Part shown: one piece after another, positions 1 through 64,000 of the stretch
How positions within the stretch are numbered: position 1 is the stretch's first letter
How the letters are laid out: each line of letters opens with the position of its first letter
Source: a virus
IMG/VR virus record: IMGVR_UViG_3300020582_000006
Coordinates: 1-64,000 of that record
Strand: one strand, 5' to 3'
DNA: 64,000 nt
Made by a program: the position numbers and the translations under genes
Notes under the pieces: model-generated
What the model saw: only the letters and a program-made list of their open reading frames with translations
Told to the model about the DNA's origin: nothing
Databases searched by the model: none

Positions 1-1
1 G

Positions 2-70
2 TTCCGCACCGGTCAGCTGGATGTGAACGGCATGGCTGAAATCACCATCAAGAACCGTCACGCCGCGTAA
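2..70 (+). CDS. C-terminal fragment of an upstream virion protein
   Basis: The window opens inside a rightward gene. The last 22 codons read in frame to TAA at 68-70 and end in ITIKNRHAA. Its position directly before the major capsid gene fits a head decoration or scaffold/protease-region protein, but the fragment is too short to assign. Only the end of the gene is visible. Confidence 0.6.
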   Translation, partial: FRTGQLDVNGMAEITIKNRHAA

Positions 71-110
71 CCCGCGATCCATTCCCGAACAAAGGAGAAA
101 TCACTCAGCC

Positions 111-1247
111 ATGCATCAATATCAGCCTCGCACCCTCACCAGCGGACGGGCGGCAGTCGCCGATTACTCCCGCCTTCCCCTTCGCCCCGCGCGCGGCCAG
201 CAGCAGCCGCCGCCACAGCACCGCGCCCGCGCCGTCGATGTACGTCAGCAGCAATACGACATACAGGCCTTCGACGCGGCCTCGGCGTCGGGCCTGCAGT
301 TCCTGCAATCGCAGCTCGAACTGATCGACCCCAACATCGTCAAACCCCTGCAGGAAACAACGCACGCCCGTGACATGCCTTTTGAAATCGGCGGCGGGTT
401 CCCTGACTTCACCTCGATCTTCGGTACCAACTATGCCTCGACCGGCAATCAGGGTTACGGTCTGCAGGGCACCAATAACACCGAGATCGCCCAGGCCCAG
501 ATCGATCTGCAGAAAGGCATCTTTCCGCACTTCAACTGGACTTCCGGCTTCACCATCACTTACATCGACCTCGAAAAGATGGCGACCGCGCAGCGTAATG
601 GCATGCCGGCGCCTATCTCCGTGCAGGAGGTCTATGAGGAGTCGGTCGAGACGGTGTGGAACAAGATGCTCGACGGCCTTGTGTATTCCGGCTTCCAGGG
701 CAATGCCGGTCTGGTCAACAATCCCAACGTCCCCGCGGCTATCGTCAATAACGGCGCGGCGGGCGCAAGCGCCTGGGCGTCGAAGACACCTTCCGAGATC
801 CTTTCGGACGTGAACTTCGGCATCAACCAGACGGTCATGAACTCGGGCTATGCCTTCAAAGAAGGCACGGCGGACACGCTGCTGATTCCTCTGCAGCCTC
901 AGTTCGCGCAGCTCACCTTGCCCATGGCGCTCAACGGCGTCGGCTGGGATTCGACGATCAAGTACATCAAAGCCAATTGCGTGGCGGCGGCGTACGGGAT
1001 CAACTTCGACATCCTGCCTCTGCCCAATCCCTGGATCTCAGGCCAGGGCCTCGGCTCGACCGATCGCGGCGTCATGTACCGCAAGGACAAAAAGTCGCTC
1101 TATACCAAGATCGGCACGAAGGCGAAGAAGGCTTTCACGCTGCCCACTACCAAAGACGGCGTCGGCTACGAAACCGTCTATGTCGGCAACGTCTCGACGG
1201 TCGTCTTCCGCCGGACCACCACGCAGTTCTATCTCGATGGAATTTAA
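111..1247 (+). CDS. Major capsid protein (DUF2184-like)
   Basis: This 378-residue protein is the likely shell subunit of the phage head. It has a flexible basic/Gln-rich N-terminus (about residues 1-50), then a body starting near FDAASASGLQFLQSQLELID and a C-terminal part rich in beta-type motifs (GVGYETVYVGNVSTVVFRRT). Overall layout and length resemble DUF2184-type phage major capsid proteins. An AAAGGAGAAA ribosome site lies about 13 bases before the ATG. It sits at the head end of the structural operon, followed by head-tail joining genes. The assignment rests on family resemblance by eye and gene order; another capsid-associated protein is the main alternative. Confidence 0.65.
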   Translation: MHQYQPRTLTSGRAAVADYSRLPLRPARGQQQPPPQHRARAVDVRQQQYDIQAFDAASASGLQFLQSQLELIDPNIVKPLQETTHARDMPFEIGGGFPDFTSIFGTNYASTGNQGYGLQGTNNTEIAQAQIDLQKGIFPHFNWTSGFTITYIDLEKMATAQRNGMPAPISVQEVYEESVETVWNKMLDGLVYSGFQGNAGLVNNPNVPAAIVNNGAAGASAWASKTPSEILSDVNFGINQTVMNSGYAFKEGTADTLLIPLQPQFAQLTLPMALNGVGWDSTIKYIKANCVAAAYGINFDILPLPNPWISGQGLGSTDRGVMYRKDKKSLYTKIGTKAKKAFTLPTTKDGVGYETVYVGNVSTVVFRRTTTQFYLDGI

Positions 1248-1301
1248 CCGACGCGGGATCCGGTCCTTGCCCGGATCCTGACTCGAATGAAAGGAAAACC
1301 T

Positions 1302-1766
1302 ATGCCTAACATCATCGCGACAAAGACCATCGTGTTCACCGATCATCTGCACGTCTCCGGCGGCGAGGTGCACGTCAAAGTGAATCCCGCTCCCGGGGCC
1401 CAGGAGATACCGGACTGGGCGCTCAAGACCAAAACCTATGAAATGGCGATCGCGTCGGGCGCTATCTGTCTGATCGGGGAAGTGAATCCCGGGCCAGCGG
1501 ACGCTGTCCTGCCGCCCACCATGGAGTTGCTTCTTTCTTACGGCCTCACTACCAACGAGGCTGAGGCGATCTTCACCGAACAGCAACGCAAAGCAGAGGC
1601 GGGCGAACCTCCCTATGCGCCCAAAACGGAAGCGCCGCTGACTACTCCCACGGTCGACAGCCTGGTCGCGGCCGGACTGGACCGCGCGAGCGCGGAAAAG
1701 TTCATCGCGGACCGCGAAAAGGGCGCGAGCGGCCTGAGTTCACGGCGGAAACCCAGCTCGAATTGA
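1302..1766 (+). CDS. Hypothetical head-region protein
   Basis: I do not recognise the family. It has 154 residues: an N-terminal beta-rich part (about 1-60) and a C-terminal part with two similar short helical segments, LSYGLTTNEAEAIF and LVAAGLDRASAEKFI, which look like small UBA-like or helix-loop-helix repeats. An ATG 15 bases upstream in the same frame is possible, but AAAGGA lies 6 bases before the chosen ATG, so the later start is preferred. Its place between capsid and DUF4054 genes suggests a head accessory protein. Confidence 0.6.
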   Translation: MPNIIATKTIVFTDHLHVSGGEVHVKVNPAPGAQEIPDWALKTKTYEMAIASGAICLIGEVNPGPADAVLPPTMELLLSYGLTTNEAEAIFTEQQRKAEAGEPPYAPKTEAPLTTPTVDSLVAAGLDRASAEKFIADREKGASGLSSRRKPSSN

Positions 1767-1769
1767 GCA

Positions 1770-1813
1770 GGAAACTGACCGGAAATTGACCGGAAATTGA
1801 CCGGAAACTGACC
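1770..1813 (+). repeat. Four 11-bp tandem repeats
   Basis: Four exact head-to-tail copies of GGAAAYTGACC fill the gap between two genes, in the order C, T, T, C at the variable base. The period of 11 bp is one DNA helical turn. Each copy contains a GGA core that could act as a weak ribosome site for the gene at 1819. Confidence 0.9.
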
Positions 1814-1818
1814 GTTTC

Positions 1819-2604
1819 ATGTCTCCTACCTCGTCTCAATTCCCGAACTATGACGTTTTTCTCGGCGATGCCTGGGGCTTCGGCAACGAAATCGTCTGTC
1901 CCTGGCTCACGCTGGCGTCAAACGTCGTCGTCGGGACCAATCCGCCTTACAGCGCGGCCGACTTTCTCTCGGTCTATCCGGCGTTCGGCGGCACGGTCCA
2001 GATGTTCAGCGGGATCGTGGCGAATGGCTCACCGGTAGTCACCGGCATCACCTCCACCACCGGTCTTCTGCCCGGCCAGGTGCTGGCGCCCTTCTACATG
2101 GTGCAGAATATCCCGGTGGCATTGCCTTTTCAGTCCGGGACCGTGATCCTGACGGTCGACAGCCCGACTCAGGTCACGCTCAACTATGCCGCGATCGCCG
2201 ACGGCACGCAAATGGCGGTCTATACCGCGCCTTTCATCCCACTCATCGTCATCAACCTGTACGTGACGCTCGCCAGCGCCTCGCTCGTCTATAACCGCTG
2301 GATCGATCACTGGTATCTCGGGATGTCGCTCTACATCGCGCACTACCTGACGCTCTATCTGCGCGAGGCGGGCAGCAACGTTCCCGTCCCGGCGAATCTG
2401 AGCCCGGGTATGATCGCCCAGATGGGCGCGGCCATCGGCTTCGTTACCAACAAAGCCGCCGGCAGCGTCTCGATGGGCTCGCAGTCGGTAACCGGACCCG
2501 GCACCGGCTTCGAGACCTGGGGCGCGTGGAATCTGACCAGTTACGGTCAGTTGTTCATCACCATCGCCAACGTCATGGGCGGCGGACCCATGTTTTTATG
2601 GTGA
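1819..2604 (+). CDS. DUF4054-like head-tail connector with inserted module
   Basis: The 261-residue protein splits into a DUF4054-like frame: residues 45-60 (AADFLSVYPAFGG) and 140-180 (NLYVTLASASLVYNRWIDHWYLGMSLYIAH, quoted in part). In known phages this family sits at the neck between head and tail. Between these halves, residues 67-139 form an inserted beta-rich module (VVTGI, GQV, VTLNYAA motifs) that also occurs in at least six other places in this virion operon. The C-terminus is Gly/Ser-rich. The last 9 bases overlap the convergent nuclease gene. Confidence 0.65.
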   Translation: MSPTSSQFPNYDVFLGDAWGFGNEIVCPWLTLASNVVVGTNPPYSAADFLSVYPAFGGTVQMFSGIVANGSPVVTGITSTTGLLPGQVLAPFYMVQNIPVALPFQSGTVILTVDSPTQVTLNYAAIADGTQMAVYTAPFIPLIVINLYVTLASASLVYNRWIDHWYLGMSLYIAHYLTLYLREAGSNVPVPANLSPGMIAQMGAAIGFVTNKAAGSVSMGSQSVTGPGTGFETWGAWNLTSYGQLFITIANVMGGGPMFLW

Positions 2605-3156
2605 TTTTCGCCTTTCAGGATGTCTCGCCCACCAGCGAGCACGAGCCTCAGACAGTTTCTGCTTCCATTCGGGCGTCCTCAGACGTTTCATGTGCGGGAA
2701 AGCAATTCCTTTTTTGACGTCGGACATTTTCCGCTTATAGTCTTCCGACCACGTCTTGCCTTTCCGCTGCAAACTCATCTTTTGGCGAGTTTCGTCGGAG
2801 GCTTTCTTGCCTGTTGTGATCTGGCGGATCTTTTCTTTGGTCGCTTCCGAATGCTTCAGGCCGGGTGAACCGTCGCCGCCCGCTGTGTAGTTGTAGCCGA
2901 ACGGTTTCATCGAACCGTAGTGCTCGATCCATCGCTGCTCTTTGGCGTTGAGTTCTTCCATCGAATCAGCACCGTCGATGATGGCGAAGTCAAAGGCTTT
3001 AACACCGTGCTTCCGCAGAGCGTTTCCGACCATCGTGCCGTGGATGCCGTGGTTTTTGATGTGGTATCTGATTCGTTCTTTCAGTTTCCGAGTAGTCTGG
3101 CCGACATATTTCTTGCCGCTGGCCCTGTGGAGGATGAGATAGATGGTTCCGTACAA
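2596..3156 (-). CDS. GIY-YIG homing endonuclease with NUMOD3 motifs
   Basis: The 186-residue protein starts with a GIY-YIG nuclease domain (TIYLILHRASGKKYVGQT, about residues 4-21), with the usual Arg-rich helix (LKERIRYH) and a Glu in the motif NAKEQRWIEHYGS. Residues 95-160 contain repeated NUMOD3-type DNA-binding helices (HSEATKEKIRQ, SDETRQKMS, SEDYKRKMSD). The start codon is TTG. It is a free-standing selfish nuclease gene on the strand opposite to the virion operon, consistent with insertion between two structural genes. The target is likely nearby in intronless relatives. Confidence 0.88.
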   Translation of the reverse strand: MYGTIYLILHRASGKKYVGQTTRKLKERIRYHIKNHGIHGTMVGNALRKHGVKAFDFAIIDGADSMEELNAKEQRWIEHYGSMKPFGYNYTAGGDGSPGLKHSEATKEKIRQITTGKKASDETRQKMSLQRKGKTWSEDYKRKMSDVKKGIAFPHMKRLRTPEWKQKLSEARARWWARHPERRKSP

Positions 3157-3257
3157 TGCCCGCCTCGCCCGCCTGAATTCTTTGAATGGGCCACCGGTCG
3201 GCGGGTGACCATGCCCGCACTGATCAGGCGCGGGTGGCAGCCCAAAGGAGATGATAC

Positions 3258-3458
3258 ATGCCTTTCCTGATTCAAATCATCGTCTTGCTGGTAATCGTGG
3301 GCCTGGTGCTGTGGGTCGTGCAGCAGATTCCGATGGACCCGACCATCGCGCGTATTATCCGCGTGGTTGTGATCGTCTTCGTCGTGATCTGGCTGCTCTA
3401 CCTGTTGCTGGGCTTGTTCGGTACCGGCTCACTGACTTTACCGGCTCCGCGGCGCTGA
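3258..3458 (+). CDS. Small two-helix membrane protein (Thivi_2564-like)
   Basis: Sixty-six residues with two hydrophobic segments (about 4-22 and 33-54) separated by a polar hinge QQIPMDPTIAR. This pattern resembles a family of tiny bacterial inner-membrane proteins of unknown role. AAAGGAG lies 8 bases before the ATG. In a phage it could be a holin-like or membrane-remodelling protein, but nothing beyond topology supports that. Confidence 0.7.
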   Translation: MPFLIQIIVLLVIVGLVLWVVQQIPMDPTIARIIRVVVIVFVVIWLLYLLLGLFGTGSLTLPAPRR

Positions 3459-3510
3459 AAACTGTTACGATCTCCGCAAGGCTAAGGCCTCACCAAAAGG
3501 AGAAAGTAAC

Positions 3511-3924
3511 ATGTCCGATTCGTACACGATCAACGTCCCGGCGACTGAAGGCGGTTCGTCGGATCTGCCCAAACCCCTCATCACTCCGATTTCGTCATCC
3601 AGCGGCGAACCGAGTCCGGATCCGAGTCTGGGCCGGTTCAATAACTGGGCCTTCGAGATCATTCTGCACGAGCACTTCGACAAACTGCGCGGGCGCCTGA
3701 TGGATATCGCCGAATGTTCAACGCGCGACCGGCAGCAGGCAAGGGCGATGCAGGCGCTGATGAAAGACGCGCTCAATACGGCCTTCCACGATTCGCGGCG
3801 CAATATGGAAACCTTCTGCCGCGACAAAGGCGTCATCGGGGCAGGCGAAGGTCTGGAACACGGTCCTGGCTATGGTCTCAGGGCCGATTCCATCGCGGAA
3901 TTTATTTACGAACAGCCGCGCTGA
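3511..3924 (+). CDS. Hypothetical protein with helical hairpin (possible Acb2/Tad1-type)
   Basis: The 137-residue protein has a disordered Ser/Pro-rich N-terminus (1-45), then helices at about 48-105. The segment LRGRLMDIAECSTRDRQQAR followed by AMQALMKDALNTAF resembles the two-helix hairpin of phage nucleotide sponges of the Acb2/Tad1 kind, which bind immune signalling nucleotides. The similarity is by eye and weak. AAAGGAG precedes the start by 8 bases. Neighbours are a membrane protein gene and an initiator tRNA, so it lies in a small accessory cluster within the head module. Confidence 0.6.
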   Translation: MSDSYTINVPATEGGSSDLPKPLITPISSSSGEPSPDPSLGRFNNWAFEIILHEHFDKLRGRLMDIAECSTRDRQQARAMQALMKDALNTAFHDSRRNMETFCRDKGVIGAGEGLEHGPGYGLRADSIAEFIYEQPR

Positions 3925-3941
3925 ATTGCTACTATCATGGC

Positions 3942-4018
<77 letters not shown>

Positions 4019-4059
4019 CATCGTGGGACGCCGAAGTAGCGCGGCTGAAACCACACCTC

Positions 4060-4090
4060 GGGCGGAAGTTCTTTTCCTCGACTTCCGCCC
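4060..4090 (+). terminator. Hairpin after the tRNA gene
   Basis: A perfect 10-bp stem (GGGCGGAAGT with ACTTCCGCCC) encloses an 11-base loop and is followed by TTCGTATTTG, only loosely T-rich. It may terminate or process the tRNA transcript. Confidence 0.5.
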
Positions 4091-4115
4091 TTCGTATTTG
4101 ACCACTGACTGGTCT

Positions 4116-4637
4116 ATGCCTCCCCGCAATCCTCCACTCACAGTGACCCGGTCGGGTCCCGGCTTCCTTGAGATCGAAAGCGCCCTGAATCAGGTGAAGC
4201 GGTCAGAGGTGTATATCGGGATCCCGGCCGACCGCACCCTGCGGCGCGGCGATGAGATGAACAATGCCAGCCTGCTGTTCATTCACACGCATGGCTCGCC
4301 CTTGCGTAACATCCCGCCGCGGCCTGTGATCGAACCGGCCCTGAGAACTGTGGCCAAACCTATCGCGGATGAACTGGCGAAGTCAGCGAAGGCTTTGCTC
4401 GAGCACAATCCGCAACGCTCGCTCATGTTTCTCAAACGCGCGGGAGTACTCGGATCGAATGCGGCCAAACGCTGGTTTACCAATCCGATGAACGGATGGC
4501 CACCGAACGCGCCCTCGACGATCGCTCACAAAGGCAGCGACAAACCTCTGCTCGATACCGGGCAGCTGCGCCGCGCAATCACTTACGCGATCTTACAGGG
4601 CAATGTCCGGACGCCTGCGGAACAAGCCGATGAATGA
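4116..4637 (+). CDS. Tail completion / head-tail joining protein (gp10-like)
   Basis: The 173-residue protein has the signature of tail-completion proteins of the HK97 gp10 or Mu gpG type: a core EVYIGIPADRTLRRG, then MNNASLLFIHTHGSP followed by IPPRPVIEPAL, where an Asn-Ala helix, His-x-His-Gly and Pro-Arg-Pro motif are typical. Such proteins join tail tube and head. The ATG at 4116 is chosen because the frame upstream runs through the tRNA and its hairpin. It overlaps the next gene by 8 bases. Confidence 0.65.
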   Translation: MPPRNPPLTVTRSGPGFLEIESALNQVKRSEVYIGIPADRTLRRGDEMNNASLLFIHTHGSPLRNIPPRPVIEPALRTVAKPIADELAKSAKALLEHNPQRSLMFLKRAGVLGSNAAKRWFTNPMNGWPPNAPSTIAHKGSDKPLLDTGQLRRAITYAILQGNVRTPAEQADE

Positions 4638-4845
4638 CAAAACGTCGAAGGAGCTGATGGGCCTCGTGCTCAGGGCGCTTCATCGGGACGAAGACTTGTC
4701 CGCATACGTGAAGAATCTCTCGGGGCAGGGCATCCTGCCTGTGATGAATATCAATATCGGGTTCACCGTGCATCCGCCGGAGCAAGTCACGCCGGATCCG
4801 GACTTCGACAGAAAGTTCCTTAAAGGCTTGAGGATCACCGACTGA
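4630..4845 (+). CDS. Hypothetical small structural-region protein
   Basis: Seventy-one residues, unrecognised. An N-terminal amphipathic helix (KTSKELMGLVLRALHRDED) is followed by a short beta-type segment (ILPVMNINIGFTVH). It starts inside the end of the preceding gene (ATG at 4630, upstream TGA at 4635-4637) and ends one base before the next gene, so translation is probably coupled. Confidence 0.6.
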   Translation: MNDKTSKELMGLVLRALHRDEDLSAYVKNLSGQGILPVMNINIGFTVHPPEQVTPDPDFDRKFLKGLRITD

Positions 4846-4846
4846 G

Positions 4847-5239
4847 ATGCCCTTTCAGCTTACGGAAGTGGTCCTGGATCCCGACATGGGGCAACCTATA
4901 GTCATCAATCGCTCGCAGGGCAGTTTCGGCCCGGGCGGATGGCAGACGACCGGCACTTCTCAGATCCCGACGTTCGGCGTGATCGAGATCGATCAGGACC
5001 AGCTCGACAAGATGATTCCGGAAGGCGACCGCATCTCGGGCGCGATCGGTGTCTATATTCCGATTGCGATTTATCCCACTCATCTGAGTGGCGCGCCGCC
5101 GCCCAGCTTCAATTTCATCGGACCAGGCGTTTCCGACGAGATCGTGTGGAACGGCGAACCATACAGCGTTACCAGCGTCGGGCCCTGGAACGATTTCGGC
5201 TATTACTTCGCCGTGCTCCTGCGCCTGCCCGGGTTCTGA
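4847..5239 (+). CDS. Head-tail connector / head closure-like protein
   Basis: The 130-residue protein is mainly beta and ends with EIVWNGEPYSVTSVGPWNDF, a pattern seen in phage head-closure or stopper proteins, where a small barrel ends with a trait like 'W.G..Y.V..v..w...g.y'. It lies between tail-completion and tail-terminator genes, matching this role. No catalytic motifs are visible. The call is by architecture and gene order only. Confidence 0.5.
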   Translation: MPFQLTEVVLDPDMGQPIVINRSQGSFGPGGWQTTGTSQIPTFGVIEIDQDQLDKMIPEGDRISGAIGVYIPIAIYPTHLSGAPPPSFNFIGPGVSDEIVWNGEPYSVTSVGPWNDFGYYFAVLLRLPGF

Positions 5240-5355
5240 GTTTTCCACAGAGCCAGGCAAATAATTTCAGGAATAATTTTCAACCGTTTTTACAAAAGCT
5301 CGCGCCGCAGCCAATACTGACGGCCCTTTCCCAATTTCGTCACAGGAGATCCCGC

Positions 5356-6420
5356 ATGAGTTCCGCGTACAACTTCATTTTTTCGAACACAGAGAGTGTG
5401 GCCGTCAGCAGTCTGCCGGCGAACATGCAGCCGGGAGGCGATCCCGGCGTCGGACTGTTCGATGCGAATGCGCCCACACCAGGTACGAACGGCGCGCCTC
5501 TGGTGCGCGTGCCCGGCAAAGGGCTCTGGATGGTCATCAACGGCTTCTGGCAGCAGATCGCCCCGGCGCCTGACACCGGCGGCGGCACACTGCCTCCCGG
5601 CAGCGTCGGACAGGCGCAGCTGCAGCCTGCGAGCGTCGGCACCGACCAGCTGATCGACGGCAGTGTTACTTTGGCCAAGCTCGATCCGGCGCTCGCTCTG
5701 CCTGCTGACAGCGTGGGCACGCCGCAGCTCCAGGATGGCAGCGTCACGGCCGAGAAACTGGCGGGCGGGTTCACTCTGCCTGCCAACAGCGTAGGCACGC
5801 CTGAGCTGATCGCCGCCAGCGTCACTCAGGACAAACTCGCGCTTCTGAGCGTCGGCGGACCGCAACTCATTCTTGCGAGCGTGGGCCAGCCCCAAATGGG
5901 CCTTCTCAGCGTGGGCACGCCGCAGCTGATTCTCGCCAGCGTGGGACAGGAGCAACTCGCGCTTCTCAGCGTGGGCACGCCGCAATTGATCGATGCCAGT
6001 GTTACGGCAGAGAAACTCGCGCCGGGAGTTTTCAGTAATCCTGTGGCCGGATTGCAGGTGGCGCAGGCGACTTACGACTTCTCGGTCGATGGCGGCGCCG
6101 AAGGCACGATCACGCCCGCTACCAATGCGGTCATCCCGGCGAACGCCATCGTCATGAATCAGGTGATCGACTGGACGACGCCCGCGGCCGGCAATAACAA
6201 CGTCACTGCCATCGGGCTTACCGGGCAGGACGCGGCACTGCTCGATCCGACTGAAAGGGTCAATCTGACAGGCATCATCCCCGGCAACGTTCAGTTCCAG
6301 ACCAGTTCGACCTGGCTCAAACTGGCGGCGGACTCTTCGATCACTCTGACTGTCACACAGGCTCCTTTGACTGCCGGCGTCTGCAATATCTGGGTCTTTT
6401 ACCTGTCCGTCCCGGCGTAA
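5356..6420 (+). CDS. Repeat-containing fibre or decoration protein
   Basis: The 354-residue protein has an N-terminal domain (1-75) that ends in GLWMVINGFWQQIAP, then a Gly/Pro linker, then about 140 residues of short repeats built on SVG-x-x-QL (residues about 80-220). The last three repeats form 20-residue units such as LLSVGTPQLILASVGQEQLA. A C-terminal beta domain (about 225-354) ends at VFYLSVPA. Such repeats usually form extended beta-helical stalks in phage fibres. ACAGGAGAT lies upstream of the ATG. Its position before the tail terminator is unusual for a tail fibre, so a neck whisker or head fibre is possible. Confidence 0.6.
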   Translation: MSSAYNFIFSNTESVAVSSLPANMQPGGDPGVGLFDANAPTPGTNGAPLVRVPGKGLWMVINGFWQQIAPAPDTGGGTLPPGSVGQAQLQPASVGTDQLIDGSVTLAKLDPALALPADSVGTPQLQDGSVTAEKLAGGFTLPANSVGTPELIAASVTQDKLALLSVGGPQLILASVGQPQMGLLSVGTPQLILASVGQEQLALLSVGTPQLIDASVTAEKLAPGVFSNPVAGLQVAQATYDFSVDGGAEGTITPATNAVIPANAIVMNQVIDWTTPAAGNNNVTAIGLTGQDAALLDPTERVNLTGIIPGNVQFQTSSTWLKLAADSSITLTVTQAPLTAGVCNIWVFYLSVPA

Positions 6421-6424
6421 GCGG

Positions 6425-6459
6425 CTTATTTCATAAGTTGCAACTCCTTATTTTATAAG
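6425..6459. promoter_or_regulatory. Two identical-type dyads 22 bp apart
   Basis: Two 13-bp inverted repeats, CTTATTTCATAAG at 6425-6437 and CTTATTTTATAAG at 6447-6459, have centres 22 bp apart (two helical turns) in the AT-rich gap before the tail terminator gene. They could be a tandem operator. No promoter can be assigned with confidence. Confidence 0.45.
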
Positions 6460-6515
6460 CGCCTGAAAGCCGCCACTTCTCATTTTTCCCCCGGATTTGA
6501 GGGGCGCAGACCCGT

Positions 6516-7169
6516 ATGCCTTATCAGATCAACTACCCGAACGGTCAGCAGCTGAATTCATCCGCCCAGACGCCCAACGGGATGGAGACGATCTTTCAGG
6601 CGCTGAGCATCGGGATGCTGGGGATCGATTCGATTCCTCCGGTGAATCCGAACTCTGCTTATCAGGCAGTGCGCTGCGCCTTTCAGCAGAAAGGGCAGCC
6701 GTCCTGGAGTATCAATAACACCGTCACCACCATTTCGGCGCTCATTGACACCGATCCCTACGGCAAAAGCCGGGACGAGCTCATCGGGCCGAACGATGAC
6801 ATCAGCGTCACGCAGTATCTCTCCTACACGCGCGTCTGGCGCTTGCACTGGGACATCTACGGACCGTTCGCTCAGAGCTATGCCGAAGCCCTGATATCCG
6901 GCTTTGCCCAGGTGGACTGGGTCTTCGACTGGATGGTCAACGGCTGCAACGGCATGGCGCAGCAGCCGATCTATTTCGTGGCCGATCCCGTCGCGCCGAT
7001 CCGCGCGCCTGAGAACTTTCAGCGCCAGTGGTGGGAGCGGGTGACGCTCGATCTCCGGTTCAACGAGCTGGTGATTCAGACGGTTACCGTGCCGACGGGC
7101 ATCTCGGTCGAGATCACGGTTACGGCCGATACCGGCGAGACCGAAACCTTCACTGTGACCGCCGCCTGA
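6516..7169 (+). CDS. Tail terminator protein (LIC_12616 / gp12-like neck family)
   Basis: The 217-residue protein shows the features of phage neck/tail terminator proteins: ITISAL-type helix region, the block YTRVWRLHWDIYGPFAQSYA (about residues 108-127) and RAPENFQRQWWERVTLDLRF near the C-terminus, both hallmarks of the LIC_12616 family as I remember it. These proteins cap the tail tube and bind the head connector. It sits immediately before the sheath gene, as expected. Confidence 0.75.
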   Translation: MPYQINYPNGQQLNSSAQTPNGMETIFQALSIGMLGIDSIPPVNPNSAYQAVRCAFQQKGQPSWSINNTVTTISALIDTDPYGKSRDELIGPNDDISVTQYLSYTRVWRLHWDIYGPFAQSYAEALISGFAQVDWVFDWMVNGCNGMAQQPIYFVADPVAPIRAPENFQRQWWERVTLDLRFNELVIQTVTVPTGISVEITVTADTGETETFTVTAA

Positions 7170-7217
7170 CAGCTGTTCCGTTATCCCGAATTTTCAAAAG
7201 CGAAGGACCTATTTCCT

Positions 7218-8891
7218 ATGGCAACGTTTCCGCTTTCTCTGCCGCTTAATGACATCATTCCGGTTACCGTCGTCATCTCGCCGGTGGTACCGCCAGGGCC
7301 TGCTTTCAACCAGGCGCTGATCCTCGGTTCGAGCACAAACATTCCGTCATCCATCCGCCTGCTGCAGTTCACCGCGCTCACGCAATTGACGGTCAGCAAT
7401 CCGAGTATCGGCTTCGTCGGCTTCGCACCAACCGATCCGGAGTATCAGGCGGCTGAGGTCTACTTCGAACAGAACCCGGCGCCGTTCTATCTCTGGATCG
7501 GACGCCGGGACCTGACGGCGCTCGGTGCCGTCTCGGTCGCGGCCGGCGGGACAGGCTATGTCATCGGCGACATCGTAGCAGTCGTCGAGTCCGCGAATTC
7601 GACCGGCAGTCTGGTGGTAACTGGCATCGTGAGCGGCACCGGCGCAGTAAACGGTGTCAATCTGATTCCCGGCAAGCAGGGCACCGGCTACTCGACCGGG
7701 ACCGCCTTACCCACTACAGGCGGAACAGGAACCGGCCTGACGGTGACGATCGTATCGACCGGCGAATCCCCGGCTGCGGCCATGGCCGCTTGCCGCCTCG
7801 CTTCGCCCCAATGGTATGCCGCGTCGAACGTCAGTCTTCAGGACTCAGGCACACCCGTTGCCACGACCACGGCCATAACGAACGCGGGACTGCCGCTCAT
7901 CAACGTAACCAGCCCCACCGGGATCGCTGTCGGGCAAATCATTACGGGCGCAGGCATCCTGGGCAATACAACCGTCATCGGTCTTATACCGGGCACGCCC
8001 GAAGTGGTTGAGCTTTCGCAGGCTCCGACCGCCAGCGGCACCGCTGTTCCGGTTCAGTTCTTCGCCCCGCTTTCCGTCCAGTCGAACGTCAATCTGGCCA
8101 CTTTCATCGAAGCTGCCACACCGCCCAGCATCCTGTTCCTGACTTCGGGCGATCCGGCGATCCTCAATAATTCGCCGAACAACCTGTTTGCGACATTGCA
8201 GGCCGCGAGCTTCAATCGCACCTGTCCGGTCTATGCGACGACGGAGCTGGGCGAGTCGAATCAGTTCAACGCTTACGCGGGCGTGGCGGCGATGGGATAC
8301 GCCATGGGCGCGAACACCGGCACCGCGTCGAGTTACTTCACGCTCATGTTCAAACAGCTGATCGGGATCATACCGGAACAGCTGACACAGCAGCAGGCGA
8401 CTACCATTTCCGGTTCGGCCGACCGGACCAACATGGGCCTGAACGGGAATATCTATGTCAATTACGCCAACGGCGATTACAAGATCTTCCAGAACGGAAC
8501 CATGGCCTCGGGCCGCTTCGTGGATATCACGATCTTTCTCGATCTTCTGGTCAGCGAGATTCAGTACGGCGCGATGAACACGCTGGTTTCCCAGCCTTCC
8601 ATTCCGCTCAATCAGGCCGGGATCTCGATGATGATCTCGGCGATCACTCAGGCTTGCGTGGCGCTCCAGACCATCGGCTTCATCAACACGTCCGGCGTCT
8701 GGCAGGGCGTCACTATCGGGCCGATCAGCCCGGGGACCAATCTGCCGAAAGGCTATTACGTCTACTCGCCGCCGGCGAGCTCGCTCACGCAGGCGCAGCG
8801 GCAGAACAGGCAATTCCCGCACATGAACGTCCTGATCATCCTGGCCGAATCCGGCCAGTCGCTCGCCATCACCGTGAACGTTCAGCCGTAA
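7218..8891 (+). CDS. Tail sheath protein (DUF3383-like) with two inserted modules
   Basis: The 557-residue protein matches DUF3383-type contractile sheath subunits: N-terminal LPLNDIIPVTVVISPVVPPG, then SIGFVGFAPTDPEYQAAEVY and FYLWIGRRDL, and a C-terminal domain (about 285-557) that ends with AITVNVQP. Two extra modules interrupt the sheath fold: residues 104-181 (GGTGYVIGD...GTGLTVTIVST pattern) and 214-283 (GQIITGAGI, VELSQAP pattern). The same modules appear in the DUF2612 wedge, baseplate J, DUF4054, plug and tailspike genes. The sheath contracts to drive the tube through the envelope. AAGGAC lies upstream of the start. Confidence 0.85.
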   Translation: MATFPLSLPLNDIIPVTVVISPVVPPGPAFNQALILGSSTNIPSSIRLLQFTALTQLTVSNPSIGFVGFAPTDPEYQAAEVYFEQNPAPFYLWIGRRDLTALGAVSVAAGGTGYVIGDIVAVVESANSTGSLVVTGIVSGTGAVNGVNLIPGKQGTGYSTGTALPTTGGTGTGLTVTIVSTGESPAAAMAACRLASPQWYAASNVSLQDSGTPVATTTAITNAGLPLINVTSPTGIAVGQIITGAGILGNTTVIGLIPGTPEVVELSQAPTASGTAVPVQFFAPLSVQSNVNLATFIEAATPPSILFLTSGDPAILNNSPNNLFATLQAASFNRTCPVYATTELGESNQFNAYAGVAAMGYAMGANTGTASSYFTLMFKQLIGIIPEQLTQQQATTISGSADRTNMGLNGNIYVNYANGDYKIFQNGTMASGRFVDITIFLDLLVSEIQYGAMNTLVSQPSIPLNQAGISMMISAITQACVALQTIGFINTSGVWQGVTIGPISPGTNLPKGYYVYSPPASSLTQAQRQNRQFPHMNVLIILAESGQSLAITVNVQP

Positions 8892-8920
8892 AAAGACAGC
8901 CGGTTTAAAGGAGAAACGTT

Positions 8921-9442
8921 ATGGCCCAGGGAGTACTTGCTACTTATTCCGGACTGGCTCTGAACGGGGCGATCAACAGTCCGCTTTTCGGTGCGATCAT
9001 TCTGGCCGGCATCAATCAGGCCGGTATCAATCGGATCACGATCCGCATGGACACCAACCATGCGGAGTTGAAACGAGGCATGGACGGCGCACAGGTGCCG
9101 TCTTACGTCCCCGGCGAGTCGGGCGTGATCGAGATCAGCGTCTGGCAGACCAGCCAGCTGCAGCAGCAATTACTGCAGGCTTACAACGCCGTGCTGACGC
9201 TGTCGCTCACCGGCGACGTCTCGGAGTCGTTCGGCGCCACCATCTATCTGGAGAACACATCCGATCAGTCCTCGCATACCGCTTCCGGCTGCATGCTGCA
9301 GAAGGTACCGGACAAGCCTTATCAGGAACAAGCCCAGGAGGTGAACTGGATGTTTACCTGCGCCCACATCATCTCGGAACCGGGCGGCGCGGTCGGCGCG
9401 GTCATCGGCTCCGTCTCGTCGGTCCTCTCAGGCCTCGGCTAA
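8921..9442 (+). CDS. Tail tube protein (DUF3277-like)
   Basis: The 173-residue protein fits the DUF3277 family of tube subunits: N-terminal YSGLALNGAINSPLFG, a central TNHAELKRGMDGAQV stretch, and a beta-strand core with SGVIEISVWQTSQLQQQLLQ. Tube proteins stack as hexameric rings inside the sheath. It follows the sheath gene directly, and AAAGGAG is 8 bases before ATG. Assignment relies on family pattern plus order sheath-tube-chaperone. Confidence 0.75.
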   Translation: MAQGVLATYSGLALNGAINSPLFGAIILAGINQAGINRITIRMDTNHAELKRGMDGAQVPSYVPGESGVIEISVWQTSQLQQQLLQAYNAVLTLSLTGDVSESFGATIYLENTSDQSSHTASGCMLQKVPDKPYQEQAQEVNWMFTCAHIISEPGGAVGAVIGSVSSVLSGLG

Positions 9443-9449
9443 AAAATAA

Positions 9450-9473
9450 ACCGGCTCTGTGCGGAGAGCCGGT
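9450..9473 (-). terminator. Hairpin after the tube gene, best read on the minus strand
   Basis: A 9-bp stem (ACCGGCTCT with AGAGCCGGT, 6-base loop) is preceded on the plus strand by AAAAAATAAA, so on the minus strand the hairpin is followed by TTATTTTTT. It therefore looks like a terminator of antisense transcription. On the plus strand it could instead attenuate or stabilise the abundant tube mRNA. Confidence 0.5.
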
Positions 9474-9536
9474 CCGTGACATCAACCTGCTATCGACTTA
9501 CCTTGCCCTCAAGAATAACAGCTTTTCCACAACTAT

Positions 9537-9992
9537 ATGGCACACACACAGGACGTCGAGATCGAAGGCCGCGATCTCGAAGGCAACTTCGTCAAGCGCA
9601 AATTCCGCATCGGCCTCATGCGGGCCGATATCGGCTCGTGGTGCCTGTCGATCTTCATCAGTAAACAAATGGCCGATGAATCCAATTACATTAAAGCCCA
9701 GGGCTACGGCTTCGATGTCTGCTATCTGATCAAAGAACAGGCCAACAATACGCCGATCAAAATCTATGAGATGGGCGGGCGAGGCTGGCTGATCCCGGAC
9801 CTGGCTTATGACGCCGGTACCGCCTATGTGCTCTGGGACAAAGTGCTCGAATTCAACTTCGGCCCTTTTTTTCAGAGAGCCGACGAAGAGCGGAAGCGCA
9901 AGCTGCTGGCCGAGGCTTCCACAAACGGGAACTCGGATACGGTCCAGCCCCTTTCCCCGGCGATCTCGACCACTATCTCTGGCGGCCTGTAA
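9537..9992 (+). CDS. Tail assembly chaperone, short product
   Basis: The 151-residue protein is the zero-frame product of the tail assembly chaperone locus. It is placed between tube and tape measure genes, the standard location. Its core EIEGRDLEGNFVKRKFRIGL and the helix-rich middle fit a chaperone that coats the tape measure during tail assembly. At codons 110-112 the frame crosses T TTT TTT, where ribosomes can slip to give a longer product. The tail after that point (residues 113-151) is polar and low in conserved-looking features. Confidence 0.75.
   Translation: MAHTQDVEIEGRDLEGNFVKRKFRIGLMRADIGSWCLSIFISKQMADESNYIKAQGYGFDVCYLIKEQANNTPIKIYEMGGRGWLIPDLAYDAGTAYVLWDKVLEFNFGPFFQRADEERKRKLLAEASTNGNSDTVQPLSPAISTTISGGL
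9866..9872 (+). other. Slippery heptamer for programmed -1 frameshift
   Basis: Seven T residues lie in the zero-frame register T TTT TTT (codons start at 9867 and 9870), the classic X XXY YYZ arrangement. Slippage by -1 enters a frame open until TAA at 10130-10132. This is the usual expression mode for tail assembly chaperones. No clear downstream pseudoknot was identified by eye. Confidence 0.8.
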
Positions 9993-10132
9993 CAGCCGGT
10001 TACTGGCGGCAGCATGAAACCTTCGACGGCACTTACAACGTGCACGATCTGGTAGCCATCAACCGCGTGCTCGACGTGATCGACGAAAACAGGGCGCGCT
10101 ACCACGAAGCCGTTGCACAAGCCCGCAGATAA
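9873..10132 (+). CDS. Tail assembly chaperone, -1 frameshift extension
   Basis: In the -1 frame relative to the gene at 9537, about 87 codons follow the slippery site without a stop. The last part, beginning GDLDHYLWRPVTAGYW and continuing to AINRVLDVIDENRARYHEA, has strong coding character and resembles the C-terminal domain of GT-type chaperones that recruit the tape measure. There is no good start codon with ribosome site for it, which supports frameshifting. The fusion would be about 198 residues. The stop lies 2 bases before the tape measure ATG. Confidence 0.75.
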
Positions 10133-10134
10133 GC

Positions 10135-11931
10135 ATGGACAATATCCTCGAATCCTATCTCGTCAAACTCGGTTTCTCGCCCGACATCTCATCCCTGAAT
10201 GCCTTTCAGAATGCGCTGAAGCAGGCTGAGACCGCGGTCGAGCATTATTCGAGCGGGATGCTCAAATCGCTGCTGGGCACGCAGACAGCGATTGTGTCCG
10301 GTTTCGCCTCCGTATCCGCGGCCATCGTGAGCACGGTCGACAAAATGGCGATGGCCGATCAAAGCTATCGCCTGGCCGGCCTGCACATGAACATAACCGC
10401 GGAATCCGCGCGGAAGCTGACCATGATCACCAACGCGCTCGGCGCGTCGATTGAAGAGATCACCTGGGATCCGGAGCTGCACGGCCGGATGCTCGTCATG
10501 AACCAGGACCTCGACAAGCTGGGCCGGCAGCTGGGCCCCGACTTCGAGCCCAACATGAGACGGCTGCGGGATATGCGGGCTGAGTTCGGACGCATCGGCT
10601 ACAGCGTGCAGTTTCTCGGGATGCAGTTCGCGACCTCGATCTTCAAAGAGATGGGCCTCGACTTCGATACGGCTCAGGCGAAACTGCACAAATGGATTGA
10701 CGATTTTCAGGCGAACCTTCCGACTCTCGGGCGTGAGCTGGCGACCTTTCTGCTGCCGGTCCTCAAAGACACGTGGGGAATGTTCCTCAATATCGGCGAG
10801 GCTGCCAAAGAATTCGGCGTCACGTTCACCAATGTGGTCGGGATGCTGTCCGGCGACGAATCCATTCAGGGCACCGAATTCAGCGTCAACAAGCTGGCGA
10901 TCGCTTTCCACGACGTCATCGGCTGGGCCAACGATTTCGTCACCACGATGACGAACGTCGAGAAGACTGTCGGTCACTTCGCCGTCGGCATGTCGCTCCT
11001 CGGAGATAAGAAGTATGCCGCTGCGGGCCATGAATTCGCGGAGGCATTCAAGGACCATCCGGTCATCTCCGGCATCATTACAGGCGCTGTGGCCGGCAGC
11101 GTCGTTCCCGGTTTAGGGACCGTCGCCGGCGCCATAGTGGGCGGCATCGGCGGAGTGGCGTATGACGCGATGCATCCGGATAACACGACAGCCGTCGATT
11201 TCATCAAGTCGCTGCCTGCGCTTTCACAGAAAAACGACACCGGCACCGATTCCGGTTTCTTCGGCGCTGGTGAGGTGGGCGAACACGCGCGTCATAGAAT
11301 CTCGGCGCTGATAACAGGGCGACCGCAGCCCACGTTCGGCAACACCGATTCCATCCATGACCAGATCGTAGCGGAGGCGACAAAAGCCGGCGTCGATCCT
11401 CATCTGGCGCTGGCGCTGGTCAATCAGGAATCGGGCTTCGATCCGACGGCCCTCTCCGCCTCTGGCGCGATGGGCCTGTTCCAGCTGATGCCCGCGACGG
11501 CGAAACACATGGGAGTGACCGATCCCTTCGATGTCGAGCAGAACATACGCGGCGGAATCGGCTATCTCGAGGAACAGCTGAAAGCTTTCCATGGCGATCG
11601 CGCTCTCGCGCTGGCGGCTTACAACGCAGGCCCGGGCAACGTGCACAAGTATGGCGATACCATCCCGCCGTTTCCGGAGACGCAGAGCTATGTCGCGCGG
11701 ATCCTCGCCGGCACGGACGGGGCCGACGTTGCGGCGAATCCGGCCGCGCAGCCGGTCGCAGCGGCTCCGGAAACCCCGTATCACATCGAGGTCCATTTCG
11801 GCGACATCAATATCAACGGCTCGGGTTTGAACGAACATCAGACCCGCCGCGCGGTCGCCGGCGCGGCGCAGGATCTTCTCGACTTGCAGAACCTTCACGA
11901 TCAGGTGCAGCTGTCACCTGCGCTTCACTAA
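10135..11931 (+). CDS. Tape measure protein with lytic transglycosylase domain
   Basis: The 598-residue protein has an N-terminal helical tape measure part (1-330), a Gly/Ala/Val-rich hydrophobic segment (about 315-345, ITGAVAGSVVPGLGTVAGAI), and an SLT-type lytic transglycosylase domain at about 407-525. The catalytic Glu is E432 in NQESGF, followed by GAMGLFQLMPATA and LALAAYNAGPGNV. The tape measure sets tail length, and the enzyme domain would open peptidoglycan during DNA entry. At this size the tail would be short for a myovirus. It follows the chaperone stop by 2 bases. Confidence 0.88.
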   Translation: MDNILESYLVKLGFSPDISSLNAFQNALKQAETAVEHYSSGMLKSLLGTQTAIVSGFASVSAAIVSTVDKMAMADQSYRLAGLHMNITAESARKLTMITNALGASIEEITWDPELHGRMLVMNQDLDKLGRQLGPDFEPNMRRLRDMRAEFGRIGYSVQFLGMQFATSIFKEMGLDFDTAQAKLHKWIDDFQANLPTLGRELATFLLPVLKDTWGMFLNIGEAAKEFGVTFTNVVGMLSGDESIQGTEFSVNKLAIAFHDVIGWANDFVTTMTNVEKTVGHFAVGMSLLGDKKYAAAGHEFAEAFKDHPVISGIITGAVAGSVVPGLGTVAGAIVGGIGGVAYDAMHPDNTTAVDFIKSLPALSQKNDTGTDSGFFGAGEVGEHARHRISALITGRPQPTFGNTDSIHDQIVAEATKAGVDPHLALALVNQESGFDPTALSASGAMGLFQLMPATAKHMGVTDPFDVEQNIRGGIGYLEEQLKAFHGDRALALAAYNAGPGNVHKYGDTIPPFPETQSYVARILAGTDGADVAANPAAQPVAAAPETPYHIEVHFGDININGSGLNEHQTRRAVAGAAQDLLDLQNLHDQVQLSPALH

Positions 11932-11932
11932 C

Positions 11933-12817
11933 ATGGGCGACAGTCTTATTCCTCTCCCGCTGACAGGCGTCAGCGGCTCGACGCAGGCTGCGCAAACGCT
12001 GAACGCCATGTGGCGTCCGCCGCAATGGACTCAGGGCGTGGGCGCCACCCTGACTATTACCGCCGTTCAACCCACGTCAGGGCAAACACCGCCCAACCCT
12101 GCAACGATTCCGGCCACCGCGGGCAACGCGACCGCGCAGCAGACAACGGTCATGTACGTGGTCGATGGCACGATCCGCGCGGATCACCAGCAGGAGATGG
12201 TCATCACCACCAATCCGGTGCAGACCGGCGCGCCGCTGAGCGATCACACGTACCTGATGCCGGCGCGCCTGACGGTCGATGTCGCGATGTCGGACGCGAT
12301 GCAGTCCTACGTGGTCGGGCAGTTCTCCGGATCCGGATCGCGCAGCGTGGCCGCTTATCAGGTCCTGCTCGGTCTGCAGGTCTCGCGTGCCGTGCTGCAG
12401 GTGTCCACGCGGCTGATGCAGTACTCGAACATGATGATCGTCGATCTCGCGCCGGAAGAAACGGTCGAGACGCGCTTCGGTCTGAGATGCCGGGTAACGT
12501 TCCAGCAGATCATCACGGCGAACGTCCAGACCGATACTTACACCCAATTCGACCCCAGCCGCTACACGCTCTATAACCCTCAATTTCCCTCTGTCACGCC
12601 GTTGAGCGCGCGGCCGCAGACGACGGACCTGTCTCAATACGGATCGACCATGACACAGCCGGTCTCGGGCGCGATTACACAGCAGCACAGCGCCGATCTG
12701 ATCCCATCCAGCGCCGCGCTCGCTCAGGCCCAGCAGGTCGACGGCGGCGGCGACTGGTCTTCGACTAACATCGCGCAGTTTTCCGCCAGCCGGTTTTCGC
12801 TGACTCCTCTTTCATAA
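11933..12817 (+). CDS. Dit-like baseplate protein
   Basis: The 294-residue protein resembles the Dit-like N-terminal domain of small myovirus baseplates: DHQQEMVITTNPVQTGAPLS (about residues 84-103), then YLMPARLTVDVAMSD and a C-terminal block ending SNMMIVDLAPEETVETRFGL (in part). These motifs are typical of proteins that link tube to hub. It follows the tape measure by one base and precedes the plug gene, matching the order in Pam3-type baseplates. Confidence 0.72.
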   Translation: MGDSLIPLPLTGVSGSTQAAQTLNAMWRPPQWTQGVGATLTITAVQPTSGQTPPNPATIPATAGNATAQQTTVMYVVDGTIRADHQQEMVITTNPVQTGAPLSDHTYLMPARLTVDVAMSDAMQSYVVGQFSGSGSRSVAAYQVLLGLQVSRAVLQVSTRLMQYSNMMIVDLAPEETVETRFGLRCRVTFQQIITANVQTDTYTQFDPSRYTLYNPQFPSVTPLSARPQTTDLSQYGSTMTQPVSGAITQQHSADLIPSSAALAQAQQVDGGGDWSSTNIAQFSASRFSLTPLS

Positions 12818-12832
12818 GGTTTTGGATTTTGA

Positions 12833-13867
12833 GTGTCCCAATTCATCAGCCTGAACAGCAGTCCCAATCAGCAGCTGTCTGTCGCCCTCAGTATCAACGG
12901 CGGAACCGTGACGCTCCAGCTGGCCGTCCGCTTCAACGAGATGGCCGGTTACTGGGTCATGTCGATTGCGGATCCGCAGGGCGTTCCGCTCATCTCGACG
13001 ATTCCGCTGGTGACGGGAACTTACCCGGCCGCCAACCTTCTCCTGCCTTACCAGTACATGAACATAGGGTCCGCCTATGTGATCAACATCAGCGGCGTGA
13101 CCTCGCCCGACTATCCGAACGCGAACAATCTCGGCACTGATTTTCAGGTCCTCTGGGACGACAACACCGATTACATCGCCACCTGCGCCGGCACTTCACC
13201 AGGAGCAATTCTCAAACCCATGGCTGGATTCACAACTTCATGCGTCGGACCGCAAGGCCCGCCCGGACCGCAAGGCCTGCCGGGAATGGGCGCGGCCAAT
13301 GGCGGCTTCGCTCTTCTCACTTCCGATCTAAGCAATAACATCCATCCGGACATCTCGCTCGGCCTGAGCATGGAGATTCAGCTGCAGGCCACAGCCACCA
13401 CGACCGGCAGCGCCCCAGCTAATTCGCCTGCTCTGACGGTAGCGAACGGCGCAGGGATTCAGGTCGGCAATCTGGTCTCGGGGCTGAATATCCCGCCCGG
13501 GACCACGATCATCGCGGGCAGCGGCACGTCCTGGACGATGTCGGCAAATACCACCGCCGCGATCCCGGCCGCGACGCCGCTCATCTTCGATCAGCAGCTC
13601 ACCGTGCAGCCGCCTGTCTGGACGAATAACTTCCTCGTGCCGGGCATGATGTTCAACCTGCTGCAGAAGCAGGACGCGCTCGGCAATCACCCGAACCCCA
13701 TCTTCGTGACGGTCGCGACCGGCGGACCGGCGACAGGCAGTTATGCCGTCGACGCCAACCAGAAATATCCGGGCACCGCGGGCGGCACATGGACGATCTT
13801 CACGTTCTTTTATACCGGCGTCGCGTGGATCGTGATCAATTTCTGGACCAACATCGCCTCGCAGTAA
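12833..13867 (+). CDS. Baseplate plug-like protein with collagen-like and module extension
   Basis: The 344-residue protein starts at GTG. Residues 1-115 resemble the small baseplate plug family: QLSVALSINGGTVTLQLAVR, YWVMSIADPQGVPL and YANNLGT-type region. The rest is an added extension: a short collagen-like run at 138-153 (GPQGPPGPQGLPGMG), then a copy of the recurrent module at 188-252 (LTVANGAGIQVGNLVSGLNI), then a C-terminal beta domain (about 255-344). The plug seals the tube before infection; the extension may present an extra surface domain as a trimer. Confidence 0.62.
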   Translation: MSQFISLNSSPNQQLSVALSINGGTVTLQLAVRFNEMAGYWVMSIADPQGVPLISTIPLVTGTYPAANLLLPYQYMNIGSAYVINISGVTSPDYPNANNLGTDFQVLWDDNTDYIATCAGTSPGAILKPMAGFTTSCVGPQGPPGPQGLPGMGAANGGFALLTSDLSNNIHPDISLGLSMEIQLQATATTTGSAPANSPALTVANGAGIQVGNLVSGLNIPPGTTIIAGSGTSWTMSANTTAAIPAATPLIFDQQLTVQPPVWTNNFLVPGMMFNLLQKQDALGNHPNPIFVTVATGGPATGSYAVDANQKYPGTAGGTWTIFTFFYTGVAWIVINFWTNIASQ

Positions 13868-13901
13868 AACTCAAACCCTTGACTCAGGAGTGAACTGAAA
13901 G

Positions 13902-16900
13902 ATGAAAGCTGTCCTCATCGGATTGCTCGCCTGCCTTGCTGTTTACGGGCAGTCGGCCAATGGCGTTACCTTCGTGCAGCCTGTGATTACTCCGTCACCC
14001 GCGCCGGCGCCCACGCCGGGAGGCACCACTGCGCCCCCGCTCAACGTCAATCAGAAACTGGCGCAAGCCCTCAACATGCAGGACTTCGATTCAGCCCCGA
14101 CCTTATCCTGCACATCGGTCTCGCACGACGACGGTCCGGCGCTGCAGCGGGCGATTAACTATGCGGCACAGGTGGGCGCTCCCGGCGAACCATCGGGACC
14201 ACCAGACAGTCCGCCGCCGCCATCGGCTAACGGCACGTATGGCTTCGCGGGCGGCGTCGTCAGCATGCGAAACAGCAGCACGTGTTACGTCAATTCGATC
14301 CAGTCGCAGGTGAACGGAGTGATCCTGCCGCTCACTCCCTACGGTCTGAAGATCCAGGGCAACGGCAGTCATCTGATTCTCAATCCGGCGCTCAGTAGCA
14401 ACGTTCTGCTCTCAACCCCTCCGGACTACGCCGGCGGCGCTGGTTTCGACAGCGCGACCACGCCGGTCTATTTTTATACCGGGAACCTCCCGGCATATTC
14501 TTCGTCAATCCAGCTCGCCACGCCTTCCGACTGTGCGAACTTCAAGCCGAGTGACCCGATCTGGATTCGTGGCGGCTACGGCAAACAATCGGAAAACAAT
14601 GGGGAACTGAACCGGGTGAAGAGTTGCGATGCGACGGCCGGAATTCTTTACCCTTACTGGAATACGGCAAAGCCTTATATACCCGGTGGCAGCGCAACTC
14701 CCTGGACCCCTGGCGCGGCTCACACCGCGGGTCAGACCATTCGCGTGGGCCGGAACGTCTATACGGCGCTCAACAGCGGAACCTCCGGTACGACGACTCC
14801 TCTCTGGCGTTCAGGCGGAATCATGGGCGTGGGCGCCCCCGCGAATACCATTCCGCCGGCCCGCGTAGGCGACGGGGCGGGCGTCATCAACACCACAGGC
14901 ACGGCGATCTGCAGCACCAATCCGTGCACTTCCCAGATAACGATTACCGGTTCCACAGCGGGCATCGTCCCAGGCATGCTGGTCACCGGCAACTCCGGTC
15001 TGGATGCGGAGAGCGCGGGGAACAACGGAGTTCTGACTCCGCTCTGGACCGTCATGACCATCAGCGGTAGTGTCGTGACGCTGAACCAGCCGATCAATTT
15101 CTATGACGTATGCGATTTTGTGGGCGGTGTCTGTCAGCCCGCGCCGCTGCAGTTTTACCCGCCGGGAGCGGTGATCTGGTCGGATCAGGGCTATACCAAC
15201 ATAACGAACGCGTCCAAACAGGCTCTGCAGAACTTCGAAATCGACGATCTCAAGATGACCGTCTCGACCGAAGGGGGCGGCGTGATCGTTCTGTCTCAGA
15301 TGCTGGGAGTGATCTTCCGTAACGTGGAAATGGAAAATACGGTCGGCAACCAGTGGATGGTCGATGGCGCGAACCGGAATGTTCTTTTCGACCATGTGAA
15401 ATGGACTTCGCCGGTGAATCATGGCGCTGAGTCAGGGGCGGGCGGCCAGATCGCTTACAACACGGTCAACTTCGAAGTCAGAAACTCGGAATTCTTTACC
15501 CAGGGCTGGATTGACGATCCGATCTGGTGCGACGAGTACTCGGCCCAGGTGAACCTGCACGACAACCGTCTCGGCGGAAGTGCTTCCGTCGCCGCCACCA
15601 CGTTCTGTTTCGATTACACCGTTCACCATAATCAGATCGACATCGATGCGAGCGCCAGCACCACCGGCGGCGGCGCGATTTCGTTCGGCGGCTGCTGCGG
15701 TTCGATCAGCATCCCGAACATGACCATCGATGACAACGTGTTCAACATAGCCGTGAATCCCGCTGTGCCCAGCGCGGGCATGTATGTCGCGGGGACCAAT
15801 ATGAGGTTTCACCACAACACGATCAATTACACCGGCGGCTATGTTCCGATAGATCTCACCGGCGCCGGGGGCGATTTCAGCGACAACATCGTCAATTCGG
15901 ACGGTCCCGTGGGCGTGTACATGGGTTCTTTCGCGCCGAACTGGACACTGACCAATAACATCGTCACCCGCACCAATGCGATTACAGCGGTGGGTCTGTC
16001 AGTTCTCAATTCGAACTCAGTCGCCGTTTCCAGCGTTCAGAACGGCACAATCGTGGCCGGAATGTTCGTGGCCGGTTTCGGCATTCCACCGGGCACCTTC
16101 GTCGGGCCGAGTCCGGGATCGAGCATAACGCTCGTCGACTCGACGGGCGCGTCGGTGAATAATTACGCCGCACTGAGTCTGACGCCGCTTGTCTTCGGCC
16201 TCGCGGGCGATCAGATGTTCGATAACAATAACGGCTTTGAATTCATTGCAAATGCCGTCGTAGTCGGTTCCGGTCCGACGATTACGGGTAACACGATCGC
16301 CAATTTCAAGAACGGCATTTTCTTCGAGATGAACGGGGCCGACTTCCCGAACAGGGTCATCGGCATCAACAATTTCAACAATACGAGCCAGGCTTTAAAC
16401 GCAGGCGTGGTCAACCCGATGACCTATGGGCCTTTGAGTTCGATCAATTTCAACGCGCCGTTCAATCCCCATTTCTCCTATCAGTTCTATGGACGCACGC
16501 ACCTGTGGGCTTTTGGGCCGCAGTTGCCTACCAATCCGCTCGGGATCAATCCGAATACAGGCGCTCCTGTTGACAACAGTGAATCGCTGAGCCTCGACAG
16601 CAGCAGCTTTAACACCCTGGGCATTCACTCGGGCGTCGAGACCAACCTGGTGATCCGGTTCAGCACGCCGGGCTATCAGACCACGATCGCGCAGGGCTCA
16701 TTGGCTCCGGCCTCTGCCGGTGGTCTGGCTTTCGGCACGATGACGCTCGGTTCTCCCAACAGCACGCAGGCGAACCGGTTCGGGATCTCGTCTCTGGGCG
16801 TCCAGGTACTGAGCGGCGGCACTTATATGTCGAACGACGGATCGTCCGGCGCTACCGACACCGTAAGCACGGGCAGCGGCACCTCACTTTGCACGCTTAC

Positions 16901-17051
16901 CTTCAAAAGCGGACTTTTCGTCGGGGCGGCAGGAGCCGGTTGCGCGATCACTGTATTCACACAGAATCCCACCGGCGCAGTCTTCAATTCGCCCACTGTG
17001 CCGCCGGTGCAATTGCCTGTCACCAGCGTCAGTTCACCCGGTCAGCAATGA
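13902..17051 (+). CDS. Tailspike-like beta-helix protein with signal-type N-terminus
   Basis: The 1049-residue protein begins with a Sec-type N-terminus (MKAVLIGLLACLAVYGQ), which includes LLAC, a possible lipobox. A Pro-rich linker precedes a domain with the pectate-lyase-type opening SHDDGPALQRAINYAAQVGA, then long parallel beta-helix-type repeats with many NNI/ITNN motifs (about 150-800). Two copies of the recurrent module lie at nucleotides 14886-15111 and 15985-16200. The C-terminal part ends with repeats of Gly/Ser/Thr. It likely binds or degrades host surface glycan. It is unusually placed among baseplate genes. The signal peptide is odd for a virion protein. Confidence 0.68.
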   Translation: MKAVLIGLLACLAVYGQSANGVTFVQPVITPSPAPAPTPGGTTAPPLNVNQKLAQALNMQDFDSAPTLSCTSVSHDDGPALQRAINYAAQVGAPGEPSGPPDSPPPPSANGTYGFAGGVVSMRNSSTCYVNSIQSQVNGVILPLTPYGLKIQGNGSHLILNPALSSNVLLSTPPDYAGGAGFDSATTPVYFYTGNLPAYSSSIQLATPSDCANFKPSDPIWIRGGYGKQSENNGELNRVKSCDATAGILYPYWNTAKPYIPGGSATPWTPGAAHTAGQTIRVGRNVYTALNSGTSGTTTPLWRSGGIMGVGAPANTIPPARVGDGAGVINTTGTAICSTNPCTSQITITGSTAGIVPGMLVTGNSGLDAESAGNNGVLTPLWTVMTISGSVVTLNQPINFYDVCDFVGGVCQPAPLQFYPPGAVIWSDQGYTNITNASKQALQNFEIDDLKMTVSTEGGGVIVLSQMLGVIFRNVEMENTVGNQWMVDGANRNVLFDHVKWTSPVNHGAESGAGGQIAYNTVNFEVRNSEFFTQGWIDDPIWCDEYSAQVNLHDNRLGGSASVAATTFCFDYTVHHNQIDIDASASTTGGGAISFGGCCGSISIPNMTIDDNVFNIAVNPAVPSAGMYVAGTNMRFHHNTINYTGGYVPIDLTGAGGDFSDNIVNSDGPVGVYMGSFAPNWTLTNNIVTRTNAITAVGLSVLNSNSVAVSSVQNGTIVAGMFVAGFGIPPGTFVGPSPGSSITLVDSTGASVNNYAALSLTPLVFGLAGDQMFDNNNGFEFIANAVVVGSGPTITGNTIANFKNGIFFEMNGADFPNRVIGINNFNNTSQALNAGVVNPMTYGPLSSINFNAPFNPHFSYQFYGRTHLWAFGPQLPTNPLGINPNTGAPVDNSESLSLDSSSFNTLGIHSGVETNLVIRFSTPGYQTTIAQGSLAPASAGGLAFGTMTLGSPNSTQANRFGISSLGVQVLSGGTYMSNDGSSGATDTVSTGSGTSLCTLTFKSGLFVGAAGAGCAITVFTQNPTGAVFNSPTVPPVQLPVTSVSSPGQQ

Positions 17052-18160
17052 CTCCGCAGCAACAGCAATTCAGGCCGTACTTCGGGCGCGCGTGGCAGTT
17101 CAAGCTGACCACGGGCACGGGCACGGTGACCCTGTCGAGCAATCCTTCCGGCGAGAGCCTGCGAGCCTCTTTCAAGGTCTCGACCCAGCTGATGGCCGCT
17201 TACTCTGCCGGTGAGCTGACGATCTGGAACCTGAATCCTCAGACCGCGGCCAGCGCGGTCGCATCGGGTTCTGTGCCGACCAGTCAGCTCTGGCAGTTCT
17301 ATACGAGGGTGCAACGCGGCGACACCGTAGTGATCAGCGCCGGTTACCGGCAAACGTCGGCAGGCGCGTTCTCGCCTGAAGCCAATGTCATTTACGTCGG
17401 CAACGTGCTGCAGCCGATCTGGACGCGCGAATCGGTGGTCGACTGGAGGCTGACGCTGCGCTGCACCTTCGGCTTCCTCGGCGATGCCCTGAATTACGCC
17501 AATGTCTCGCTGCCCTCGAACGTCAGTTACTTCCACGCCGTGCAGCAAATTATGGACAAGAGCGGTCTTACGGCGCAGAACGAGACATCCATCGATCAGG
17601 CCGGTCTCTCCTCAATCCTGTTTCCGCGGGCGCAGGTGCACTTTGGCCGTCCTTACGATTTGCTGGCTGAGATCGCCCGGGACAATAACATGCTGTTCTG
17701 GGTCTCGCCGCACGGCGGCGGCGGCGGCGTGAACCTGCGCCAGGTCAATTTCGATCCCAACACCGCTCCCGATTGGGCTTATAGTCCGCCCGGTGTGCAA
17801 GCCACCATGCCGAATGGCGTTGTCAGCAACGTCATCAAGCAGACTATTATCGGCACGCCGGAACAAACGCAGGATGGACTCGATTTCCGGGTCGAGATGG
17901 ACGCGCAGCCGCTCATCGGCGACACGGTCGGGCTGGCTCCGGGGACTCTGGTCAACCCCTTTCCGATCAGCCAGGGAGTCACGAAGACCGCGGCATTGAA
18001 TCCGATCCCGAACAGAGCCGGTGTCTATCTCATCATCGGGCTGAGCTATGTCGGGGACACGCGCGGCCAGGACTGGTACACGGAAATTCACGCGGTCACT
18101 TCCAATTTCTGGGCGCAAATCGTCGAGAACGATAAATCAGCACCGCCGGCAGCGAACTAA
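17048..18160 (+). CDS. Baseplate hub protein
   Basis: The 370-residue protein starts at an ATGA overlap with the tailspike stop. It has an N-terminal tube-domain-like beta region (FGRAWQFKLTTGTGTV, FKVSTQL), a central helix (YFHAVQQIMDKSGL), and a C-terminal domain starting near VIKQTIIGTPEQTQDGLDF. This layout and its position just before the Gp138-type spike fit the trimeric hub (gp27/gpD-like) of simple contractile baseplates. No conserved catalytic residues are seen. Confidence 0.65.
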   Translation: MTPQQQQFRPYFGRAWQFKLTTGTGTVTLSSNPSGESLRASFKVSTQLMAAYSAGELTIWNLNPQTAASAVASGSVPTSQLWQFYTRVQRGDTVVISAGYRQTSAGAFSPEANVIYVGNVLQPIWTRESVVDWRLTLRCTFGFLGDALNYANVSLPSNVSYFHAVQQIMDKSGLTAQNETSIDQAGLSSILFPRAQVHFGRPYDLLAEIARDNNMLFWVSPHGGGGGVNLRQVNFDPNTAPDWAYSPPGVQATMPNGVVSNVIKQTIIGTPEQTQDGLDFRVEMDAQPLIGDTVGLAPGTLVNPFPISQGVTKTAALNPIPNRAGVYLIIGLSYVGDTRGQDWYTEIHAVTSNFWAQIVENDKSAPPAAN

Positions 18161-18163
18161 CTC

Positions 18164-18952
18164 ATGGGCGACAATCCCGTCATTCCCGATTCGGGCACTC
18201 CCACTTTCACTGTTGACGTCACCGCGCAAGCCGATCAGGATCCCGGGCTTCCGATATCCCAGCGCATCCTGCGCTCGATCTCACGCTTCGATCAGCACGC
18301 GAAGAAGATCATGCAATCGCTGCGCGTGGCGATCCCGGCCATTGTCGAAGACTTTCAGCCCGGGCCGCCGGCGACAGTCTCGGTTCAGATCGCGATCAAA
18401 GAGCCGGTCCAGATGAACCTCAACGGGCCTGCCGGGCCGCCGATCGATGTCAAGGTCGTAAAGCTGGTGCCGGGACTGATTATCGAATCGATCCCGGTCG
18501 TTCTGCCCTCCGGAGGCGGCTGGTCGCTCACTCTGCCTATCGTGAAGGGCGATGAATGCCTGCTCGTCTTTGCTGACGCCTGTATCGATTCCTGGTGGCA
18601 GTCGGGAGGCGTACAGGCTCCGATCAGCTTCCGGCGCCACTCACTCTCGGACGCGATGGCGATCTTCGGCCTGCGCTCGACACCGACCGGCATCACCGGC
18701 TGGTCGACGGACTCGGCGCAGCTGCGCAATGACGATCAAAGCGTTGTCATCGATCTCGGTAACTCGGGCGACGTCTCGATCACCGCGTCCGGCGCGATCA
18801 ACATCAAAGCTTCCGGAAACCTGTCCGTCGAAGGTGAGACTGTAGCGATCAAGTCGACCGGCGGGCAGACGACGATCGACGGCAAACCGTTCCTGCCGCA
18901 CGCTCACTCGGGCGTGCAGTCTGGCGGGTCAACCACAGGACCGGTGGTCTGA
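18164..18952 (+). CDS. Central spike protein (Gp138 N-terminal domain)
   Basis: The 262-residue protein has an N-terminal arm, an OB-fold region of the Gp138_N type (about 115-190: PIVKGDECLLVFADACIDSW, GVQAPISFRRHSLSDAMAIF) and a C-terminal beta-helix with regular strands (DVSITASGAINIKASGNLSV). The tip carries HAHSGVQSGG, the His-x-His motif that binds a metal ion in phage spike tips. The spike pierces the outer membrane, implying a Gram-negative host. It overlaps the gp25-like gene by one base. Confidence 0.85.
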   Translation: MGDNPVIPDSGTPTFTVDVTAQADQDPGLPISQRILRSISRFDQHAKKIMQSLRVAIPAIVEDFQPGPPATVSVQIAIKEPVQMNLNGPAGPPIDVKVVKLVPGLIIESIPVVLPSGGGWSLTLPIVKGDECLLVFADACIDSWWQSGGVQAPISFRRHSLSDAMAIFGLRSTPTGITGWSTDSAQLRNDDQSVVIDLGNSGDVSITASGAINIKASGNLSVEGETVAIKSTGGQTTIDGKPFLPHAHSGVQSGGSTTGPVV

Positions 18953-19380
18953 TGCCTTCGATTCAGGTACGCGCGTTGCAGAATGGCGATCCCGGCCGGG
19001 GCCAGTCTCTCGCCAACTTCATCTATGACATCGAAGCGGTCGCCCAGATCATCGGGACCACGCTCAAGCTGCTGCAGGGCGAGTGGTGGGAGTCGCTCAA
19101 CACCGGCACGCCGGTCTTTCAGTCGATCCTCGGCGTTCCCAACACCACCGATGGCGTCGGCCTCATTCTGAGGCAGCGCATTCTGAGTGTTCCCTTTGTG
19201 ATCGGGGTCCAGAATCTGGTGGTCACCTATGGCCCGTCGACGCGGCATTACACGTTCTCGTGCAGCGTGATCACGGCTTTCGGCACCATCGGCGTCAGCG
19301 GCACTCCGGGCAATCAGGCCGTCATCAACCAGCAAAGCAGTGCGCTCGCGGTCTCACCTGCCCGCGCGCGCCGCCGCTGA
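18952..19380 (+). CDS. Baseplate wedge protein, gp25/W-like
   Basis: The 142-residue protein contains FIYDIEAVAQIIGTTLKLLQ followed by GEWWESLNTGTPVFQSILG, the motif set of gp25/lysozyme-like wedge proteins that staple sheath and baseplate. The C-terminus ends in a basic tail (ARARRR). Start overlaps the spike stop (TGATG), so translation is coupled. Confidence 0.75.
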   Translation: MPSIQVRALQNGDPGRGQSLANFIYDIEAVAQIIGTTLKLLQGEWWESLNTGTPVFQSILGVPNTTDGVGLILRQRILSVPFVIGVQNLVVTYGPSTRHYTFSCSVITAFGTIGVSGTPGNQAVINQQSSALAVSPARARRR

Positions 19381-19391
19381 AAGCAAGAAAT

Positions 19392-20813
19392 ATGGGATCT
19401 TACGTTCCTCCTTTTGTCGGTCCGGCCGGCCTGCAGATTCCGCTCGAGCCGGAAATTCTGTCGAACCTGCTCACTCAGTTTCTGGCGATCTATGGCCAGT
19501 CGAACTATGTCGGTCCGGACACCGCGGACTATCAGGACACGTCGATCCGCGCGCTGCAGTACTCCGATGCGAACGCGGCCATGCAGCAGGTGTTCGTCTC
19601 GCTCAATCCGCTCTATGCCACCGGCGTCGCGCTCGACAATTGCGGCGTGCTGATCGGGACGGCGCGTAAACAGGCGACTTCGTCCACGGTTTCACTGACT
19701 ATCACCGGCACACCCGGCGCGATCATCAATAACGGGCTCGTACAAGACCAGGTCGGCAATTTCTGGGCCTTGCCCGTCTCGATTCAGATCACCGGCAGCG
19801 GCACGGTGCAGACCACGGCTACCTGCCAGCTGCTCGGCATCGTCACGGCGGATCCGAATACGATCACGACCATAGCCACGCCCACGGCGGGCTGGACGAG
19901 CGTCACTAATCCGGTCGCCGTCGCAGTCGGCGGCGTGTATCCCAATACGGCGGGCCTGCCGGTCGAGGCGGATTCGCAATACCGCGCCCGCCTGCTGAGC
20001 TCACAAGCTCAGCCATCGCTTACTACTCTCGCCGGCACCGCGGCGGCAATCGCCGCCGTCCCCAACGTCACCCGGTCTCAGGTCTATGAGAATCCGACGA
20101 ACTCGACCGATGTCAACGGGATCCCTCCGCATTCGATCTGCTGCGTCGTCGAAGGCGGCGATCCGGAGGCCGTCTGTCAGGCGATTTACGACCATCGCGG
20201 CATCGGCTGCAACACGTTCGGCGGGGCCACTCCGATCACGCGCTCGATCGTCGATCCTTCGAACGGCGGTATCAGCCTGCCGATCTCTTACATAGGCGTG
20301 ACCTATCTGCAGGTCTACGTTTCTTACAACATCCATCCGTTGAGCGGCTACACTTCGGCCGTCCCGCCTGCGATTCAGGCGAACGTGCTGCTCTATCTGA
20401 GCGGGCTCAGTATCGGCGAGGACGTCTATGCGGGCGAGCTGATCAATGCCGCGCTCGATGCGCGGGCCAATCCGGAGAATCCGACCTTTGCCATCCGCAG
20501 CCTGAGTTACGGAACGTTCGCCGTGGGCACGCCGTCGACCGCTGACCTGAACGCGCTTAATCCCGTCATCGTCGTGCCTTCGACTATCGGCCTTATCAAC
20601 GGCCAGGTCGTGATCGGCGCGGGGATCCTCCCCAATACGACGATCCTGCAGATCGCCGGTCTGAACGTGACGCTCTCGCAGGCTCCCGTCGTGACCGGCG
20701 TCAACGTGCCGATCAGCGTCGTCAACGTCAATCCGCCCGGGTCGGATATCGTGATCGGCTTCGCGCAGGCGGCGCAGACTAATTCCTCGAACATCATCGT
20801 CACCCTCGTCTGA
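19392..20813 (+). CDS. Baseplate J-like wedge protein with inserted module
   Basis: The 473-residue protein has the layout of baseplate J/gp47 (JayE) proteins: N-terminal helix with DTADYQDTSIRALQYSDANA, the strand block TVSLTITGTPGAIINNGLV, and EADSQYRARLLSSQAQPSLT with the usual R..R motif, then DP-E-AVCQAIYDHRGIGCNT. Near the C-terminus (nucleotides 20521-20733) sits a copy of the recurrent module (STIGLINGQVVIGAGILPNT). The protein forms the baseplate wedge with gp25-like and DUF2612 partners. The ATG at 19392 is 11 bases after the preceding stop. Confidence 0.82.
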   Translation: MGSYVPPFVGPAGLQIPLEPEILSNLLTQFLAIYGQSNYVGPDTADYQDTSIRALQYSDANAAMQQVFVSLNPLYATGVALDNCGVLIGTARKQATSSTVSLTITGTPGAIINNGLVQDQVGNFWALPVSIQITGSGTVQTTATCQLLGIVTADPNTITTIATPTAGWTSVTNPVAVAVGGVYPNTAGLPVEADSQYRARLLSSQAQPSLTTLAGTAAAIAAVPNVTRSQVYENPTNSTDVNGIPPHSICCVVEGGDPEAVCQAIYDHRGIGCNTFGGATPITRSIVDPSNGGISLPISYIGVTYLQVYVSYNIHPLSGYTSAVPPAIQANVLLYLSGLSIGEDVYAGELINAALDARANPENPTFAIRSLSYGTFAVGTPSTADLNALNPVIVVPSTIGLINGQVVIGAGILPNTTILQIAGLNVTLSQAPVVTGVNVPISVVNVNPPGSDIVIGFAQAAQTNSSNIIVTLV

Positions 20814-21682
20814 TGTCTTCGCCTCTGGTTCCCAATCCGGTTCCGCCCGCGCCGTTCGCGCTGCCGAACAGTTACTATCTCAGGCTCGTCACCTCCGAGT
20901 ATCAGGGCCCGGCACCCAACATGCTCACGTGGCTGAATGACAACCTGCAGTATCTCGAGGACGTGACGGCGGCGCTCCTCGAGATACTCAACGCTTACTA
21001 TCTGCCGGCCGCCGTCGGGGCGCAGCTCGACGTGATCGGCGTGATCGTCGGTCAGACGCGGCTCGTCGGCTTCCAGCCTACCGGACTGAATTCGGTTGCG
21101 CCGGGAGGCGGCACTACCACAGGCAGCGCCGGGACAGGCTATATCGTCGGGGATATCGTTACGGTCATTCAGACCGGCGCGCAGAATGGCACGCTGCGGG
21201 TCACTGCCATCGGCTCAGGCGGATCGGTGAGCACGATCCAGATCGTCAATCCCGGCAATGGCTATTCGGCGCTCGGCGGGCCCAGCGTGCCTACGTCGGG
21301 AGGACACGGCACCGGCTTCACTTGTGTGATCGTCTCGACGATCAGCCCGATCCTCGACGACAATACTTACCGGCAAGTGCTCCAGTGTCGCGTCTTCCAG
21401 AATCACTGGGACGGTCAGATCGGCTCACTCGGTCCCTTCTGGCAGACGGTATTCCCGGGCGGGACGATCACACTGCTCGATCACATGAACATGACCGCGA
21501 CGGTCACCGTGGGCGGCGATTTCAGCTCGATCCTGATCGACCTGATTCTGAACGGCTATATTGTGCCGCGGCCGCAGGCAGTGCTCTACACTTACGCGCT
21601 CGCTACGACCACGCTGCCGGTCTTCGGCTTCGATGAATCGACGCCTTATGTCGCCGGTTTCGATCTTGGCCACTTTCTCTGA
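20813..21682 (+). CDS. DUF2612 baseplate wedge protein with inserted module
   Basis: The 289-residue protein shows DUF2612 traits: N-terminal MLTWLNDNLQYLEDVTAALL and GAQLDVIGVIVGQTR, then LDDNTYRQVLQCRVFQNHWD further on. Between them, residues 97-176 are an inserted module (GTGYIVGDIVTVIQTGAQNG...) that is clearly related to the first insert of the sheath protein. The C-terminal half matches the second part of the family. It is the wedge partner of baseplate J. TGATG overlap with the upstream stop. Confidence 0.8.
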   Translation: MSSPLVPNPVPPAPFALPNSYYLRLVTSEYQGPAPNMLTWLNDNLQYLEDVTAALLEILNAYYLPAAVGAQLDVIGVIVGQTRLVGFQPTGLNSVAPGGGTTTGSAGTGYIVGDIVTVIQTGAQNGTLRVTAIGSGGSVSTIQIVNPGNGYSALGGPSVPTSGGHGTGFTCVIVSTISPILDDNTYRQVLQCRVFQNHWDGQIGSLGPFWQTVFPGGTITLLDHMNMTATVTVGGDFSSILIDLILNGYIVPRPQAVLYTYALATTTLPVFGFDESTPYVAGFDLGHFL

Positions 21683-21696
21683 AAGGACTTTGAACC

Positions 21697-22167
21697 ATGG
21701 GGCAGTTTTTACAGTGGAACCCTTCTGAAGCGAATCAGGATCCGGACGCTGTCTATCAGACCGATCCGCTGCGCGTCAATGGCATTGCGACCAATGCCAC
21801 ATTTCCTTCACCCACGGCGAACAAGCTGTTCTATCAGCTTTCGACGTTCGTCACGGCGCTCGCCCAGGTGATGGTGGCCAAAGGTTACACGATCGATGAC
21901 GCGTCGCTCTCGGCGCTTGAGACGAACCTCGCCGGCATCGTCACCGGCAAAGACAATCCTACTTTCAATCTTCTGACGGCCGCTTCCATTCTTTCGACCA
22001 CCGGCCTGCAGTCGTATGGCGGCGTCGAATCGGGCGAAGTGGGCGTGCAGGTGGGTCAGTTCGCCTGCGTCGACGTGAGCCTGACCAAACGAAGCGGCTT
22101 CACCGGCACGCTGGCGCAGGCCGTCGCAGCGGGCGCAAGCGTAGTCGGCGGCATCATCGTTCCCTGA
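21697..22167 (+). CDS. Tail fibre attachment protein
   Basis: The 156-residue protein begins FLQWNPSEANQDPDAVYQTD and continues with NKLFYQLSTFVTALAQVMVA, a pattern seen at the N-terminus of phage tail fibres that bind the baseplate. The C-terminus ends in a hydrophobic Ala/Gly stretch. It is too short to be a full fibre and may be the adaptor that carries the following fibre-tip proteins. Ribosome site AAAGGAC precedes ATG. Confidence 0.55.
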   Translation: MGQFLQWNPSEANQDPDAVYQTDPLRVNGIATNATFPSPTANKLFYQLSTFVTALAQVMVAKGYTIDDASLSALETNLAGIVTGKDNPTFNLLTAASILSTTGLQSYGGVESGEVGVQVGQFACVDVSLTKRSGFTGTLAQAVAAGASVVGGIIVP

Positions 22168-22189
22168 ATCCAAAGGAGCTAACTCAAAA

Positions 22190-22894
22190 ATGACACCTTC
22201 GGTTAATGCGCCGACGACTCCGGTCGTGGGAACCAACGGCGGCAAGATCGGTGCAGCAGCAGTCTGGACCGGCACAAACGTTCTGGGCAATGCAACCGAT
22301 GCTGGCTTTGTGGCCAGCGGCTTGAATCTGGTCGGAGCTGTTCCGGCGCTCAATTTTATAAGCGCCACAACCCCTGCAACGTCATGGCTGCAGATCGTGG
22401 CAGGGGCCGGCGCGTCTTACTGGATCACTCCAGGCGCATTGCAGATGCAGGCAGCGGGTGACATTCAGTTCAACCTCAACGGAGTTCTCCGCTGGGATAT
22501 CAGCAATGGCTACGGCGGCGCGCTGATACCTGGAGCTGACAATGCTAATCCGATCGGCGTTACCAATGCAGCGGGAGTCAACACGATTTCACCCTCTTAT
22601 GTCTCCGCTTACCAGTTCCGCCCGGTGACCGCCAGATCGACCATCAACGGTTCGACGTCCGGAAGCATTGTTGTCACGAATCCCTTCACGGGATCAGCGA
22701 ACCGAAAGGTAATCATCGTCCTGCAGAATCTGACTGGCACGGCCAGTTTCAGCTTCTCTCAGGTCTGGAGCTTCCTGCCGGGAATCTTCGCGCCGACGAC
22801 GGCGCTCGCTGCCGCAGTTACATCGCTTACCACTTCCGGCGCCACCATCACCGGATCCGGCACGTCGGGCGTGATCATCCTCGAGGGCTTCTAA
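22190..22894 (+). CDS. Short fibre-tip protein
   Basis: The 234-residue protein is a beta-rich, Gly/Ser/Thr-rich fibre-like protein. Its first part (TTPVVGTNGGKIGAAAVWTG, residues 8-27) is nearly repeated at residues 26-45 of the next protein. A central domain contains WDISNGYGGALIPGADNANP, and the C-terminus (about 150-234) is a compact beta domain ending VIILEGF. A role in host binding is inferred from position. AAAGGAGC lies upstream of the start. Confidence 0.55.
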   Translation: MTPSVNAPTTPVVGTNGGKIGAAAVWTGTNVLGNATDAGFVASGLNLVGAVPALNFISATTPATSWLQIVAGAGASYWITPGALQMQAAGDIQFNLNGVLRWDISNGYGGALIPGADNANPIGVTNAAGVNTISPSYVSAYQFRPVTARSTINGSTSGSIVVTNPFTGSANRKVIIVLQNLTGTASFSFSQVWSFLPGIFAPTTALAAAVTSLTTSGATITGSGTSGVIILEGF

Positions 22895-22897
22895 AGC

Positions 22898-24973
22898 ATG
22901 ACCCAAAAACGGGTAATATTATTACCGCTTTTCGGCTTACTGCTGACTGCGCAGACGCCTTTGCCGCCTACGACGCCCATTGTGGGCACCAATGGCGGCC
23001 GCGCCGGGACGTTGCCGATCTGGACCGGCCCGAACATCCTCGGCAACGCCTCGCCCTCGCAGCTTTCCGCCGCTGTCGCCAATCCCAACATTCAAATCAA
23101 CAGCGCCAATTACGGTCTGGTCACCGTTCCGAACGGCATCGCTGACGGCTCGCTGGCCTTTGCCTCCATGAATGATGCGTGTGTGCGACAAGGCTCAGGA
23201 TCGGTCGTAGTGCAGGCCGGGTCTTTCTCGAATGGCGCTATGGGGCCGATCATCGAGAATCCTTACTGTCCCTGGACGGGAGGCGGTCAGCGCGTCACCA
23301 TGATCCAGCCGTCGAACGGCACGTCTTCCACGGTCTTTCAGGGCGCTGTCGCCGGTTATGCGGGAGGCGTGATCGTCAATCGTTCCGCCACGGGCAACAC
23401 CGGATCCAACTCTTACATCGTCTCGACCGGCGTCTCGCATATGACCGTTTTCGGGAACGGTATCCATGCGACCGGCACCACGCCGTGCATCGAGGAGTAC
23501 GGGATCAACCTCACGCATGAGGATCTCGAAGTCTTCGGCTGCCGCGCCAACGGCCTCGAATACGACTACAATCCCATGGCGGCCGAACCGCCCTCCGTCG
23601 CCCTCGCCGGCTCGCATGAGAATCACGTTCACCGGCTGAATATTCATCACAACGGCGTGGACGTCACCAATAACGATGCCGTCATCACGCCGTGGGCTGT
23701 CGGCCTGTCGATTGACGCGGACGCGGATCAGGACGTCGGGGACATTCTGGTCTATAACAGCGCCTGCCATAACCTGTTCCTGGGGCACAATGCCGCCGCT
23801 GTGATCGGCGGCGACTTCCATCTGTTCGCGCCGGGCGTCGGCTGCACCAACCTCGTGGAAGAGTCGGCTTCCAACCAGATCCATACCCTGGCAGCGGAAG
23901 GCGGGCAAGGCACGGTCGGCGGCGGCTACGCGGTGTGTCAGATGGTCATCATGGGGCTGGATAATCAGCTTACCGACCTCTATCCCTTCGAGCCCCAGGT
24001 CGAGAACAATGCCACCTGCGGCATCAAAGCCGGTCAGTCGAATGGCGAGATTCCCTATCCCGGCCAGTGGTGGCAAACCCTTGCAGGCGATGTCTCGACG
24101 CCGATTGTGACCACTGCGACCGGCACGATGGGGACCAATACGCTCACCATCACCGGCTCGACTGCCGGCATCGTCAACGGCCAGTTTGTGCTGATCGGCG
24201 GACGCCCGAATAACGGCACGGCGGCTTTGACCACCGGCACGATTGCGGGCACCACGGTTACGCTCAGTTCGGCGCTGACTGCGCCGGTCAATGGATCGGT
24301 CACCTTCGCCAATTCGGTGACGCAGCAGGTCGCTGTGCTGCAGTCGAGGATGAGCTACCTGGCCACCAATACCTTCGCGCCGCAGGGCGGTTTCTGGTTC
24401 GACAATATCTTCAATTCGGAGGTCCGGGGCCTTACCGATCTTGCCTTTAATCAGTCGGGCGCGGCTTATGTCAGCGGCACTCCCGATCAATCCAACAGCT
24501 TCGCCATTCAGGGCGCGGGTCTGACCTGTCCGGCGGGCTCGGCCTCGCTTGCGCTCTGCGGCGGCGTGCAGTTCTCGGCGGGCGGCACGTCGATCCTCAG
24601 TCTGACCGGCACCAGCGTGGCCCTGCGTAACAACCTTGCATCGGGAATCCTCGGCATTTCGAACACGTTCCGCCTGGTCAGCATCACGGAAACGCTCACC
24701 GGGAATGGCCAGACCATTCAGGTCTTCGGCACTTCCGCCTATGAAGGCATCATTGACGTAACGCCTCCTGCAGGCGGCGCCACCGGCACGATTCTCGCTC
24801 CCGGCGCTGTCGATGGCCAGCAGGTCGAGGTCTGCGACGTATCCGCCGCCGATCCCATCACCTTCGCGGTGCAGGCTACCTCACATATCGCGGTTCCGAA
24901 TACCATCGCGTTCGGCACCTGTTCTCTCTACCGCTGGCGTGCGACCGGCACGTTGTGGTATCAGGTCCCTTAG
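22898..24973 (+). CDS. Second tailspike-like beta-helix protein with signal-type N-terminus
   Basis: The 691-residue protein starts MTQKRVILLPLFGLLLTAQT, which looks like a Sec signal peptide, then the VGTNGG module shared with the preceding gene. A pectate-lyase-type beta-helix follows (about 85-400; motifs GLVTVPNGIADGSLAF, HRLNIHHNGVDVTN, DILVYNSACHN). The recurrent module lies at nucleotides 24109-24315. The C-terminal domain (about 560-691) ends CSLYRWRATGTLWYQVP, typical for caps of fibre proteins. It may be an alternative or second receptor-binding depolymerase. Confidence 0.62.
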   Translation: MTQKRVILLPLFGLLLTAQTPLPPTTPIVGTNGGRAGTLPIWTGPNILGNASPSQLSAAVANPNIQINSANYGLVTVPNGIADGSLAFASMNDACVRQGSGSVVVQAGSFSNGAMGPIIENPYCPWTGGGQRVTMIQPSNGTSSTVFQGAVAGYAGGVIVNRSATGNTGSNSYIVSTGVSHMTVFGNGIHATGTTPCIEEYGINLTHEDLEVFGCRANGLEYDYNPMAAEPPSVALAGSHENHVHRLNIHHNGVDVTNNDAVITPWAVGLSIDADADQDVGDILVYNSACHNLFLGHNAAAVIGGDFHLFAPGVGCTNLVEESASNQIHTLAAEGGQGTVGGGYAVCQMVIMGLDNQLTDLYPFEPQVENNATCGIKAGQSNGEIPYPGQWWQTLAGDVSTPIVTTATGTMGTNTLTITGSTAGIVNGQFVLIGGRPNNGTAALTTGTIAGTTVTLSSALTAPVNGSVTFANSVTQQVAVLQSRMSYLATNTFAPQGGFWFDNIFNSEVRGLTDLAFNQSGAAYVSGTPDQSNSFAIQGAGLTCPAGSASLALCGGVQFSAGGTSILSLTGTSVALRNNLASGILGISNTFRLVSITETLTGNGQTIQVFGTSAYEGIIDVTPPAGGATGTILAPGAVDGQQVEVCDVSAADPITFAVQATSHIAVPNTIAFGTCSLYRWRATGTLWYQVP

Positions 24974-24975
24974 TC

Positions 24976-25131
24976 ATGCGCCAGGACAAGATATTTCGAA
25001 CCGTCCGGTTCCTCCGCTATTGGGTCTTGCGCGGCGCGGGTCGCCGCTATCAGGAAGGCGAGACAGCCGAACTGGTCGACTGGCTCGCCCTCAAGATGGT
25101 CCTCGATGGCGTGGCGGAGTTCGTGCGATGA
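24976..25131 (+). CDS. Small hypothetical phage protein
   Basis: Fifty-one residues (MRQDKIFRTVRFLRYWV...), starting 2 bases after the tailspike stop and overlapping the next gene by 4 bases (ATGA). It resembles the tiny basic proteins often found after tail fibre genes, with a pattern 'f.G..y..Ge...l...lA..lv..G.aE.v'. Function unknown. Confidence 0.6.
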   Translation: MRQDKIFRTVRFLRYWVLRGAGRRYQEGETAELVDWLALKMVLDGVAEFVR

Positions 25132-25505
25132 AACTGATCGAACAAGCGAAGGCGCTGGGAGTAAGAACCTGGCTCTGGTCGGCCGCGATCGGCCTCATGT
25201 TCTCACTATTGGGCGTTTCCGCGGCCTGGACCGATGGCTATGAGAAAGCGCAGTCGAGCGCCTATAACGAGACGCTGCGCGGGCTGCTCATCCTCGCGCG
25301 CACGCCGGGCGAAGTCGGCTTCATGCAGATGGTCACCACCTGGGGCGGCAACCTCGGGCGGCAAAACGACCGGCTGATGTATGCGCTCCAGCATCCCGGG
25401 TCTTACAAGCCTCCCGTTCCCGAAGCAACCCCGGATGAATACGCGAAGGCGCTTGCCGAACAGCTGCGCAAGCATCCTCTGCCGCCGACCAGGGAAAAAC
25501 GTTAA
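25128..25505 (+). CDS. Membrane-anchored protein, possible lysis accessory
   Basis: The 125-residue protein has one hydrophobic helix at about residues 15-36 (WLWSAAIGLMFSLLGVSAAW) and a polar helical C-terminal domain. An N-in single-pass topology with a periplasmic helical domain is seen in inner-membrane spanins and in structural anchors. It lies at the end of the virion operon where lysis genes are common. No second spanin partner was found. Start is an ATGA overlap. Confidence 0.6.
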   Translation: MKLIEQAKALGVRTWLWSAAIGLMFSLLGVSAAWTDGYEKAQSSAYNETLRGLLILARTPGEVGFMQMVTTWGGNLGRQNDRLMYALQHPGSYKPPVPEATPDEYAKALAEQLRKHPLPPTREKR

Positions 25506-25517
25506 GATGGAACGCGA

Positions 25518-25760
25518 ATGGATCCAGTGGTTCCCGATCCCGACGAAGCACTGGGAAGAAACCTGGCCGCAGCCTACCTCGCCTATTTCGAGGGCGTGAG
25601 TCTTACCACGGCGCGAAAGAAGTATATCGGCGAGAAAATCGGCGCATACTGGATCGCCCTCGCGCAGGTCGTAAGAGCGGATATGACCAGAATGACGGAA
25701 GAACGTATGCGGGGCGTGCTCGACCGGGTGGATGAGCTGTTAAACAAACCCGTACAGTAA
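25518..25760 (+). CDS. Small hypothetical protein ending the virion operon
   Basis: Eighty residues, mostly helical (RNLAAAYLAYFEGVSLTTAR, VRADMTRMTEERMRGVLD). Not recognised. It starts 12 bases after the previous stop, with no strong ribosome site. It is the last rightward gene before the convergent leftward operon. Confidence 0.55.
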   Translation: MDPVVPDPDEALGRNLAAAYLAYFEGVSLTTARKKYIGEKIGAYWIALAQVVRADMTRMTEERMRGVLDRVDELLNKPVQ

Positions 25761-26045
25761 TCAGTCCATCTTCTGCTGCTGCTGCCGCCGATTGCGCGGG
25801 AACGCGTGGGTTATGGCCTGGCCGGCTTCGCAGGCTTCCTGTTCGTAAAGCGCGATCTCCTGTTCGGTCAGCGCCTCATCGGGAGACGGCAAACTGACGA
25901 TGATCGAGAAATCCTCACCTTCCTCAATCACCAGCTGGATCGGCTGGGCGGCGAGTTCGTCGTAACTGACGTGGATCGAATCGCGGCCTTCCCGGCGCAT
26001 GAGTACCCCCAGAACGGCGAACGCGAACTCTTCGTGACTAGGCAT
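25761..26045 (-). CDS. Hypothetical protein
   Basis: Ninety-four residues, acidic in the middle and with a Gln/Arg-rich tail (RNRRQQQQ). Predicted alpha/beta. Its ATG overlaps the preceding leftward gene's TAG by 8 bases, and its stop abuts the last rightward gene. It is the final gene of the leftward operon. Not recognised. Confidence 0.55.
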   Translation of the reverse strand: MPSHEEFAFAVLGVLMRREGRDSIHVSYDELAAQPIQLVIEEGEDFSIIVSLPSPDEALTEQEIALYEQEACEAGQAITHAFPRNRRQQQQKMD

Positions 26046-26412
26046 ATAAGGATCCTTGAGCGGCTACAGCTTCGGCTGTAGCCGCTTTTTCTATTTCAAA
26101 CGTGATTTCTACCCAGGGGAAGATCTGCACCAGCCAGAAGCCTTTGGCCGCGGCCATGGCATCTTCGGGCGTCTTCGCCGTGGCTACCGCATAAGGCCCA
26201 TGCCGCCGAGGATACCAGAGGTGCTCGTGATAGACGCCGTAATCGCCCGGTTTCAGCTTCGGGCCCATATCCCAGTCCTGCGGCGCGTCGGGCGGGATCC
26301 GGTCGCAGTACATGCGCCGTCCTCCCGGCGTCGGACAAATGAACTGGTTGCCGGATGAATTGGAGCCTGTAATCAGGTTCTCGAACGTGGCCACCCAGAG
26401 CGTTACCTTCAT
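26038..26412 (-). CDS. Hypothetical protein carrying an opposite-strand terminator
   Basis: The 124-residue protein has the central block LKPGDYGVYHEHLWYPRRHG, then TPEDAMAAAKGFWLVQIFP. I do not recognise it. Residues near the C-terminus (EKAATAEAVAA) are encoded by the stem of a strong plus-strand terminator (26060-26090), so the coding sequence doubles as the end signal of the virion operon. Confidence 0.55.
   Translation of the reverse strand: MKVTLWVATFENLITGSNSSGNQFICPTPGGRRMYCDRIPPDAPQDWDMGPKLKPGDYGVYHEHLWYPRRHGPYAVATAKTPEDAMAAAKGFWLVQIFPWVEITFEIEKAATAEAVAAQGSLYA
26060..26090 (+). terminator. Intrinsic terminator of the virion operon
   Basis: A perfect 10-bp stem (GCGGCTACAG with CTGTAGCCGC), loop CTTCGG (the stable UUCG type), is followed by TTTTT. 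This is a textbook rightward terminator. It lies inside the coding sequence of the leftward gene at 26038-26412. Confidence 0.9.
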
Positions 26413-26415
26413 GGC

Positions 26416-26622
26416 TCACCGGAAGGCCTTCGCGATGTCAGCCGAGAGACTGCAGAGCGCCGCGCCGATCACGATGCCCAACAGCAGCAGATAGCCTGCG
26501 ATCAGCGGAGGAGCGTGAACCTTGCGCTTAGTGCTGATAGGGCGGCGTCGCCGGCGCGTGCTCTTTGGTACCGGGCGCCGGCTTGTAGCCCGTGATGTCG
26601 TATACCGACTGGCAATCCACAT
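26416..26622 (-). CDS. Possible small membrane protein
   Basis: The frame to TGA at 26416-26418 ends in a clear transmembrane segment (PPLIAGYLLLLGIVIGAALC). The only ATG in frame is at 26622, inside the upstream gene in a different frame, and would give a 68-residue protein with an Arg/Ser-rich start. The true start may be a non-standard codon near 26520. Low confidence in the N-terminus. Confidence 0.35.
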   Translation of the reverse strand: MWIASRYTTSRATSRRPVPKSTRRRRRPISTKRKVHAPPLIAGYLLLLGIVIGAALCSLSADIAKAFR

Positions 26623-26887
26623 GACTTCTCAATTCGAGAACCGTCGCCATCTTGTCGGCCTCGTTCGCCTTCGCCAGCGCCGTGATCACGCCGTCCGTGT
26701 CGCCGCAGACATAGACCAGTCTCATCGCCGTGCGAAAGTCTTCGCCGGTCATGGTCATGTGATCGGCGGGAGCCGGTATCTGATGCGGAGGCGGCAGATC
26801 CGAGTGATTGATGCCGTTGTCAGTCAGCTGGGCGAACAGCTGTACCGCAGCCAGTGCGATCAGCGGGTATAGGACTTGCCGGTTCAT
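26528..26887 (-). CDS. Secreted or periplasmic small protein
   Basis: The 119-residue protein starts MNRQVLYPLIALAAVQLFAQ, a Sec signal peptide with likely cleavage after FAQ. The mature part is helical and contains two Cys (YVCGDTDG, HVDCQSVY) that could form a disulfide. It starts in an ATGA overlap with the gene at 26884. A phage-encoded exported protein in an early operon might alter the envelope, but the function is unknown. Confidence 0.6.
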   Translation of the reverse strand: MNRQVLYPLIALAAVQLFAQLTDNGINHSDLPPPHQIPAPADHMTMTGEDFRTAMRLVYVCGDTDGVITALAKANEADKMATVLELRSHVDCQSVYDITGYKPAPGTKEHAPATPPYQH

Positions 26888-27642
26888 ACTTCGGGATAGC
26901 TGGCCGCCGCGCCCGCCGGATCGGCAGGCGGAGCCGCCGCGCGAGCTCGCCGCCGCCGCTCGGTCTGTTCTTTCGAACGCTCGACAAACCCGGCGTTCTG
27001 ATCGACCGGCATATTGCGCAGCGCGACCACGCAGGGCTCGCCATTGACATGCGTCTTCTGATCGTTAAGCATGTCGATTCCGGCGTCGCATGACGGGCAT
27101 CCGGCCGAATCCGCCGCCAGAGGCAAAGGCAGAGGATTCTGTTTGTCATCGACTTTGGTTCCACTCGCGACGTCGACGCGCTCGCCGCCGGGGAAGAGTG
27201 TGTCCTGTTTCGCCGCCGGCACATAGCCGATGGTCAGGCGGCACTTCTGGGCGCCCATCATGAACTCTTCGAGCTTGCGGCAGCCGATCTCATCGGCGAT
27301 CTCGGCCTTGAAGCGCACTTCGAGGCGATGGCCCTGGCCGCGCTTGCCCTCGATCTCGAGCGAGACGATCTTGAACTTGTAAACCTTCGCCGTCTGGACC
27401 TCGGTCTGCATCTTGCGCAGATCCTTCTCGTTGGGACTCATCTCGATGATGGTCGAGGCCAGCTCGCCGTGCTGAATATCCGGCTCCGTAGCCTTGGTCC
27501 AGTCGGCGATCTCATCCCATCCCATCGCTTCGATGACGTCCTGAGTGAGCGGGGCGGAGAATTTGGCGTAAGCACCGTTTTTGCGGGTGCGGCCGAAGCC
27601 TTCGAGGAGGGCGTTTGTAAAAACGATTTTACTGTTGGGCAA
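26884..27642 (-). CDS. Hypothetical early protein
   Basis: The 252-residue protein starts at TTG with AGGAG 7 bases upstream. It has a beta-rich N-terminal domain (1-150: YAKFSAPLTQDVIEAMGWDE, YKFKIVSLEIEGKRGQGHRL) and a C-terminal part with a CPSC motif (one half of a possible zinc site), plus a basic Arg-rich tail. Some phages have similar proteins beside RecT genes. Not recognised. Confidence 0.6.
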   Translation of the reverse strand: MPNSKIVFTNALLEGFGRTRKNGAYAKFSAPLTQDVIEAMGWDEIADWTKATEPDIQHGELASTIIEMSPNEKDLRKMQTEVQTAKVYKFKIVSLEIEGKRGQGHRLEVRFKAEIADEIGCRKLEEFMMGAQKCRLTIGYVPAAKQDTLFPGGERVDVASGTKVDDKQNPLPLPLAADSAGCPSCDAGIDMLNDQKTHVNGEPCVVALRNMPVDQNAGFVERSKEQTERRRRARAAAPPADPAGAAASYPEV

Positions 27643-27709
27643 AGAGGTTTCTCCTGTTTGCCTTATCAGTCTACAGGGTTGGCACCGGAATTACGCAGGT
27701 TTTTCAGGC

Positions 27710-28213
27710 TTATTCACCTAATTCCCGCAATGGTATGCGCATTTCCGGGTGTTCCAGGATGCCGTCCGGCAGTTCATAGCGGCGATCGTCCCGGTAAAGC
27801 CAGGCGCTGCGGTCAGTCGGATCCACCAGCCAGATGCACTCAATCCCCATCGCGCGATAGTCGGCAATACGCCATTCCATTTTCCGCATGGTGTCCGCGG
27901 GGGAAAGAATCTCGATCACGGCCAGCGGCGGTTCAGTGACGATGCTGCCTTCAGGTTGATACCTGCAGATGGTGATATCGGGTACGCGGAACCTTGTCGC
28001 GCTCACCTGAACGCGTTGTTCCGGCAAGCTGTATATCTTCCATTCTTTCTCGCGATCCATGAGGTATTTCAGGATCAAACCAGTCAGCCGCGCGTGATCT
28101 CGTTCGCCCAGATTTCTCTCCTCGACAGTCCCGTCGACGAAGTCACGGTCCCCGTCCTCATAAGACGTATGCAGGTATTCGTAAAGCGCAGCTTCCATGG
28201 TGGTGGTGCTCAT
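27710..28213 (-). CDS. Uma2-family endonuclease-like protein
   Basis: The 167-residue protein matches the Uma2 (DUF820) family, a PD-(D/E)XK nuclease fold: N-terminal EDGDRDFVDGTVEERNLGER, then the catalytic-type segments RVPDITICRYQPEG and LAVIEILSPADTMRKMEWRI, and IECIWLVDPTDRSAWLYRD. The start at 28213 is chosen because it forms an ATGA overlap with the upstream stop. The family is very abundant in Cyanobacteria, Chloroflexi and Acidobacteriota and its role is poorly known. This copy in a phage early operon may have been acquired from a host. Confidence 0.85.
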   Translation of the reverse strand: MSTTTMEAALYEYLHTSYEDGDRDFVDGTVEERNLGERDHARLTGLILKYLMDREKEWKIYSLPEQRVQVSATRFRVPDITICRYQPEGSIVTEPPLAVIEILSPADTMRKMEWRIADYRAMGIECIWLVDPTDRSAWLYRDDRRYELPDGILEHPEMRIPLRELGE

Positions 28214-28431
28214 TTGTGGCTGACTTCCCATTCGATCCGCAGCGGCCCGAGTTGCAGCCAGAAGAACGGCTGAACCTTCGGATTGGTGGCGCCGTCGTAA
28301 CGGGACGCGAAGACCGATCCTGACTGCACCAGTTGCCAGCTACCCCGGCGGAAGATCTGCAGCTCGATTCCGAACGGCAAGCGGTAACTGCGGGGGCACG
28401 GCTTTACCTCGGCGCATACGGACGAAATCAT
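28210..28431 (-). CDS. Hypothetical protein
   Basis: Seventy-three residues, predicted beta-rich (GIELQIFRRGSWQLVQSGSV, FFWLQLGPLRIEWEV). It overlaps the zinc-ribbon gene at 28340 in a different frame by 92 bases, and its stop overlaps the Uma2 start. Not recognised. Confidence 0.5.
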   Translation of the reverse strand: MISSVCAEVKPCPRSYRLPFGIELQIFRRGSWQLVQSGSVFASRYDGATNPKVQPFFWLQLGPLRIEWEVSHK

Positions 28432-28528
28432 AGAAGAACCGCCGTCCGCAGTCGAGGCATACGACTGACGTCACCCGGGCAAGCGTCTGCGGGAAAGTGG
28501 TTCGCTGGTGTCTGCAGAACCAGAGCAT
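28340..28528 (-). CDS. Small zinc-ribbon protein
   Basis: Sixty-two residues beginning MLWFCRHQRTTFPQT, then VVCLDCGRRFFYDFVRMR. The C-x-H ... C-x-x-C spacing suggests a single zinc site. Proteins of this 'C.H..tT.P......vCLdCG..F.Yd' pattern are familiar from Acidobacteriota genomes, which hints at host group. Its 3' end overlaps the following gene in another frame. Confidence 0.55.
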   Translation of the reverse strand: MLWFCRHQRTTFPQTLARVTSVVCLDCGRRFFYDFVRMRRGKAVPPQLPLAVRNRAADLPPG

Positions 28529-28573
28529 ACAACCGATATACGAAAGGTATCAAACCGCAATTTCCTGTTCGGA

Positions 28574-29143
28574 TCAAGAATGCGCCCTCAATACGGATAA
28601 TTCGATCTCAGTCAGATCCCAGGCGGCGAGAACCACCCAGGCGTCCTTGCCGATGCGCTTGAGCAGATAGGGATCGCGCGGGATGGCCTTCCAGTCCGCT
28701 TCCCACAGGATGTGGTACTTGCGCAGATCCGGGCCGGATCCGGCAGGCCGGTATTGCGGGGGAATGCGCGGCAATTTCGCGTGCAGCGTGCCGCGGTACA
28801 TGACGCGCTCCGTCTCCGGCCACGGAATCTCGAAGTGCCATTCCGCGGCCTTCGACCGGTGCTCGTTGCTGAAGATCACCCTGTCCGAGTGCCAGGGATC
28901 GCAGAGGCACACCTGCTGGTCGGCTGCCATGATCGCGAGGCGCGGCCGGCCCAGCTGGTCGACGCCGGCCTTGCGGATCGCATCGTTGACGCTGATCACG
29001 GTCTTGCCGTTGGCGATGGCGCGATAGACGCGGGCGATCTCCATGTCGAGCTTGTCCCACTTCGCCCGGTTCGCCTTGTATTCTTTGAGCGCGGCATATG
29101 CCGCACTCTGCGTAACGCTTGTTCCCAATGCGAGGACGTTCAA
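28574..29143 (-). CDS. Hypothetical protein
   Basis: The 189-residue protein starts at TTG, with GAGGAGG 8 bases upstream and a TTGA overlap with the upstream stop. An N-terminal helical part (AAYAALKEYKANRAKWDKLD) is followed by an alpha/beta domain with VISVNDAIRKAGVDQLGRPR and a Trp-rich C-terminus (LWEADWKAIPRDPYLL). Many phages carry a similar uncharacterised protein. No function assigned. Confidence 0.65.
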   Translation of the reverse strand: MNVLALGTSVTQSAAYAALKEYKANRAKWDKLDMEIARVYRAIANGKTVISVNDAIRKAGVDQLGRPRLAIMAADQQVCLCDPWHSDRVIFSNEHRSKAAEWHFEIPWPETERVMYRGTLHAKLPRIPPQYRPAGSGPDLRKYHILWEADWKAIPRDPYLLKRIGKDAWVVLAAWDLTEIELSVLRAHS

Positions 29144-29382
29144 ACTGATTCCTCCTCTGATGGTGGCCTGACGGTCACCACGTCGAATTGCGCTTCCGCC
29201 GCGTGTTCCATGTGGTCCGCGACTACGGCATCGTTCGCGATCAGAACATAGACCTCGCCGCCCGTGAAAGTGAACCTCCGCCGGGCGTAGGCATGTTCGG
29301 TTGTGGTGACGGCGCGGATGTCGATAATCATCCGCATCACTTCCCGGCCGAGATTGAGGCAGGCCTCGTCTTCGCGCGTCAT
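29140..29382 (-). CDS. Hypothetical small protein
   Basis: Eighty residues with a helix (ACLNLGREVMRMIIDIRA) then strands (YARRRFTFTGGEVYVLIAND). The stop overlaps the next start, and its ATG overlaps the upstream stop. Unrecognised. Confidence 0.55.
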   Translation of the reverse strand: MTREDEACLNLGREVMRMIIDIRAVTTTEHAYARRRFTFTGGEVYVLIANDAVVADHMEHAAEAQFDVVTVRPPSEEESV

Positions 29383-29549
29383 CGGAAATCAGCCTCGCAC
29401 ATTCCGAGATTGGCGAGCGTGTCGCCCTCGCGATCCTCGCGCGCCTGCCGCTCGTAACAGGGCCCACAAAGCTCGTCGCCCTTCAGGCACGGCAGTCCGC
29501 AGTGATTACAGGGCCAGGTCTCAGGCGGCGGAATAGAAGCAGTGCTCAC
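29379..29549 (-). CDS. Small zinc-ribbon protein
   Basis: Fifty-six residues from GTG at 29549, chosen because GTGA overlaps the upstream stop. The core CNHCGLPCLKGDELCGPCYE holds two CxxC pairs, so one structural zinc is likely. Such mini-ribbons in phage early operons may bind nucleic acid or host proteins. Confidence 0.6.
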   Translation of the reverse strand: MSTASIPPPETWPCNHCGLPCLKGDELCGPCYERQAREDREGDTLANLGMCEADFR

Positions 29550-29662
29550 AGCGGTCCTGTCTCCCGTTCCACGATTTCGAGAATGCGCCTGAAATTGCTG
29601 CGATTGATCCAGCGGCCGCGCTGCGACCATCGCCAGAACAGGCCGATCAGATTCCAGCTCAC
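29546..29662 (-). CDS. Micro-protein, 38 residues
   Basis: GTG at 29660-29662 opens a 38-residue frame (MSWNLIGLFWRWSQRGRWIN...) to TGA at 29546-29548. Both ends are GTGA overlaps with neighbours. The Trp-rich amphipathic N-terminus could contact membrane or protein. The perfect fit into the overlap chain supports it. Confidence 0.6.
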   Translation of the reverse strand: MSWNLIGLFWRWSQRGRWINRSNFRRILEIVERETGPL

Positions 29663-29880
29663 AGCGGGTTCCCTTCGCCGTCCACTTCGTTCACCCGGAC
29701 GCCGTACTGTTCTTCGAACATCTGCCGGGCGACGGAGGCCATAAGCTCACAATTCGCCTTCGTCGGCGGCACACCGGCCCCCAGACACATACCCTCCAGA
29801 TCGAGGTGCATGTGCTCATTGGCGTCGACGTAGACGCCGTCCGAGATTCTTTTCATCCCGGCAGCCCAGTCCGGCGTCAT
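29659..29880 (-). CDS. Hypothetical small protein
   Basis: Seventy-three residues (MTPDWAAGMKRISDGVYVDA...), helical at the C-terminus (TKANCELMASVARQMFEEQY). The ATG overlaps the upstream stop (ATGA). Not recognised. Confidence 0.6.
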   Translation of the reverse strand: MTPDWAAGMKRISDGVYVDANEHMHLDLEGMCLGAGVPPTKANCELMASVARQMFEEQYGVRVNEVDGEGNPL

Positions 29881-30137
29881 AGCGGTTCTCCCGCGATGGT
29901 TTCTCTCATCACCCCGGCGAAGGTAAACCGGCAAAGATAGATTTTCTTGCCGAACCGCTCGGCCTGCAGAGCCATCTGACTCTGGATGTCTTCGCGGGCT
30001 ACCTTCGGCCCTGCGGAGACCAGGGCGATGAAACCGGCCGGGACCAGGCCCTGTTTGAGCCCGATCTCGCCCGATCCCAGTTCGTCTTCGCCTACCCAGG
30101 CGTAGAGTTCCACGCTTTTCAGGCGTTCCGGCGTCAT
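29877..30137 (-). CDS. Hypothetical small protein
   Basis: Eighty-six residues, alpha/beta (VELYAWVGEDELGSGEIGLK, IYLCRFTFAGVM). Part of the overlap-coupled leftward chain, next to RecT. Function unknown. Confidence 0.6.
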   Translation of the reverse strand: MTPERLKSVELYAWVGEDELGSGEIGLKQGLVPAGFIALVSAGPKVAREDIQSQMALQAERFGKKIYLCRFTFAGVMRETIAGEPL

Positions 30138-30310
30138 GTGGTCCTTGCCACCTTATCGAGAATCCCTGGTACAAGCGCATCGGCGCGCATGAGAAGGTCG
30201 ACGGCTTTTATAACCCTCTCGCGGCCTTCCGCGCACAAAGGCGCGAGTGCGTGCAGGATTTCGAGCTGCGCCTCAGTCTCGCGAATGGCGGCTTCGGCCT
30301 GGTCTGCCAT
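30134..30310 (-). CDS. Small helical protein
   Basis: Fifty-eight residues from MADQAEAAIRETEAQLEI, predicted all-helical, possibly a coiled-coil. Starts one base after the RecT stop and overlaps the following gene by 4 bases. Unknown. Confidence 0.55.
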   Translation of the reverse strand: MADQAEAAIRETEAQLEILHALAPLCAEGRERVIKAVDLLMRADALVPGILDKVARTT

Positions 30311-30311
30311 T

Positions 30312-31517
30312 TTATGCCCCCAGTTCGCGCTGCAGGTCAATGAGAACGCTGTCGTAGCGTGCCGCCGGAACGAGGTCAACCGCTTCCCATCCGATCCCGG
30401 CCAGGACCATATCGAAGCGCATCGGAAAGCGATCCCTGAGACTCTCGCACATGGCGACAAAGGTTTGCTTCGCCGGATCGGTCTTCGGCGGATCGGTCTT
30501 CGGCGGGTCCTGTTTCGGCTCGGTTTTCGGCGGATCCGCTGGCTTCGCTTCTTCCTTCGGCGGATCGGGCTGCGTTTCCGACTTGCGCTGAGGCATGAGG
30601 ATCATGGAGCGGTGGCGATCATCGCCGTTCTCGTCCTCATCGTCGGCTGTCGCTTCCATAGCGCCCGGATTCAATTCCATGGGCAGTTCGACCGAGAAGG
30701 CCTGCCGCTTGCCACTCTCGGACATCTCATCGAGGTGCTGCGCGATCGCCATCTCATAAGAGGCCGGCGCGAGCTTCAGGACGCTTTTGAGCGGCGTCTT
30801 GCGGCACATCCAGTCGGGACTGTCCTTCCACGGGCCGGTGAGGATCTTGTTGCCGGCGCCGTCGAGCACAAACTCCTTCGCGCGTTTGTCTTTGTTGTAG
30901 CGGGTCTGGAAGGCCGACTGCGAATACTGATCGCGATGCGCATGGACCTGTTCGACGGTCCAGTATTCGAAGTTTCTGCCGCCGTCTTTGAGCAGATAAC
31001 CGGCCCAGTAGCCCTGTACCGGGCCGCGGTCGCCGGTGCGCGGCCACTCATGCTCGAGCAGGACTTCGAAGCCTTTCTTCGCCTTGAAGTGATCTTTCTC
31101 ATGAACCGGCTGCGCGTCGATCATGGCGTATTCGCCGGTGTTCAGAGCCAGCTTCACCAGGCCCTTGTAACCGACCTGCAGCTGGCATTCATAGCCGCCC
31201 TTTCTGACTGCGCCACTCGGGAGTTTGATCTCCAGCTTCGAGTTCCAGAAGGGGATGAGATAACACTGGCCTGAGAGCCCGTCCGGTTCGAGACCCATGA
31301 TGGACGCCTGCACCAGCGCCCCGGCAATCGAGTTGATGGTGCACTCTTTGAGCAGCGCAGAGCGCGAGACCGCGGTCATTCCCACGCGGATCATACGCTC
31401 GGGCGTGATGTGCTTTGGAAGCGCGGCCGCGATCTGGCCCTTGTACTTGAACAGCAGCGATTGCAGGCTGTCCACCTGCGGCGACTGAGGCGGAGGCGTC
31501 GGCTGTTGTGTTGCCAT
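30312..31517 (-). CDS. recT: RecT-family single-strand annealing protein
   Basis: The 401-residue protein is a clear RecT. Residues 20-270 carry the family block: RMIRVGMTAVSRSALLKECT, AGALVQASIMGLEPDGLSGQ, CYLIPFWNS, ECQLQVGYKGLVKLALNTGE, and a C-terminal core ending WMCRKTPLKSVLKLAP. A linker (about 290-350) has PPKT repeats, then a C-terminal helical domain. RecT pairs complementary single strands in phage recombination. Its usual nuclease partner is the PD-(D/E)XK protein at 33301, three genes upstream. The start has AAAGGAT with an AC-rich spacer. Confidence 0.93.
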   Translation of the reverse strand: MATQQPTPPPQSPQVDSLQSLLFKYKGQIAAALPKHITPERMIRVGMTAVSRSALLKECTINSIAGALVQASIMGLEPDGLSGQCYLIPFWNSKLEIKLPSGAVRKGGYECQLQVGYKGLVKLALNTGEYAMIDAQPVHEKDHFKAKKGFEVLLEHEWPRTGDRGPVQGYWAGYLLKDGGRNFEYWTVEQVHAHRDQYSQSAFQTRYNKDKRAKEFVLDGAGNKILTGPWKDSPDWMCRKTPLKSVLKLAPASYEMAIAQHLDEMSESGKRQAFSVELPMELNPGAMEATADDEDENGDDRHRSMILMPQRKSETQPDPPKEEAKPADPPKTEPKQDPPKTDPPKTDPAKQTFVAMCESLRDRFPMRFDMVLAGIGWEAVDLVPAARYDSVLIDLQRELGA

Positions 31518-31523
31518 GTGTTG

Positions 31524-32423
31524 TTATCCTTTCTTGCGCTGGCTTACCGTAAAGTCGACGACGCAGCGCATACCCGGGACGTTGAATCCGATAGGTTTGA
31601 CCGAGTTCGCGTACTTCGCGATGGCTGAATAATCTATTGTCACCCATTGCGGCGACACCTTACCGTCGATAATCCCCTGCAGGAACACTTTCAACGCGGC
31701 CAGTTCGCCTTTCGGGTCGTACAACTCGCCGGTGTATTTCGGCGCGGCTGACATGCCTCTCGGCAGCACAATCGGCGGCGGCGCGGGTATCGGCGCGGGC
31801 ATCACAACCGGCTCCTGCGGGATGACGATCCGCTCCGGTTCGGGAATCGAAGCAAGGATGTGCTGTTCGGAGACGGACTCCGACTGGTCAATCAGCCGCT
31901 CAATGCGTTCGGCGTGATCGCTGAACATCTCTTCATTCACGCGATGCTCGAGGACCTGATGTTCCGCCCGCTGCTCGATCTGGCGTGAGCGTTCTTCCTG
32001 TTCGCGCCTCAGCCGGATATCGCGCTGGCGCTGTTCCTCTTTGAACTTCTCCGCTTTCAGGAAGGAATTGACCTTCTGACTCAGAATCCGGTTCTCCAGT
32101 TCGAGCGGATCCATGACATCGTGTTCCTGCTTCAGGATGAGGTTTTTGGTCTTGTTGATATTGGCCTTGATCTCCTCCCAGTTGAACAGGCGGCGCGATT
32201 CGGATTGCAGGATGCGGTTCGCGTGCAGGCGCTGGCCTGCGAGATTCAGGCTCTGTTGATCGGTGACTTCGAGCGCGATCGCCGCCATGACGCGCGGCGT
32301 CGTGTTCGGAGCCTTGCCGGGTTCGGGCGCCACGGTCGTAAGAATGACCTCTGTTGTCAGCTTATCGACGTCTATGGCCACCAGTGAATCAGGTTCAGTG
32401 TCTTGTGTCGTTTGTGTTGTCAC
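31524..32423 (-). CDS. Coiled-coil protein of the recombination operon
   Basis: The 299-residue protein starts at GTG. Residues 75-180 are a long charged helix (KINKTKN..., KAEKFKEEQRQRDIRLRREQ) predicted as coiled coil, then a Pro-rich linker (VVMPAPIPAPPPIVLPRG) and a C-terminal domain. It occupies the place of the DUF1351-like or scaffolding proteins that often sit beside RecT. A structural or regulatory role in recombination is inferred from context only. Confidence 0.6.
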   Translation of the reverse strand: MTTQTTQDTEPDSLVAIDVDKLTTEVILTTVAPEPGKAPNTTPRVMAAIALEVTDQQSLNLAGQRLHANRILQSESRRLFNWEEIKANINKTKNLILKQEHDVMDPLELENRILSQKVNSFLKAEKFKEEQRQRDIRLRREQEERSRQIEQRAEHQVLEHRVNEEMFSDHAERIERLIDQSESVSEQHILASIPEPERIVIPQEPVVMPAPIPAPPPIVLPRGMSAAPKYTGELYDPKGELAALKVFLQGIIDGKVSPQWVTIDYSAIAKYANSVKPIGFNVPGMRCVVDFTVSQRKKG

Positions 32424-33073
32424 TTCGTCTCCTCGGGAAAAACTGTCTTGCGAAACCGTGCGATGGCGCGTTCGAGCGCCGCGAGGCCGCCCTCTTCTTT
32501 CGAGGCCACCAGTTCGAGCGAGGGCAGGCCGGTGTCAATCGAATGCTCGACCTCTTCCCGCGTGGCCTTGCGGCCGTTCGCGTACCATTCCACCGATTCC
32601 GGCTCACCCATCTGAATCAGATAGCCATGATTGAAGGGCTTGAATATCTCGTAATGGCGCGTGTTCCAGAGCATAGCCACGCCTGGATTGCGCGCCAGCA
32701 CGAAGCCCGGCGACTTATGCGCCAGCTTCGCGTTATTGACCAGCTCATCTTCCCGGCGCACCTGCCGGGGATTACTGAGAAACGGGCAGTTCAGGGCCGA
32801 CCACAGGGCGCAGTCATAATGCGACGGCGGCTCGGAGCTGGTGCGGTTGATCCCGCACATCGGGCCGGCGACAAAGGACTTGTGGATGCCCAGTTGCCCG
32901 CCGCAGACCCAACACAGCTTCTGTCTGAGCGCCATGACGAGCTTGTCCGGATTCATCAGCCGGAACTCAGGCTTGCCGTCCAGCCATTCGACAAACCACG
33001 GCACCGGACCGTGGACCGGATCAAACGGCAGGGCTTTCATTCGTTCGGGAAGCGTTTCCAGATTGATTGTCAT
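32420..33073 (-). CDS. Conserved phage protein with Cys/His motif
   Basis: The 217-residue protein has a zinc-type region CWVCGGQLGIHKSFVAGPMC, followed by PPSHYDCALWSALNCPFL, then HGYLIQMGEPESVEWYANGR and a helical C-terminus. I have seen this 'C..CG ... GPMC ... EPPsH..CA ... CPf' pattern in uncharacterised phage proteins near recombination genes. Start/stop overlaps tie it to both neighbours. Function unknown. Confidence 0.65.
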   Translation of the reverse strand: MTINLETLPERMKALPFDPVHGPVPWFVEWLDGKPEFRLMNPDKLVMALRQKLCWVCGGQLGIHKSFVAGPMCGINRTSSEPPSHYDCALWSALNCPFLSNPRQVRREDELVNNAKLAHKSPGFVLARNPGVAMLWNTRHYEIFKPFNHGYLIQMGEPESVEWYANGRKATREEVEHSIDTGLPSLELVASKEEGGLAALERAIARFRKTVFPEETK

Positions 33074-33288
33074 ATCGTGATCCTGCAGAGCGGGCAGTGT
33101 TCGCCCGGTGGCGGCGGTTCTCGTCGCGGCTTCGACATTTGCTCACCATTCAGCCAGGATTTGATCCAGCCTTCAAGCACCGGCCCCATCTTGCGGCCCT
33201 CCCGCGCCAGCCGTGACTGGAATTCATTCAGCAAAACTCTTTCGATCCGGAATCCGGTTTGCTTCGAGTCGTCTCTTAGTCTGGCCAT
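33070..33288 (-). CDS. Small protein with CxxC tail
   Basis: Seventy-two residues. The first 45 (RLRDDSKQTGFRIERVLLNE) suggest a ribbon-helix-helix-like or helical fold, and the C-terminus ends in CPLCRITI. Coupled to the following gene by ATGA-type overlap. Function unknown. Confidence 0.55.
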   Translation of the reverse strand: MARLRDDSKQTGFRIERVLLNEFQSRLAREGRKMGPVLEGWIKSWLNGEQMSKPRREPPPPGEHCPLCRITI

Positions 33289-33300
33289 TTTAATTGTCCT

Positions 33301-33942
33301 TTAAACCATAGCCTGTTGTGCCCATATAGCCTGTTTTTTTCGGCTTTCGGTGAGCGCCCAGAGGAACGTATCGAAGTGCTTGCGGAAGGTTGAGAACGGA
33401 TACCAGTGCAGCTTGAACGTACCGTCCTTTTTCAGCTGCACAACCAGACGGCGATAGCCGTAACAGGCATAAGGGCCGACGCAGGCCTGCGCGTAACTGG
33501 CCAGCTGCGGCCCCCAGGACTCGGTTTCTTCGCCTGTCTTCCAGTCGAGGATCGTCCTGTCGGCGCCCCGGTACAAACCCTTCACGTCGAGCATGCCGAT
33601 ATAGCGGAAGCGCGGACAATAGACAATGTGCTCGATCAGTTCGGGAACAAAGCCCGACTCGATCATGAACTTGCGCCGCGCGACCAGATAAGGCTCGATC
33701 TCAGGCGCTACCGTCGCCGGATCGAGGTCATCCTCCATCTCATAGTGGATGGCGCGATGCACCGCCGTGCCGCGCTCCTGCGCATACTGCAGGACGTCTC
33801 GCGGCACGCGTGAGAAGTCCGAGATCCCGGCGTCTTCGAGCACCTGCGTGGTCGAGCGCGTTACGCTCCCGTCGACCGTGTAGATATGGCCAGCGGGCCG
33901 GAATGCGATTACCGGATTGTCGATGCGGGGATCGACCAGCAT
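33301..33942 (-). CDS. PD-(D/E)XK exonuclease, RecT partner
   Basis: The 213-residue protein belongs to the PDDEXK_1/Cas4-RecB-like superfamily. Visible motifs: RSTTQVLEDAGISDF near the start, a His in GTAVHRAIHYEME, the catalytic block YIGMLDVKGLYRGADRTILD with WKTGEE (D...D-W-K), and QLASYAQACV. Together with RecT it would resect double-strand ends and anneal strands. The preceding gene's TAA overlaps nothing; stop TAA and this ATG are adjacent (TAAATG). Confidence 0.85.
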   Translation of the reverse strand: MLVDPRIDNPVIAFRPAGHIYTVDGSVTRSTTQVLEDAGISDFSRVPRDVLQYAQERGTAVHRAIHYEMEDDLDPATVAPEIEPYLVARRKFMIESGFVPELIEHIVYCPRFRYIGMLDVKGLYRGADRTILDWKTGEETESWGPQLASYAQACVGPYACYGYRRLVVQLKKDGTFKLHWYPFSTFRKHFDTFLWALTESRKKQAIWAQQAMV

Positions 33943-34119
33943 TTATGCGGTCTTCTTCTGTTTTCGTCTGTCGAGGAACTCGCGCAGCGCCTGGCTGACC
34001 ACGTACTCGCGGTCCATATTCCCGTTGGCCTTGCAGTAGTCTCGCAACTCATCCACCAGATCCGAAGGCAATCGGGGATGGATCCGCTCCAGAGTAAGCT
34101 CCTCTTTGTTCTTTGCCAT
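33943..34119 (-). CDS. Ribbon-helix-helix DNA-binding protein heading the leftward operon
   Basis: Fifty-eight residues starting MAKNKEELTLERIHPRLP, then LVDELRDYCKANGNMDREYV and VSQALREFLDRRKQKK. A short beta strand followed by two helices is the ribbon-helix-helix (CopG/Arc) layout. As the first gene of the leftward early operon, next to a palindrome at 34172-34184, it is a good candidate for the operon's repressor. Confidence 0.75.
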   Translation of the reverse strand: MAKNKEELTLERIHPRLPSDLVDELRDYCKANGNMDREYVVSQALREFLDRRKQKKTA

Positions 34120-34267
34120 GCAGCCTCTATCCTATTACGCACCTGGACATCAAGGCAACACAGAAGTAAACACTATGTTATAGTTACCAACGATGTTTTT
34201 AAAGGGAGAGAAAAGCTTGAAAAATAGCCACGGACAAGGAACCGAAACTGAATGGAGTTAACGTTAA
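34120..34267. promoter_or_regulatory. Divergent control region with short palindrome
   Basis: This 148-bp AT-richer gap separates divergent operons. It holds the inverted repeat ACTAT-GTT-ATAGT at 34172-34184, which overlaps -10-like hexamers in both directions (TATGTT rightward, TATAAC leftward). A ribbon-helix-helix protein encoded next door could bind here. Exact promoters cannot be placed by eye. Confidence 0.5.
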
Positions 34268-34720
34268 ATGAACAATAACGCATCCCGATTTGAGGCAATG
34301 GCCATGCAATCACTTCTGCCCGGTTTAACATTCGCGGTCGAAAGCGCGCTCGAACTGCTGAATACGACTCGCGCTGTTCTCGGGCTCGAACCTGTACTGA
34401 TCCGGAATGGCGACATTCGGGAATCCCGGCCAAGGCGCGGGCGCCCTCGCAGAGCAGCCGACGAACCCGAAGTGCAGGAGGAGTCAGAGACGGCCGAGAC
34501 TCTCGCAGTCGTCGCAGCGCCGCGCAAAGCCAGAGCAAAACGGAAACAATGGACGGCGAAGCAGCGCAGGGATATCGGTGAACGCACCCGGCAACGCTGG
34601 GCGGCGATGCGCGAAGCAGGCATCACGCCGCGCAATAACTCGCCTTCAACCGCCGAGGTCGAACGCGCCCTCAAGATCATCGAGCGAAGAAACAGGAAGT
34701 CCACAGCCAAGGCCGCTTAG
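34268..34720 (+). CDS. Basic protein with AT-hook-like motif
   Basis: The 150-residue protein has a helical N-terminal part (AMAMQSLLPGLTFAVESALE), a central Arg-rich stretch with RRGRPRR (an AT-hook-like core, residues about 56-62), an acidic linker, then a Lys/Arg-rich helix (KARAKRKQWTAKQRRDIGER). DNA binding or nucleoid-like compaction is plausible. First gene of the rightward operon, opposite the ribbon-helix-helix gene. Confidence 0.6.
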   Translation: MNNNASRFEAMAMQSLLPGLTFAVESALELLNTTRAVLGLEPVLIRNGDIRESRPRRGRPRRAADEPEVQEESETAETLAVVAAPRKARAKRKQWTAKQRRDIGERTRQRWAAMREAGITPRNNSPSTAEVERALKIIERRNRKSTAKAA

Positions 34721-34731
34721 AAAGGAACTCT

Positions 34732-35124
34732 ATGAACCGTGTGAACATCGAACCCAAGCGACAACACGCCGTGCGTATTTCCAATCGTCAGTACGGTCAG
34801 CTTCGCGCGATCCTGAATTCACCGAACGCGACCGCGGGCATCGAGGATATTTCCGCCTTCAACCAGCTCACTCTCGGCGCGAACAAGCGCCGGGGATTCA
34901 TCGCCGAGACACGTCGCAAAAACGGCATTACTCTGACCTTTGAAGGCCGTCAGGTACTGAAAGCGTTCGATCAGGCCGACTTCATGCGCAAAGTGGCGAG
35001 CCTGAATTTTTCCTCTTATCTGAGGCTGGAGCCGCGCATGATTCACTTCGCGCCGCTTGAGCGTAAAACAGCTCAGACCGCGAGAGAGTATCAAGAGGCC
35101 CGGCGCGCGACTACTGCGGCATAG
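34732..35124 (+). CDS. Hypothetical protein
   Basis: The 130-residue protein is basic and alpha/beta (HAVRISNRQYGQLRAILNSP, ITLTFEGRQVLKAFDQADFM). GAAAGGA lies about 7 bases before the ATG. The pattern of a winged-helix-like core is possible. Not recognised. Confidence 0.6.
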   Translation: MNRVNIEPKRQHAVRISNRQYGQLRAILNSPNATAGIEDISAFNQLTLGANKRRGFIAETRRKNGITLTFEGRQVLKAFDQADFMRKVASLNFSSYLRLEPRMIHFAPLERKTAQTAREYQEARRATTAA

Positions 35125-35130
35125 AAGCGA

Positions 35131-35508
35131 GTGAAGACCATCTTTTGTTGCGGCTGTCAGCGCGAGATCGAGGCGCGGCTGACATACGGGGCCGAGATCT
35201 ATCCCCACCGGCGCGATCTGTGGCTGCTGCCGTTCTGGAAGTGCGACGGCTGCCAGAACTATGTCGGCTGTCATCACAACTCACGCCAGCCGCACAGTCC
35301 ACTGGGTAATATTCCGACCGCGATCATGCGGGCGCTGCGCGTCGAGATCCACTCGGTGCTCGATGGCTTATGGAAGCACAAAGGGTTCCGCCGCGGCGAC
35401 GTTTACCGGCGTCTTTCGCAGCATATCGGCCGGCCCTACCATACTGGTGAGATAAGAACAGTCGAGGAAGCCCTTGCCATAAAGGGTTTCCTCGCGGACT
35501 TCAGATGA
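35131..35508 (+). CDS. DUF3268-like zinc-finger protein
   Basis: The 125-residue protein starts at GTG. It has CCGCQREIEARLTYGAEIYP, then WKCDGCQNYVGCHHNSRQPH, then PLGNIPTAIMRALRVEIHSV and LDGLWKHKGF. This is the DUF3268 pattern, known mostly from phages and plasmids: a small zinc-binding domain then helices. Function is not known. Stop overlaps the next start by 4 bases. Confidence 0.78.
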   Translation: MKTIFCCGCQREIEARLTYGAEIYPHRRDLWLLPFWKCDGCQNYVGCHHNSRQPHSPLGNIPTAIMRALRVEIHSVLDGLWKHKGFRRGDVYRRLSQHIGRPYHTGEIRTVEEALAIKGFLADFR

Positions 35509-35774
35509 TCCTCCGTGCGCGGGATGTCGTGTTCGTCCTGGTCGCCGTGACACTCAGTCTCGCGATATGGGGGATCATCTGGCTCGCGAAACATCCCTGC
35601 ACCCGCTCGGTGACGCATCGCGTCTGGGTCGATCAAATCACGACTTACGTGGATACCGGCGGCGGGATGAGGAATGCGGACGGAGAGTTTATTCCCGGGA
35701 CGGGAATCAAGGTACCCTTCACGACACCGGCCCACTTCGAGGATCAAACTATCTGTATGGAGCGCCGCCCATGA
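35505..35774 (+). CDS. Single-pass membrane protein
   Basis: Eighty-nine residues: hydrophobic helix at about 8-29 (VVFVLVAVTLSLAIWGIIWL), then a polar domain with Cys residues (HPCTRSV, TICMERR). Part of an overlap chain of small genes. Unknown. Confidence 0.6.
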   Translation: MILRARDVVFVLVAVTLSLAIWGIIWLAKHPCTRSVTHRVWVDQITTYVDTGGGMRNADGEFIPGTGIKVPFTTPAHFEDQTICMERRP

Positions 35775-35995
35775 GGAGTTACACCTACAGGCGCAAAGGA
35801 AACCGGCTCATCGACGGCGATACGCCGCCGATGCCGCCGCCCACGCTTTCTCCCGCGCAGGAGAAGGCCGAACTGCTGCGCCTCGCGCGGCTTTGTGAAG
35901 AGGGCTGGTCGACGATGACGGCGATCCCGCTCAAAGCCCCGCCGATGCCAAAGCGCAATTACCCGATCCCCGAACGCTGGCGGAGAGCTGTGTGA
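35771..35995 (+). CDS. Hypothetical small protein
   Basis: Seventy-four residues from ATGA overlap. Pro-rich (DTPPMPPPTLSPAQEK) with a helix AELLRLARLCEEGWSTM. Not recognised. Confidence 0.55.
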   Translation: MRSYTYRRKGNRLIDGDTPPMPPPTLSPAQEKAELLRLARLCEEGWSTMTAIPLKAPPMPKRNYPIPERWRRAV

Positions 35996-36198
35996 TGCCA
36001 CCTGTAACATCGCATGTTACGCCTTTTCAGGCGATCCAGGTCCTGTTGTCATTACTCAGCCTGTTCTTTATTGTGATGGCGGCCTGTATCTCAGTCCGGG
36101 CCCTGCGCACGCTGAAAAAATTCATCAGGCTGCAGGGCCGCATCAACGATCTGACGGATGAGCGGCTGCAGATGCTCGAACGGGAGGAGTACCGGTGA
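35992..36198 (+). CDS. Small membrane protein with coiled-coil tail
   Basis: Sixty-eight residues starting at GTG (or ATG 3 bases later). A hydrophobic segment (LLSLLSLFFIVMAACISV) is followed by a charged helix (KKFIRLQGRINDLTDERLQM). Stop overlaps the next GTG start. Confidence 0.55.
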   Translation: MMPPVTSHVTPFQAIQVLLSLLSLFFIVMAACISVRALRTLKKFIRLQGRINDLTDERLQMLEREEYR

Positions 36199-36548
36199 TA
36201 GCGGTCCGTGTGTTCCTGTCGATGACGCTGACCGTGCTCGCCGCGCTCGAGTGGTACACGGTCCTCGAGCGCGTCTCGCTCGACTGGTATGCGGACCAGC
36301 TGGTCGCTCAGGTGGAGATGGAGACGGGCCGCAAGTACCCGGCTGCCGCCAAAGCGCAGCTCTACGCCATCGTGAACAAAGCGCCGTCCTACTCGAAAGT
36401 GCTGCCGCCGGCGCTGGTCAACACCGTGACGGCCGCGGGCGCGTGGGCGCTGACATTCTGGGCGATTCGGCGCAGAGATCGCGAGGAACAGGAACAATCA
36501 AAACAAGATGACCTGCAGTTATTGCGACGAAGAGATTCTCAAACATGA
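36195..36548 (+). CDS. Membrane protein
   Basis: The 117-residue protein from GTG has hydrophobic segments at about 4-20 and 75-92 (VNTVTAAGAWALTFWAIRRR) and a polar middle. Its 3' end overlaps the zinc-motif gene at 36508 by 41 bases in another frame. Unknown. Confidence 0.55.
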   Translation: MIAVRVFLSMTLTVLAALEWYTVLERVSLDWYADQLVAQVEMETGRKYPAAAKAQLYAIVNKAPSYSKVLPPALVNTVTAAGAWALTFWAIRRRDREEQEQSKQDDLQLLRRRDSQT

Positions 36549-36753
36549 GCCGGTCGGCTTCAACGGCTCGATGCATCAGGAGTGCGCCTGCCGGGCCATT
36601 ATGGGATCTGCGGCTCACCAGATGCACATATGCCACTGCTTCGGCGGCCGGGGGGAAGACCCGCCTGAATTCACGGCACGCCAGGGCGCGAAACTGGCAT
36701 GGGAGACGTTCCAGGCACTTAAGAAAAAGAGAGAACAGGCCAGCCTGAACTGA
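36508..36753 (+). CDS. Small zinc-motif protein
   Basis: Eighty-one residues: CSYCDEEILKHEPVGFNGSM, then HQECACRAIMGSAAHQMHIC and HCFGGRGEDPPEFTARQGAK. The Cys/His-rich N-terminal two thirds suggests one or two zinc ions. Similar proteins are common in soil-bacterial phages and plasmids as I recall. Function unknown. Confidence 0.65.
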   Translation: MTCSYCDEEILKHEPVGFNGSMHQECACRAIMGSAAHQMHICHCFGGRGEDPPEFTARQGAKLAWETFQALKKKREQASLN

Positions 36754-36754
36754 G

Positions 36755-37018
36755 ATGAAGATCATTCACATACTCGGCACCGCATCAGGCCAGCCTCATC
36801 CCTATGACGACATGTACCTGCTGCAATACGATCCCACCGTGCGCCCGGATGGTATGATCCTGCTCGAAGTCGTCTCGGATCCGGCCTGCGCCAAACGCTT
36901 CGCCGACGCCGGCGAGGCGCTCGAAGAGTGGCGGCGTTCCAACGGCAGGCTGCGGCCGGACGGGAAGCCGGATCGCCCGCTGACTGCCTTCACCGTCGAT
37001 ATTATTGACGCGCCATGA
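36755..37018 (+). CDS. Hypothetical small protein
   Basis: Eighty-seven residues, alpha/beta (MKIIHILGTASGQPHPYDDM, GMILLEVVSDPACAKRFADA). Not recognised. Stop overlaps the next ATG. Confidence 0.55.
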   Translation: MKIIHILGTASGQPHPYDDMYLLQYDPTVRPDGMILLEVVSDPACAKRFADAGEALEEWRRSNGRLRPDGKPDRPLTAFTVDIIDAP

Positions 37019-37317
37019 CACGCAAACGAGTGGTCCAGATCCAGCGGCTGTCTATCTGTGAATGCGGCTTTCCGCTGCTCAAAGTGGAAATCGGGATCGG
37101 CGCTGAGTACACGATCGATCTCGACAGCGTGAGCACGAACGGCTGGCACCTGAAGTGCGGCGGCTGCGGTACGGTGATCCGCGATATCACGACGGTGATG
37201 GCGTCGTCGACGCTCGATCCGAATCGTCCGCCCGCGCGCCTGCCTTACGCGATCTTTCTCGGCAGCCGCGTGGCGCCGGTCCTTACAACTCCCACCCGAC
37301 AGGACAAAACCCAATGA
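37015..37317 (+). CDS. Zinc-ribbon protein
   Basis: One hundred residues with CECGFPLLKVEI and CGGCGTVIRDI, forming a four-Cys zinc ribbon with a beta insert. Overlaps both neighbours by ATGA junctions. Possibly a nucleic-acid-binding or host-takeover factor. Confidence 0.6.
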   Translation: MTRKRVVQIQRLSICECGFPLLKVEIGIGAEYTIDLDSVSTNGWHLKCGGCGTVIRDITTVMASSTLDPNRPPARLPYAIFLGSRVAPVLTTPTRQDKTQ

Positions 37318-37604
37318 CCGAACACGAAGTCATGATTTGCGCCCCGGCAGACGGGCTATGGACCATACCCGGCTCAGTTTTCGATAAGATCTGTGTGCGC
37401 TGCGCCGCGCCCGTCATGATGGCCCCGTCCGGCGTTCGTTACATGGAAACTCACACGGTCGAAGTGATCTGCATGATCTGCTTCGATCCGCAGGGCCGCG
37501 ACCGCAACGTCGCGAAAAAGATCCGCCTGACCGCGCCGGTCAGCGTCATCAATGGAGAACTTATGAACGTCACCCGGAACTACCGCGCGAGGACCACGAA
37601 TTGA
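37314..37604 (+). CDS. Zinc-ribbon protein
   Basis: Ninety-six residues from ATG at 37314. CVRCAAPVMMAP and VICMICFDPQGRDRN give a second four-Cys ribbon in this operon. ATGA overlap upstream, TTGA overlap downstream. Confidence 0.6.
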   Translation: MTEHEVMICAPADGLWTIPGSVFDKICVRCAAPVMMAPSGVRYMETHTVEVICMICFDPQGRDRNVAKKIRLTAPVSVINGELMNVTRNYRARTTN

Positions 37605-37891
37605 CGCCGCCGATGGGTTACTCGCGGGCATCTGAAGCCGAAGATGCCGACGTGATCCTGCGCATGTCCGAAAACGACTACATCATGCTGCTGACGTCTC
37701 TGGGTATGGCTTATGCTTCAGGCCTTCAGGAATCCCTGCCGATGATCAACCGCATCAACGCAGGCAATCCGGACTTTTCGCCGTATGAATCCTCGGAAGA
37801 CCTCGAAGCGAGAGCGGCGCAGACGGTCGCGATGCTCCGGAAACTAATGGAAGGGACGGACTCATTTCATGTGGGAATGCGCTCAGTGTAG
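37601..37891 (+). CDS. Hypothetical small protein
   Basis: Ninety-six residues from TTG. Helical (VILRMSENDYIMLLTSLGMA). Its 3' end overlaps the TnpB/Cas12-like gene by 23 bases. Unrecognised. Confidence 0.55.
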   Translation: MTPPMGYSRASEAEDADVILRMSENDYIMLLTSLGMAYASGLQESLPMINRINAGNPDFSPYESSEDLEARAAQTVAMLRKLMEGTDSFHVGMRSV

Positions 37892-39065
37892 TCTGACGCG
37901 AGAGAAGCCGGTAAGCCGGCCGCCGATGGGCTGGAAACGGCGCGGCAAAGCCATCTATTGCAGGGACTGCTGGCGCAAGCTCTACGTGCTGCGGGCTGTC
38001 ACGATCCCGGTCGTGAGCCCGCTGACGCTCAAGTACAAAGCTGATGAAACGCTTCACCCCTGCGACTGGGATGAGTTCGGGAAACGCCTGCGCGAGCAAT
38101 GGGCGCTGATCACCCAGGCTTCCAACTGGATGATGACCGAGATGTACATGCGGGATGACCGGTCCCGCGACAAAGGCAAGCTGCAGCCGATGCCCGGCGT
38201 CTATCTCTATCCCGAGACGCGCAAACAGTTTCCCGGCATGGCCTCGCAGACCACCGCGGCCCTCGAGAACCAGATCGGCAAGAAATACCGGGCGAAGCGT
38301 TTCGATGTGATCTGGACCTGCCGCGCCAGCCTGCCTACCTTCCGCTACCCCACGCCTTTGCCGGTACCTCATCAGGCATGGTCAATAAGACTTGACGATA
38401 ACTGCCCGCTCGTCTCCGCGCCTATTGGAGATGCGCGTGTCGAATTTCGCCTGCGCAACGGCCATCAGTTCCGCCGGCAGCTGCTCGCCGTGAAGCAGAT
38501 CATCGCGGACGAAGCCGAACCCGGCCAGATGGATCTCTACCGCCAGGGCAAATCGGTGATGTGCAAGCTGGTCGCCTGGCTGCCGCGCCGTCCGGTCGAG
38601 ACGAAGATCGAAGGCACGCTGTTCGTACGCGCGGATGCGCAGGCGCTGCTGGTGGCTCTGAACGTCAAGGATGACCGTCTGTGGACCTACCATGGCGATC
38701 AGGCGCGTCGATGGTCAGCAGCGCACCGCCGGTTGCTCCAGCGCCTTGCAGACGACAGCAAGGCCGAACACAGGCCCACTGTGCCTTTCCACGCGCGGCG
38801 CGAGGCCGCGGCCCTCAAATATCGGGATCGCATGTCGAGCCTGACTCACCAGATCGCCGCTATGACTGTGAACTACGCCTTACGGCGGAAGTTCGCCGCC
38901 GTGCGCTATGACGACACCGCCCGGGACCTGTTCTGCCCCCACTTTCCCTGGCACATCCTGCGGCTGAAGCTCGCTGAGAAATGCGATGCGGCCGGCATCG
39001 AGTTCCATGCGGTGACACCCGGGGAACCGGAAGAAGTCTTGCACGAACCGGTAATGGAGGAGTAA
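37869..39065 (+). CDS. TnpB/Cas12-like RuvC-fold protein, probably catalytically impaired
   Basis: The 398-residue protein has an N-terminal zinc site (C4, C7, C31, C34), a helical/beta region resembling WED/REC parts of compact type V effectors (about 40-240), and a C-terminal RuvC-like region. D256 in LFVRADAQ fits the first RuvC Asp. HRRLLQRLADDSK and LKYRDRMSSLTHQIAAMTVN (H327) fit the bridge/helix that precedes RuvC-II, FAAVRYDDT takes the place of the 'vEdL' Glu motif, and FPWHILRLKLAEKCDAAGIE fits the 'w..L..yKa..aGi' helix. The protein stops there: the usual C-terminal zinc finger and third RuvC Asp are missing. It may be a nuclease-dead RNA-guided regulator, or only a distant relative. 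The match is by eye. Confidence 0.55.
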   Translation: MWECAQCSLTREKPVSRPPMGWKRRGKAIYCRDCWRKLYVLRAVTIPVVSPLTLKYKADETLHPCDWDEFGKRLREQWALITQASNWMMTEMYMRDDRSRDKGKLQPMPGVYLYPETRKQFPGMASQTTAALENQIGKKYRAKRFDVIWTCRASLPTFRYPTPLPVPHQAWSIRLDDNCPLVSAPIGDARVEFRLRNGHQFRRQLLAVKQIIADEAEPGQMDLYRQGKSVMCKLVAWLPRRPVETKIEGTLFVRADAQALLVALNVKDDRLWTYHGDQARRWSAAHRRLLQRLADDSKAEHRPTVPFHARREAAALKYRDRMSSLTHQIAAMTVNYALRRKFAAVRYDDTARDLFCPHFPWHILRLKLAEKCDAAGIEFHAVTPGEPEEVLHEPVMEE

Positions 39066-39202
39066 ACTTTTGGTTTCCGCGCCACCGACAGGCGCAGGCC
39101 GCTTATTCGCTGGAAACGCTTGCCGATCCAGTCGACGCGGCAAAGCTGCTGTTAAGGGTTCCTGATATGGGCGCAAGCCGCAGCCGGGAAAACGATCATT
39201 GA
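39062..39202 (+). CDS. Possible short downstream frame
   Basis: A -1 frame relative to the preceding gene stays open from within its end to TGA at 39200-39202 and reads NFWFPRHRQAQAAYSLETLA, then DPVDAAKLLLRVPDMG. The composition looks coding, but there is no in-frame start with a ribosome site near 39065. It could be a remnant or a frameshift extension. Low confidence. Confidence 0.25.
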   Translation, partial: VNFWFPRHRQAQAAYSLETLADPVDAAKLLLRVPDMGASRSRENDH

Positions 39203-39304
39203 AAGCAGAATCGACCGATTCGGTACAAGACACCGGGTAGCGGTCGTCTCGGCATCAACTCCGACTGCTGATCGGATCGGGCTTGTTGTGGGCCTCCTAC
39301 CTGA

Positions 39305-40655
39305 TCGTTCGGTATGGCTGCTCGCGCGACGTTCGGGTGGGATTCGTTCGGTTCATATCTGGATTCGTTCGGGGGGCTCGCAACTCGTCGGATCGGCACA
39401 AGAGACGGCAGATCGGTCGGTTGGAACAGCCAGATAGGTCGGGGCAACGCCGGATGAGGCTTTCGGGTGCTTAATCCAGATTCCCGTCGGGAAAGATGAG
39501 TCAACCGGTTCGGGGCCTGCTACCTGATCGGTCGGAAACCCGTCGCCGAACTGATCGGGAGATGATCGGGCGTTCGGGGGGATAGGTCGGGGTACTCGCA
39601 GTCCTCGGGTCGGGAATAGTTCGGGAAACGATCGGGAACTGATCGTGTCGGGTCTTGCATCTGTCCACCGTCTCGGGTTGCGAGTCATTCGTTCGGGTGG
39701 TCTCGATGGCTGGTCGTCTCAGGCCCTGAAAGACCAGATCGTTCGGGTTTCGCGGATGTGGTTCGTTCGGGTGTTGCATCTGCAACCATCGTTCGGGTTT
39801 TCAACTTCGTTTCGGCGGGGACTGTCGGACCACCGAAGGCTGGTCGTTCGGTCGCCACTGCCGCTCAGATCGTTCGGGACACAACTGGGAACTGATCGTG
39901 TCGGGTCTTGCATCTGTCGATTCGGGATTTTCGGGTCACGACCATTCGAGATCGGTCGGGTGGGGCAAGAACAAGATCGGTCGGGGTAAGTAGCGAGATC
40001 GGTCGGTATCCGATTTGTTCGGGTCTTTAACTCGTCCTCTGGCCTGTTCGTTCGGGGGATGTTAGCGGAGATCGGTCGGGCATCCTGGCCTGTTCGTTCG
40101 GGAAATAGCCTAAGCGGAGATCGGTCGGGCAACTTGAAAGAGGCCTCTGTATTTCGGGCACCCCGTCAAGGAGTTCGTTCGGGGATATATCGGCCGGGAA
40201 ATGGACAAGCCGGCGTCGAGATCGGTCGGGCTGTAGCAAGGAGTGCCGGTCGGGTCGGTGGAATCAGCAGCCGAAGCTATCAGGCGTCGAGATCGGTCGG
40301 TCAAGGAATGGTTTTTGATCTTTCGGGGCCTGGGCGAAATATCTGCAATCGGTCGGGGAAAGATTTGGATCGTTCGGTTCGCCGCGACCGTACCGGGCGT
40401 CGTGATCGGTCGGGCCAAGCTCATGATCGGTCGGGCTGTGGAGTGATTTCATCGGGATTACCGGCGTTTGCGTGATCGGTCGGGATTTGTTCGTCAGTGA
40501 GGATCGGTCGGGGCTCGCGCTGTTCCCAGGCTCTCGTCAGCGGTCATCGGGATTACCGGCGATCCGGGTCGGTCGGTCAGAAAAAGCTCGAGTGCCTTTT
40601 TCCGGCGGGGTGTTTCAGCGGAGCTTTGTTTCGGTTCAATGAATTGATCGTTCGG
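39305..40655 (+). repeat. Large same-orientation array of TCG(G/T)TCGG repeats
   Basis: By hand count about 29 exact copies of TCGGTCGG or TCGTTCGG, mostly within GATCGGTCGGG or GTTCGTTCGGG, plus about a dozen one-base variants, fill this 1.35-kb block, all on the plus strand. Neighbouring copies are most often 21-29 bp apart, with many larger gaps near twice that. There is no credible gene. The array lies between the TnpB/Cas12-like gene and the RepA iterons, so it is best read as a giant iteron or protein-binding array of the plasmid origin. Confidence 0.85.
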
Positions 40656-40665
40656 TATCTGTCAC

Positions 40666-40689
40666 TTTTCCACAGGTCGGCGCGCCGAC
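40666..40689. other. DnaA-box-like site and 14-bp palindrome
   Basis: TTTTCCACA (40666-40674) differs from the DnaA box consensus by one base. Directly after it, GTCGGCGCGCCGAC (40676-40689) is a perfect 14-bp palindrome. Both lie between the repeat array and the three 18-bp iterons, as expected for parts of a replication origin. Confidence 0.55.
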
Positions 40690-40733
40690 TACTGGTTCTT
40701 TCTACAGGAGTTAATACAGGTCAATAAGGAAGG

Positions 40734-40829
40734 GCGCCCCTAAATCTACGTATGCGCGCCCCTAAATCTACGTGCCCGGGTTCGCATCGCATTGATTCGA
40801 CTGAAACCAAAGCGCCCCTAAATCTACGT
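40734..40829. repeat. Three 18-bp iterons beside repA
   Basis: GCGCCCCTAAATCTACGT occurs exactly three times: 40734-40751, 40756-40773 and 40812-40829. The first two are 22 bp apart, a typical iteron period. The last ends 18 bp before the repA stop codon. These are the most likely RepA binding sites and mark the plasmid origin. Confidence 0.85.
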
Positions 40830-40847
40830 GCAAAAATGCAGAGATTC

Positions 40848-41834
40848 TCAGGGTTTTCCTCGTTTCCCCGCTGCCGGGCGAATCGCCTGGCCTGGTCGGA
40901 CGACGAGGAAATCGGCCGTCAGCTCTGCCGGACACGCAGGCCAAAGTCCGCGAACGGTATCCATCCATTTCGATATCTGTTCCCGGAATCGACGTGGTCG
41001 CGCGTAGTCTATTACCCCTAATTGAAATTCCAGTCCCGCTTCTCCGAATATGGGGATGAGTTGCTCCTGCGTTGCCGTGAAGCAGCGCCAGATGAGCCAA
41101 CACGTGAAATCCAGTGCGCCCGGAGCATGCGCCAGCTGCCGGACTATGTTCATATCAATCGGGATCGGGTGGTTTTTTACTTCGTTCCAGAACTGCTCTG
41201 ACAGCACGATGACGTTCTGAAAGTCTTCACCCGGCAATCCGGGGTGGTCGCCGTTTGAATACCAAAGCCGCATCTGATCGAAGAAATTGAACCGTGACCG
41301 ATCGATGTATCTGGCCTGTCCTCTTGTGCCGTCGGTACTGAAGTAGATCGTGGCATCAAAAAGGCGCTCGAAGCCCTCGACGATGCGTTTGTAGTGGAAC
41401 CCGCTGGTACTGAGTCCGAACTCGCGGAGCATCTCAGCTGCGCTGTCGAAGGTAACGCGTCGGTTCTGTTTGATCACAGCAAGAGTACTGATCCATAAGG
41501 GAATAAGCCGGTCCTGACCGAAGGGAAGCCCCAGTTTGGAAGTGGTCGCTATGCGTAATGAGAACCGCCCGTTGACTCGCGTATACTCCTTGACCCCTGC
41601 AGCTGGCCGCCGGATAGGAAGCCCGCACAGAACGAATGGACGCGTGTTATAGCCTATCGATTGTCGGCCTTCCTCTCTCGCCGCCCGGACCAGTTCGATA
41701 CCTTCGACGCGCTTCTGAAATTGCTTTGATACGCCACGAAGTTCGCGTCGGACCGGCTCGGCTGGAAGATCCAACCCGTTGACGAAGTCCGTATCCCCTG
41801 CTCTCACCAATGCCGGTTTTATGTTGTCTTTCAT
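40848..41834 (-). CDS. repA: Plasmid replication initiator, RepA_C-like
   Basis: The 328-residue protein resembles 'plasmid encoded RepA' initiators: GRFSLRIATTSKLGLPFGQD, RLIPLWISTLAVIKQNRRVT, SAAEMLREFGLSTSGFHYKR (a winged-helix-type block), then LFDATIYFSTDG and a second winged-helix-like part near HPIPIDMNIVRQLAHAPGAL. Such proteins bind iterons and melt the origin. The ATG at 41834 is chosen for its ATGA overlap with the upstream stop. Iterons lie directly 3' of the gene. Its presence in a phage genome is the main sign of a phage-plasmid. Confidence 0.82.
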   Translation of the reverse strand: MKDNIKPALVRAGDTDFVNGLDLPAEPVRRELRGVSKQFQKRVEGIELVRAAREEGRQSIGYNTRPFVLCGLPIRRPAAGVKEYTRVNGRFSLRIATTSKLGLPFGQDRLIPLWISTLAVIKQNRRVTFDSAAEMLREFGLSTSGFHYKRIVEGFERLFDATIYFSTDGTRGQARYIDRSRFNFFDQMRLWYSNGDHPGLPGEDFQNVIVLSEQFWNEVKNHPIPIDMNIVRQLAHAPGALDFTCWLIWRCFTATQEQLIPIFGEAGLEFQLGVIDYARPRRFREQISKWMDTVRGLWPACPAELTADFLVVRPGQAIRPAAGKRGKP

Positions 41835-42196
41835 AGCTCGTGGCACTCGAACAGACTCCCCTGGCTGTAGATGGAACGTAACGCCTCGCGCGGGATCTCC
41901 CATGCTGGCACACTCGCGTACTCGATCTCGGGCAGCAGCCACAGCTGGCCGGACTCGCGCGCCCGCCGGCGGCGCATGACGGCGATCTTATGCCGCGCGT
42001 CGGCCCGGGAGTGGCAGGGAGCGCAGCGGATCCGCACGCTCGATGTCCGGGGATCGTGCGTCTCATGCGTGAGCTGCACGTACCGCGGAATCGGGCACAG
42101 ACAGTCGCGGCAGACGGCGCCGCGCGAGGCGATCAGGGCCAGCCGGTACCGCTGCCACTCCGGACCATAGAACTGCCTGTAAGACGCCCGGATCAT
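41831..42196 (-). CDS. HNH-like nuclease or zinc protein
   Basis: The 121-residue protein from ATG 42196 (which overlaps the upstream stop) has the layout YGPEWQRYRLALIASRGAVC, RDCLCPIPRYVQLTHETHDP, then VRIRCAPCHSRADARHKI. C..C, a central His pair and C..CH..H resemble an HNH fold. Such genes beside rep/cos loci often encode nicking nucleases; a terminase accessory role is also possible. Confidence 0.65.
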   Translation of the reverse strand: MIRASYRQFYGPEWQRYRLALIASRGAVCRDCLCPIPRYVQLTHETHDPRTSSVRIRCAPCHSRADARHKIAVMRRRRARESGQLWLLPEIEYASVPAWEIPREALRSIYSQGSLFECHEL

Positions 42197-42462
42197 CGCT
42201 TTACGTGGGCTCTCTTCTTCCCAAGCGGCACTGTCGGCACAATCAGGCCGGACAGTATGTCGGCTTCTCTCGCCAGCGCGATCGGATTGGGCCGCACCGC
42301 TCCCGTGAACCAGCTGGAAAGCCCGGCTGCAGCTTCGGCGCAGCCTGAGCACAGTGTTTCGTCATGCCACGAGCACGGCGGATCGCAGGCGTTCTCTTCC
42401 GTGCAGGCGCAGACTCTGCAGGCACGTTGTTTCGGCTTCGCCGGGAGGCGCGGTTTTCTCAT
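42193..42462 (-). CDS. Small Cys-rich protein
   Basis: Eighty-nine residues from MRKPRLPAKPKQRACRVCAC. Three Cys clusters (CRVCAC, CDPPC, CSGCAEA) with a His suggest zinc binding, and this 'rvC.C....AC......C.W...dlCs.C' pattern is often seen in phage and Acidobacteria/Proteobacteria accessory proteins. ATGA overlaps on both sides. Confidence 0.62.
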   Translation of the reverse strand: MRKPRLPAKPKQRACRVCACTEENACDPPCSWHDETLCSGCAEAAAGLSSWFTGAVRPNPIALAREADILSGLIVPTVPLGKKRAHVKR

Positions 42463-42986
42463 CGGGCAGCCTCGGCTTTCTTCGGGAACAGCCCCATGAG
42501 GATGCCTTGATAGCCGCTGTGTTCGTCGGCAACCGTGACTAACGGATCGCCGACCAGTTCGATCCGGCCGTCGACGATCTTGTATTCCTGAATGGCAGTC
42601 TGCTGGTAATCGGCTGTCTCGAGCGAACAGGCGACAGCCTCTCGTCTGGGGATTATCCCCAGGTTCATGCAATCCTCGATCGTCAGCTGGAATACCTCGC
42701 GGAAGGCTTGCAGTTCCGGCCGCGTACTGAATGAGATCAGCGTATCGCTCAACATGATCACGGCCTGGATCCCGCCCGACTGGACGCGCCGCCGCAGGTC
42801 TTCGCCCAGTTCAATCTTGCACTCCCGATTGTTGGTCACCTCGTCGTCAACCAGGACGACGTCATAGGAGCCGTCCTGGCGGATCAGATGGAACATCTGC
42901 GTCAAATCGCCCTTGTTCAGGACGATCTGGTCGATGCCGTAGTTCAGCGTTCTCGCTGCCATAGCGATCAGTTCCTCTGTCGTCAT
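42459..42986 (-). CDS. Hypothetical protein
   Basis: The 175-residue protein is alpha/beta: MTTEELIAMAARTLNYGIDQ, YDVVLVDDEVTNNRECKIEL, then DLRRRVQSGGIQAVIMLSDT. The order of strands and helices could be a response-regulator-like or other Rossmann-type fold, but no motif is decisive. It lies between the ParA-partner gene and the rep cluster. Confidence 0.6.
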   Translation of the reverse strand: MTTEELIAMAARTLNYGIDQIVLNKGDLTQMFHLIRQDGSYDVVLVDDEVTNNRECKIELGEDLRRRVQSGGIQAVIMLSDTLISFSTRPELQAFREVFQLTIEDCMNLGIIPRREAVACSLETADYQQTAIQEYKIVDGRIELVGDPLVTVADEHSGYQGILMGLFPKKAEAAR

Positions 42987-42991
42987 GGGCC

Positions 42992-43216
42992 TTAATCCAT
43001 GTGCTCCAGCTTCTCGGCCGCCGACTGCACGATAAACGCGCTGCGGCTGATGCCCAGGCGTCTGGCCCCCTTGTCGATGCGGCCAAGCAGAACCGGATCG
43101 ATCCGTATCATCGTGGGTTTCTTGTTGGCCTGTTCGTCGGGCAACCTGCCCGACTTCGAGATGAAGGCTTTGGCCTTGCGTTCTTTGACTGCGGTGGGAT
43201 TTCTAGCGATTGCCAT
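42992..43216 (-). CDS. Ribbon-helix-helix protein, likely ParA partner
   Basis: Seventy-four residues: a basic N-terminus (VKERKAKAFISKSGRLPDEQ) and a C-terminal ribbon-helix-helix (KPTMIRIDPVLLGRIDKGAR, LGISRSAFIVQSAAEKLE). Its start lies inside the end of parA (14-base overlap). Short ParA plus a small ribbon-helix-helix protein with a flexible N-terminus is the type Ib partition layout (ParF/ParG), where the small protein binds the centromere and represses the operon. Confidence 0.75.
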   Translation of the reverse strand: MAIARNPTAVKERKAKAFISKSGRLPDEQANKKPTMIRIDPVLLGRIDKGARRLGISRSAFIVQSAAEKLEHMD

Positions 43217-43865
43217 TCGATACCTCTTGTATATCGTTTGTATAGAGGAATTTTACAAGCTGATTCATCTCGTCCGCGGCCTTCTGGTCCTCGCGGTATT
43301 CGGCCACGGACAGGCCCAGCGCGGCCGCGTTCGGGAAGGCCTTGCGCCGTCCGATCATGCAGGGGGCGATCTCGATGCCGGCGATCTCGCGCAAAGCGGC
43401 CAGCGCCGCCTCGTTGTCTTTGCCCTGCGGATCGGCCTCATTGATGACGGCGACGGCGCGCAGCGACTCATTGATCTCGCGGGCTTCCGCTACCAGCTCG
43501 CATGTCTCTTCGCTGCGCCACAGATCAAAGCTGCGCGGCTTGAGCGGGATCAGGACGGTATCGGCGACCGTGAGCGCCGCCCGCAGGCTGCCGGTCGCGT
43601 CCTCGCCGCCGATGTCGATCACGATGTCGGCGAACTTCGAGGTCAGCTGCCGGACCTGAGTCCGGATATTCGCGCCGCGCAAAGCGACGGCGGTGTAACC
43701 CGACTTGCCCTTCGCTGTCGTGCGCAGATCGGTGAACGCGAGCGCCGCGCCCTCGGCGTCGATCAGCAGAACGTCCCGGCCGTTCGCGGCTAACGTGATT
43801 GCCAGATTCACTGCCAGGGTCGTTTTGCCAACGCCGCCTTTCAGGTTGCCGACCGTAAAAATCAT
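43203..43865 (-). CDS. parA: ParA-family partition ATPase
   Basis: The 220-residue protein has the deviant Walker A GNLKGGVGKTTLAVNLA (residues 6-22), VLLIDAEGAALAFTD, ADIVIDIGGEDATGSLRAAL, and VLIPLKPRSFDLWRSEET. It is a short (type Ib) ParA lacking an N-terminal DNA-binding domain. It would segregate the genome in the plasmid state with the ribbon-helix-helix protein as adaptor. The two long ParB-domain proteins elsewhere are less likely partners. Confidence 0.92.
   Translation of the reverse strand: MIFTVGNLKGGVGKTTLAVNLAITLAANGRDVLLIDAEGAALAFTDLRTTAKGKSGYTAVALRGANIRTQVRQLTSKFADIVIDIGGEDATGSLRAALTVADTVLIPLKPRSFDLWRSEETCELVAEAREINESLRAVAVINEADPQGKDNEAALAALREIAGIEIAPCMIGRRKAFPNAAALGLSVAEYREDQKAADEMNQLVKFLYTNDIQEVSNGNR
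43226..43250. promoter_or_regulatory. Operator-like repeats before the ParA partner gene
   Basis: Within the end of parA lies CTTGTATATCGTTTGTATAG, with two TTGTATA copies 11 bp apart and outer CCTCT/AGAGG arms. The 10-mer CTTGTATATC recurs in inverted form at 44088-44097 upstream of the operon. A ParG-type protein could bind both sites. Confidence 0.45.
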
Positions 43866-44044
43866 GCAGGCTCCTCTTCAATCGGGATTTCATCAGAAGC
43901 CCCGGTGACCCATTCGATGCCCTGTTTCACGCCCTGTTCGTAGGACATCCCCGGCACGGAACTGCCGCCGTGTTCCTCCCACGCGTTGGCGGAGTTGAGA
44001 ACATTGTCGATTTCAGAATCGGTTCGTTTGATCTTGTATGCCAT
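43862..44044 (-). CDS. Small acidic protein before parA
   Basis: Sixty residues from MAYKIKRTDSEIDNVLNSAN with EHGGSSVPGMSYEQGVKQGI. First gene of the leftward parA operon, overlapping parA by 4 bases. I have seen similar small proteins in phages but know no function. Confidence 0.6.
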   Translation of the reverse strand: MAYKIKRTDSEIDNVLNSANAWEEHGGSSVPGMSYEQGVKQGIEWVTGASDEIPIEEEPA

Positions 44045-44108
44045 TGCTTCCTTTCCACATGGACCGATTATCAAACGAGTGACAACAGATATACAAGCGC
44101 AATCGGTT
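44045..44108. promoter_or_regulatory. Divergent region with inverted copy of the parA-region 10-mer
   Basis: This short gap lies between the leftward parA operon and a rightward gene pair. GATATACAAG at 44088-44097 is the exact inverse of CTTGTATATC at 43226-43235. TTATCA and TATGAT hexamers could serve promoters. Assigned as a control region by position. Confidence 0.4.
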
Positions 44109-44588
44109 ATGATACGACAAATGATGAAACCGTTCACCGAAGGCACGCCGCCGCCCGCCCGCTTCAATGCAGGCGAACGGGCGTTCTATAACGGCAAGTA
44201 TCAGGCGATCCTGAAAGACGCCGGTGGCATGGTAATCCTTACCATCCGGCGCGAAGACCGGCGGCCGGTCACCGACTGGCGAGACGTGCAGTGGATCAAG
44301 AACCAGTTACTCGGTCCGGAGGTGGAGGCTGTGCAGCTCTTCCCGGCCGAGTCGCGGCTGGTCGATACTTCGAACCAGTTCTATCTCTATGCCTCCAAGC
44401 AGGAAGGCTATCGCTTCCCCTTCGGCTTCACTGAGCGGCGGGTAGCTGAGGGCATCAGCGTCAAGCTCGAAAACTGTGCGCCGTCACAGCAGCGGCCGTT
44501 CGCCGATCACGTCCGGCCCGCGGATCTGAAAGAGAGCGAGGAACTGCTGGCGCAGGAACTCCGCGAGGTCGGGATCGAACCGCTGTGA
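44109..44588 (+). CDS. DUF7694-like phage protein
   Basis: The 159-residue protein (MIRQMMKPFTEG...) has the block DWRDVQWIKNQLLGPEVEAV, LFPAESRLVDTSNQFYLYAS and FPFGFTERRVAEG, which matches my memory of a widespread phage domain of unknown role (DUF7694). ATG codons at 44109, 44121 and 44124 are all possible starts; no clear ribosome site decides. Its stop overlaps the next gene. Confidence 0.7.
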   Translation: MIRQMMKPFTEGTPPPARFNAGERAFYNGKYQAILKDAGGMVILTIRREDRRPVTDWRDVQWIKNQLLGPEVEAVQLFPAESRLVDTSNQFYLYASKQEGYRFPFGFTERRVAEGISVKLENCAPSQQRPFADHVRPADLKESEELLAQELREVGIEPL

Positions 44589-44881
44589 TCTGTGACATCT
44601 GCCTTGCGCCGCACGAAGAACTGTGGGGATTCTCAGTCGCCGGCTTCTATGAACCGTTTACCGATGTCGTGAACGTTGCCGGCGAGTGGGGAGTCTGCGA
44701 CGAATGCAAGCTGCTGATCGACGCGCGGGACGCCGCCGGGATTGTAGCTCGCGTCAAGACTGACAGCGCCCGGGTGACGCGGCTTATCGCGCCGTTCTAT
44801 GTGATGCTGATCGCCAACATCACGGGGCCGCTGGTCCGGATTCGCGACCAGACGACCCCGCTCTATGGCATTATCGAGTGA
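44585..44881 (+). CDS. Small protein with two CxxC motifs
   Basis: Ninety-eight residues from GTG: CDICLAPHEELWGFSV and WGVCDECKLLIDARDAAGIV, a four-Cys zinc site, then helical and beta parts. GTGA overlap with the previous stop. Unknown role. Confidence 0.62.
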   Translation: MICDICLAPHEELWGFSVAGFYEPFTDVVNVAGEWGVCDECKLLIDARDAAGIVARVKTDSARVTRLIAPFYVMLIANITGPLVRIRDQTTPLYGIIE

Positions 44882-44948
44882 GCTTCCAGTTCCTCTGAAA
44901 TCAGGTGCGGTTTTCTGCAATCGGGATACGCGAGTCCCGAAACAGAAA

Positions 44949-44973
44949 AGCCAGCGGTTCACGGCCGCTGGCT
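44949..44973. terminator. Hairpin after the 44.1-44.9 kb gene pair
   Basis: A 9-bp stem AGCCAGCGG/CCGCTGGCT with a 7-base loop. Rightward it is followed by GGTTTCAAT, leftward by TTTTCTGTTT, so it may work on both strands, best leftward. Confidence 0.45.
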
Positions 44974-45007
44974 GGTTTCAATCCGGGGACTGAAAGGCGG
45001 TGGTTCT

Positions 45008-45085
45008 ATGTACACCGTTAGACTGATGGTCACGATCCATATGATCGTGATCGTGATAACGCTGTCGTTCCGTAAGGGCCGATAA
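45008..45085 (+). CDS. Possible hydrophobic micro-protein
   Basis: ATG with AAAGGCGGTGG upstream opens 25 codons (MYTVRLMVTIHMIVIVITLS...), a likely single membrane helix. No neighbour overlap supports it, and the DNA contains an inverted repeat (CACGATC/GATCGTG) that may explain the sequence otherwise. Apart from this, 44882-45232 shows only the hairpin above. Confidence 0.25.
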   Translation: MYTVRLMVTIHMIVIVITLSFRKGR

Positions 45086-45232
45086 GCTGAATCAGGGGAA
45101 GCTGGGCAGCAACCCGGCTTTCCCTCAGTCTTGAAAATACCACAGACGGGATAAAATCTGGTCTCAGGCTGCCTAGTCCGGCCAGACGACAAGCGGGAAA
45201 CCTCACCCGCTGGCAGCCTGCCTCGAAGAACA

Positions 45233-45826
45233 TCATTTCCATAACTTCTCGAACCGGGCCGCATTCGTAGCGGTATACTTCACCGTGTGCTCGATCTTGC
45301 GATGGCCGAGGTAGTCCTGAATGAGCCGGGTGTCGGCGCCCTGATCGGCAAGGGCGAAGCCGCAAGCGTGCCGCAGCATGTGCGGGTGGGCCGTGAAGGG
45401 CAGGTCAGCCGCTGCGCTCGCGGTCTTGAGCAGATAGTTCACGCTCGACCGGTGCAGAGGCTTGCGCTGTTCCGAGACAAAGAAGGCTTTGACGGTCGCC
45501 GGCACGTTCATGGCTGTCCGGACTTTGAGCCAGGTCCTGATCGCCCGCACTTCCTCGACGCGCAGCGGGTGAGTGGTCGAGAGCCCGCGCTTGAGGCGTT
45601 TGACATGCAGGATGCGGCTTTCGGTGTCCACATGGTCGAGCGGCAGGCTGCAGATCTCCGACACGCGATAGCCGTGGCGGAAGCTGAGAAGCAGCAGGCA
45701 GCGATCGCGCTCCCGGTTGCGGCTGATCTCGGAGGCGGCGTCGATGAGTTTCTCGACCTCGCGTGCGGTAAGGTGCAGGCGGTCTGATTTGTCGGGTTTT
45801 TCGTCTTGTTTTGCGTTGTTTCCCAT
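45233..45826 (-). CDS. FimB/XerC-like tyrosine recombinase
   Basis: The 197-residue protein consists of the catalytic domain only, like FimB/FimE. The residues are all present: R54 (HGYRVSEICS), K76 (LHVKRLKRG), H149 and R152 (HPHMLRHACG), H175 (YLGHRKIEHT) and nucleophile Y184 (VKYT). It could resolve dimers of the plasmid form, integrate the genome, or invert a segment. Lack of an arm-binding domain argues against a lambda-type integrase. The nearby 62-bp palindrome with 12-bp arms and 6-bp spacers is a possible target. Confidence 0.88.
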   Translation of the reverse strand: MGNNAKQDEKPDKSDRLHLTAREVEKLIDAASEISRNRERDRCLLLLSFRHGYRVSEICSLPLDHVDTESRILHVKRLKRGLSTTHPLRVEEVRAIRTWLKVRTAMNVPATVKAFFVSEQRKPLHRSSVNYLLKTASAAADLPFTAHPHMLRHACGFALADQGADTRLIQDYLGHRKIEHTVKYTATNAARFEKLWK

Positions 45827-46248
45827 TTTGTTGAAAGTAAGCCTTTCTGGAATCGGCTCAAGTCCGCGCCAAACGCGGGTGAGTCCTTCTTACTTTCCAC
45901 AAAATAGCCCTATTTGTCGAGAGTAACCGTACTCAGGGTCCTATAACCCCACTTCCACCGGCCAGATCGCGTACAACCTGGCATAGTAAGGGTCCGCCGT
46001 TCTTCTTCGAGAACCAGGCGCTCTCACTCTCCGCAGATCTTCCGCCTCAGCTCGCGCTCACTTAGAGCGTCATTCACAAAATTTTATACATCCTTTTCGA
46101 ACCTTCATGCATTGATAAAAGCCCGAAAATTCGCAAGTCCGTACAAACAGGACTTATCTTACATTTCAGTTGACGAATAAATGAACAATCATGTAGCATT
46201 TGGCAGGTTCCGGTGAGCGTAATTACGCGTCTTACCTTGTAAGTCTGG
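45827..46248. other. AT-rich intergenic region
   Basis: About 420 bp between the divergent recombinase and winged-helix genes. The right half (46070-46260) is clearly AT-richer than its surroundings and contains the inverted repeat AAGTCC...GGACTT (46135-46155). It probably holds promoters for both genes. I see no gene in it. Confidence 0.5.
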
Positions 46249-46932
46249 ATGGTTTGTATGCTGGAACACGTGAATGGATCGGAATTACGATCCACGTTCC
46301 CTGCCGCCGATCAGAGATTAGTCGCCCGATCCAGCATCATCACTGACAGGCTGATACCGCCGATGGCGCGCCTGCTCTATCTGTTTCTCGACGACAAAGC
46401 CAATGGGGAAGATCACGTCGCCATAGATCAGGCGGAAGCCGGACGGATGCTCGGAGTCTGCCGGCGGCAGGTCAATAAACTGGCCAGTTTACTGCAGAAT
46501 GCGGGCTATATTATGGCCCGCCGCTCGCGCCGGGGATCGGCTGAGTATCGCTTCGTCTGGCGCAAACCGGCCGCTCTGGCAGCCTCACTTTCCCGGGAAA
46601 GTCCGGCCGTACCGTTGCCGGACAACGCGATCTATGCGGATATTATTTCGCAAATCAGCGGGGAAACTCCCAGTCCGCGGCTGCTCGACAGAATCCGTGA
46701 CGTCGAGACCCGGCTCGATGTGCCGGAACAAGTGATATGCCGCTGGCTCGACGATAAATGCCGCGAACTCAGAGGCAGGGCCGGCGGGCGCCCGTTCGTC
46801 GGGATCCTGGGCAAAGCAGTCGTCGAAGACCTCCCGGGCTGGCTGAGAGTCAATGCGGACCGCGTGCGCGAAGACTTCCGCCGGCGCGATCTGCGCCGCC
46901 AGATGCAACTCGGCTTCGCCCGCTCGTCCTGA
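46249..46932 (+). CDS. Winged-helix protein, possible replication initiator
   Basis: The 227-residue protein has a winged-helix domain at about 30-105 (ITDRLIPPMARLLYLFLDDK, VAIDQAEAGRMLGVCRRQVN, KLASLLQNAGYIMARRSRRG) and a C-terminal helical part (DVPEQVICRWLDDKCRELRG) followed by a basic tail. This resembles replisome-organiser or plasmid initiator proteins. It lies just before a palindrome with DnaA-box-like flanks. ATG codons at 46249 and 46258 are both possible. A transcription regulator is the alternative. Confidence 0.62.
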   Translation: MVCMLEHVNGSELRSTFPAADQRLVARSSIITDRLIPPMARLLYLFLDDKANGEDHVAIDQAEAGRMLGVCRRQVNKLASLLQNAGYIMARRSRRGSAEYRFVWRKPAALAASLSRESPAVPLPDNAIYADIISQISGETPSPRLLDRIRDVETRLDVPEQVICRWLDDKCRELRGRAGGRPFVGILGKAVVEDLPGWLRVNADRVREDFRRRDLRRQMQLGFARSS

Positions 46933-46951
46933 CTCGAAACCTTATGCGAAA

Positions 46952-46975
46952 TTTTCCACAGCAGGGTTTTCCACA
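46952..46975 (+). other. Two DnaA-box-like sites left of the palindrome
   Basis: TTTTCCACA occurs at 46952-46960 and 46967-46975, 15 bp apart. The inner copy ends 6 bp before the palindrome, and an inverted partner TGTGGAAAA starts 7 bp after it (47051-47059). Each differs from the DnaA consensus by one base. Confidence 0.55.
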
Positions 46976-46981
46976 ACCCGA

Positions 46982-47043
46982 TCAAGAAGAGAACTATAGT
47001 TCTCTTCTTGAATTCAAGAAGAGAACTATAGTTCTCTTCTTGA
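46982..47043. repeat. 62-bp perfect palindrome made of two 30-bp palindromes
   Basis: Two identical 30-bp palindromes (46982-47011 and 47014-47043), each with 12-bp arms TCAAGAAGAGAA around the spacer CTATAG, are separated by AT. The whole 62 bp is itself a perfect palindrome. Near-symmetric DnaA-box-like sites flank it. It could be a recombinase core pair, a telomere-resolution-type site, a centromere, or part of an origin. A palindrome this perfect can also be an assembly artefact. Confidence 0.95.
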
Positions 47044-47059
47044 ATAAACCTGTGGAAAA

Positions 47060-47425
47060 CTGCCTGCTCGCCTTCTGTTTTCAGTGGCATAGCTCTTGTG
47101 CGCTTCCCTGTGGGGCGCACTTCGGACGCTTTCCGCCTCCCGGCCGCGCTCAGGCCGCGCCGGGCGCTTTCGGGCGGGCGGATGGCCGCCGGCGGCGGAT
47201 CGGCGCGTCTGAGTGCACGGAAAACGCAAAGGGCGGCGCAATTCGCGTGACATGTCACACACAAATCGCGCTGCCGCCGAAATTTCCGCTTCGCGCGCGC
47301 GAAGGCTTTTCCGTTATACGGAGTATTTACTTAAAAGTCAGACAGTCTAATACCGCGCTCAATTATCCACAGCTGCCTGTGGGAAAACCCCCGACTGACG
47401 GACTGACTGACCTTCAAAAACAACC
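47060..47425. other. GC-rich non-coding segment with consensus DnaA box
   Basis: No convincing gene lies here. The segment is very GC-rich up to about 47310, then AT-richer. TTATCCACA at 47363-47371 is an exact DnaA box, followed by an imperfect inverse (CTGTGGGAAAA at 47377). Together with the palindrome this looks like an origin region. Confidence 0.5.
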
Positions 47426-47461
47426 GGAAAACCCCGACCGCGCGGGGCTTTCCCATTTTTT
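47426..47461 (+). terminator. Intrinsic terminator before the 47.5-kb gene
   Basis: GGAAA-A-CCCCG pairs with CGGGG-C-TTTCC (one mismatch) around a 6-base loop, followed by CATTTTTTG. It would end rightward transcription from the winged-helix gene and isolate the operon that begins at 47478. Confidence 0.75.
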
Positions 47462-47477
47462 GTGTAGATTAGGACCA

Positions 47478-47786
47478 ATGCCGCGAATAACAGCCGAAGA
47501 CCTGCAATTACGGGATGCAATGGAAATTCAGCGGGCGCACGACATCCTGAAAGTTATTGCCCTTGAAGAAATTCCGGTGGGTTTCGACGGGCCGGAGGCG
47601 GAATTGCAGCGGCGAATGATGTTCTCCGCGCTCGACGTTCTTTGCTGGGTCCTGCGCCACGATCACAACACACACTTCGAACAGAATCTCGCGGCGATCG
47701 AACGCGCCGCGGCCGCCGCAGGCTTTCATCTGAGCCGCGCCGATGACGAAGAAACCAGCGTGAAGGACGTGCCTGAAACGAAGTGA
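47478..47786 (+). CDS. Hypothetical helical protein
   Basis: The 102-residue protein from ATG 47478 is mostly helical (LRDAMEIQRAHDILKVIALE, AELQRRMMFSALDVLCWVLR). It lies directly after the terminator, as first gene of the rightward operon to 51.1 kb. Similar small helical proteins occur in many phages. Unrecognised. Confidence 0.6.
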   Translation: MPRITAEDLQLRDAMEIQRAHDILKVIALEEIPVGFDGPEAELQRRMMFSALDVLCWVLRHDHNTHFEQNLAAIERAAAAAGFHLSRADDEETSVKDVPETK

Positions 47787-47881
47787 TTCAATTCGCCTGT
47801 ATGTGCGCGTGGATGGGAGGCTTGCAGGTATCTCTCTGTCCCCGGCATCCCCAGGCTCACGATTTCAAAGGAGACAAACCC

Positions 47882-48235
47882 TTGACGGAACCGAAATTCC
47901 TGCCCCGGAAACACCCCAAAGATCCGCGTGACATATGGACTCACTCCATCGTGTCGCACCGCACCGGACGCGGCTTCGTCGTCGTCGAGTGGAACAACGA
48001 AGTCGGCCAGTTCGATCCGGAGGATGCCCGCCACTTCGCCCATACCCTGATGCGGGAAGCGGACAATGCCGAGACGGACGCCTGGGTCTACTCCCTGCTG
48101 AAGGACAAATTGAAACTGGATGACCACATGATGGCCGCGATCATCACGGACTTCCGCACGGACCGCGCCAGACTCGAGCAGCTCGCCGGGTTGCGCACTA
48201 CCAAAGACGACTTACCAGAGGAGGACCGGCGATGA
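47882..48235 (+). CDS. Hypothetical protein
   Basis: The 117-residue protein is placed at TTG 47882 because AAAGGAGA lies 6 bases upstream; a GTG at 47783 in the same frame overlaps the previous stop and could give 33 more residues. It has WTHSIVSHRTGRGFVVVEWN, then DPEDARHFAHTLMREADNAE. The pattern of beta then 'A..f...ll..A..A..da' is shared with the next gene. Function unknown. Confidence 0.6.
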   Translation: MTEPKFLPRKHPKDPRDIWTHSIVSHRTGRGFVVVEWNNEVGQFDPEDARHFAHTLMREADNAETDAWVYSLLKDKLKLDDHMMAAIITDFRTDRARLEQLAGLRTTKDDLPEEDRR

Positions 48236-48420
48236 GCGACGTGGCTGAAGGCTTCCTTGAAGTCGGGAGTAACGGTAAAGGCGAAGTGGTCATCAACCAT
48301 CCCTCTATGAAGCTGGATGAGAACGGCGTGGGACATTTCGTGTTCTCCATTAAGCAGGCGCGCGATCTGGCGCGGCTGCTGCTGAAGAAAGCGGATGAGG
48401 CGGCGGCCGAGCTGCGATGA
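48232..48420 (+). CDS. Hypothetical small protein related to its upstream neighbour
   Basis: Sixty-two residues: GKGEVVINHPSMKLDENGVG, HFVFSIKQARDLARLLLKKA. The beta-then-helix pattern resembles the middle of the gene before it, so the two may be distant paralogues. ATGA overlaps on both sides. Confidence 0.6.
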   Translation: MSDVAEGFLEVGSNGKGEVVINHPSMKLDENGVGHFVFSIKQARDLARLLLKKADEAAAELR

Positions 48421-48764
48421 CCGATCAGGAGTTTAAGGAATTTGTGTCGGACTGCGTCGAGCGGCCGGAATTCGAGGAAGCCTGGGCGCTTATGAGCAGA
48501 TCACCCGGCATCGCCCGGGTCGAGACACTGACGTGGGCATTCGACCATATCAAAATGTCCCGGTGGCATACCGACAGGCTTGATCTCGACGTGAACGACA
48601 TCATCGTTGAAGCGACGAAATGGGCGGCAAACCCCGCAGCGAAGTCGGACTTCACTTCGTTCCTGATGATCAGACTTCTCACACTGGCCAGTGTGTTCTT
48701 CAATATCGGCGCGATTGTGGGGATTACTTCCATGACCGATGAAGAAGAAGACGAAACGGTGTAA
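48417..48764 (+). CDS. Hypothetical protein
   Basis: The 115-residue protein is helical with a hydrophobic C-terminal stretch (SFLMIRLLTLASVFFNIGAI) and an acidic tail (TDEEEDETV). It may be peripherally membrane-bound. Overlaps both neighbours. Unknown. Confidence 0.55.
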   Translation: MTDQEFKEFVSDCVERPEFEEAWALMSRSPGIARVETLTWAFDHIKMSRWHTDRLDLDVNDIIVEATKWAANPAAKSDFTSFLMIRLLTLASVFFNIGAIVGITSMTDEEEDETV

Positions 48765-48767
48765 TGA

Positions 48768-48923
48768 ATGAAGATCGTCGCGGCCCCCGGCATTTTCACT
48801 CCGTACCGGCCTCGCCGGACAAAGAGGAAAGGCTCGAGCGCGGTCGAGATCCGCCAGCGGCCCTCGAATCGCCGCAAGCTGGCCGCCTGGCTGAAACGGA
48901 AAAAGCTTACTGTAACTACATGA
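48768..48923 (+). CDS. Small very basic protein
   Basis: Fifty-one residues (MKIVAAPGIFTPYRPRRTKR...) with a strongly basic C-terminal half (NRRKLAAWLKRKK). The ATG is 3 bases after the preceding stop and the end overlaps the RMF-like gene in an ATGA. A different frame from ATG 48764 also stays open to 49147 and would fuse extra residues to the RMF-like protein; the two-gene reading is preferred. Confidence 0.5.
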   Translation: MKIVAAPGIFTPYRPRRTKRKGSSAVEIRQRPSNRRKLAAWLKRKKLTVTT

Positions 48924-49147
48924 CCCGTCTCCAGATCGCGGCGAATATTGTCGCCCGTTGCCGGCGCGAAGGGCTCGACGCCCGCAAAGCCGGTAAGCCT
49001 TATCAGGATTGCCCTTACCGGGAACACCAGCAGGAACTGGAATACGCCGCCTGGATGGACGGCTGGACGCGAGCCGAAGAGATCGAAGAGGAACTGAAAG
49101 GCGGTGACGGCGATGATGACGATTGCGGCACTCTCACTGACGCGTAA
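48920..49147 (+). CDS. Ribosome modulation factor-like protein
   Basis: Seventy-five residues with the RMF pattern: EGLDARKAGKPYQDCPYREH (G18, C31-P32-Y33) and then AWMDGWTRAEE (W45, G48, W49), followed by an acidic tail. In bacteria RMF binds ribosomes and promotes 100S dimers in stationary phase; small phage homologues are known from databases but little studied. The start is an ATGA overlap. Confidence 0.68.
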   Translation: MTRLQIAANIVARCRREGLDARKAGKPYQDCPYREHQQELEYAAWMDGWTRAEEIEEELKGGDGDDDDCGTLTDA

Positions 49148-49150
49148 ACC

Positions 49151-49777
49151 ATGGCCACGGTAATCGGGATCGACCTGTCTCTCTCGGGGACCGGCATCGC
49201 GCGGTATTCGAGGAATCTGCCGGGCAGTCACTTCACGGTGAACTGGAACGTCAAAGGCACTGAGCCTCATGCGCCCGCCAATATGAAGATGCCGGATCAT
49301 CTCTGGCAATGCGAACGCCAGGGTCAGCTGCTCACCTTTATCAAAGACTTCATCGGCGATGAGATGCCTGATCTGGTCGTGGTCGAGGATGTATACCGGG
49401 GTAAGTCGGGATCCGCCACGCTCGATCTGGCGCAGCTCGCCGGCCTCGTGCGTTACTGGCTGCACACGGTGAAGAAAGCGCCGTTCGCGCTGGTGGTCGG
49501 GCAGGCGTCAAAGAAGTTCGCCGGTCTGCCCGGTTCAAAGGAAGGCCAGTCGCGGCCGAAGGGTCTGATCTGCAAGTACGTGCAAAGCTCATTCGGCCAG
49601 GACATCGACGACGATAACTGCGCCGATGCGGTAACCATGGCTTACATGGGCGCGGCGATTCTCAGTCTGTGGCCGGTGCGAACGAAGTATCAGCAGGACG
49701 TGATCTCCGGCCTTATTCAGAAATCGCCCTGGCTGAGACAGTTGAGTAATCTGTCCGCTGCTGCGGCAAAGGCATAA
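49151..49777 (+). CDS. RuvC-like Holliday junction resolvase
   Basis: The 208-residue protein has the RuvC/RNase H fold signature: GIDLSLSGTGIA with D8, LVVVEDVYRGKS with E79, and DIDDDNCADAVTMAYMG with D159 (plus neighbouring Asp). These would bind two metal ions and cut four-way junctions, completing the RecT/exonuclease pathway before packaging. Starts 3 bases after the previous stop. Confidence 0.85.
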   Translation: MATVIGIDLSLSGTGIARYSRNLPGSHFTVNWNVKGTEPHAPANMKMPDHLWQCERQGQLLTFIKDFIGDEMPDLVVVEDVYRGKSGSATLDLAQLAGLVRYWLHTVKKAPFALVVGQASKKFAGLPGSKEGQSRPKGLICKYVQSSFGQDIDDDNCADAVTMAYMGAAILSLWPVRTKYQQDVISGLIQKSPWLRQLSNLSAAAAKA

Positions 49778-49781
49778 CCAT

Positions 49782-50507
49782 ATGGCACGAAGACCACCGG
49801 AAGTTACTGCGCCGCCTCCCGCGCCGCCGCTGACCGTGACCGGCCTGACGATCGAGATGTGGTCGATCGACCGGCTGATCCCCTACGAAGGGAAAGACGG
49901 CGGCGGAAACGCGCGCAGGATTACGACTGCGGCGATCGACAAAGTGGCGCAGTCGATCTCGCGCTTCGGCTGGCAGCAGCCTGTCGTAGTCGAACCGGCG
50001 CCTAACGAGGGTGTCATTATCATCGGCCACGTGCGCCGCCTGGCCGCACTCAAACTGGGCCTGCGCGAAGCGCCGGTGCATGTGGTCCGCGGCCTCTCGC
50101 CGCAGCAGATTCGCGAGCTGCGCATCGCTGACAACCGGACTCACGATGAAGCGACCTTCGACGTGAGCGTACTGCTGAGTGAGATCAAGGACCTCGAACT
50201 GGAAGCGACCGGCTTCGACCGCTGGCAGCTGGATGAGTTCTCAAGCGTGGCCGCGTTCGAGGATGAGATCGTGCCCCTCGGTATCGAGGGCGAAGAGGAG
50301 GAGGCGAACGGCGTCGGCGCGCGCAACCGTAATTACGACCGCGCCCGCATGGTCGATGCGATCCTCTATGTCGAGGACGTGGCCGTATTCGAGAACGCGC
50401 TGCGGGCGACGAACCTCGCTAACAGGGGAAAGGCTCTGGCCGCCATATGTCAGGCATACTTGGAAACAAACAGCAGAAGCAGAAAGACAACTCAACCGGA
50501 AGCCTGA
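49782..50507 (+). CDS. ParB-domain (ParB/Srx-like) protein
   Basis: The 241-residue protein has a ParB N-terminal-type fold: MWSIDRLIPYEGKDGGGNAR, KVAQSISRFGWQQPVVVEPA, IIGHVRRLAALKLGLREAPV, and LRIADNRTHDEATFDVSVLL. In phages such domains often precede DNA methyltransferases or act as nucleases/CTP switches. No helix-turn-helix for centromere binding is visible, so a true partition role is doubtful. The next gene starts 61 bases before its end. Confidence 0.78.
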   Translation: MARRPPEVTAPPPAPPLTVTGLTIEMWSIDRLIPYEGKDGGGNARRITTAAIDKVAQSISRFGWQQPVVVEPAPNEGVIIIGHVRRLAALKLGLREAPVHVVRGLSPQQIRELRIADNRTHDEATFDVSVLLSEIKDLELEATGFDRWQLDEFSSVAAFEDEIVPLGIEGEEEEANGVGARNRNYDRARMVDAILYVEDVAVFENALRATNLANRGKALAAICQAYLETNSRSRKTTQPEA

Positions 50508-51109
50508 AGGAAGGCCTCCGTTCTACGGCCATCAAGGAACTGGGTTCCACGCCTCCCGTCATCATGGAGACGAACGGCGGCTACGGGCATATCTACCAGC
50601 ATTGCTACAAAGACGTCGTCGACGGCATCGTATTCGAGAAAATGAGGCCAAAAGCCCTGGTCCTCGCGCAGCAGCGCCCGAGCTGGTCGGTCTACTGCTG
50701 CGATAACGAGATGGCAATCAGGGCCGGTGTCGGCCGCCATCTCGAGGTGAACTTTCTCGATGTGGATCCCTATGGGGAATGCTGGAAGATTCTCGACGCG
50801 TTCTTCGCGAGCGACCGTCCGCGCCCGCCGCGTCTGGTGGTCGTGGTCAATTGCGGCCTGCGCCAGTCGCTCAAGCTGAACGCCGGCTGGCATATCGAGT
50901 CCCTGAAGGAAATCGTCAGCACCTACGGGAACCAGATGATCTGGAAGCACTACCTCTCCATAGCCAAAGAACTGGTCCAAAAAAAAGCGGCTAAGCCCGG
51001 ATACAGGCTTAGCCGCTGGAATGGTTATTACTGCGGTCACGGTCAGAACATGACTCACTTCGCCGCCGTGCTTGACAGATCCTCGTCTTCCTCCTCGTCT
51101 TCGACATAG
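50447..51109 (+). CDS. Trm1-like SAM-dependent methyltransferase with poly-Ser tail
   Basis: The 220-residue protein looks like a class I methyltransferase: motif I-like ETNGGYGHIY (41-50), acidic strand end SVYCCDNEMA, and DVDPYGECW (105-113), close to the DPFG motif of tRNA guanine-26 methylases. The substrate is unknown (tRNA or another nucleic acid). The last residues are a run of Ser, which is the antisense of a Glu/Asp-rich tail in the convergent gene; the two overlap by 55 bases. Its coding sequence also contains a leftward terminator hairpin. Confidence 0.6.
   Translation: MSGILGNKQQKQKDNSTGSLKEGLRSTAIKELGSTPPVIMETNGGYGHIYQHCYKDVVDGIVFEKMRPKALVLAQQRPSWSVYCCDNEMAIRAGVGRHLEVNFLDVDPYGECWKILDAFFASDRPRPPRLVVVVNCGLRQSLKLNAGWHIESLKEIVSTYGNQMIWKHYLSIAKELVQKKAAKPGYRLSRWNGYYCGHGQNMTHFAAVLDRSSSSSSSST
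50979..51017 (-). terminator. Intrinsic terminator of the 51-64 kb leftward operon
   Basis: A perfect 12-bp stem (AGCGGCTAAGCC/GGCTTAGCCGCT) with an 8-base loop is followed leftward by eight T. It lies wholly inside the rightward methyltransferase gene, encoding KKAAKPGYRLSR there. With 26060-26090 it is the second terminator placed in the coding sequence of a convergent gene. Confidence 0.88.
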
Positions 51110-51489
51110 AGCGGGTTGTCATCCGCCAGCAGGTGATCACGGCAGACCGGCGCGATGCCGATATGGATTCGTCCGGAATCAATCGGGACGATCGTCGCCA
51201 TCGTGAGCGCCCGAAATGGAGCCCTGCTGGTCCAGTGAGTCTTGCGCCGCTTGCCGCACTCGCAGCAGGGCACAGCCTTCTCGAAGCGCAGGAAGCGGAC
51301 CCGCTCCCGCTGTTCCTCCGAGAACATCTTGTTCGGCGCGGCTTCGGCGATGTAAGTGATGGGGACAGGCTCCCTGAGCCTCGGGTGCAGTGAGACGTCA
51401 TAGCCCTGGCGCAGAAGCACCGGAAGATACGTTTCCAGGGATTCCGGATTCCAGGGCCAGTAGCACGCCCATATTTCGATCTTCTTCAT
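51055..51489 (-). CDS. Hypothetical protein with Cys cluster
   Basis: The 144-residue protein starts MKKIEIWACYWPWNPESLET with AAAGGGAACC upstream. It has AVPCCECGKRRKTHWTSRAP, a possible zinc site, a beta stretch with MATIVPIDSGRIHIGIAPVC, and an acidic tail. Last gene of the leftward operon. Function unknown. Confidence 0.6.
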   Translation of the reverse strand: MKKIEIWACYWPWNPESLETYLPVLLRQGYDVSLHPRLREPVPITYIAEAAPNKMFSEEQRERVRFLRFEKAVPCCECGKRRKTHWTSRAPFRALTMATIVPIDSGRIHIGIAPVCRDHLLADDNPLYVEDEEEDEDLSSTAAK

Positions 51490-52130
51490 TGGTTCCCTTT
51501 CTGACCCGGCAGTCTGATGCGCCGGATTCCCCGGATTGACGTGAGGATCTCGTTCGCGGTCTGGTCGACCACTGGCGCGGGTTTTGGCGCTGCCGCCATT
51601 CTCTCTGCCATCTTGCGTTCCGCCTCCCAGATGCGGCACTGGGCGCGGGTGTGGTTCTGCGCGTACTGATCATGCTGGCAGAGCGGGCAGGGCCTGACAG
51701 GCCTCTGTGGCGGCCTCTGTGGCGGTGGCGCTGGCGGCCTTGGGCGCGGCGCTGGCGGGCCCTGGACGTGAACCGGCTCGCCCAGGCGCGGTACTCCTGG
51801 CGGTCGCTCCCGCAGGCGCTCGACCGGCGAAAGAGGCGGGATCCCTCCTGTTGTGGATACTGCCCGGTAGCGGCTGTCTCCCGTTTCCTTTTCGCGCTGC
51901 AGGTTATTGAAGATATTCCTGGCCGTGTTGAGCGTCACCGGGTGTGTGGTCTTCGTGCCGGTGCGCGGCACAGCATTGAGCGCACCGTATTCGAAATCGA
52001 CGGTATACAACTGCTCAGGATTTAACAGGCTGCGCGGCGCGGGAGTGATGTAGATCGTATAGAACTTCCCTCCGGATCTGCTGTCGGCCACAAGGCGAAC
52101 GGATAGCAATGGCGGTGCGAGCGGTGGCAT
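51486..52130 (-). CDS. WGR-domain protein with Pro-rich linker and zinc motif
   Basis: The 214-residue protein opens with VRLVADSRSGGKFYTIYITP, DFEYGALNAVPRTGTKT and NIFNNLQREKETGDSRYRAV, a WGR-like domain nearly parallel to the first 90 residues of the ligase at 59323. A long Pro/Arg linker (about 115-150) leads to CPLCQHDQYAQNHTRAQCRI (CxxC-H-C). WGR domains bind DNA ends or breaks in PARP and ligase-linked proteins. This one may target a partner to the same DNA as the ligase. Confidence 0.65.
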   Translation of the reverse strand: MPPLAPPLLSVRLVADSRSGGKFYTIYITPAPRSLLNPEQLYTVDFEYGALNAVPRTGTKTTHPVTLNTARNIFNNLQREKETGDSRYRAVSTTGGIPPLSPVERLRERPPGVPRLGEPVHVQGPPAPRPRPPAPPPQRPPQRPVRPCPLCQHDQYAQNHTRAQCRIWEAERKMAERMAAAPKPAPVVDQTANEILTSIRGIRRIRLPGQKGNQ

Positions 52131-52134
52131 TCTT

Positions 52135-52935
52135 CTACGCTCCTTTCTTCAACCGGCCTGTCTCGGCCATGTTCCTGCGCATAGTGACCCAGGCGCGCCG
52201 GGCAGAGCACTTCCGGTTCTTGCAGGGACATCCCCGGGGATGGTCGCCGTTCTCGTCGACCTCGATGACAGGCTCGCCGCCGGATCGCACGAGTGCGATC
52301 GACTGCACGGGCGGAGGCACAAAGGAGCCCGGTACCAGCAATTCCGTCTCGAGGATCATCAGAGCGTTGCGGATGTTGCCTCCGGACGCCCTGACAATCT
52401 CGGCGAAGTCGGGCCGGCGCCCGCCTTTCTCTTTCTTCCAGACCCGCGCAAGGAACGCTGTCTGTTCCTCGACGGTCGGCGGCTTGAAGTCGAGCCGCCG
52501 CAGACGGCTGAGGAAGCGGGGATGCAGCAACCGGGTATCGTTGCTGGTCATCAGGAAGATCGTATCCCTCGGCATTGCCGCGGTATCGAGGATCGACAGG
52601 AAAGACTTCTGCGCCTGGGCGCTCATCGAGTCGCATTCATCCACAATGGCGACGTGCCAGCGCCCGCCTCCCATCGGGGCATACTGGCAGTCGCAGACCA
52701 GCTGCTCGACCACTTCCACGGTGCATTTGGCCGCGCTGATATGGTGCAGTTTCCCGCCGATGGCTTTGGCTACCACCATAGCCATGGTGGTTTTGCCGAG
52801 ACCTGACGGGCCCAGGAGAAGAAACCCGCTCTCATACGGATCGGCGATGAGCTTCGAGAGTACGGCTTTCGGAACCTCGATCCCGACAAAGTCCGATATC
52901 TTCTGTGGCTCGTATTTGACCACCAGGGCTTTCAA
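52135..52935 (-). CDS. AAA+ clamp-loader-like ATPase
   Basis: The 266-residue protein starts at TTG and shows Walker A LGPSGLGKTTMAMV (41-54), Walker B HVAIVDECDSMSAQ (about 94-107), a sensor-type LMTSNDTRLLHPRFLSRLRR with Arg finger, and a C-terminal lid. A Cys-rich tail (CPCKNRKCSARRAW) is an unusual addition. It resembles RFC small subunits or gp44-type clamp loaders, although no sliding clamp is visible in the window. Confidence 0.85.
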   Translation of the reverse strand: MKALVVKYEPQKISDFVGIEVPKAVLSKLIADPYESGFLLLGPSGLGKTTMAMVVAKAIGGKLHHISAAKCTVEVVEQLVCDCQYAPMGGGRWHVAIVDECDSMSAQAQKSFLSILDTAAMPRDTIFLMTSNDTRLLHPRFLSRLRRLDFKPPTVEEQTAFLARVWKKEKGGRRPDFAEIVRASGGNIRNALMILETELLVPGSFVPPPVQSIALVRSGGEPVIEVDENGDHPRGCPCKNRKCSARRAWVTMRRNMAETGRLKKGA

Positions 52936-53081
52936 CGCTCACCCCCTGGCAGAGGCACGCCGAGTTCGCGGTAGAGAGCGCGTTTCCAGTCGGCGATGTA
53001 AGCTTCAACCGACTCGTGGATCGCGCGTCTGACTTTGGCCGGAATGCGCACCGGCCGTGGTTTTGTCTTGTGTTGTTTCAC
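52932..53081 (-). CDS. Small basic protein, 49 residues
   Basis: GTG at 53081 with AAAGGAC 7 bases upstream opens MKQHKTKPRPVRIPAKVRRA, then a helix HESVEAYIADWKRALYREL. The stop overlaps the ATPase TTG start. It is also overlapped by the gene at 53005 in another frame; both look coding. Confidence 0.6.
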   Translation of the reverse strand: MKQHKTKPRPVRIPAKVRRAIHESVEAYIADWKRALYRELGVPLPGGER

Positions 53082-53238
53082 GGTCTTGTCCTTTCGTAGA
53101 GATTCTCTTCCAGCGTTTCTTGCCGCCCGACAGAACCTCGCCGGTGTCGTCCATTTTCACGTCGTAACACATGCCGATACCGCGAACGATTACGCCGGTC
53201 CTGCCATTCTCGCCCCGGACTGGTGTCCCGTTTGTCAC
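53005..53238 (-). CDS. Hypothetical small protein
   Basis: Seventy-seven residues from GTG with AAAGGAC and an AC-rich spacer. The first 48 (TGVIVRGIGMCYDVKMDDTG) look like an SH3-like strand set; the remainder overlaps the 49-residue gene out of frame and is polar. Unknown. Confidence 0.5.
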   Translation of the reverse strand: MTNGTPVRGENGRTGVIVRGIGMCYDVKMDDTGEVLSGGKKRWKRISTKGQDRETTQDKTTAGAHSGQSQTRDPRVG

Positions 53239-53462
53239 AGGTGTTTCGTCCTTTCTTCGAGCGTCGCTATTTTCCCTTCGTGCAGGATCATGTAATCGAT
53301 AAACCTCTCGACGTTCCGCGCCAGAGAATCGACCTTACCGGTCAGAGGATCGATCTTACCGTCAATCTTGGCGTCGATGTAGTACTTGAAGAACGCGATC
53401 GCCAGGCCGAACAGCGTGACCATCAGGGTTGCCATAGCGAAGAATGCCTGAGCGATGGTCAT
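53235..53462 (-). CDS. Membrane-anchored coiled-coil protein
   Basis: Seventy-five residues: a transmembrane helix (AFFAMATLMVTLFGLAIAFF) then a polar helix with LTGKVDSLARNVERFIDYMI. Type of small protein often found in prophages as a superinfection or lysis accessory. No proof. Confidence 0.6.
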   Translation of the reverse strand: MTIAQAFFAMATLMVTLFGLAIAFFKYYIDAKIDGKIDPLTGKVDSLARNVERFIDYMILHEGKIATLEERTKHL

Positions 53463-54007
53463 CGGCCCGGCTCCTGAAAGAAGCGGAACCGTCCGATGAA
53501 GGATTCGTTCTTGCTCAGATCCCGTTCGGTGATCTCGTCGAATCCGGTCACTGTGGCGTCTTCCGGGTTGCGCTGGTAAGTCAGGGTCAGCTCATGGCAC
53601 GACACCATGGTCTGCACCGTGAGCTTGGCGCATTCCTTGCAGGTGCCGAAGCCGGCCACGGCCAGTTCTTTGAGCGACAGGCCCAGTTCGAGCTTGAGCG
53701 CCATACCCTCTCTCAGCTTGCCCGGATGGAACTTCATTTCATACGTGTCGAAGAGAGTGACCACGGTCGTAAAGCCGTGTTTCTGAATGAGCCGGTTGAC
53801 CTCCTGCGAGAGGATTTGCTTGCTGGCGTTGTCGCCCATTTTCTCCGGATCGAAGTGCAGGATATTAGTGGGCGAACCGTCCATGGCATCTATCAGGAAA
53901 ATGCAGGGCTGCACCGTGCGCGTTGCGAGCAGCTGCTGACGGGCCGACTGAAGCAGGACGCGGCCCAGGTTGATGAGGTGTTCCGTGGTCGGAGTCTCGC
54001 GGTTCAT
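53459..54007 (-). CDS. Hypothetical protein
   Basis: The 182-residue protein from ATG 54007 is alpha/beta (HLINLGRVLLQSARQQLLAT, QPCIFLIDAMDGSPTNILHF, TTVVTLFDTYEMKFHPGKLR) with CKECAKL near the middle. Not recognised. Overlaps both neighbours by 4 bases. Confidence 0.6.
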   Translation of the reverse strand: MNRETPTTEHLINLGRVLLQSARQQLLATRTVQPCIFLIDAMDGSPTNILHFDPEKMGDNASKQILSQEVNRLIQKHGFTTVVTLFDTYEMKFHPGKLREGMALKLELGLSLKELAVAGFGTCKECAKLTVQTMVSCHELTLTYQRNPEDATVTGFDEITERDLSKNESFIGRFRFFQEPGR

Positions 54008-54216
54008 ATGGACACTCCTCCGAATCCTACCTGATCGGCGGTGAACAGGCTTTCCTGTTTGCCCTCGGTCGGGTTTTCGATGTGCGCTCGATGAGCCTCG
54101 TAAGCGCGGACGGTGAAAGCGCCCTGAGTCTCGCCGGACTCTCTCGCCGGCCCGTTCCACCGGCAGGAGCAACCTGAGTGGTTCTCCAGTATTAATGGCG
54201 TGTGTTGTTCTGTCAT
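54004..54216 (-). CDS. Hypothetical small protein
   Basis: Seventy residues with CSCRWNGPARESGETQGAFT and EAHRAHIENP. One possible zinc site with Cys and His. AC-rich leader before the ATG. Function unknown. Confidence 0.55.
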   Translation of the reverse strand: MTEQHTPLILENHSGCSCRWNGPARESGETQGAFTVRAYEAHRAHIENPTEGKQESLFTADQVGFGGVSI

Positions 54217-54246
54217 TTTGTGTGTCCTGTCCTTGTTCGGTTTTTT

Positions 54247-55104
54247 CTACGCTCCTTTGAGAATCGGGAAGTGCTCCCGGTGATACCTGTCGCTGTCCGG
54301 CTGGACGATGATGGGCGCCGCCAGTTCGCCGGGGAACTGACGGTACTGTTTACAGGTCCCGTCTGTTTCGACCAGATAGCAGCGTTTCTCCGTCATGAAA
54401 TGTTCGTCCTGTTTGTGGAAGTAAGCGACGCCCTGTTCGACGCAGGCATCGCGGATCTCCCGCGCCCACTCCATCTTCATCGGGCGATGATTGGAGCCCG
54501 ACTCGCCGCCGACGATAACCATGTCGATGCCGGTCAGGTCGAGCGGCATCAGGGAAGTCAGCAGCGGTTCGGCTGACACGAAGCGCACCGTGGCCTTCGA
54601 CTTACGAAGGTGGTCGATGCGGAACTTAGTATCCTTGTGGCCGCAGCTGGTCCCGAGCCAGATATGTTTCGCCCAGGGGCCCTGCCACTGCGAAGCGCGT
54701 TCGGCTCGTTTGGTCAGCAGCATGTAAATGTGCTGATACGGGATGAGCCAGTCATCGAACAGGGTATGGAGAAACTCATCCGGCACCAGCCGGTGAAAGA
54801 TGTCCCCCATCGAGCAGATGAAGATACGCTCTCGTTCGGAGGGTGGCAGGCGCGGGTTGATGACCGGCAGCCTCCCGATCTCGCGGAATCGTTCCGGCCG
54901 CAGTCTGACGTTCGCCGCCTCGTTCGGCTCAGTCCATGGTTTGGCGGTCCATGTGCGTTTGATTGATAGCGTCTCCGCATAACAGTTGACGCATTCGGGA
55001 CTGATGAAGCGTTTCCCTGTTACCGTATTTGTCTCGATTGGTTTCGAGCAACCACTTACAAGATTGAGCGTTTTGGTCGCCCAGGCGATGATAGTGTCAT
55101 TCAC
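54247..55104 (-). CDS. DUF5131 (phage Gp37/Gp68-like) protein
   Basis: The 285-residue protein from GTG has the DUF5131 pattern: WATKTLNLVSGCSKPIETNT with CVNCYAETLS, RLRPERFREIGRLPVINPRL, IFICSMGDIFHRLVPDEFLH, HIYMLLTKRAER, and WLGTSC plus FVSAEPLL, VIVGGESGSNHRPMKMEWAR. The family is widespread in phages, has a TIM-barrel-like/radical-SAM-like layout with conserved Cys, and lacks a proven function. Confidence 0.88.
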   Translation of the reverse strand: MNDTIIAWATKTLNLVSGCSKPIETNTVTGKRFISPECVNCYAETLSIKRTWTAKPWTEPNEAANVRLRPERFREIGRLPVINPRLPPSERERIFICSMGDIFHRLVPDEFLHTLFDDWLIPYQHIYMLLTKRAERASQWQGPWAKHIWLGTSCGHKDTKFRIDHLRKSKATVRFVSAEPLLTSLMPLDLTGIDMVIVGGESGSNHRPMKMEWAREIRDACVEQGVAYFHKQDEHFMTEKRCYLVETDGTCKQYRQFPGELAAPIIVQPDSDRYHREHFPILKGA

Positions 55105-55167
55105 GTTTTTTGATGCCTTTCCGGTAAGTCATGTGGTATGGTGTTTTAGTTTGTAAGTTATATTATA

Positions 55168-55338
55168 TCAATAACTTGGCGGTGGCTGTGAGGGCGGATT
55201 TGGCGGGGATTTCGGGCCTTTTGTCTTTCGCCGCGGATCGCGCCGGGCCTTCTTTCTGTTGTGTCCCGCTTTGCCCTCAGTTGCCTGCAGCTGTTTATTC
55301 AGTTCGTTCTGTCTGGCGAGTATTTCATTCAGGTTCAC
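55168..55338 (-). CDS. Small basic protein
   Basis: Fifty-six residues from GTG (GTGA overlap): a helix NLNEILARQNELNKQLQATE then a Lys/Arg-rich and Pro-rich tail. Unknown. The 60 bases between it and the DUF5131 gene are AT-rich (TTATATTATATC) and may contain a promoter for the latter. Confidence 0.5.
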   Translation of the reverse strand: MNLNEILARQNELNKQLQATEGKAGHNRKKARRDPRRKTKGPKSPPNPPSQPPPSY

Positions 55339-55649
55339 CGGGCGCCTCTCCTGATCGGTGGTTCGACCGGCGCATGCACGCTTCCAAGCCATTCGGTATA
55401 CAGGCGTTTGATCTCAGCGAGTACTTTGACGTCGCTGATCGGATGGGGAAGCGTGACCTCCTTGCCGCCGGCCTCGTCGCCGAAAGGGAAGATGAGCCGC
55501 TTTGTGCGCGGGTCGTAGTTCGATGCAATGGCGGCTCGCATGGTGTCGGGAAACGCCTTGATCGGGATGTCCACGATTGCGGTGGATGTGGGCGCTTCGT
55601 ACCCTGCGGCAAGCGAAGCGCGTTGGTCTATGTTGATGAGCAGTTTCAT
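55335..55649 (-). CDS. Hypothetical protein
   Basis: The 104-residue protein is alpha/beta: MKLLINIDQRASLAAGYEAP, TSTAIVDIPIKAFPDTMRAA, and a C-terminal helix. Unrecognised. It follows the long ParB gene after a hairpin. Confidence 0.55.
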   Translation of the reverse strand: MKLLINIDQRASLAAGYEAPTSTAIVDIPIKAFPDTMRAAIASNYDPRTKRLIFPFGDEAGGKEVTLPHPISDVKVLAEIKRLYTEWLGSVHAPVEPPIRRGAR

Positions 55650-55670
55650 TTTCTCTCCAATGGGGAAATC

Positions 55671-55696
55671 AGGCCGGGTCCTGGTGAACCCGGCCT
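55671..55696 (-). terminator. Hairpin after the long parB gene
   Basis: A 9-bp stem AGGCCGGGT/ACCCGGCCT with an 8-base loop, followed leftward by GATTTCC. It is a modest terminator or mRNA end-stabiliser. Confidence 0.55.
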
Positions 55697-55706
55697 TTCT
55701 ACGGCC

Positions 55707-57500
55707 TTAGCGGGATGCTTTCTTCTTTGCGGTGGCCACTTTCCTGACTGTGGCCTTAGCCTTCTTTGCGGGTTTTGCTTTGTGCTTCGCCGCAGTCTTC
55801 ACTGCGGGTGTTTTCGGCGCGGGCTCTGCCGGGGACTTACCGGCTTTCTTCGCCTGGGACTTCAGCCGCGCCGCCTTGAACACCTCGCGCATGCGCATGC
55901 CGATCTCGTTCTCGATGTTCTTATGATCGATCCCGAAGACGTTCGCCGCCATGTCGAACCGCTTCCTCTCGTCGCCCGCGCTATAGAGTTGCTCGCGCGC
56001 GCAGTCCTGCAGGGCGAGCCCGAAGATGATCTTCGGCAGCCAGTCCGATGCCGGTGACCCTTTCTCGGCCAGAATCATCCGGCGCAGTTCGGCGGTGACA
56101 TCGCTCGACGAACGCTTGCCGGCCTCGAGGCCGGGGAACTTGAACACGTCGAGCAGCTCTGGCGGTGTCATGTGCTTGAGCAGCGCGAGCGCGATGATCT
56201 GCTGCTGACTATGAGGAACAGCCCAGATGTAGTTCTTGCCGTTCACCGGCTCATTGCAGATATCTTCGAGGACCTGACGCCGCGCCGCCGTCTCGATCTT
56301 CTCGCCCAGTTTCTTTTCTTTCTGCGCCCAGAAGTCCACCTTGCCTTCGGGAGTTCGCGACGTGTGCGAAGCAGGCCGGTAGTTGTGATGGAGTGAGCAC
56401 TGCTGATTGCGGCAGACCTGAATGATGGTTCCCTTGCCGGGATTGTCCACATAGATCGCCTGTTCGGTATCGGGACAGTTCTTGACCTTGCCCTTCTTGT
56501 TGGCAACGACCTCGGCGTAGGTGTCGCGGCCTATGGCGTTTTCGCCCTTCGCCGGATTGTAGTTATGGCTGATGCGGACCAGCTCGACGCCTTCGTCTTT
56601 CTTCACCTGAACGATCTGAATGAAGTGGGCCTCGGCCTTCGCCGCGTAGCAGTCCCGGTCGAGGCAATGATCGCCGGCCCGCACATCGTCGAACAACTGA
56701 GCGTTGGCCGCGCTGCGCTTGGGGCATGTGATGCAGGCGCCCGCGGCCGGGATCAGTTCGGCGTCGTCCTTGGCCCAGGGCGCAGCCGCCAGATCGAGCA
56801 GGATCTCCGCGTCGATCAGATCGTCGAGATGAGCCACGGTGACCGCGTGTACGGTCCGGTCGTACTTGTAGCCCTGACCGGGCACGAACTTGCTGCCGCC
56901 CTCTTCATAGAGCAAGTGCTCGAGGACATGCCGCTGGCTGGCTTCGGGAAGCCGCGCGAGGCGCTGCGCGTGCCCGACGTGGATCTTCTCGGCGATGAAG
57001 TCTTCGCGCAATTCGGGGATCAGATTGACCAGCGCCATGCGTTTGTAGACATAGGCGACGTTCTTGCCCACGCGATCGGCGATGGTCTGCGCCGTGTAAT
57101 TCGGCTGGCTCATCAGATGCCGGAAGCCGTCCGCCTCTTCGAGCGGGTGAACGTCTTCGCGGATGAGGTTCTCGACGATCTGGATCTCGAGCACCTGCTG
57201 GTCGTCGAGATCGCGCACGATGGCCGGGATCTGGCCCAGTTCCGCTTCCAGGGCCGCGCGGTAGCGTCTGCTGCCCACCACGATCTCGAAGGCCTGCGGC
57301 CCCCTGTTTCTTACCAGGATGGGCTGCACGATGCCGACAGAGCGAACGCTCTGCACCAGTTCATCCATCGCTGTCTTGCGCCAGGTCTTGCGCGGGTTGG
57401 TTGTCGATTCCGTGAGCCATGCGAGAGGAATACTCTCGTATGCCGGTGTGAGAGCTGCAGCCGTGGCTTCAGCAGTATTTGCTCTGGTCGTTTTGGCCAT
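55707..57500 (-). CDS. parB: Long ParB/RepB/Spo0J-type protein with histone-like tail
   Basis: The 597-residue protein is twice the usual ParB length. Residues 20-240 are canonical: TTNPRKTWRKTAMDELVQSV, IVVGSRRYRAALEAELGQIP, ENLIREDVHPLEEADGFRHL, and a helix-turn-helix at IADRVGKNVAYVYKRMALVN. A second part (about 245-420) has several Cys pairs (CITCPKRS, HCLDRDCY, CRNQQCSLHH) that could bind zinc. The last 45 residues are Lys/Ala/Pro repeats like histone H1. It may bind a centromere or coat the genome. Expression is from an AC-rich leader. Confidence 0.87.
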   Translation of the reverse strand: MAKTTRANTAEATAAALTPAYESIPLAWLTESTTNPRKTWRKTAMDELVQSVRSVGIVQPILVRNRGPQAFEIVVGSRRYRAALEAELGQIPAIVRDLDDQQVLEIQIVENLIREDVHPLEEADGFRHLMSQPNYTAQTIADRVGKNVAYVYKRMALVNLIPELREDFIAEKIHVGHAQRLARLPEASQRHVLEHLLYEEGGSKFVPGQGYKYDRTVHAVTVAHLDDLIDAEILLDLAAAPWAKDDAELIPAAGACITCPKRSAANAQLFDDVRAGDHCLDRDCYAAKAEAHFIQIVQVKKDEGVELVRISHNYNPAKGENAIGRDTYAEVVANKKGKVKNCPDTEQAIYVDNPGKGTIIQVCRNQQCSLHHNYRPASHTSRTPEGKVDFWAQKEKKLGEKIETAARRQVLEDICNEPVNGKNYIWAVPHSQQQIIALALLKHMTPPELLDVFKFPGLEAGKRSSSDVTAELRRMILAEKGSPASDWLPKIIFGLALQDCAREQLYSAGDERKRFDMAANVFGIDHKNIENEIGMRMREVFKAARLKSQAKKAGKSPAEPAPKTPAVKTAAKHKAKPAKKAKATVRKVATAKKKASR

Positions 57501-57521
57501 GTTGTGTATTGTCCTTTTTTT
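57501..57521 (-). promoter_or_regulatory. AC-rich translation leader, best example
   Basis: On the minus strand AAAGGA is followed by CAATACACAAC and then ATG, an 11-base spacer. The gene at 61649 has the same layout with CAAAACACAAC, and related leaders precede several other leftward genes. The long, unstructured spacer is unusual compared with the 5-9 bases typical of strong bacterial sites. Confidence 0.6.
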
Positions 57522-57560
57522 CGTTTAGTGTTGTTTTTGTTTTGTCGAACACTGATTTTA

Positions 57561-57845
57561 TCAGTCTCGCGACTGAGTCAGGTCGACCGGGATAGCGCCG
57601 ATGAATTCGAAACCCATCGTTGCGACGCGGTGGCATTCTACGCCCGCCGGATTCTCGATCATGAAGTAATCGCCCACGCTGGCGGACGGCCCTTCGAAGT
57701 CGATCTCTTCGCCTGAGCCGCGATTGAACCGGGCATAGGCCATGTTGAGCGAATCCTCGACCCGGTAGGGCGGCGGAGGCGTTACGGTGGTGGCCACATA
57801 GCCTTTGGGATCAAAGGCATTGCGTAAGAAGTGCACTTTCGGCAT
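57561..57845 (-). CDS. Hypothetical protein
   Basis: Ninety-four residues, beta-rich (KVHFLRNAFDPKGYVATTVT, SVGDYFMIENPAGVECHRVA). Unrecognised. Lies upstream of parB. Confidence 0.55.
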   Translation of the reverse strand: MPKVHFLRNAFDPKGYVATTVTPPPPYRVEDSLNMAYARFNRGSGEEIDFEGPSASVGDYFMIENPAGVECHRVATMGFEFIGAIPVDLTQSRD

Positions 57846-57855
57846 TTTCTGTCTC

Positions 57856-58347
57856 CTATTTGAAAATCCGGTTCCAGCAGTCCGGGCAGAGCCCGGTCAG
57901 GAACATCTCCCGCTCCTCTTCGGGAACATCGGACATGACATCCTGAATGGTCCCGCCCAGTCGCCATGCCGCGATTTGCCTCGCGGTGGCTGTTACAGGC
58001 CGATCCTTCCTGCAATCGACGCAGGTTAGAGTGATGCCTTTCGGCTCTTCCGGACCGCGTTGCCAGGGCACCGGGTCGCCGATGCGGTTCTCACGAAATG
58101 AGCGGTGCATGATGAGCGCACTCCGGTATACACCCTCTTTCGTGAAGGCCGGATGGTTGTAATTGAAGGTGTCGGCGGTGCGCCGCGCGAGCCCTTCATA
58201 GTCGCCGGCCAGCAAGAGCGCGTGGCATTGAGCGCACGCGGCCCAGTCTTCCCGGCTCGCGGCCCCGGGCGCCACCAGGAAGGTCTTCGCAGGCCAGTTA
58301 AAACTGACCTGCGGGGATGAGCAGAAATCGCAAATGAAGTCAGCCAT
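57856..58347 (-). CDS. Zinc-ribbon protein
   Basis: The 163-residue protein starts at ATG 58347 with GAAGGAGGAG upstream. It has an N-terminal FICDFCSSPQVSFNWPAKTF, then WAACAQCHALLLAGDYEGLA, and later LTCVDCRKDRPVTATARQIA and GLCPDCWNRIF: four CxxC pairs, so two zinc sites. The first part resembles a small family seen across actinobacterial and acidobacterial genomes. Role unknown. Confidence 0.65.
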   Translation of the reverse strand: MADFICDFCSSPQVSFNWPAKTFLVAPGAASREDWAACAQCHALLLAGDYEGLARRTADTFNYNHPAFTKEGVYRSALIMHRSFRENRIGDPVPWQRGPEEPKGITLTCVDCRKDRPVTATARQIAAWRLGGTIQDVMSDVPEEEREMFLTGLCPDCWNRIFK

Positions 58348-58900
58348 TGTCTCCTCCTTCGGTGTCGGCAATAGTTCTCACAAATCCTTCCACCATCGGT
58401 TGCCAGTTGAAGGGTGGCCACTCGGCGGGAAAGTTGCTGTCCGGAAAATGCGCGCCGATGATTCTCCAGAATTCGCCGCTCGCGGTCCGGACCGCGAGTT
58501 CGACCCGGTCTTCCATCGTGGCCACCTTCACTTCGGCGGCGCGGAGTAGGATGGGAGGCGAATCGTCGTATCCGTCGAACTCGAACGGTTCGACCTCGAT
58601 CATTGCCGGTTCCTCGGCGGGCGTCTGGTTGTGATCCCAGACCGTCGCGATCACTTTACCGGCGAAGCGTTCTTTCTCGCCGGGCCAGATCACGATGTCT
58701 CCGATTGCCAGGCGATCTCGCTTCGCATAGGGACTGAAGCCGCCCTTGCGCTGCCACTCATCGAGCGCGAGGGCCAGTTCGGACAGCCGCGCGGCCTTCG
58801 CCGCCAGGTCCGCATAGTCGATGTCTTCTCCCCGGTCGTTGATCGCCTGAATTTCCCGGGCGAGCTCGATCTGTTCTTTCAAGTTAGCGATAGGGTCCAC
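58340..58900 (-). CDS. Hypothetical protein
   Basis: The 186-residue protein from GTG has an N-terminal coiled coil (IANLKEQIELAREIQAINDR, LAAKAARLSELALALDEWQR) and a beta-rich remainder with IGDIVIWPGEKERFAGKVIA (SH3-like). Not recognised. Confidence 0.55.
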   Translation of the reverse strand: MDPIANLKEQIELAREIQAINDRGEDIDYADLAAKAARLSELALALDEWQRKGGFSPYAKRDRLAIGDIVIWPGEKERFAGKVIATVWDHNQTPAEEPAMIEVEPFEFDGYDDSPPILLRAAEVKVATMEDRVELAVRTASGEFWRIIGAHFPDSNFPAEWPPFNWQPMVEGFVRTIADTEGGDNG

Positions 58901-58904
58901 AGGC

Positions 58905-59111
58905 TTATTCCTTTGCTCGCGGAAGCGGCGCGATCGAGGCTTCCAGACCGTGGATCGGCAAGGCGTGCGCGGCCAGCAGCCGGAAGGTCGATTGTTTGTA
59001 TTTGCGAGCCAGAATTTCCGCCTGTTTCTCGCTCAGCGGCTGGCCCTTGTCGGAGCCCACCGCGATGAGCTTGTTGTCTGCCGTCTGCAGTATTACGATG
59101 TGCGTTTTCAT
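58905..59111 (-). CDS. Small hypothetical protein
   Basis: Sixty-eight residues: HIVILQTADNKLIAVGSDKG then LSEKQAEILARKYKQSTFRL. AAAAGGAG lies 16 bases before ATG with an AC-rich spacer. Unknown. Confidence 0.55.
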   Translation of the reverse strand: MKTHIVILQTADNKLIAVGSDKGQPLSEKQAEILARKYKQSTFRLLAAHALPIHGLEASIAPLPRAKE

Positions 59112-59326
59112 TTTTGTGCTGTGTTGTCTCCTTTTAAAAATCGTTCCGCCTCTTCGCGGGATGAGAATGCTTTGCCGGTCGAGCCCGCGGTATAGAGCGT
59201 GCCGAATCGGGTATGTACCGGGCGGATCGGGTTCCCCTCCAGGTATTCGACCAGCGCCTTGTTATAGGCGTCAGCGCCGATCTGTTCGATCAGCGCAAAG
59301 CGTTCTTCGGGACTGTCCCAGTTCAT
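59108..59326 (-). CDS. Small hypothetical protein
   Basis: Seventy-two residues from ATG 59326, which overlaps the ligase stop. WDSPEERFALIEQIGADAYN suggests a helical DNA-binding-like start, then HTRFGTLYTAGSTGKAFSSR. Unknown. Confidence 0.58.
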   Translation of the reverse strand: MNWDSPEERFALIEQIGADAYNKALVEYLEGNPIRPVHTRFGTLYTAGSTGKAFSSREEAERFLKGDNTAQK

Positions 59327-60465
59327 TTCTTCTTTCCTTTCAGCGGGTCGATACCGTCTTTGAAGCGGAGTTGCTTGCGCGTGCATTCCTCCGGGCTGAC
59401 ATCTTCGCGCACCCCTTTCAGACGGGCCTGCACCAGCGAGCCCTGGCAGTACAGATACTCGACTTCGATGATCTGGCCGACCTCGGGCACTTTCTTGCCG
59501 ATGATCGAGCAGGAGCCGATCTCCGTGCCGTCGAACAGGCTGAAGGTAATCGACTCCTTGCCGTTCGCCGTGTTGTTCGCGGTCACGATGACGGAGGCTG
59601 ACGCGGTGAACTTCCAGCGCAGATTGTCGCCGCCGCGCGAAGGCCTCCCCGCTTTGTACGGCGCTGACTTCTTCACGAAGACCACGCCTTCGGCGTGCTG
59701 GTCTCTGGCATCCTGAATCAGCCGCGCTTTGTCCGTACAGGTCTGAGCGCCCTGAACCACTTTGATCTCAGGCGTCAGAACGATTTTCCTGAGCATCTTA
59801 TGGCGGGATTCGTAGGGTTCCTCGCGCAGGTCCTTGCCATCCACGAACAGAAGATCGAAGGCGTGGATGGTTTCGCCTACCAGTTCGCCGTCGATCACGA
59901 ACTGCGTCGGCCTCAATTCCTCGAGGGATTTTTTGAGGGCTGCGGGGACCGGCCTCACTCGCGCTGACCGTCCGGAGAACAGATGGATCGAAGGATAGTC
60001 GTTCTTGCCCGCCGAGCGGAAGTGCAGCTGCACCCGGTCGCCGTCGTGTTTGATCTGGACCCACCAGTCGCTGTCGTGGATCAGTCTGGCTTTGTCGGCC
60101 TCGTCGATATCGTTCAGGAGGCGCACCGGATAACAGACCGGCGCTTCACCCACCTGTCTGGTCACCGGCTTTTTCACCGGCTCGAGCGCCGGTTTCATTT
60201 CGGCAGTCGAGATGACCTTGTAGTGGCTGTCTCCGTGGATCTTGTCCGATTGCAGCTGCTCGAAGATCGCCTGCGCCCTTGCGAGCGGTACGGGTTGTTT
60301 CGTTTTAGTCGCCGTGCGGACTACGTCGCCGATTGCGCCATATTCCACATTGACCAGATAAGCGTCCTGTCCCGCCGGGACCAGGAAGATCGTATAAAAT
60401 TTACCACCGGATTTGCTGTCCGCTTCGAGGCGAACCGCTTGTGCCGTTCCTGCCTGTGCTGTCAT
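59323..60465 (-). CDS. ATP-dependent DNA ligase with N-terminal WGR domain
   Basis: The 380-residue protein has a WGR-like domain (10-87: VRLEADSKSGGKFYTIFLVP, VEYGAIGDVVRTATK, IFEQLQSDKIHGDSHYK), then the nucleotidyltransferase core: WWVQIKHDGDRVQLHF with the adenylated Lys K139, FVIDGELVGETIHAF, EGVVFVKKSAPYKAG, and a C-terminal OB fold (DGTEIGSCSIIGKKVPEVGQ). It would seal nicks in replication or recombination. ATG 60465 is chosen because of AGGAG upstream and because an earlier in-frame start adds only low-complexity residues. Confidence 0.88.
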   Translation of the reverse strand: MTAQAGTAQAVRLEADSKSGGKFYTIFLVPAGQDAYLVNVEYGAIGDVVRTATKTKQPVPLARAQAIFEQLQSDKIHGDSHYKVISTAEMKPALEPVKKPVTRQVGEAPVCYPVRLLNDIDEADKARLIHDSDWWVQIKHDGDRVQLHFRSAGKNDYPSIHLFSGRSARVRPVPAALKKSLEELRPTQFVIDGELVGETIHAFDLLFVDGKDLREEPYESRHKMLRKIVLTPEIKVVQGAQTCTDKARLIQDARDQHAEGVVFVKKSAPYKAGRPSRGGDNLRWKFTASASVIVTANNTANGKESITFSLFDGTEIGSCSIIGKKVPEVGQIIEVEYLYCQGSLVQARLKGVREDVSPEECTRKQLRFKDGIDPLKGKKK

Positions 60466-60515
60466 GTCTGATGCTCCTGTATTGTTTGTGTGTTGTATTG
60501 CTAAATACAATTATA

Positions 60516-61112
60516 TCATGTATTTAGCGAATCGTTGAGGGCGTCGGAAAGGGCTGTTTTCATGGATTCGATAATCATGGCTTCGACCAGGCGCAGGTCG
60601 GGATCGGTCCATGCCTCACTCCCGTTCCAGGTGTCGTCCTCCGTCGTGATGTAGGTGATCGTGACCCTCTCACCGGCATCCGTTACCGCGCCGAACTCGA
60701 TCAATTTGCAGCTGTCGCGGGGATCGCCTGTGACCGGGAAGATGGCGACCCGGTCTTCCGGCTTGCGATTGAGCGCGACTATGGCCTGTTCAAAGGACGG
60801 ATCGATCAGGAACTCGCCGGTCATCGCGATCAGATGGCCGTTCCATGGCGCTTCCGTGTCGGCCCATGCGTACGGGATGGTTTCCCGGGCGCTCGACCTT
60901 TCCTCCGGCGTGAGGCCGGTCGTATAGGCCAGTTTCGAATCGGGAAATTCTACGACCCATTTGGCCGCGCGGGGAATCGCCTCAATGCCGAAGTGACGCA
61001 GGCATTCTATGGTGACGCGAGTCGCAGCGACGCAACTGTTGACCGGCAGGAACCGGCGCAGGACCGGCCTGGCCGCCGCAGCATAGGCTGCCATGATGAT
61101 GACCGGCGTCAC
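60516..61112 (-). CDS. Predicted Cys-His-Asp (transglutaminase/papain-like) protein
   Basis: The 198-residue protein starts at GTG 61112 (GTGA overlap; ATG 61094 is an alternative). VNSCVAATRVTIECLRHFGI holds C27 at a helix start, WNGHLIAMTGEFLIDPSFEQ holds H93 and D104, the order and spacing of a transglutaminase-like or NlpC-type triad. It may be a protease, amidase or inactive relative. Target unknown. Similar proteins appear in many phages without annotation. Confidence 0.6.
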   Translation of the reverse strand: MTPVIIMAAYAAAARPVLRRFLPVNSCVAATRVTIECLRHFGIEAIPRAAKWVVEFPDSKLAYTTGLTPEERSSARETIPYAWADTEAPWNGHLIAMTGEFLIDPSFEQAIVALNRKPEDRVAIFPVTGDPRDSCKLIEFGAVTDAGERVTITYITTEDDTWNGSEAWTDPDLRLVEAMIIESMKTALSDALNDSLNT

Positions 61113-61417
61113 TTCGCCGCTCCTGTCGGAGCGAGATCGGCGAACATGCCTTCGTCGTTGCAGGGGCACGAAAGCAACTGGCGGCAGCACCGCGGGCATT
61201 CCTCGACATCGCAGCCGGGATGGTGGAATTGCCCGACTGACACCCCGCAGTCATGGCAGCGGCGCCCCGGGTCGGGCGGCGGATAGCGTGTTTCCTTGCC
61301 ATAGCGAATGCGGTCGTGAACCGTCGCTTTCTTTCCGTCCGGCGTGAACTGGATGCGATCAGCGGTGCATCCGTCAGCGGTCGTCATTTCCTGTTTGCAG
61401 TTTTCGCAGATAGCCAT
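61109..61417 (-). CDS. Zinc-binding protein
   Basis: The 102-residue protein has CENCKQEMTTADGCTADRI, then RRCHDCGVSVGQFHHPGCDV and EECPRCCRQLLSCPCNDEG. The block 'CHDC.v..G..HH.GCD.E.CP.C..QL.sC.C' is a very conserved small domain in bacterial and phage genomes, probably binding two zinc ions. Function unknown. Confidence 0.75.
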   Translation of the reverse strand: MAICENCKQEMTTADGCTADRIQFTPDGKKATVHDRIRYGKETRYPPPDPGRRCHDCGVSVGQFHHPGCDVEECPRCCRQLLSCPCNDEGMFADLAPTGAAK

Positions 61418-61647
61418 TAGAGCGTGTCCCCTCTCTCGATCTCGAGCAGTTCCGTGCGGGCGATCAGTAACTCGCCGGTGCCCGGAGGCGGCGTGCCTTT
61501 CTCGCCGTGCGCCCGCCAGAGCAGATTGGCGATCTTGCGGAACTTGGCGCGATTGCGGGCTCCCGTCTTTCCGTTCTCAGACGCCTGGAGTGCAATGCCC
61601 AATGCCTGCCTCAGCAGGTCTTTGTCTACTGCGGTGAAGGATGCCAT
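61417..61647 (-). CDS. Small hypothetical protein
   Basis: Seventy-six residues: FTAVDKDLLRQALGIALQAS then GARNRAKFRKIANLLWRAHG, helical and basic. TAATG overlap with the next gene. Unknown. Confidence 0.58.
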   Translation of the reverse strand: MASFTAVDKDLLRQALGIALQASENGKTGARNRAKFRKIANLLWRAHGEKGTPPPGTGELLIARTELLEIERGDTL

Positions 61648-61648
61648 T

Positions 61649-61864
61649 TCAGCAGCACCCCTTGCACTCTTCGGTGGCCGCCGGCGCGGGCGCACAGAAG
61701 CTGGCAAGCGCACGCTTCACCACTTCCGCGGGCTCGATCTTCAGATCGAAGCCGGTATTGAAGATGCGCTGCGCCTCGCTGCCGGTCAGTTGGACCTCGA
61801 TGATCGGGTCCCTGAGCTTGCTCATCGTCAGGTTCACTGAACGTGTTTTCGCTTTGGTTGCCAT
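61649..61864 (-). CDS. Small protein with Cys tail
   Basis: Seventy-one residues: VNLTMSKLRDPIIEVQLTGS, EAQRIFNTGFDLKIEPAEVV, then a C-terminal ECKGCC. The AC-rich leader with AAAGGA at 11 bases is nearly identical to that of parB. Unknown. Confidence 0.58.
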   Translation of the reverse strand: MATKAKTRSVNLTMSKLRDPIIEVQLTGSEAQRIFNTGFDLKIEPAEVVKRALASFCAPAPAATEECKGCC

Positions 61865-61885
61865 GTTGTGTTTTGTCCTTTCGTC

Positions 61886-62857
61886 TTACTTCGCAAACAG
61901 CAGGCCCTGGCCGCGCTTCGTATAGAGCGGTTCGGGTTCCTGGGTAGTGTAAACCGGTTCGGTGCCGGCCACGAGTGAATTCCCCTCGTCGACGGAACCG
62001 GTTACGATTCGCTCGCCGGTGATCTCAGCCGGGAACGGAAATGTCAGCCATGGCGCATAGAGCACGCCGTTGATCTTCGTCATAAGAACGCAGAGACGGT
62101 CGATGTCCATGCCATAGAGACAGAGCGAGTAGTTGCTCGCGTGGAGTAACATGCGTCCGGATCCGACGCACGGATCGCAGATGGTAGCGGTGCGCGGATC
62201 GCGCCCGTCGGGAAGGCCGCCCTCCATCAGATCGTGGCATTGCATTCGGGCCATCATCTCTACGACATTGTGGGGCGTGGGATAAAACCCGGTGTAGTTA
62301 TATTTTCCCTTGCCCTCGGCATAGAGCGTGCCCAGGTAGTCGTAAGGCTGGAGTAACAGCGGGCCCAGATTGAAATGGCGGTAGAGCGCCTCGTTGGTCT
62401 TGTCCGCGAGGCGCGGCTCATCGATACCGTGGAGACCCATCGCCCAGGCCAGCCATTCGATCAGCGCCGGGAATGCGGACCACGAACCGGTGTCGTGGAA
62501 CATGATGTCGAGCGCCTTTTCGATCATCTTCATGCCTTCGCCGATGCGCGGATTGCCTTCGCCAAACTGCATCTGCGGGATCGGCTCGTCGAGCAGCTTG
62601 CCACCCATCCACGTTCTCAGGTAGTAATCCCACCGGTTCACCACTTGCGGATGATAGTGGCACTGCTGAACCATGGGAAGCATCCACGCGCGGTACTTCC
62701 ATGGCGCGATGGGATCTTTGCCTAACAGCGGCGGACGACCGTTCTGCAGAATGAAACAGTTTACGTCGAGCACCGCGGACTCGGCCGGCTCCGGTTCGGG
62801 AACCGGTTCGGGAATGACCTTCGCCTTCGTCGGCTTTACTCTCTTGAGGACGGGCAT
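61886..62857 (-). CDS. N6-adenine methylase-like protein lacking the NPPY motif
   Basis: The 323-residue protein has a Pro-rich N-terminus, a helical domain (about 45-185), and a methylase-like part: YTGFYPTPHNVVEMMARMQC (190-207), DPCVGSGRMLLHASN (motif I, 228-242), and LYGMDIDRLCVLMTKINGVL. The catalytic motif (N/D)PP(Y/F) expected after this is absent, and the protein ends with polar residues. It may bind SAM or DNA without methylating, or be a fragment of a split enzyme. Confidence 0.68.
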   Translation of the reverse strand: MPVLKRVKPTKAKVIPEPVPEPEPAESAVLDVNCFILQNGRPPLLGKDPIAPWKYRAWMLPMVQQCHYHPQVVNRWDYYLRTWMGGKLLDEPIPQMQFGEGNPRIGEGMKMIEKALDIMFHDTGSWSAFPALIEWLAWAMGLHGIDEPRLADKTNEALYRHFNLGPLLLQPYDYLGTLYAEGKGKYNYTGFYPTPHNVVEMMARMQCHDLMEGGLPDGRDPRTATICDPCVGSGRMLLHASNYSLCLYGMDIDRLCVLMTKINGVLYAPWLTFPFPAEITGERIVTGSVDEGNSLVAGTEPVYTTQEPEPLYTKRGQGLLFAK

Positions 62858-63048
62858 GGCACCTTTCCTTTCAGGGCTTCGTCGTACAGCTCCGAGAGCT
62901 GCTCGACGGTATCCGCGCCCGGCATCTCATCGTCCGTGCCCAGTTGGGGAAACACTCGTTTTAAAGTGCGCGCCAGTCTGCGATTGAAGCCTTCCTGGTC
63001 GGCCAGCGAGATCGCCTGCAGGATGTCTTTGTTTTGTCTTGTTCCCAA
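62836..63048 (-). CDS. Small hypothetical protein
   Basis: Seventy residues from TTG with AAGGAG 10 bases upstream; helical (ISLADQEGFNRRLARTLKRV). It overlaps the methylase-like gene by 22 bases. Unknown. Confidence 0.55.
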   Translation of the reverse strand: MGTRQNKDILQAISLADQEGFNRRLARTLKRVFPQLGTDDEMPGADTVEQLSELYDEALKGKVPCPSSRE

Positions 63049-63066
63049 TTTTTCCAGCTCCTTTTT

Positions 63067-63408
63067 TTAGTAACCCTGACGGATCAGCCGCGCTTCGCTC
63101 GCGGTCCGATCGTAGGCTGATTGCAACAGCTCCGGCGGATCGGTCGGCATATCGTCCGGCCACCGGATCCAGTCGAAGGCTTCGGAATGAAACAGCATGT
63201 ATTCATAGGCGACCTCGACCGTCGGCGCTCCTCCTTCGAAGATGTCTTCGGCGGCATAGCGCAGCTGACGCCCCAGCCTCGCCCAGTCGGGCGGCTCAGG
63301 CGCCGGGTCCCTGACTAACGCGCCCTTCGCCAGTTCGATCATGGCCTCGCGAGTCATGTCTCCGGTGGCGATGGCCTGGACGGCCTCGCGCAATTTTCGT
63401 TCTGTCAT
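63067..63408 (-). CDS. Hypothetical protein
   Basis: The 113-residue protein is helical (KLREAVQAIATGDMTREAMI, RYAAEDIFEGGAPTVEVAYE). Unknown. Confidence 0.55.
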   Translation of the reverse strand: MTERKLREAVQAIATGDMTREAMIELAKGALVRDPAPEPPDWARLGRQLRYAAEDIFEGGAPTVEVAYEYMLFHSEAFDWIRWPDDMPTDPPELLQSAYDRTASEARLIRQGY

Positions 63409-63426
63409 TTTTGGGATTCCTTTCTT

Positions 63427-63963
63427 CTATGAAGCGGGGACCACGGCTCCGCAGCTGGTGCATTGCAGCATACGCTTGCGCTGCGCCAGCGTACCGCCGA
63501 GCAGTAAGAAGACCAGTGCTCCGACCGCGACCAGGGGCGCAAGCACCAGAGCAAAAGGGGCGAGGAACAGCAGGAAGATCGCGGCGGGGATCATGACCAG
63601 AAGCCCGAGGCATCCGCCGGATCCGCCGAGTTTAAAGCGACTCTTGCTGACCAGTCTGCCGCGATGACAAATCTGACAGACCGGTCTGGAAGACGGTCCT
63701 CGAGGTATCGGCCGACCGTTGATGAGCGGCACATTGATGCCGCCGCACGTGGGGCAATAGTTGAAGCCGGTGGAGCATGTTCCGCAGTTCGTGCACTGAT
63801 TCTGGTGCTGGAACTGATCGGCCGGGCGCGGCGCGGTTACCTCCGCGGTTACTTCCGGCAGCGGCGGCGTCAAATCAAACCGGGTCGTGCATTTCGGACA
63901 TGACTGACCTGAGCGCCACTCAATCCAGTGGTGTTTGCAGCGAGTACATCTTACAAGTTTCAT
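63427..63963 (-). CDS. Membrane protein with double zinc ribbon
   Basis: The 178-residue protein has CTRCKHHWIEWRSGQSCPKC, then CTNCGTCSTGFNYCPTCGGI, CQICHRG and a final CTSCGAV, i.e. several CxxC pairs, with two close hydrophobic helices at about 118-160 (CLGLLVMIPAAIFLLFLAPF). The first gene of the leftward operon within the window, with an AC-rich leader (AAAGGAAACAACACC before ATG). It may be a membrane-bound zinc-ribbon protein of host-takeover type. Confidence 0.62.
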   Translation of the reverse strand: MKLVRCTRCKHHWIEWRSGQSCPKCTTRFDLTPPLPEVTAEVTAPRPADQFQHQNQCTNCGTCSTGFNYCPTCGGINVPLINGRPIPRGPSSRPVCQICHRGRLVSKSRFKLGGSGGCLGLLVMIPAAIFLLFLAPFALVLAPLVAVGALVFLLLGGTLAQRKRMLQCTSCGAVVPAS

Positions 63964-64000
63964 GGTGTTGTTTCCTTTGTGTGTTGTGTTGTGGAAGGGG

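Follow-up and report, generated by a model that had tools for sequence, protein, structure and literature searches.

In phage lambda, the tail assembly chaperone (TAC) gene yields an abundant short form, G, and a minor -1 frameshifted long form, GT (PMC5009743). A -1 frameshift has also been described for E/E' of P2, at the site TTTTTTG (T_TTT_TTG) and without predicted hairpins downstream (PMC3091744), and a -1 frameshift at a T run is conserved in the Vandenendeviridae (Pakpunavirus Adele, KPP10), where the motif is GTTTTTC, and in the Felix O1 group (PMC12846349); for Moogle, which like Felix O1 belongs to the Andersonviridae, a TAC -1 frameshift has been noted as well (PMC4319497). The chaperone gene analysed here, from a 64,000-nt stretch of viral DNA ("the window", part of a source virus record of 85,313 bases), is a further case of this mechanism already known in other phages. 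What we add is a predicted identity for the families DUF6889 and phrog_4364 and a clade-specific stem-loop in relatives of the window; in the literature covered, mostly open-access, no paper was found that deals with DUF6889 or describes a stem-loop at this position.

KPP10/Adele and Felix O1/Moogle resemble the window in the contractile tail, in the order sheath-tube-TAC-tape measure and in a homologous N-terminal half (hhalign 93%, E 2.8e-7 for Felix O1 ORF65; probability 76%, E 2.2e-5 for KPP10 ORF13); the C-terminal halves are weakly alike (KPP10 47%, Felix O1 11%). Felix O1 has T_TTT_TTC in a shared N-F-G-S-F-F context, and the KPP10-type sites have five T's only (GTTTTTC in KPP10), unlike the run of seven T's (T7) in the window. 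P2 is likewise a myovirus with its TAC gene (E/E+E') between tube and tape measure and a -1 frameshift on T_TTT_TTG, but it shares only the mechanism and the type of heptamer with the window: no sequence homology was detected in either half (hhalign probability 0.4% each), and the P2-type sites lack a stimulator stem-loop, unlike some relatives of the window. The lambda gene follows the same two-form logic between the major tail protein and the tape measure gene, but its site is G_GGA_AAG in a siphovirus, whereas the window has T_TTT_TTT in a contractile-tail module.

The window locus is almost certainly a TAC gene with a lambda G/GT-style -1 frameshift, the short form being the predicted majority product and the 198-aa form the minority (Table 1). 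We computed the gene order, the frames, the heptamer, the family-wide conservation and the homology to known TACs. The genes for sheath, tube, TAC and tape measure are followed by Dit-like, baseplate J and related baseplate genes, and the chaperone gene sits between the tube (major tail) and tape measure genes, which is the position expected for the lambda G/GT type. This synteny, together with the -1-frame domain conserved in all relatives, supports the frameshifted TAC proposed in the initial annotation.

Table 1. Features of the chaperone locus and its neighbours (window coordinates)
Feature	Position	Strand	Basis
Tail sheath protein (DUF3383; phrog_205)	7218..8891	+	profile matches
Tail tube protein (KPP10_Orf10 family)	8921..9442	+	profile match, E 3.4e-19
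Short TAC form, 151 aa, 0 frame	9537..9992	+	ORF; family matches Phage_TAC_15, phrog_1688
Predicted frameshift fusion, 198 aa	9537..10132	+	inferred product
Overlapping in-register heptamer C_CCT_TTT, same predicted fusion product	9863..9869	+	sole site in relatives L108, L133, L135
Slippery heptamer T_TTT_TTT	9866..9872	+	sequence; T_TTT_TTN kept in 111/117 relatives
-1-frame extension, 86 codons + TAA	9872..10132	+	ORF analysis
DUF6889 match, -1 frame, residues 47-80 (frame read from 9866)	10004..10105	+	E 1.6e-4, 21.8 bits, cutoff 23.9
Tape measure protein, SLT transglycosylase domain	10135..11931	+	profile matches

Read from the ATG at 9537, the 0 frame runs GGC CCT TTT TTT CAG, with the T's preceded by CCC, and thus sets T_TTT_TTT in the X_XXY_YYZ register, in phase with the 151-aa ORF, as the initial annotation had it. 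The 0-frame stop lies at 9990-9992, and the -1 frame stays free of stops from 9812 until its TAA at 10130-10132; a -1 shift past the second TTT reads FFSESRRR... and joins 112 to 86 residues, which reproduces the annotated fusion of 198 residues versus 151 for the short form. A slip on C_CCT_TTT or on T_TTT_TTT gives the same fusion. There is no ATG, GTG or TTG in the -1 frame upstream of a GTG at 10040, itself inside the conserved domain, so that the extension, as annotated, overlaps the 0 frame and has no start of its own, a hallmark of the lambda G/GT-type chaperones. Runs of T7 are rare in the window (this strand has four in its 64 kb), and both TTT (37/193 Phe) and CCT (52/346 Pro) are minority codons. 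We discarded the argument from how long the -1 frame stays open, which proves little, because in the neighbouring tail genes, whose DNA is GC-rich, the -1 frame is open for at least 88 codons from 29% of in-frame positions by chance. The decisive evidence for the predicted frameshift is homology and conservation.

The N-terminal half of the window protein scores 13.1 bits against Phage_TAC_15 (PF21822; curated cutoff 22). Among the aligned relatives, the N-terminal parts match Phage_TAC_15 in 47/51 cases (threshold E 0.001) and phrog_1688, a TAC family, in 49/51. The C-terminal half of the window protein matches phrog_4364 with E 4.6e-12, and the C-terminal parts of the relatives match DUF6889 (PF21829; threshold E 0.001) in 49/51 cases and phrog_4364 in 51/51. 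Pfam and PHROGs annotate DUF6889 and phrog_4364 as of "unknown function" and model them as separate short families (40 and 54 positions), and the names in neither pair, Phage_TAC_15/DUF6889 or phrog_1688/phrog_4364, state that the two are one frameshifted gene. Since nearly all C-terminal parts match, DUF6889/phrog_4364 is, as judged from sequence, the predicted frameshift-encoded C-terminal domain of this chaperone family. The two halves were also folded as separate chains with AlphaFold, which gave models with confident cores (mean pLDDT 86.8 for the N-terminal and 83.8 for the C-terminal half). The N-terminal model found viral tail assembly proteins in BFVD (probability 1.0, E only ~2.5e-3), and fold searches against the PDB returned nothing significant for either half. 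This empty PDB result counts against the chaperone reading, as do the window protein's scores below both Pfam cutoffs and the missing downstream RNA structure described below.

Relatives were collected in two ways. A sheath search gave 80 loci, 63 of them distinct, in which the tube and C-terminal domain were assigned by homology and the N-terminal half was taken as the longest overlapping ORF; a scan with the C-domain alignment, scored by profiles of both halves, gave 54 further loci. The C-terminal domain lies in the -1 frame of the N-terminal ORF in 63/63 and 54/54 loci, i.e. 117/117, down to ~30% identity, although the loci are related by descent, some of them closely, and are therefore not independent trials. 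The conserved look attributed to this domain in the initial annotation is thus borne out. A single frame holding both halves would have pointed to a sequencing or assembly error at T7 that splits one ordinary gene, a reading to which error-prone homopolymers and the origin of the record as a metagenome assembly lend some ground; such in-frame fusions were sought in the 117 loci and none was found. Given the same frame break in every relative, and the exact sequence 9537-10134 recurring in two other metagenome records, this error is effectively excluded.

The frameshifted arrangement recurs in annotated GenBank genomes, namely SEN34 (T_TTT_TTG), Agathobaculum AB434P2 and Erwinia pEa_SNUABM_27 (both T_TTT_TTC), and Bordetella IFTN9 with the candidate site G_GGA_AAT; in all four an annotation gap covers part or all of the C-terminal domain. 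A search of GenBank phage proteins with the short form of the window gave no match. The Paenibacillus sp. P25 chromosome holds three related copies (L199, L200 and L203); in L203 a run of six T's (T6) is out of the expected register relative to the frame of the matched C-terminal domain, and this copy is perhaps a decayed prophage.

The heptamer T_TTT_TTN is in register within the overlap in 61/63 loci of the first set, the two exceptions having five T's (GTTTTTA in L031, CTTTTTC in L043), and in 50 of the 54 loci of the second, where the other 4 have C_CCT_TTT or C_CCT_TTC. Its last codon (111/117 loci) is TTC in 86, TTT in 20, TTA in 3 and TTG in 2, so that C is the seventh base in 77% of the 111. 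The proposed check by conservation thus held for both frames throughout and for T_TTT_TTN in most loci, but T7 itself is the lesser variant; and the remark that T7 is an uncommon site was overstated, because T_TTT_TTC is the norm of the family and P2 uses T_TTT_TTG. In the 61 loci of the first set the codon preceding TTT TTN is GGT (28), AGT (15), GAT (10), CCT (4), TCT (2), GTT (1) or GCT (1); the preceding base is T in 61/61, where the codon usage of the individual loci predicts 20.7, and the first Phe codon is TTT in all 61 against 37.8 expected, counts for which the loci were picked for having the motif, yet 61/63 have it. With the preceding amino acid free and its third base invariably T, the pattern indicates selection on the slippery site at the nucleotide level. 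The FF pair is invariant across the family, and the mean column identity is 49% in the -1-frame domain versus 30% in the 0-frame protein.

These observations bear on two other origins of the C-terminal domain. It could be a separate gene translated by internal initiation from its own start, as would suit the short standalone families modelled in the databases and the ATG, GTG or TTG found near the domain in some relatives. We regard this as extremely unlikely: in the window and in many relatives no such codon precedes the domain, conservation in the -1 frame starts exactly at the heptamer (FFxRKPL), and the codon-phased slippery site is maintained at the nucleotide level. The long form could also stem from slippage of the RNA polymerase, rather than the ribosome, on the T run, with transcripts that lack two U or carry one extra reaching the same frame; homopolymer T/A runs act as such sites in some bacteria (reviewed in PMC5009743). 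In most relatives, however, the run has six T's only, in some five, and others have C_CCT_TTT. The usual runs for transcriptional slippage are longer than five or six T's. What is conserved is the heptamer in its codon phase, and in some clades a stem-loop follows it at 6-7 nt, a feature of ribosome spacing, all of which makes slippage of the polymerase very unlikely.

Ribosomal frameshifting at the heptamer raises the question of RNA stimulators. The window has no downstream RNA structure beyond that of shuffled sequences (z +0.5), i.e. no 3' stem-loop of the dnaX/HIV type, and together with its nearest relatives L008 and L122, in which the stem is absent, it falls outside the stem clades. 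An upstream Shine-Dalgarno-like stimulator has any match within 30 nt in only 24/111 loci. We folded 50-nt windows along 90 dereplicated loci. The mean z was ~0 at most offsets and -0.8 to -1.3 for windows starting 0-15 nt into the site, with the minimum at +11; at offsets of 0-15 nt 16-28% of the loci fell below z -2, against 1-13% elsewhere. Many loci share one geometry, with the 5' arm starting 6-7 nt past the heptamer and a stem of 8-13 bp. All 8 core pairs form in ten loci in this register, and only one other register, with a 29-nt loop, has any; the geometry was, however, picked after inspection, and coding in two frames can itself create pairing in this region.

In a tree built without the stem-loop region, the stem falls in a supported clade (0.907) and is strongest in phages of 30-34% GC. 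When all 14 members of this low-GC group are counted, including those without the stem, 77% of cells pair versus at most 51% in slid versions, and two-sided changes occur in 21 cells versus 7.7 when shuffled; with six more members, 78% of cells pair and the two-sided changes number 23. RNAalifold recovered just 4 pairs, with an energy near zero, in the 14-sequence hairpin group, because some of its members lack the stem. A separate five-member clade has a long-loop stem, in which pairing reaches 91% of cells and changes are few. A genome scan with a single relative as the query pointed to hosts such as Clostridium, Paenibacillus, Brevibacillus and Sporomusa; of the 23 loci with a T6 site, 8 form seven or all of the 8 core pairs in this register, several of these loci being prophages already among the viral contigs.

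We consider the covarying stem-loop 6-7 nt past the heptamer a fairly good candidate for a stimulator, mainly in Clostridium/Paenibacillus-type phages and prophages, where its arrangement after T_TTT_TTN resembles that of HIV-1 gag-pol. It also seems reasonably probable that several lineages of the chaperone family have added RNA stimulators to the T run, the lineage of the window using the bare heptamer. The chaperone ratio would then be set by RNA parts that vary from phage to phage. The family offers a large natural set of T-run sites, some followed by a 3' stem-loop and some not, for measuring directly how the stem-loop alters this ratio, as well as an annotation guide for a widespread, mostly unannotated gene half.

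In the window, most ribosomes would produce the short form, and a minority would slip one base back with two tRNA-Phe on TTT TTT (U_UUU_UUU in the mRNA) and make the long form, which carries the -1-frame C-terminal domain. If the lambda model carries over, the N-terminal part common to both forms would bind the tape measure protein, and the minor form would recruit tail tube subunits through its C-terminal domain; we infer the occurrence of slippage, its efficiency and these binding roles. Just 2 nt separate the -1 stop from the tape measure ATG, so that translation of the tape measure gene could be coupled to frameshifted ribosomes; among relatives the -1 frame and the tape measure gene mostly overlap or adjoin here (median distance -3 nt, 52 loci). 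No recognisable Shine-Dalgarno sequence precedes the chaperone start or the tape measure start in the window, in which these two differ from the tube gene and from most relatives.

Several further features were observed in the neighbourhood. The intergenic region between the tube and chaperone genes of the window contains a perfect GC-rich hairpin at 9448-9475 (ACCGGCTCT...AGAGCCGGT), which scores as terminator-like on the minus strand and has no T tail on the plus strand, where it might shield the tube mRNA or attenuate it. Four relatives (L012, L024, L043 and L047) have ~0.6-2 kb between tube and chaperone, with the frameshift junction intact. In three others a second tube-like ORF lies directly 3' of the frameshift gene (L069 7652-8206, L070 5512-6066, L071 7656-8210), which suggests a duplicated tube gene beyond the chaperone. 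The structural gene region of the window also includes a CAT-anticodon tRNA gene at 3942-4018, and a 186-aa ORF (MYGTIYLILHRASGKKYVGQTT...) at 2596-3156 on the minus strand, against the structural genes, looks by eye like a GIY-YIG homing endonuclease.
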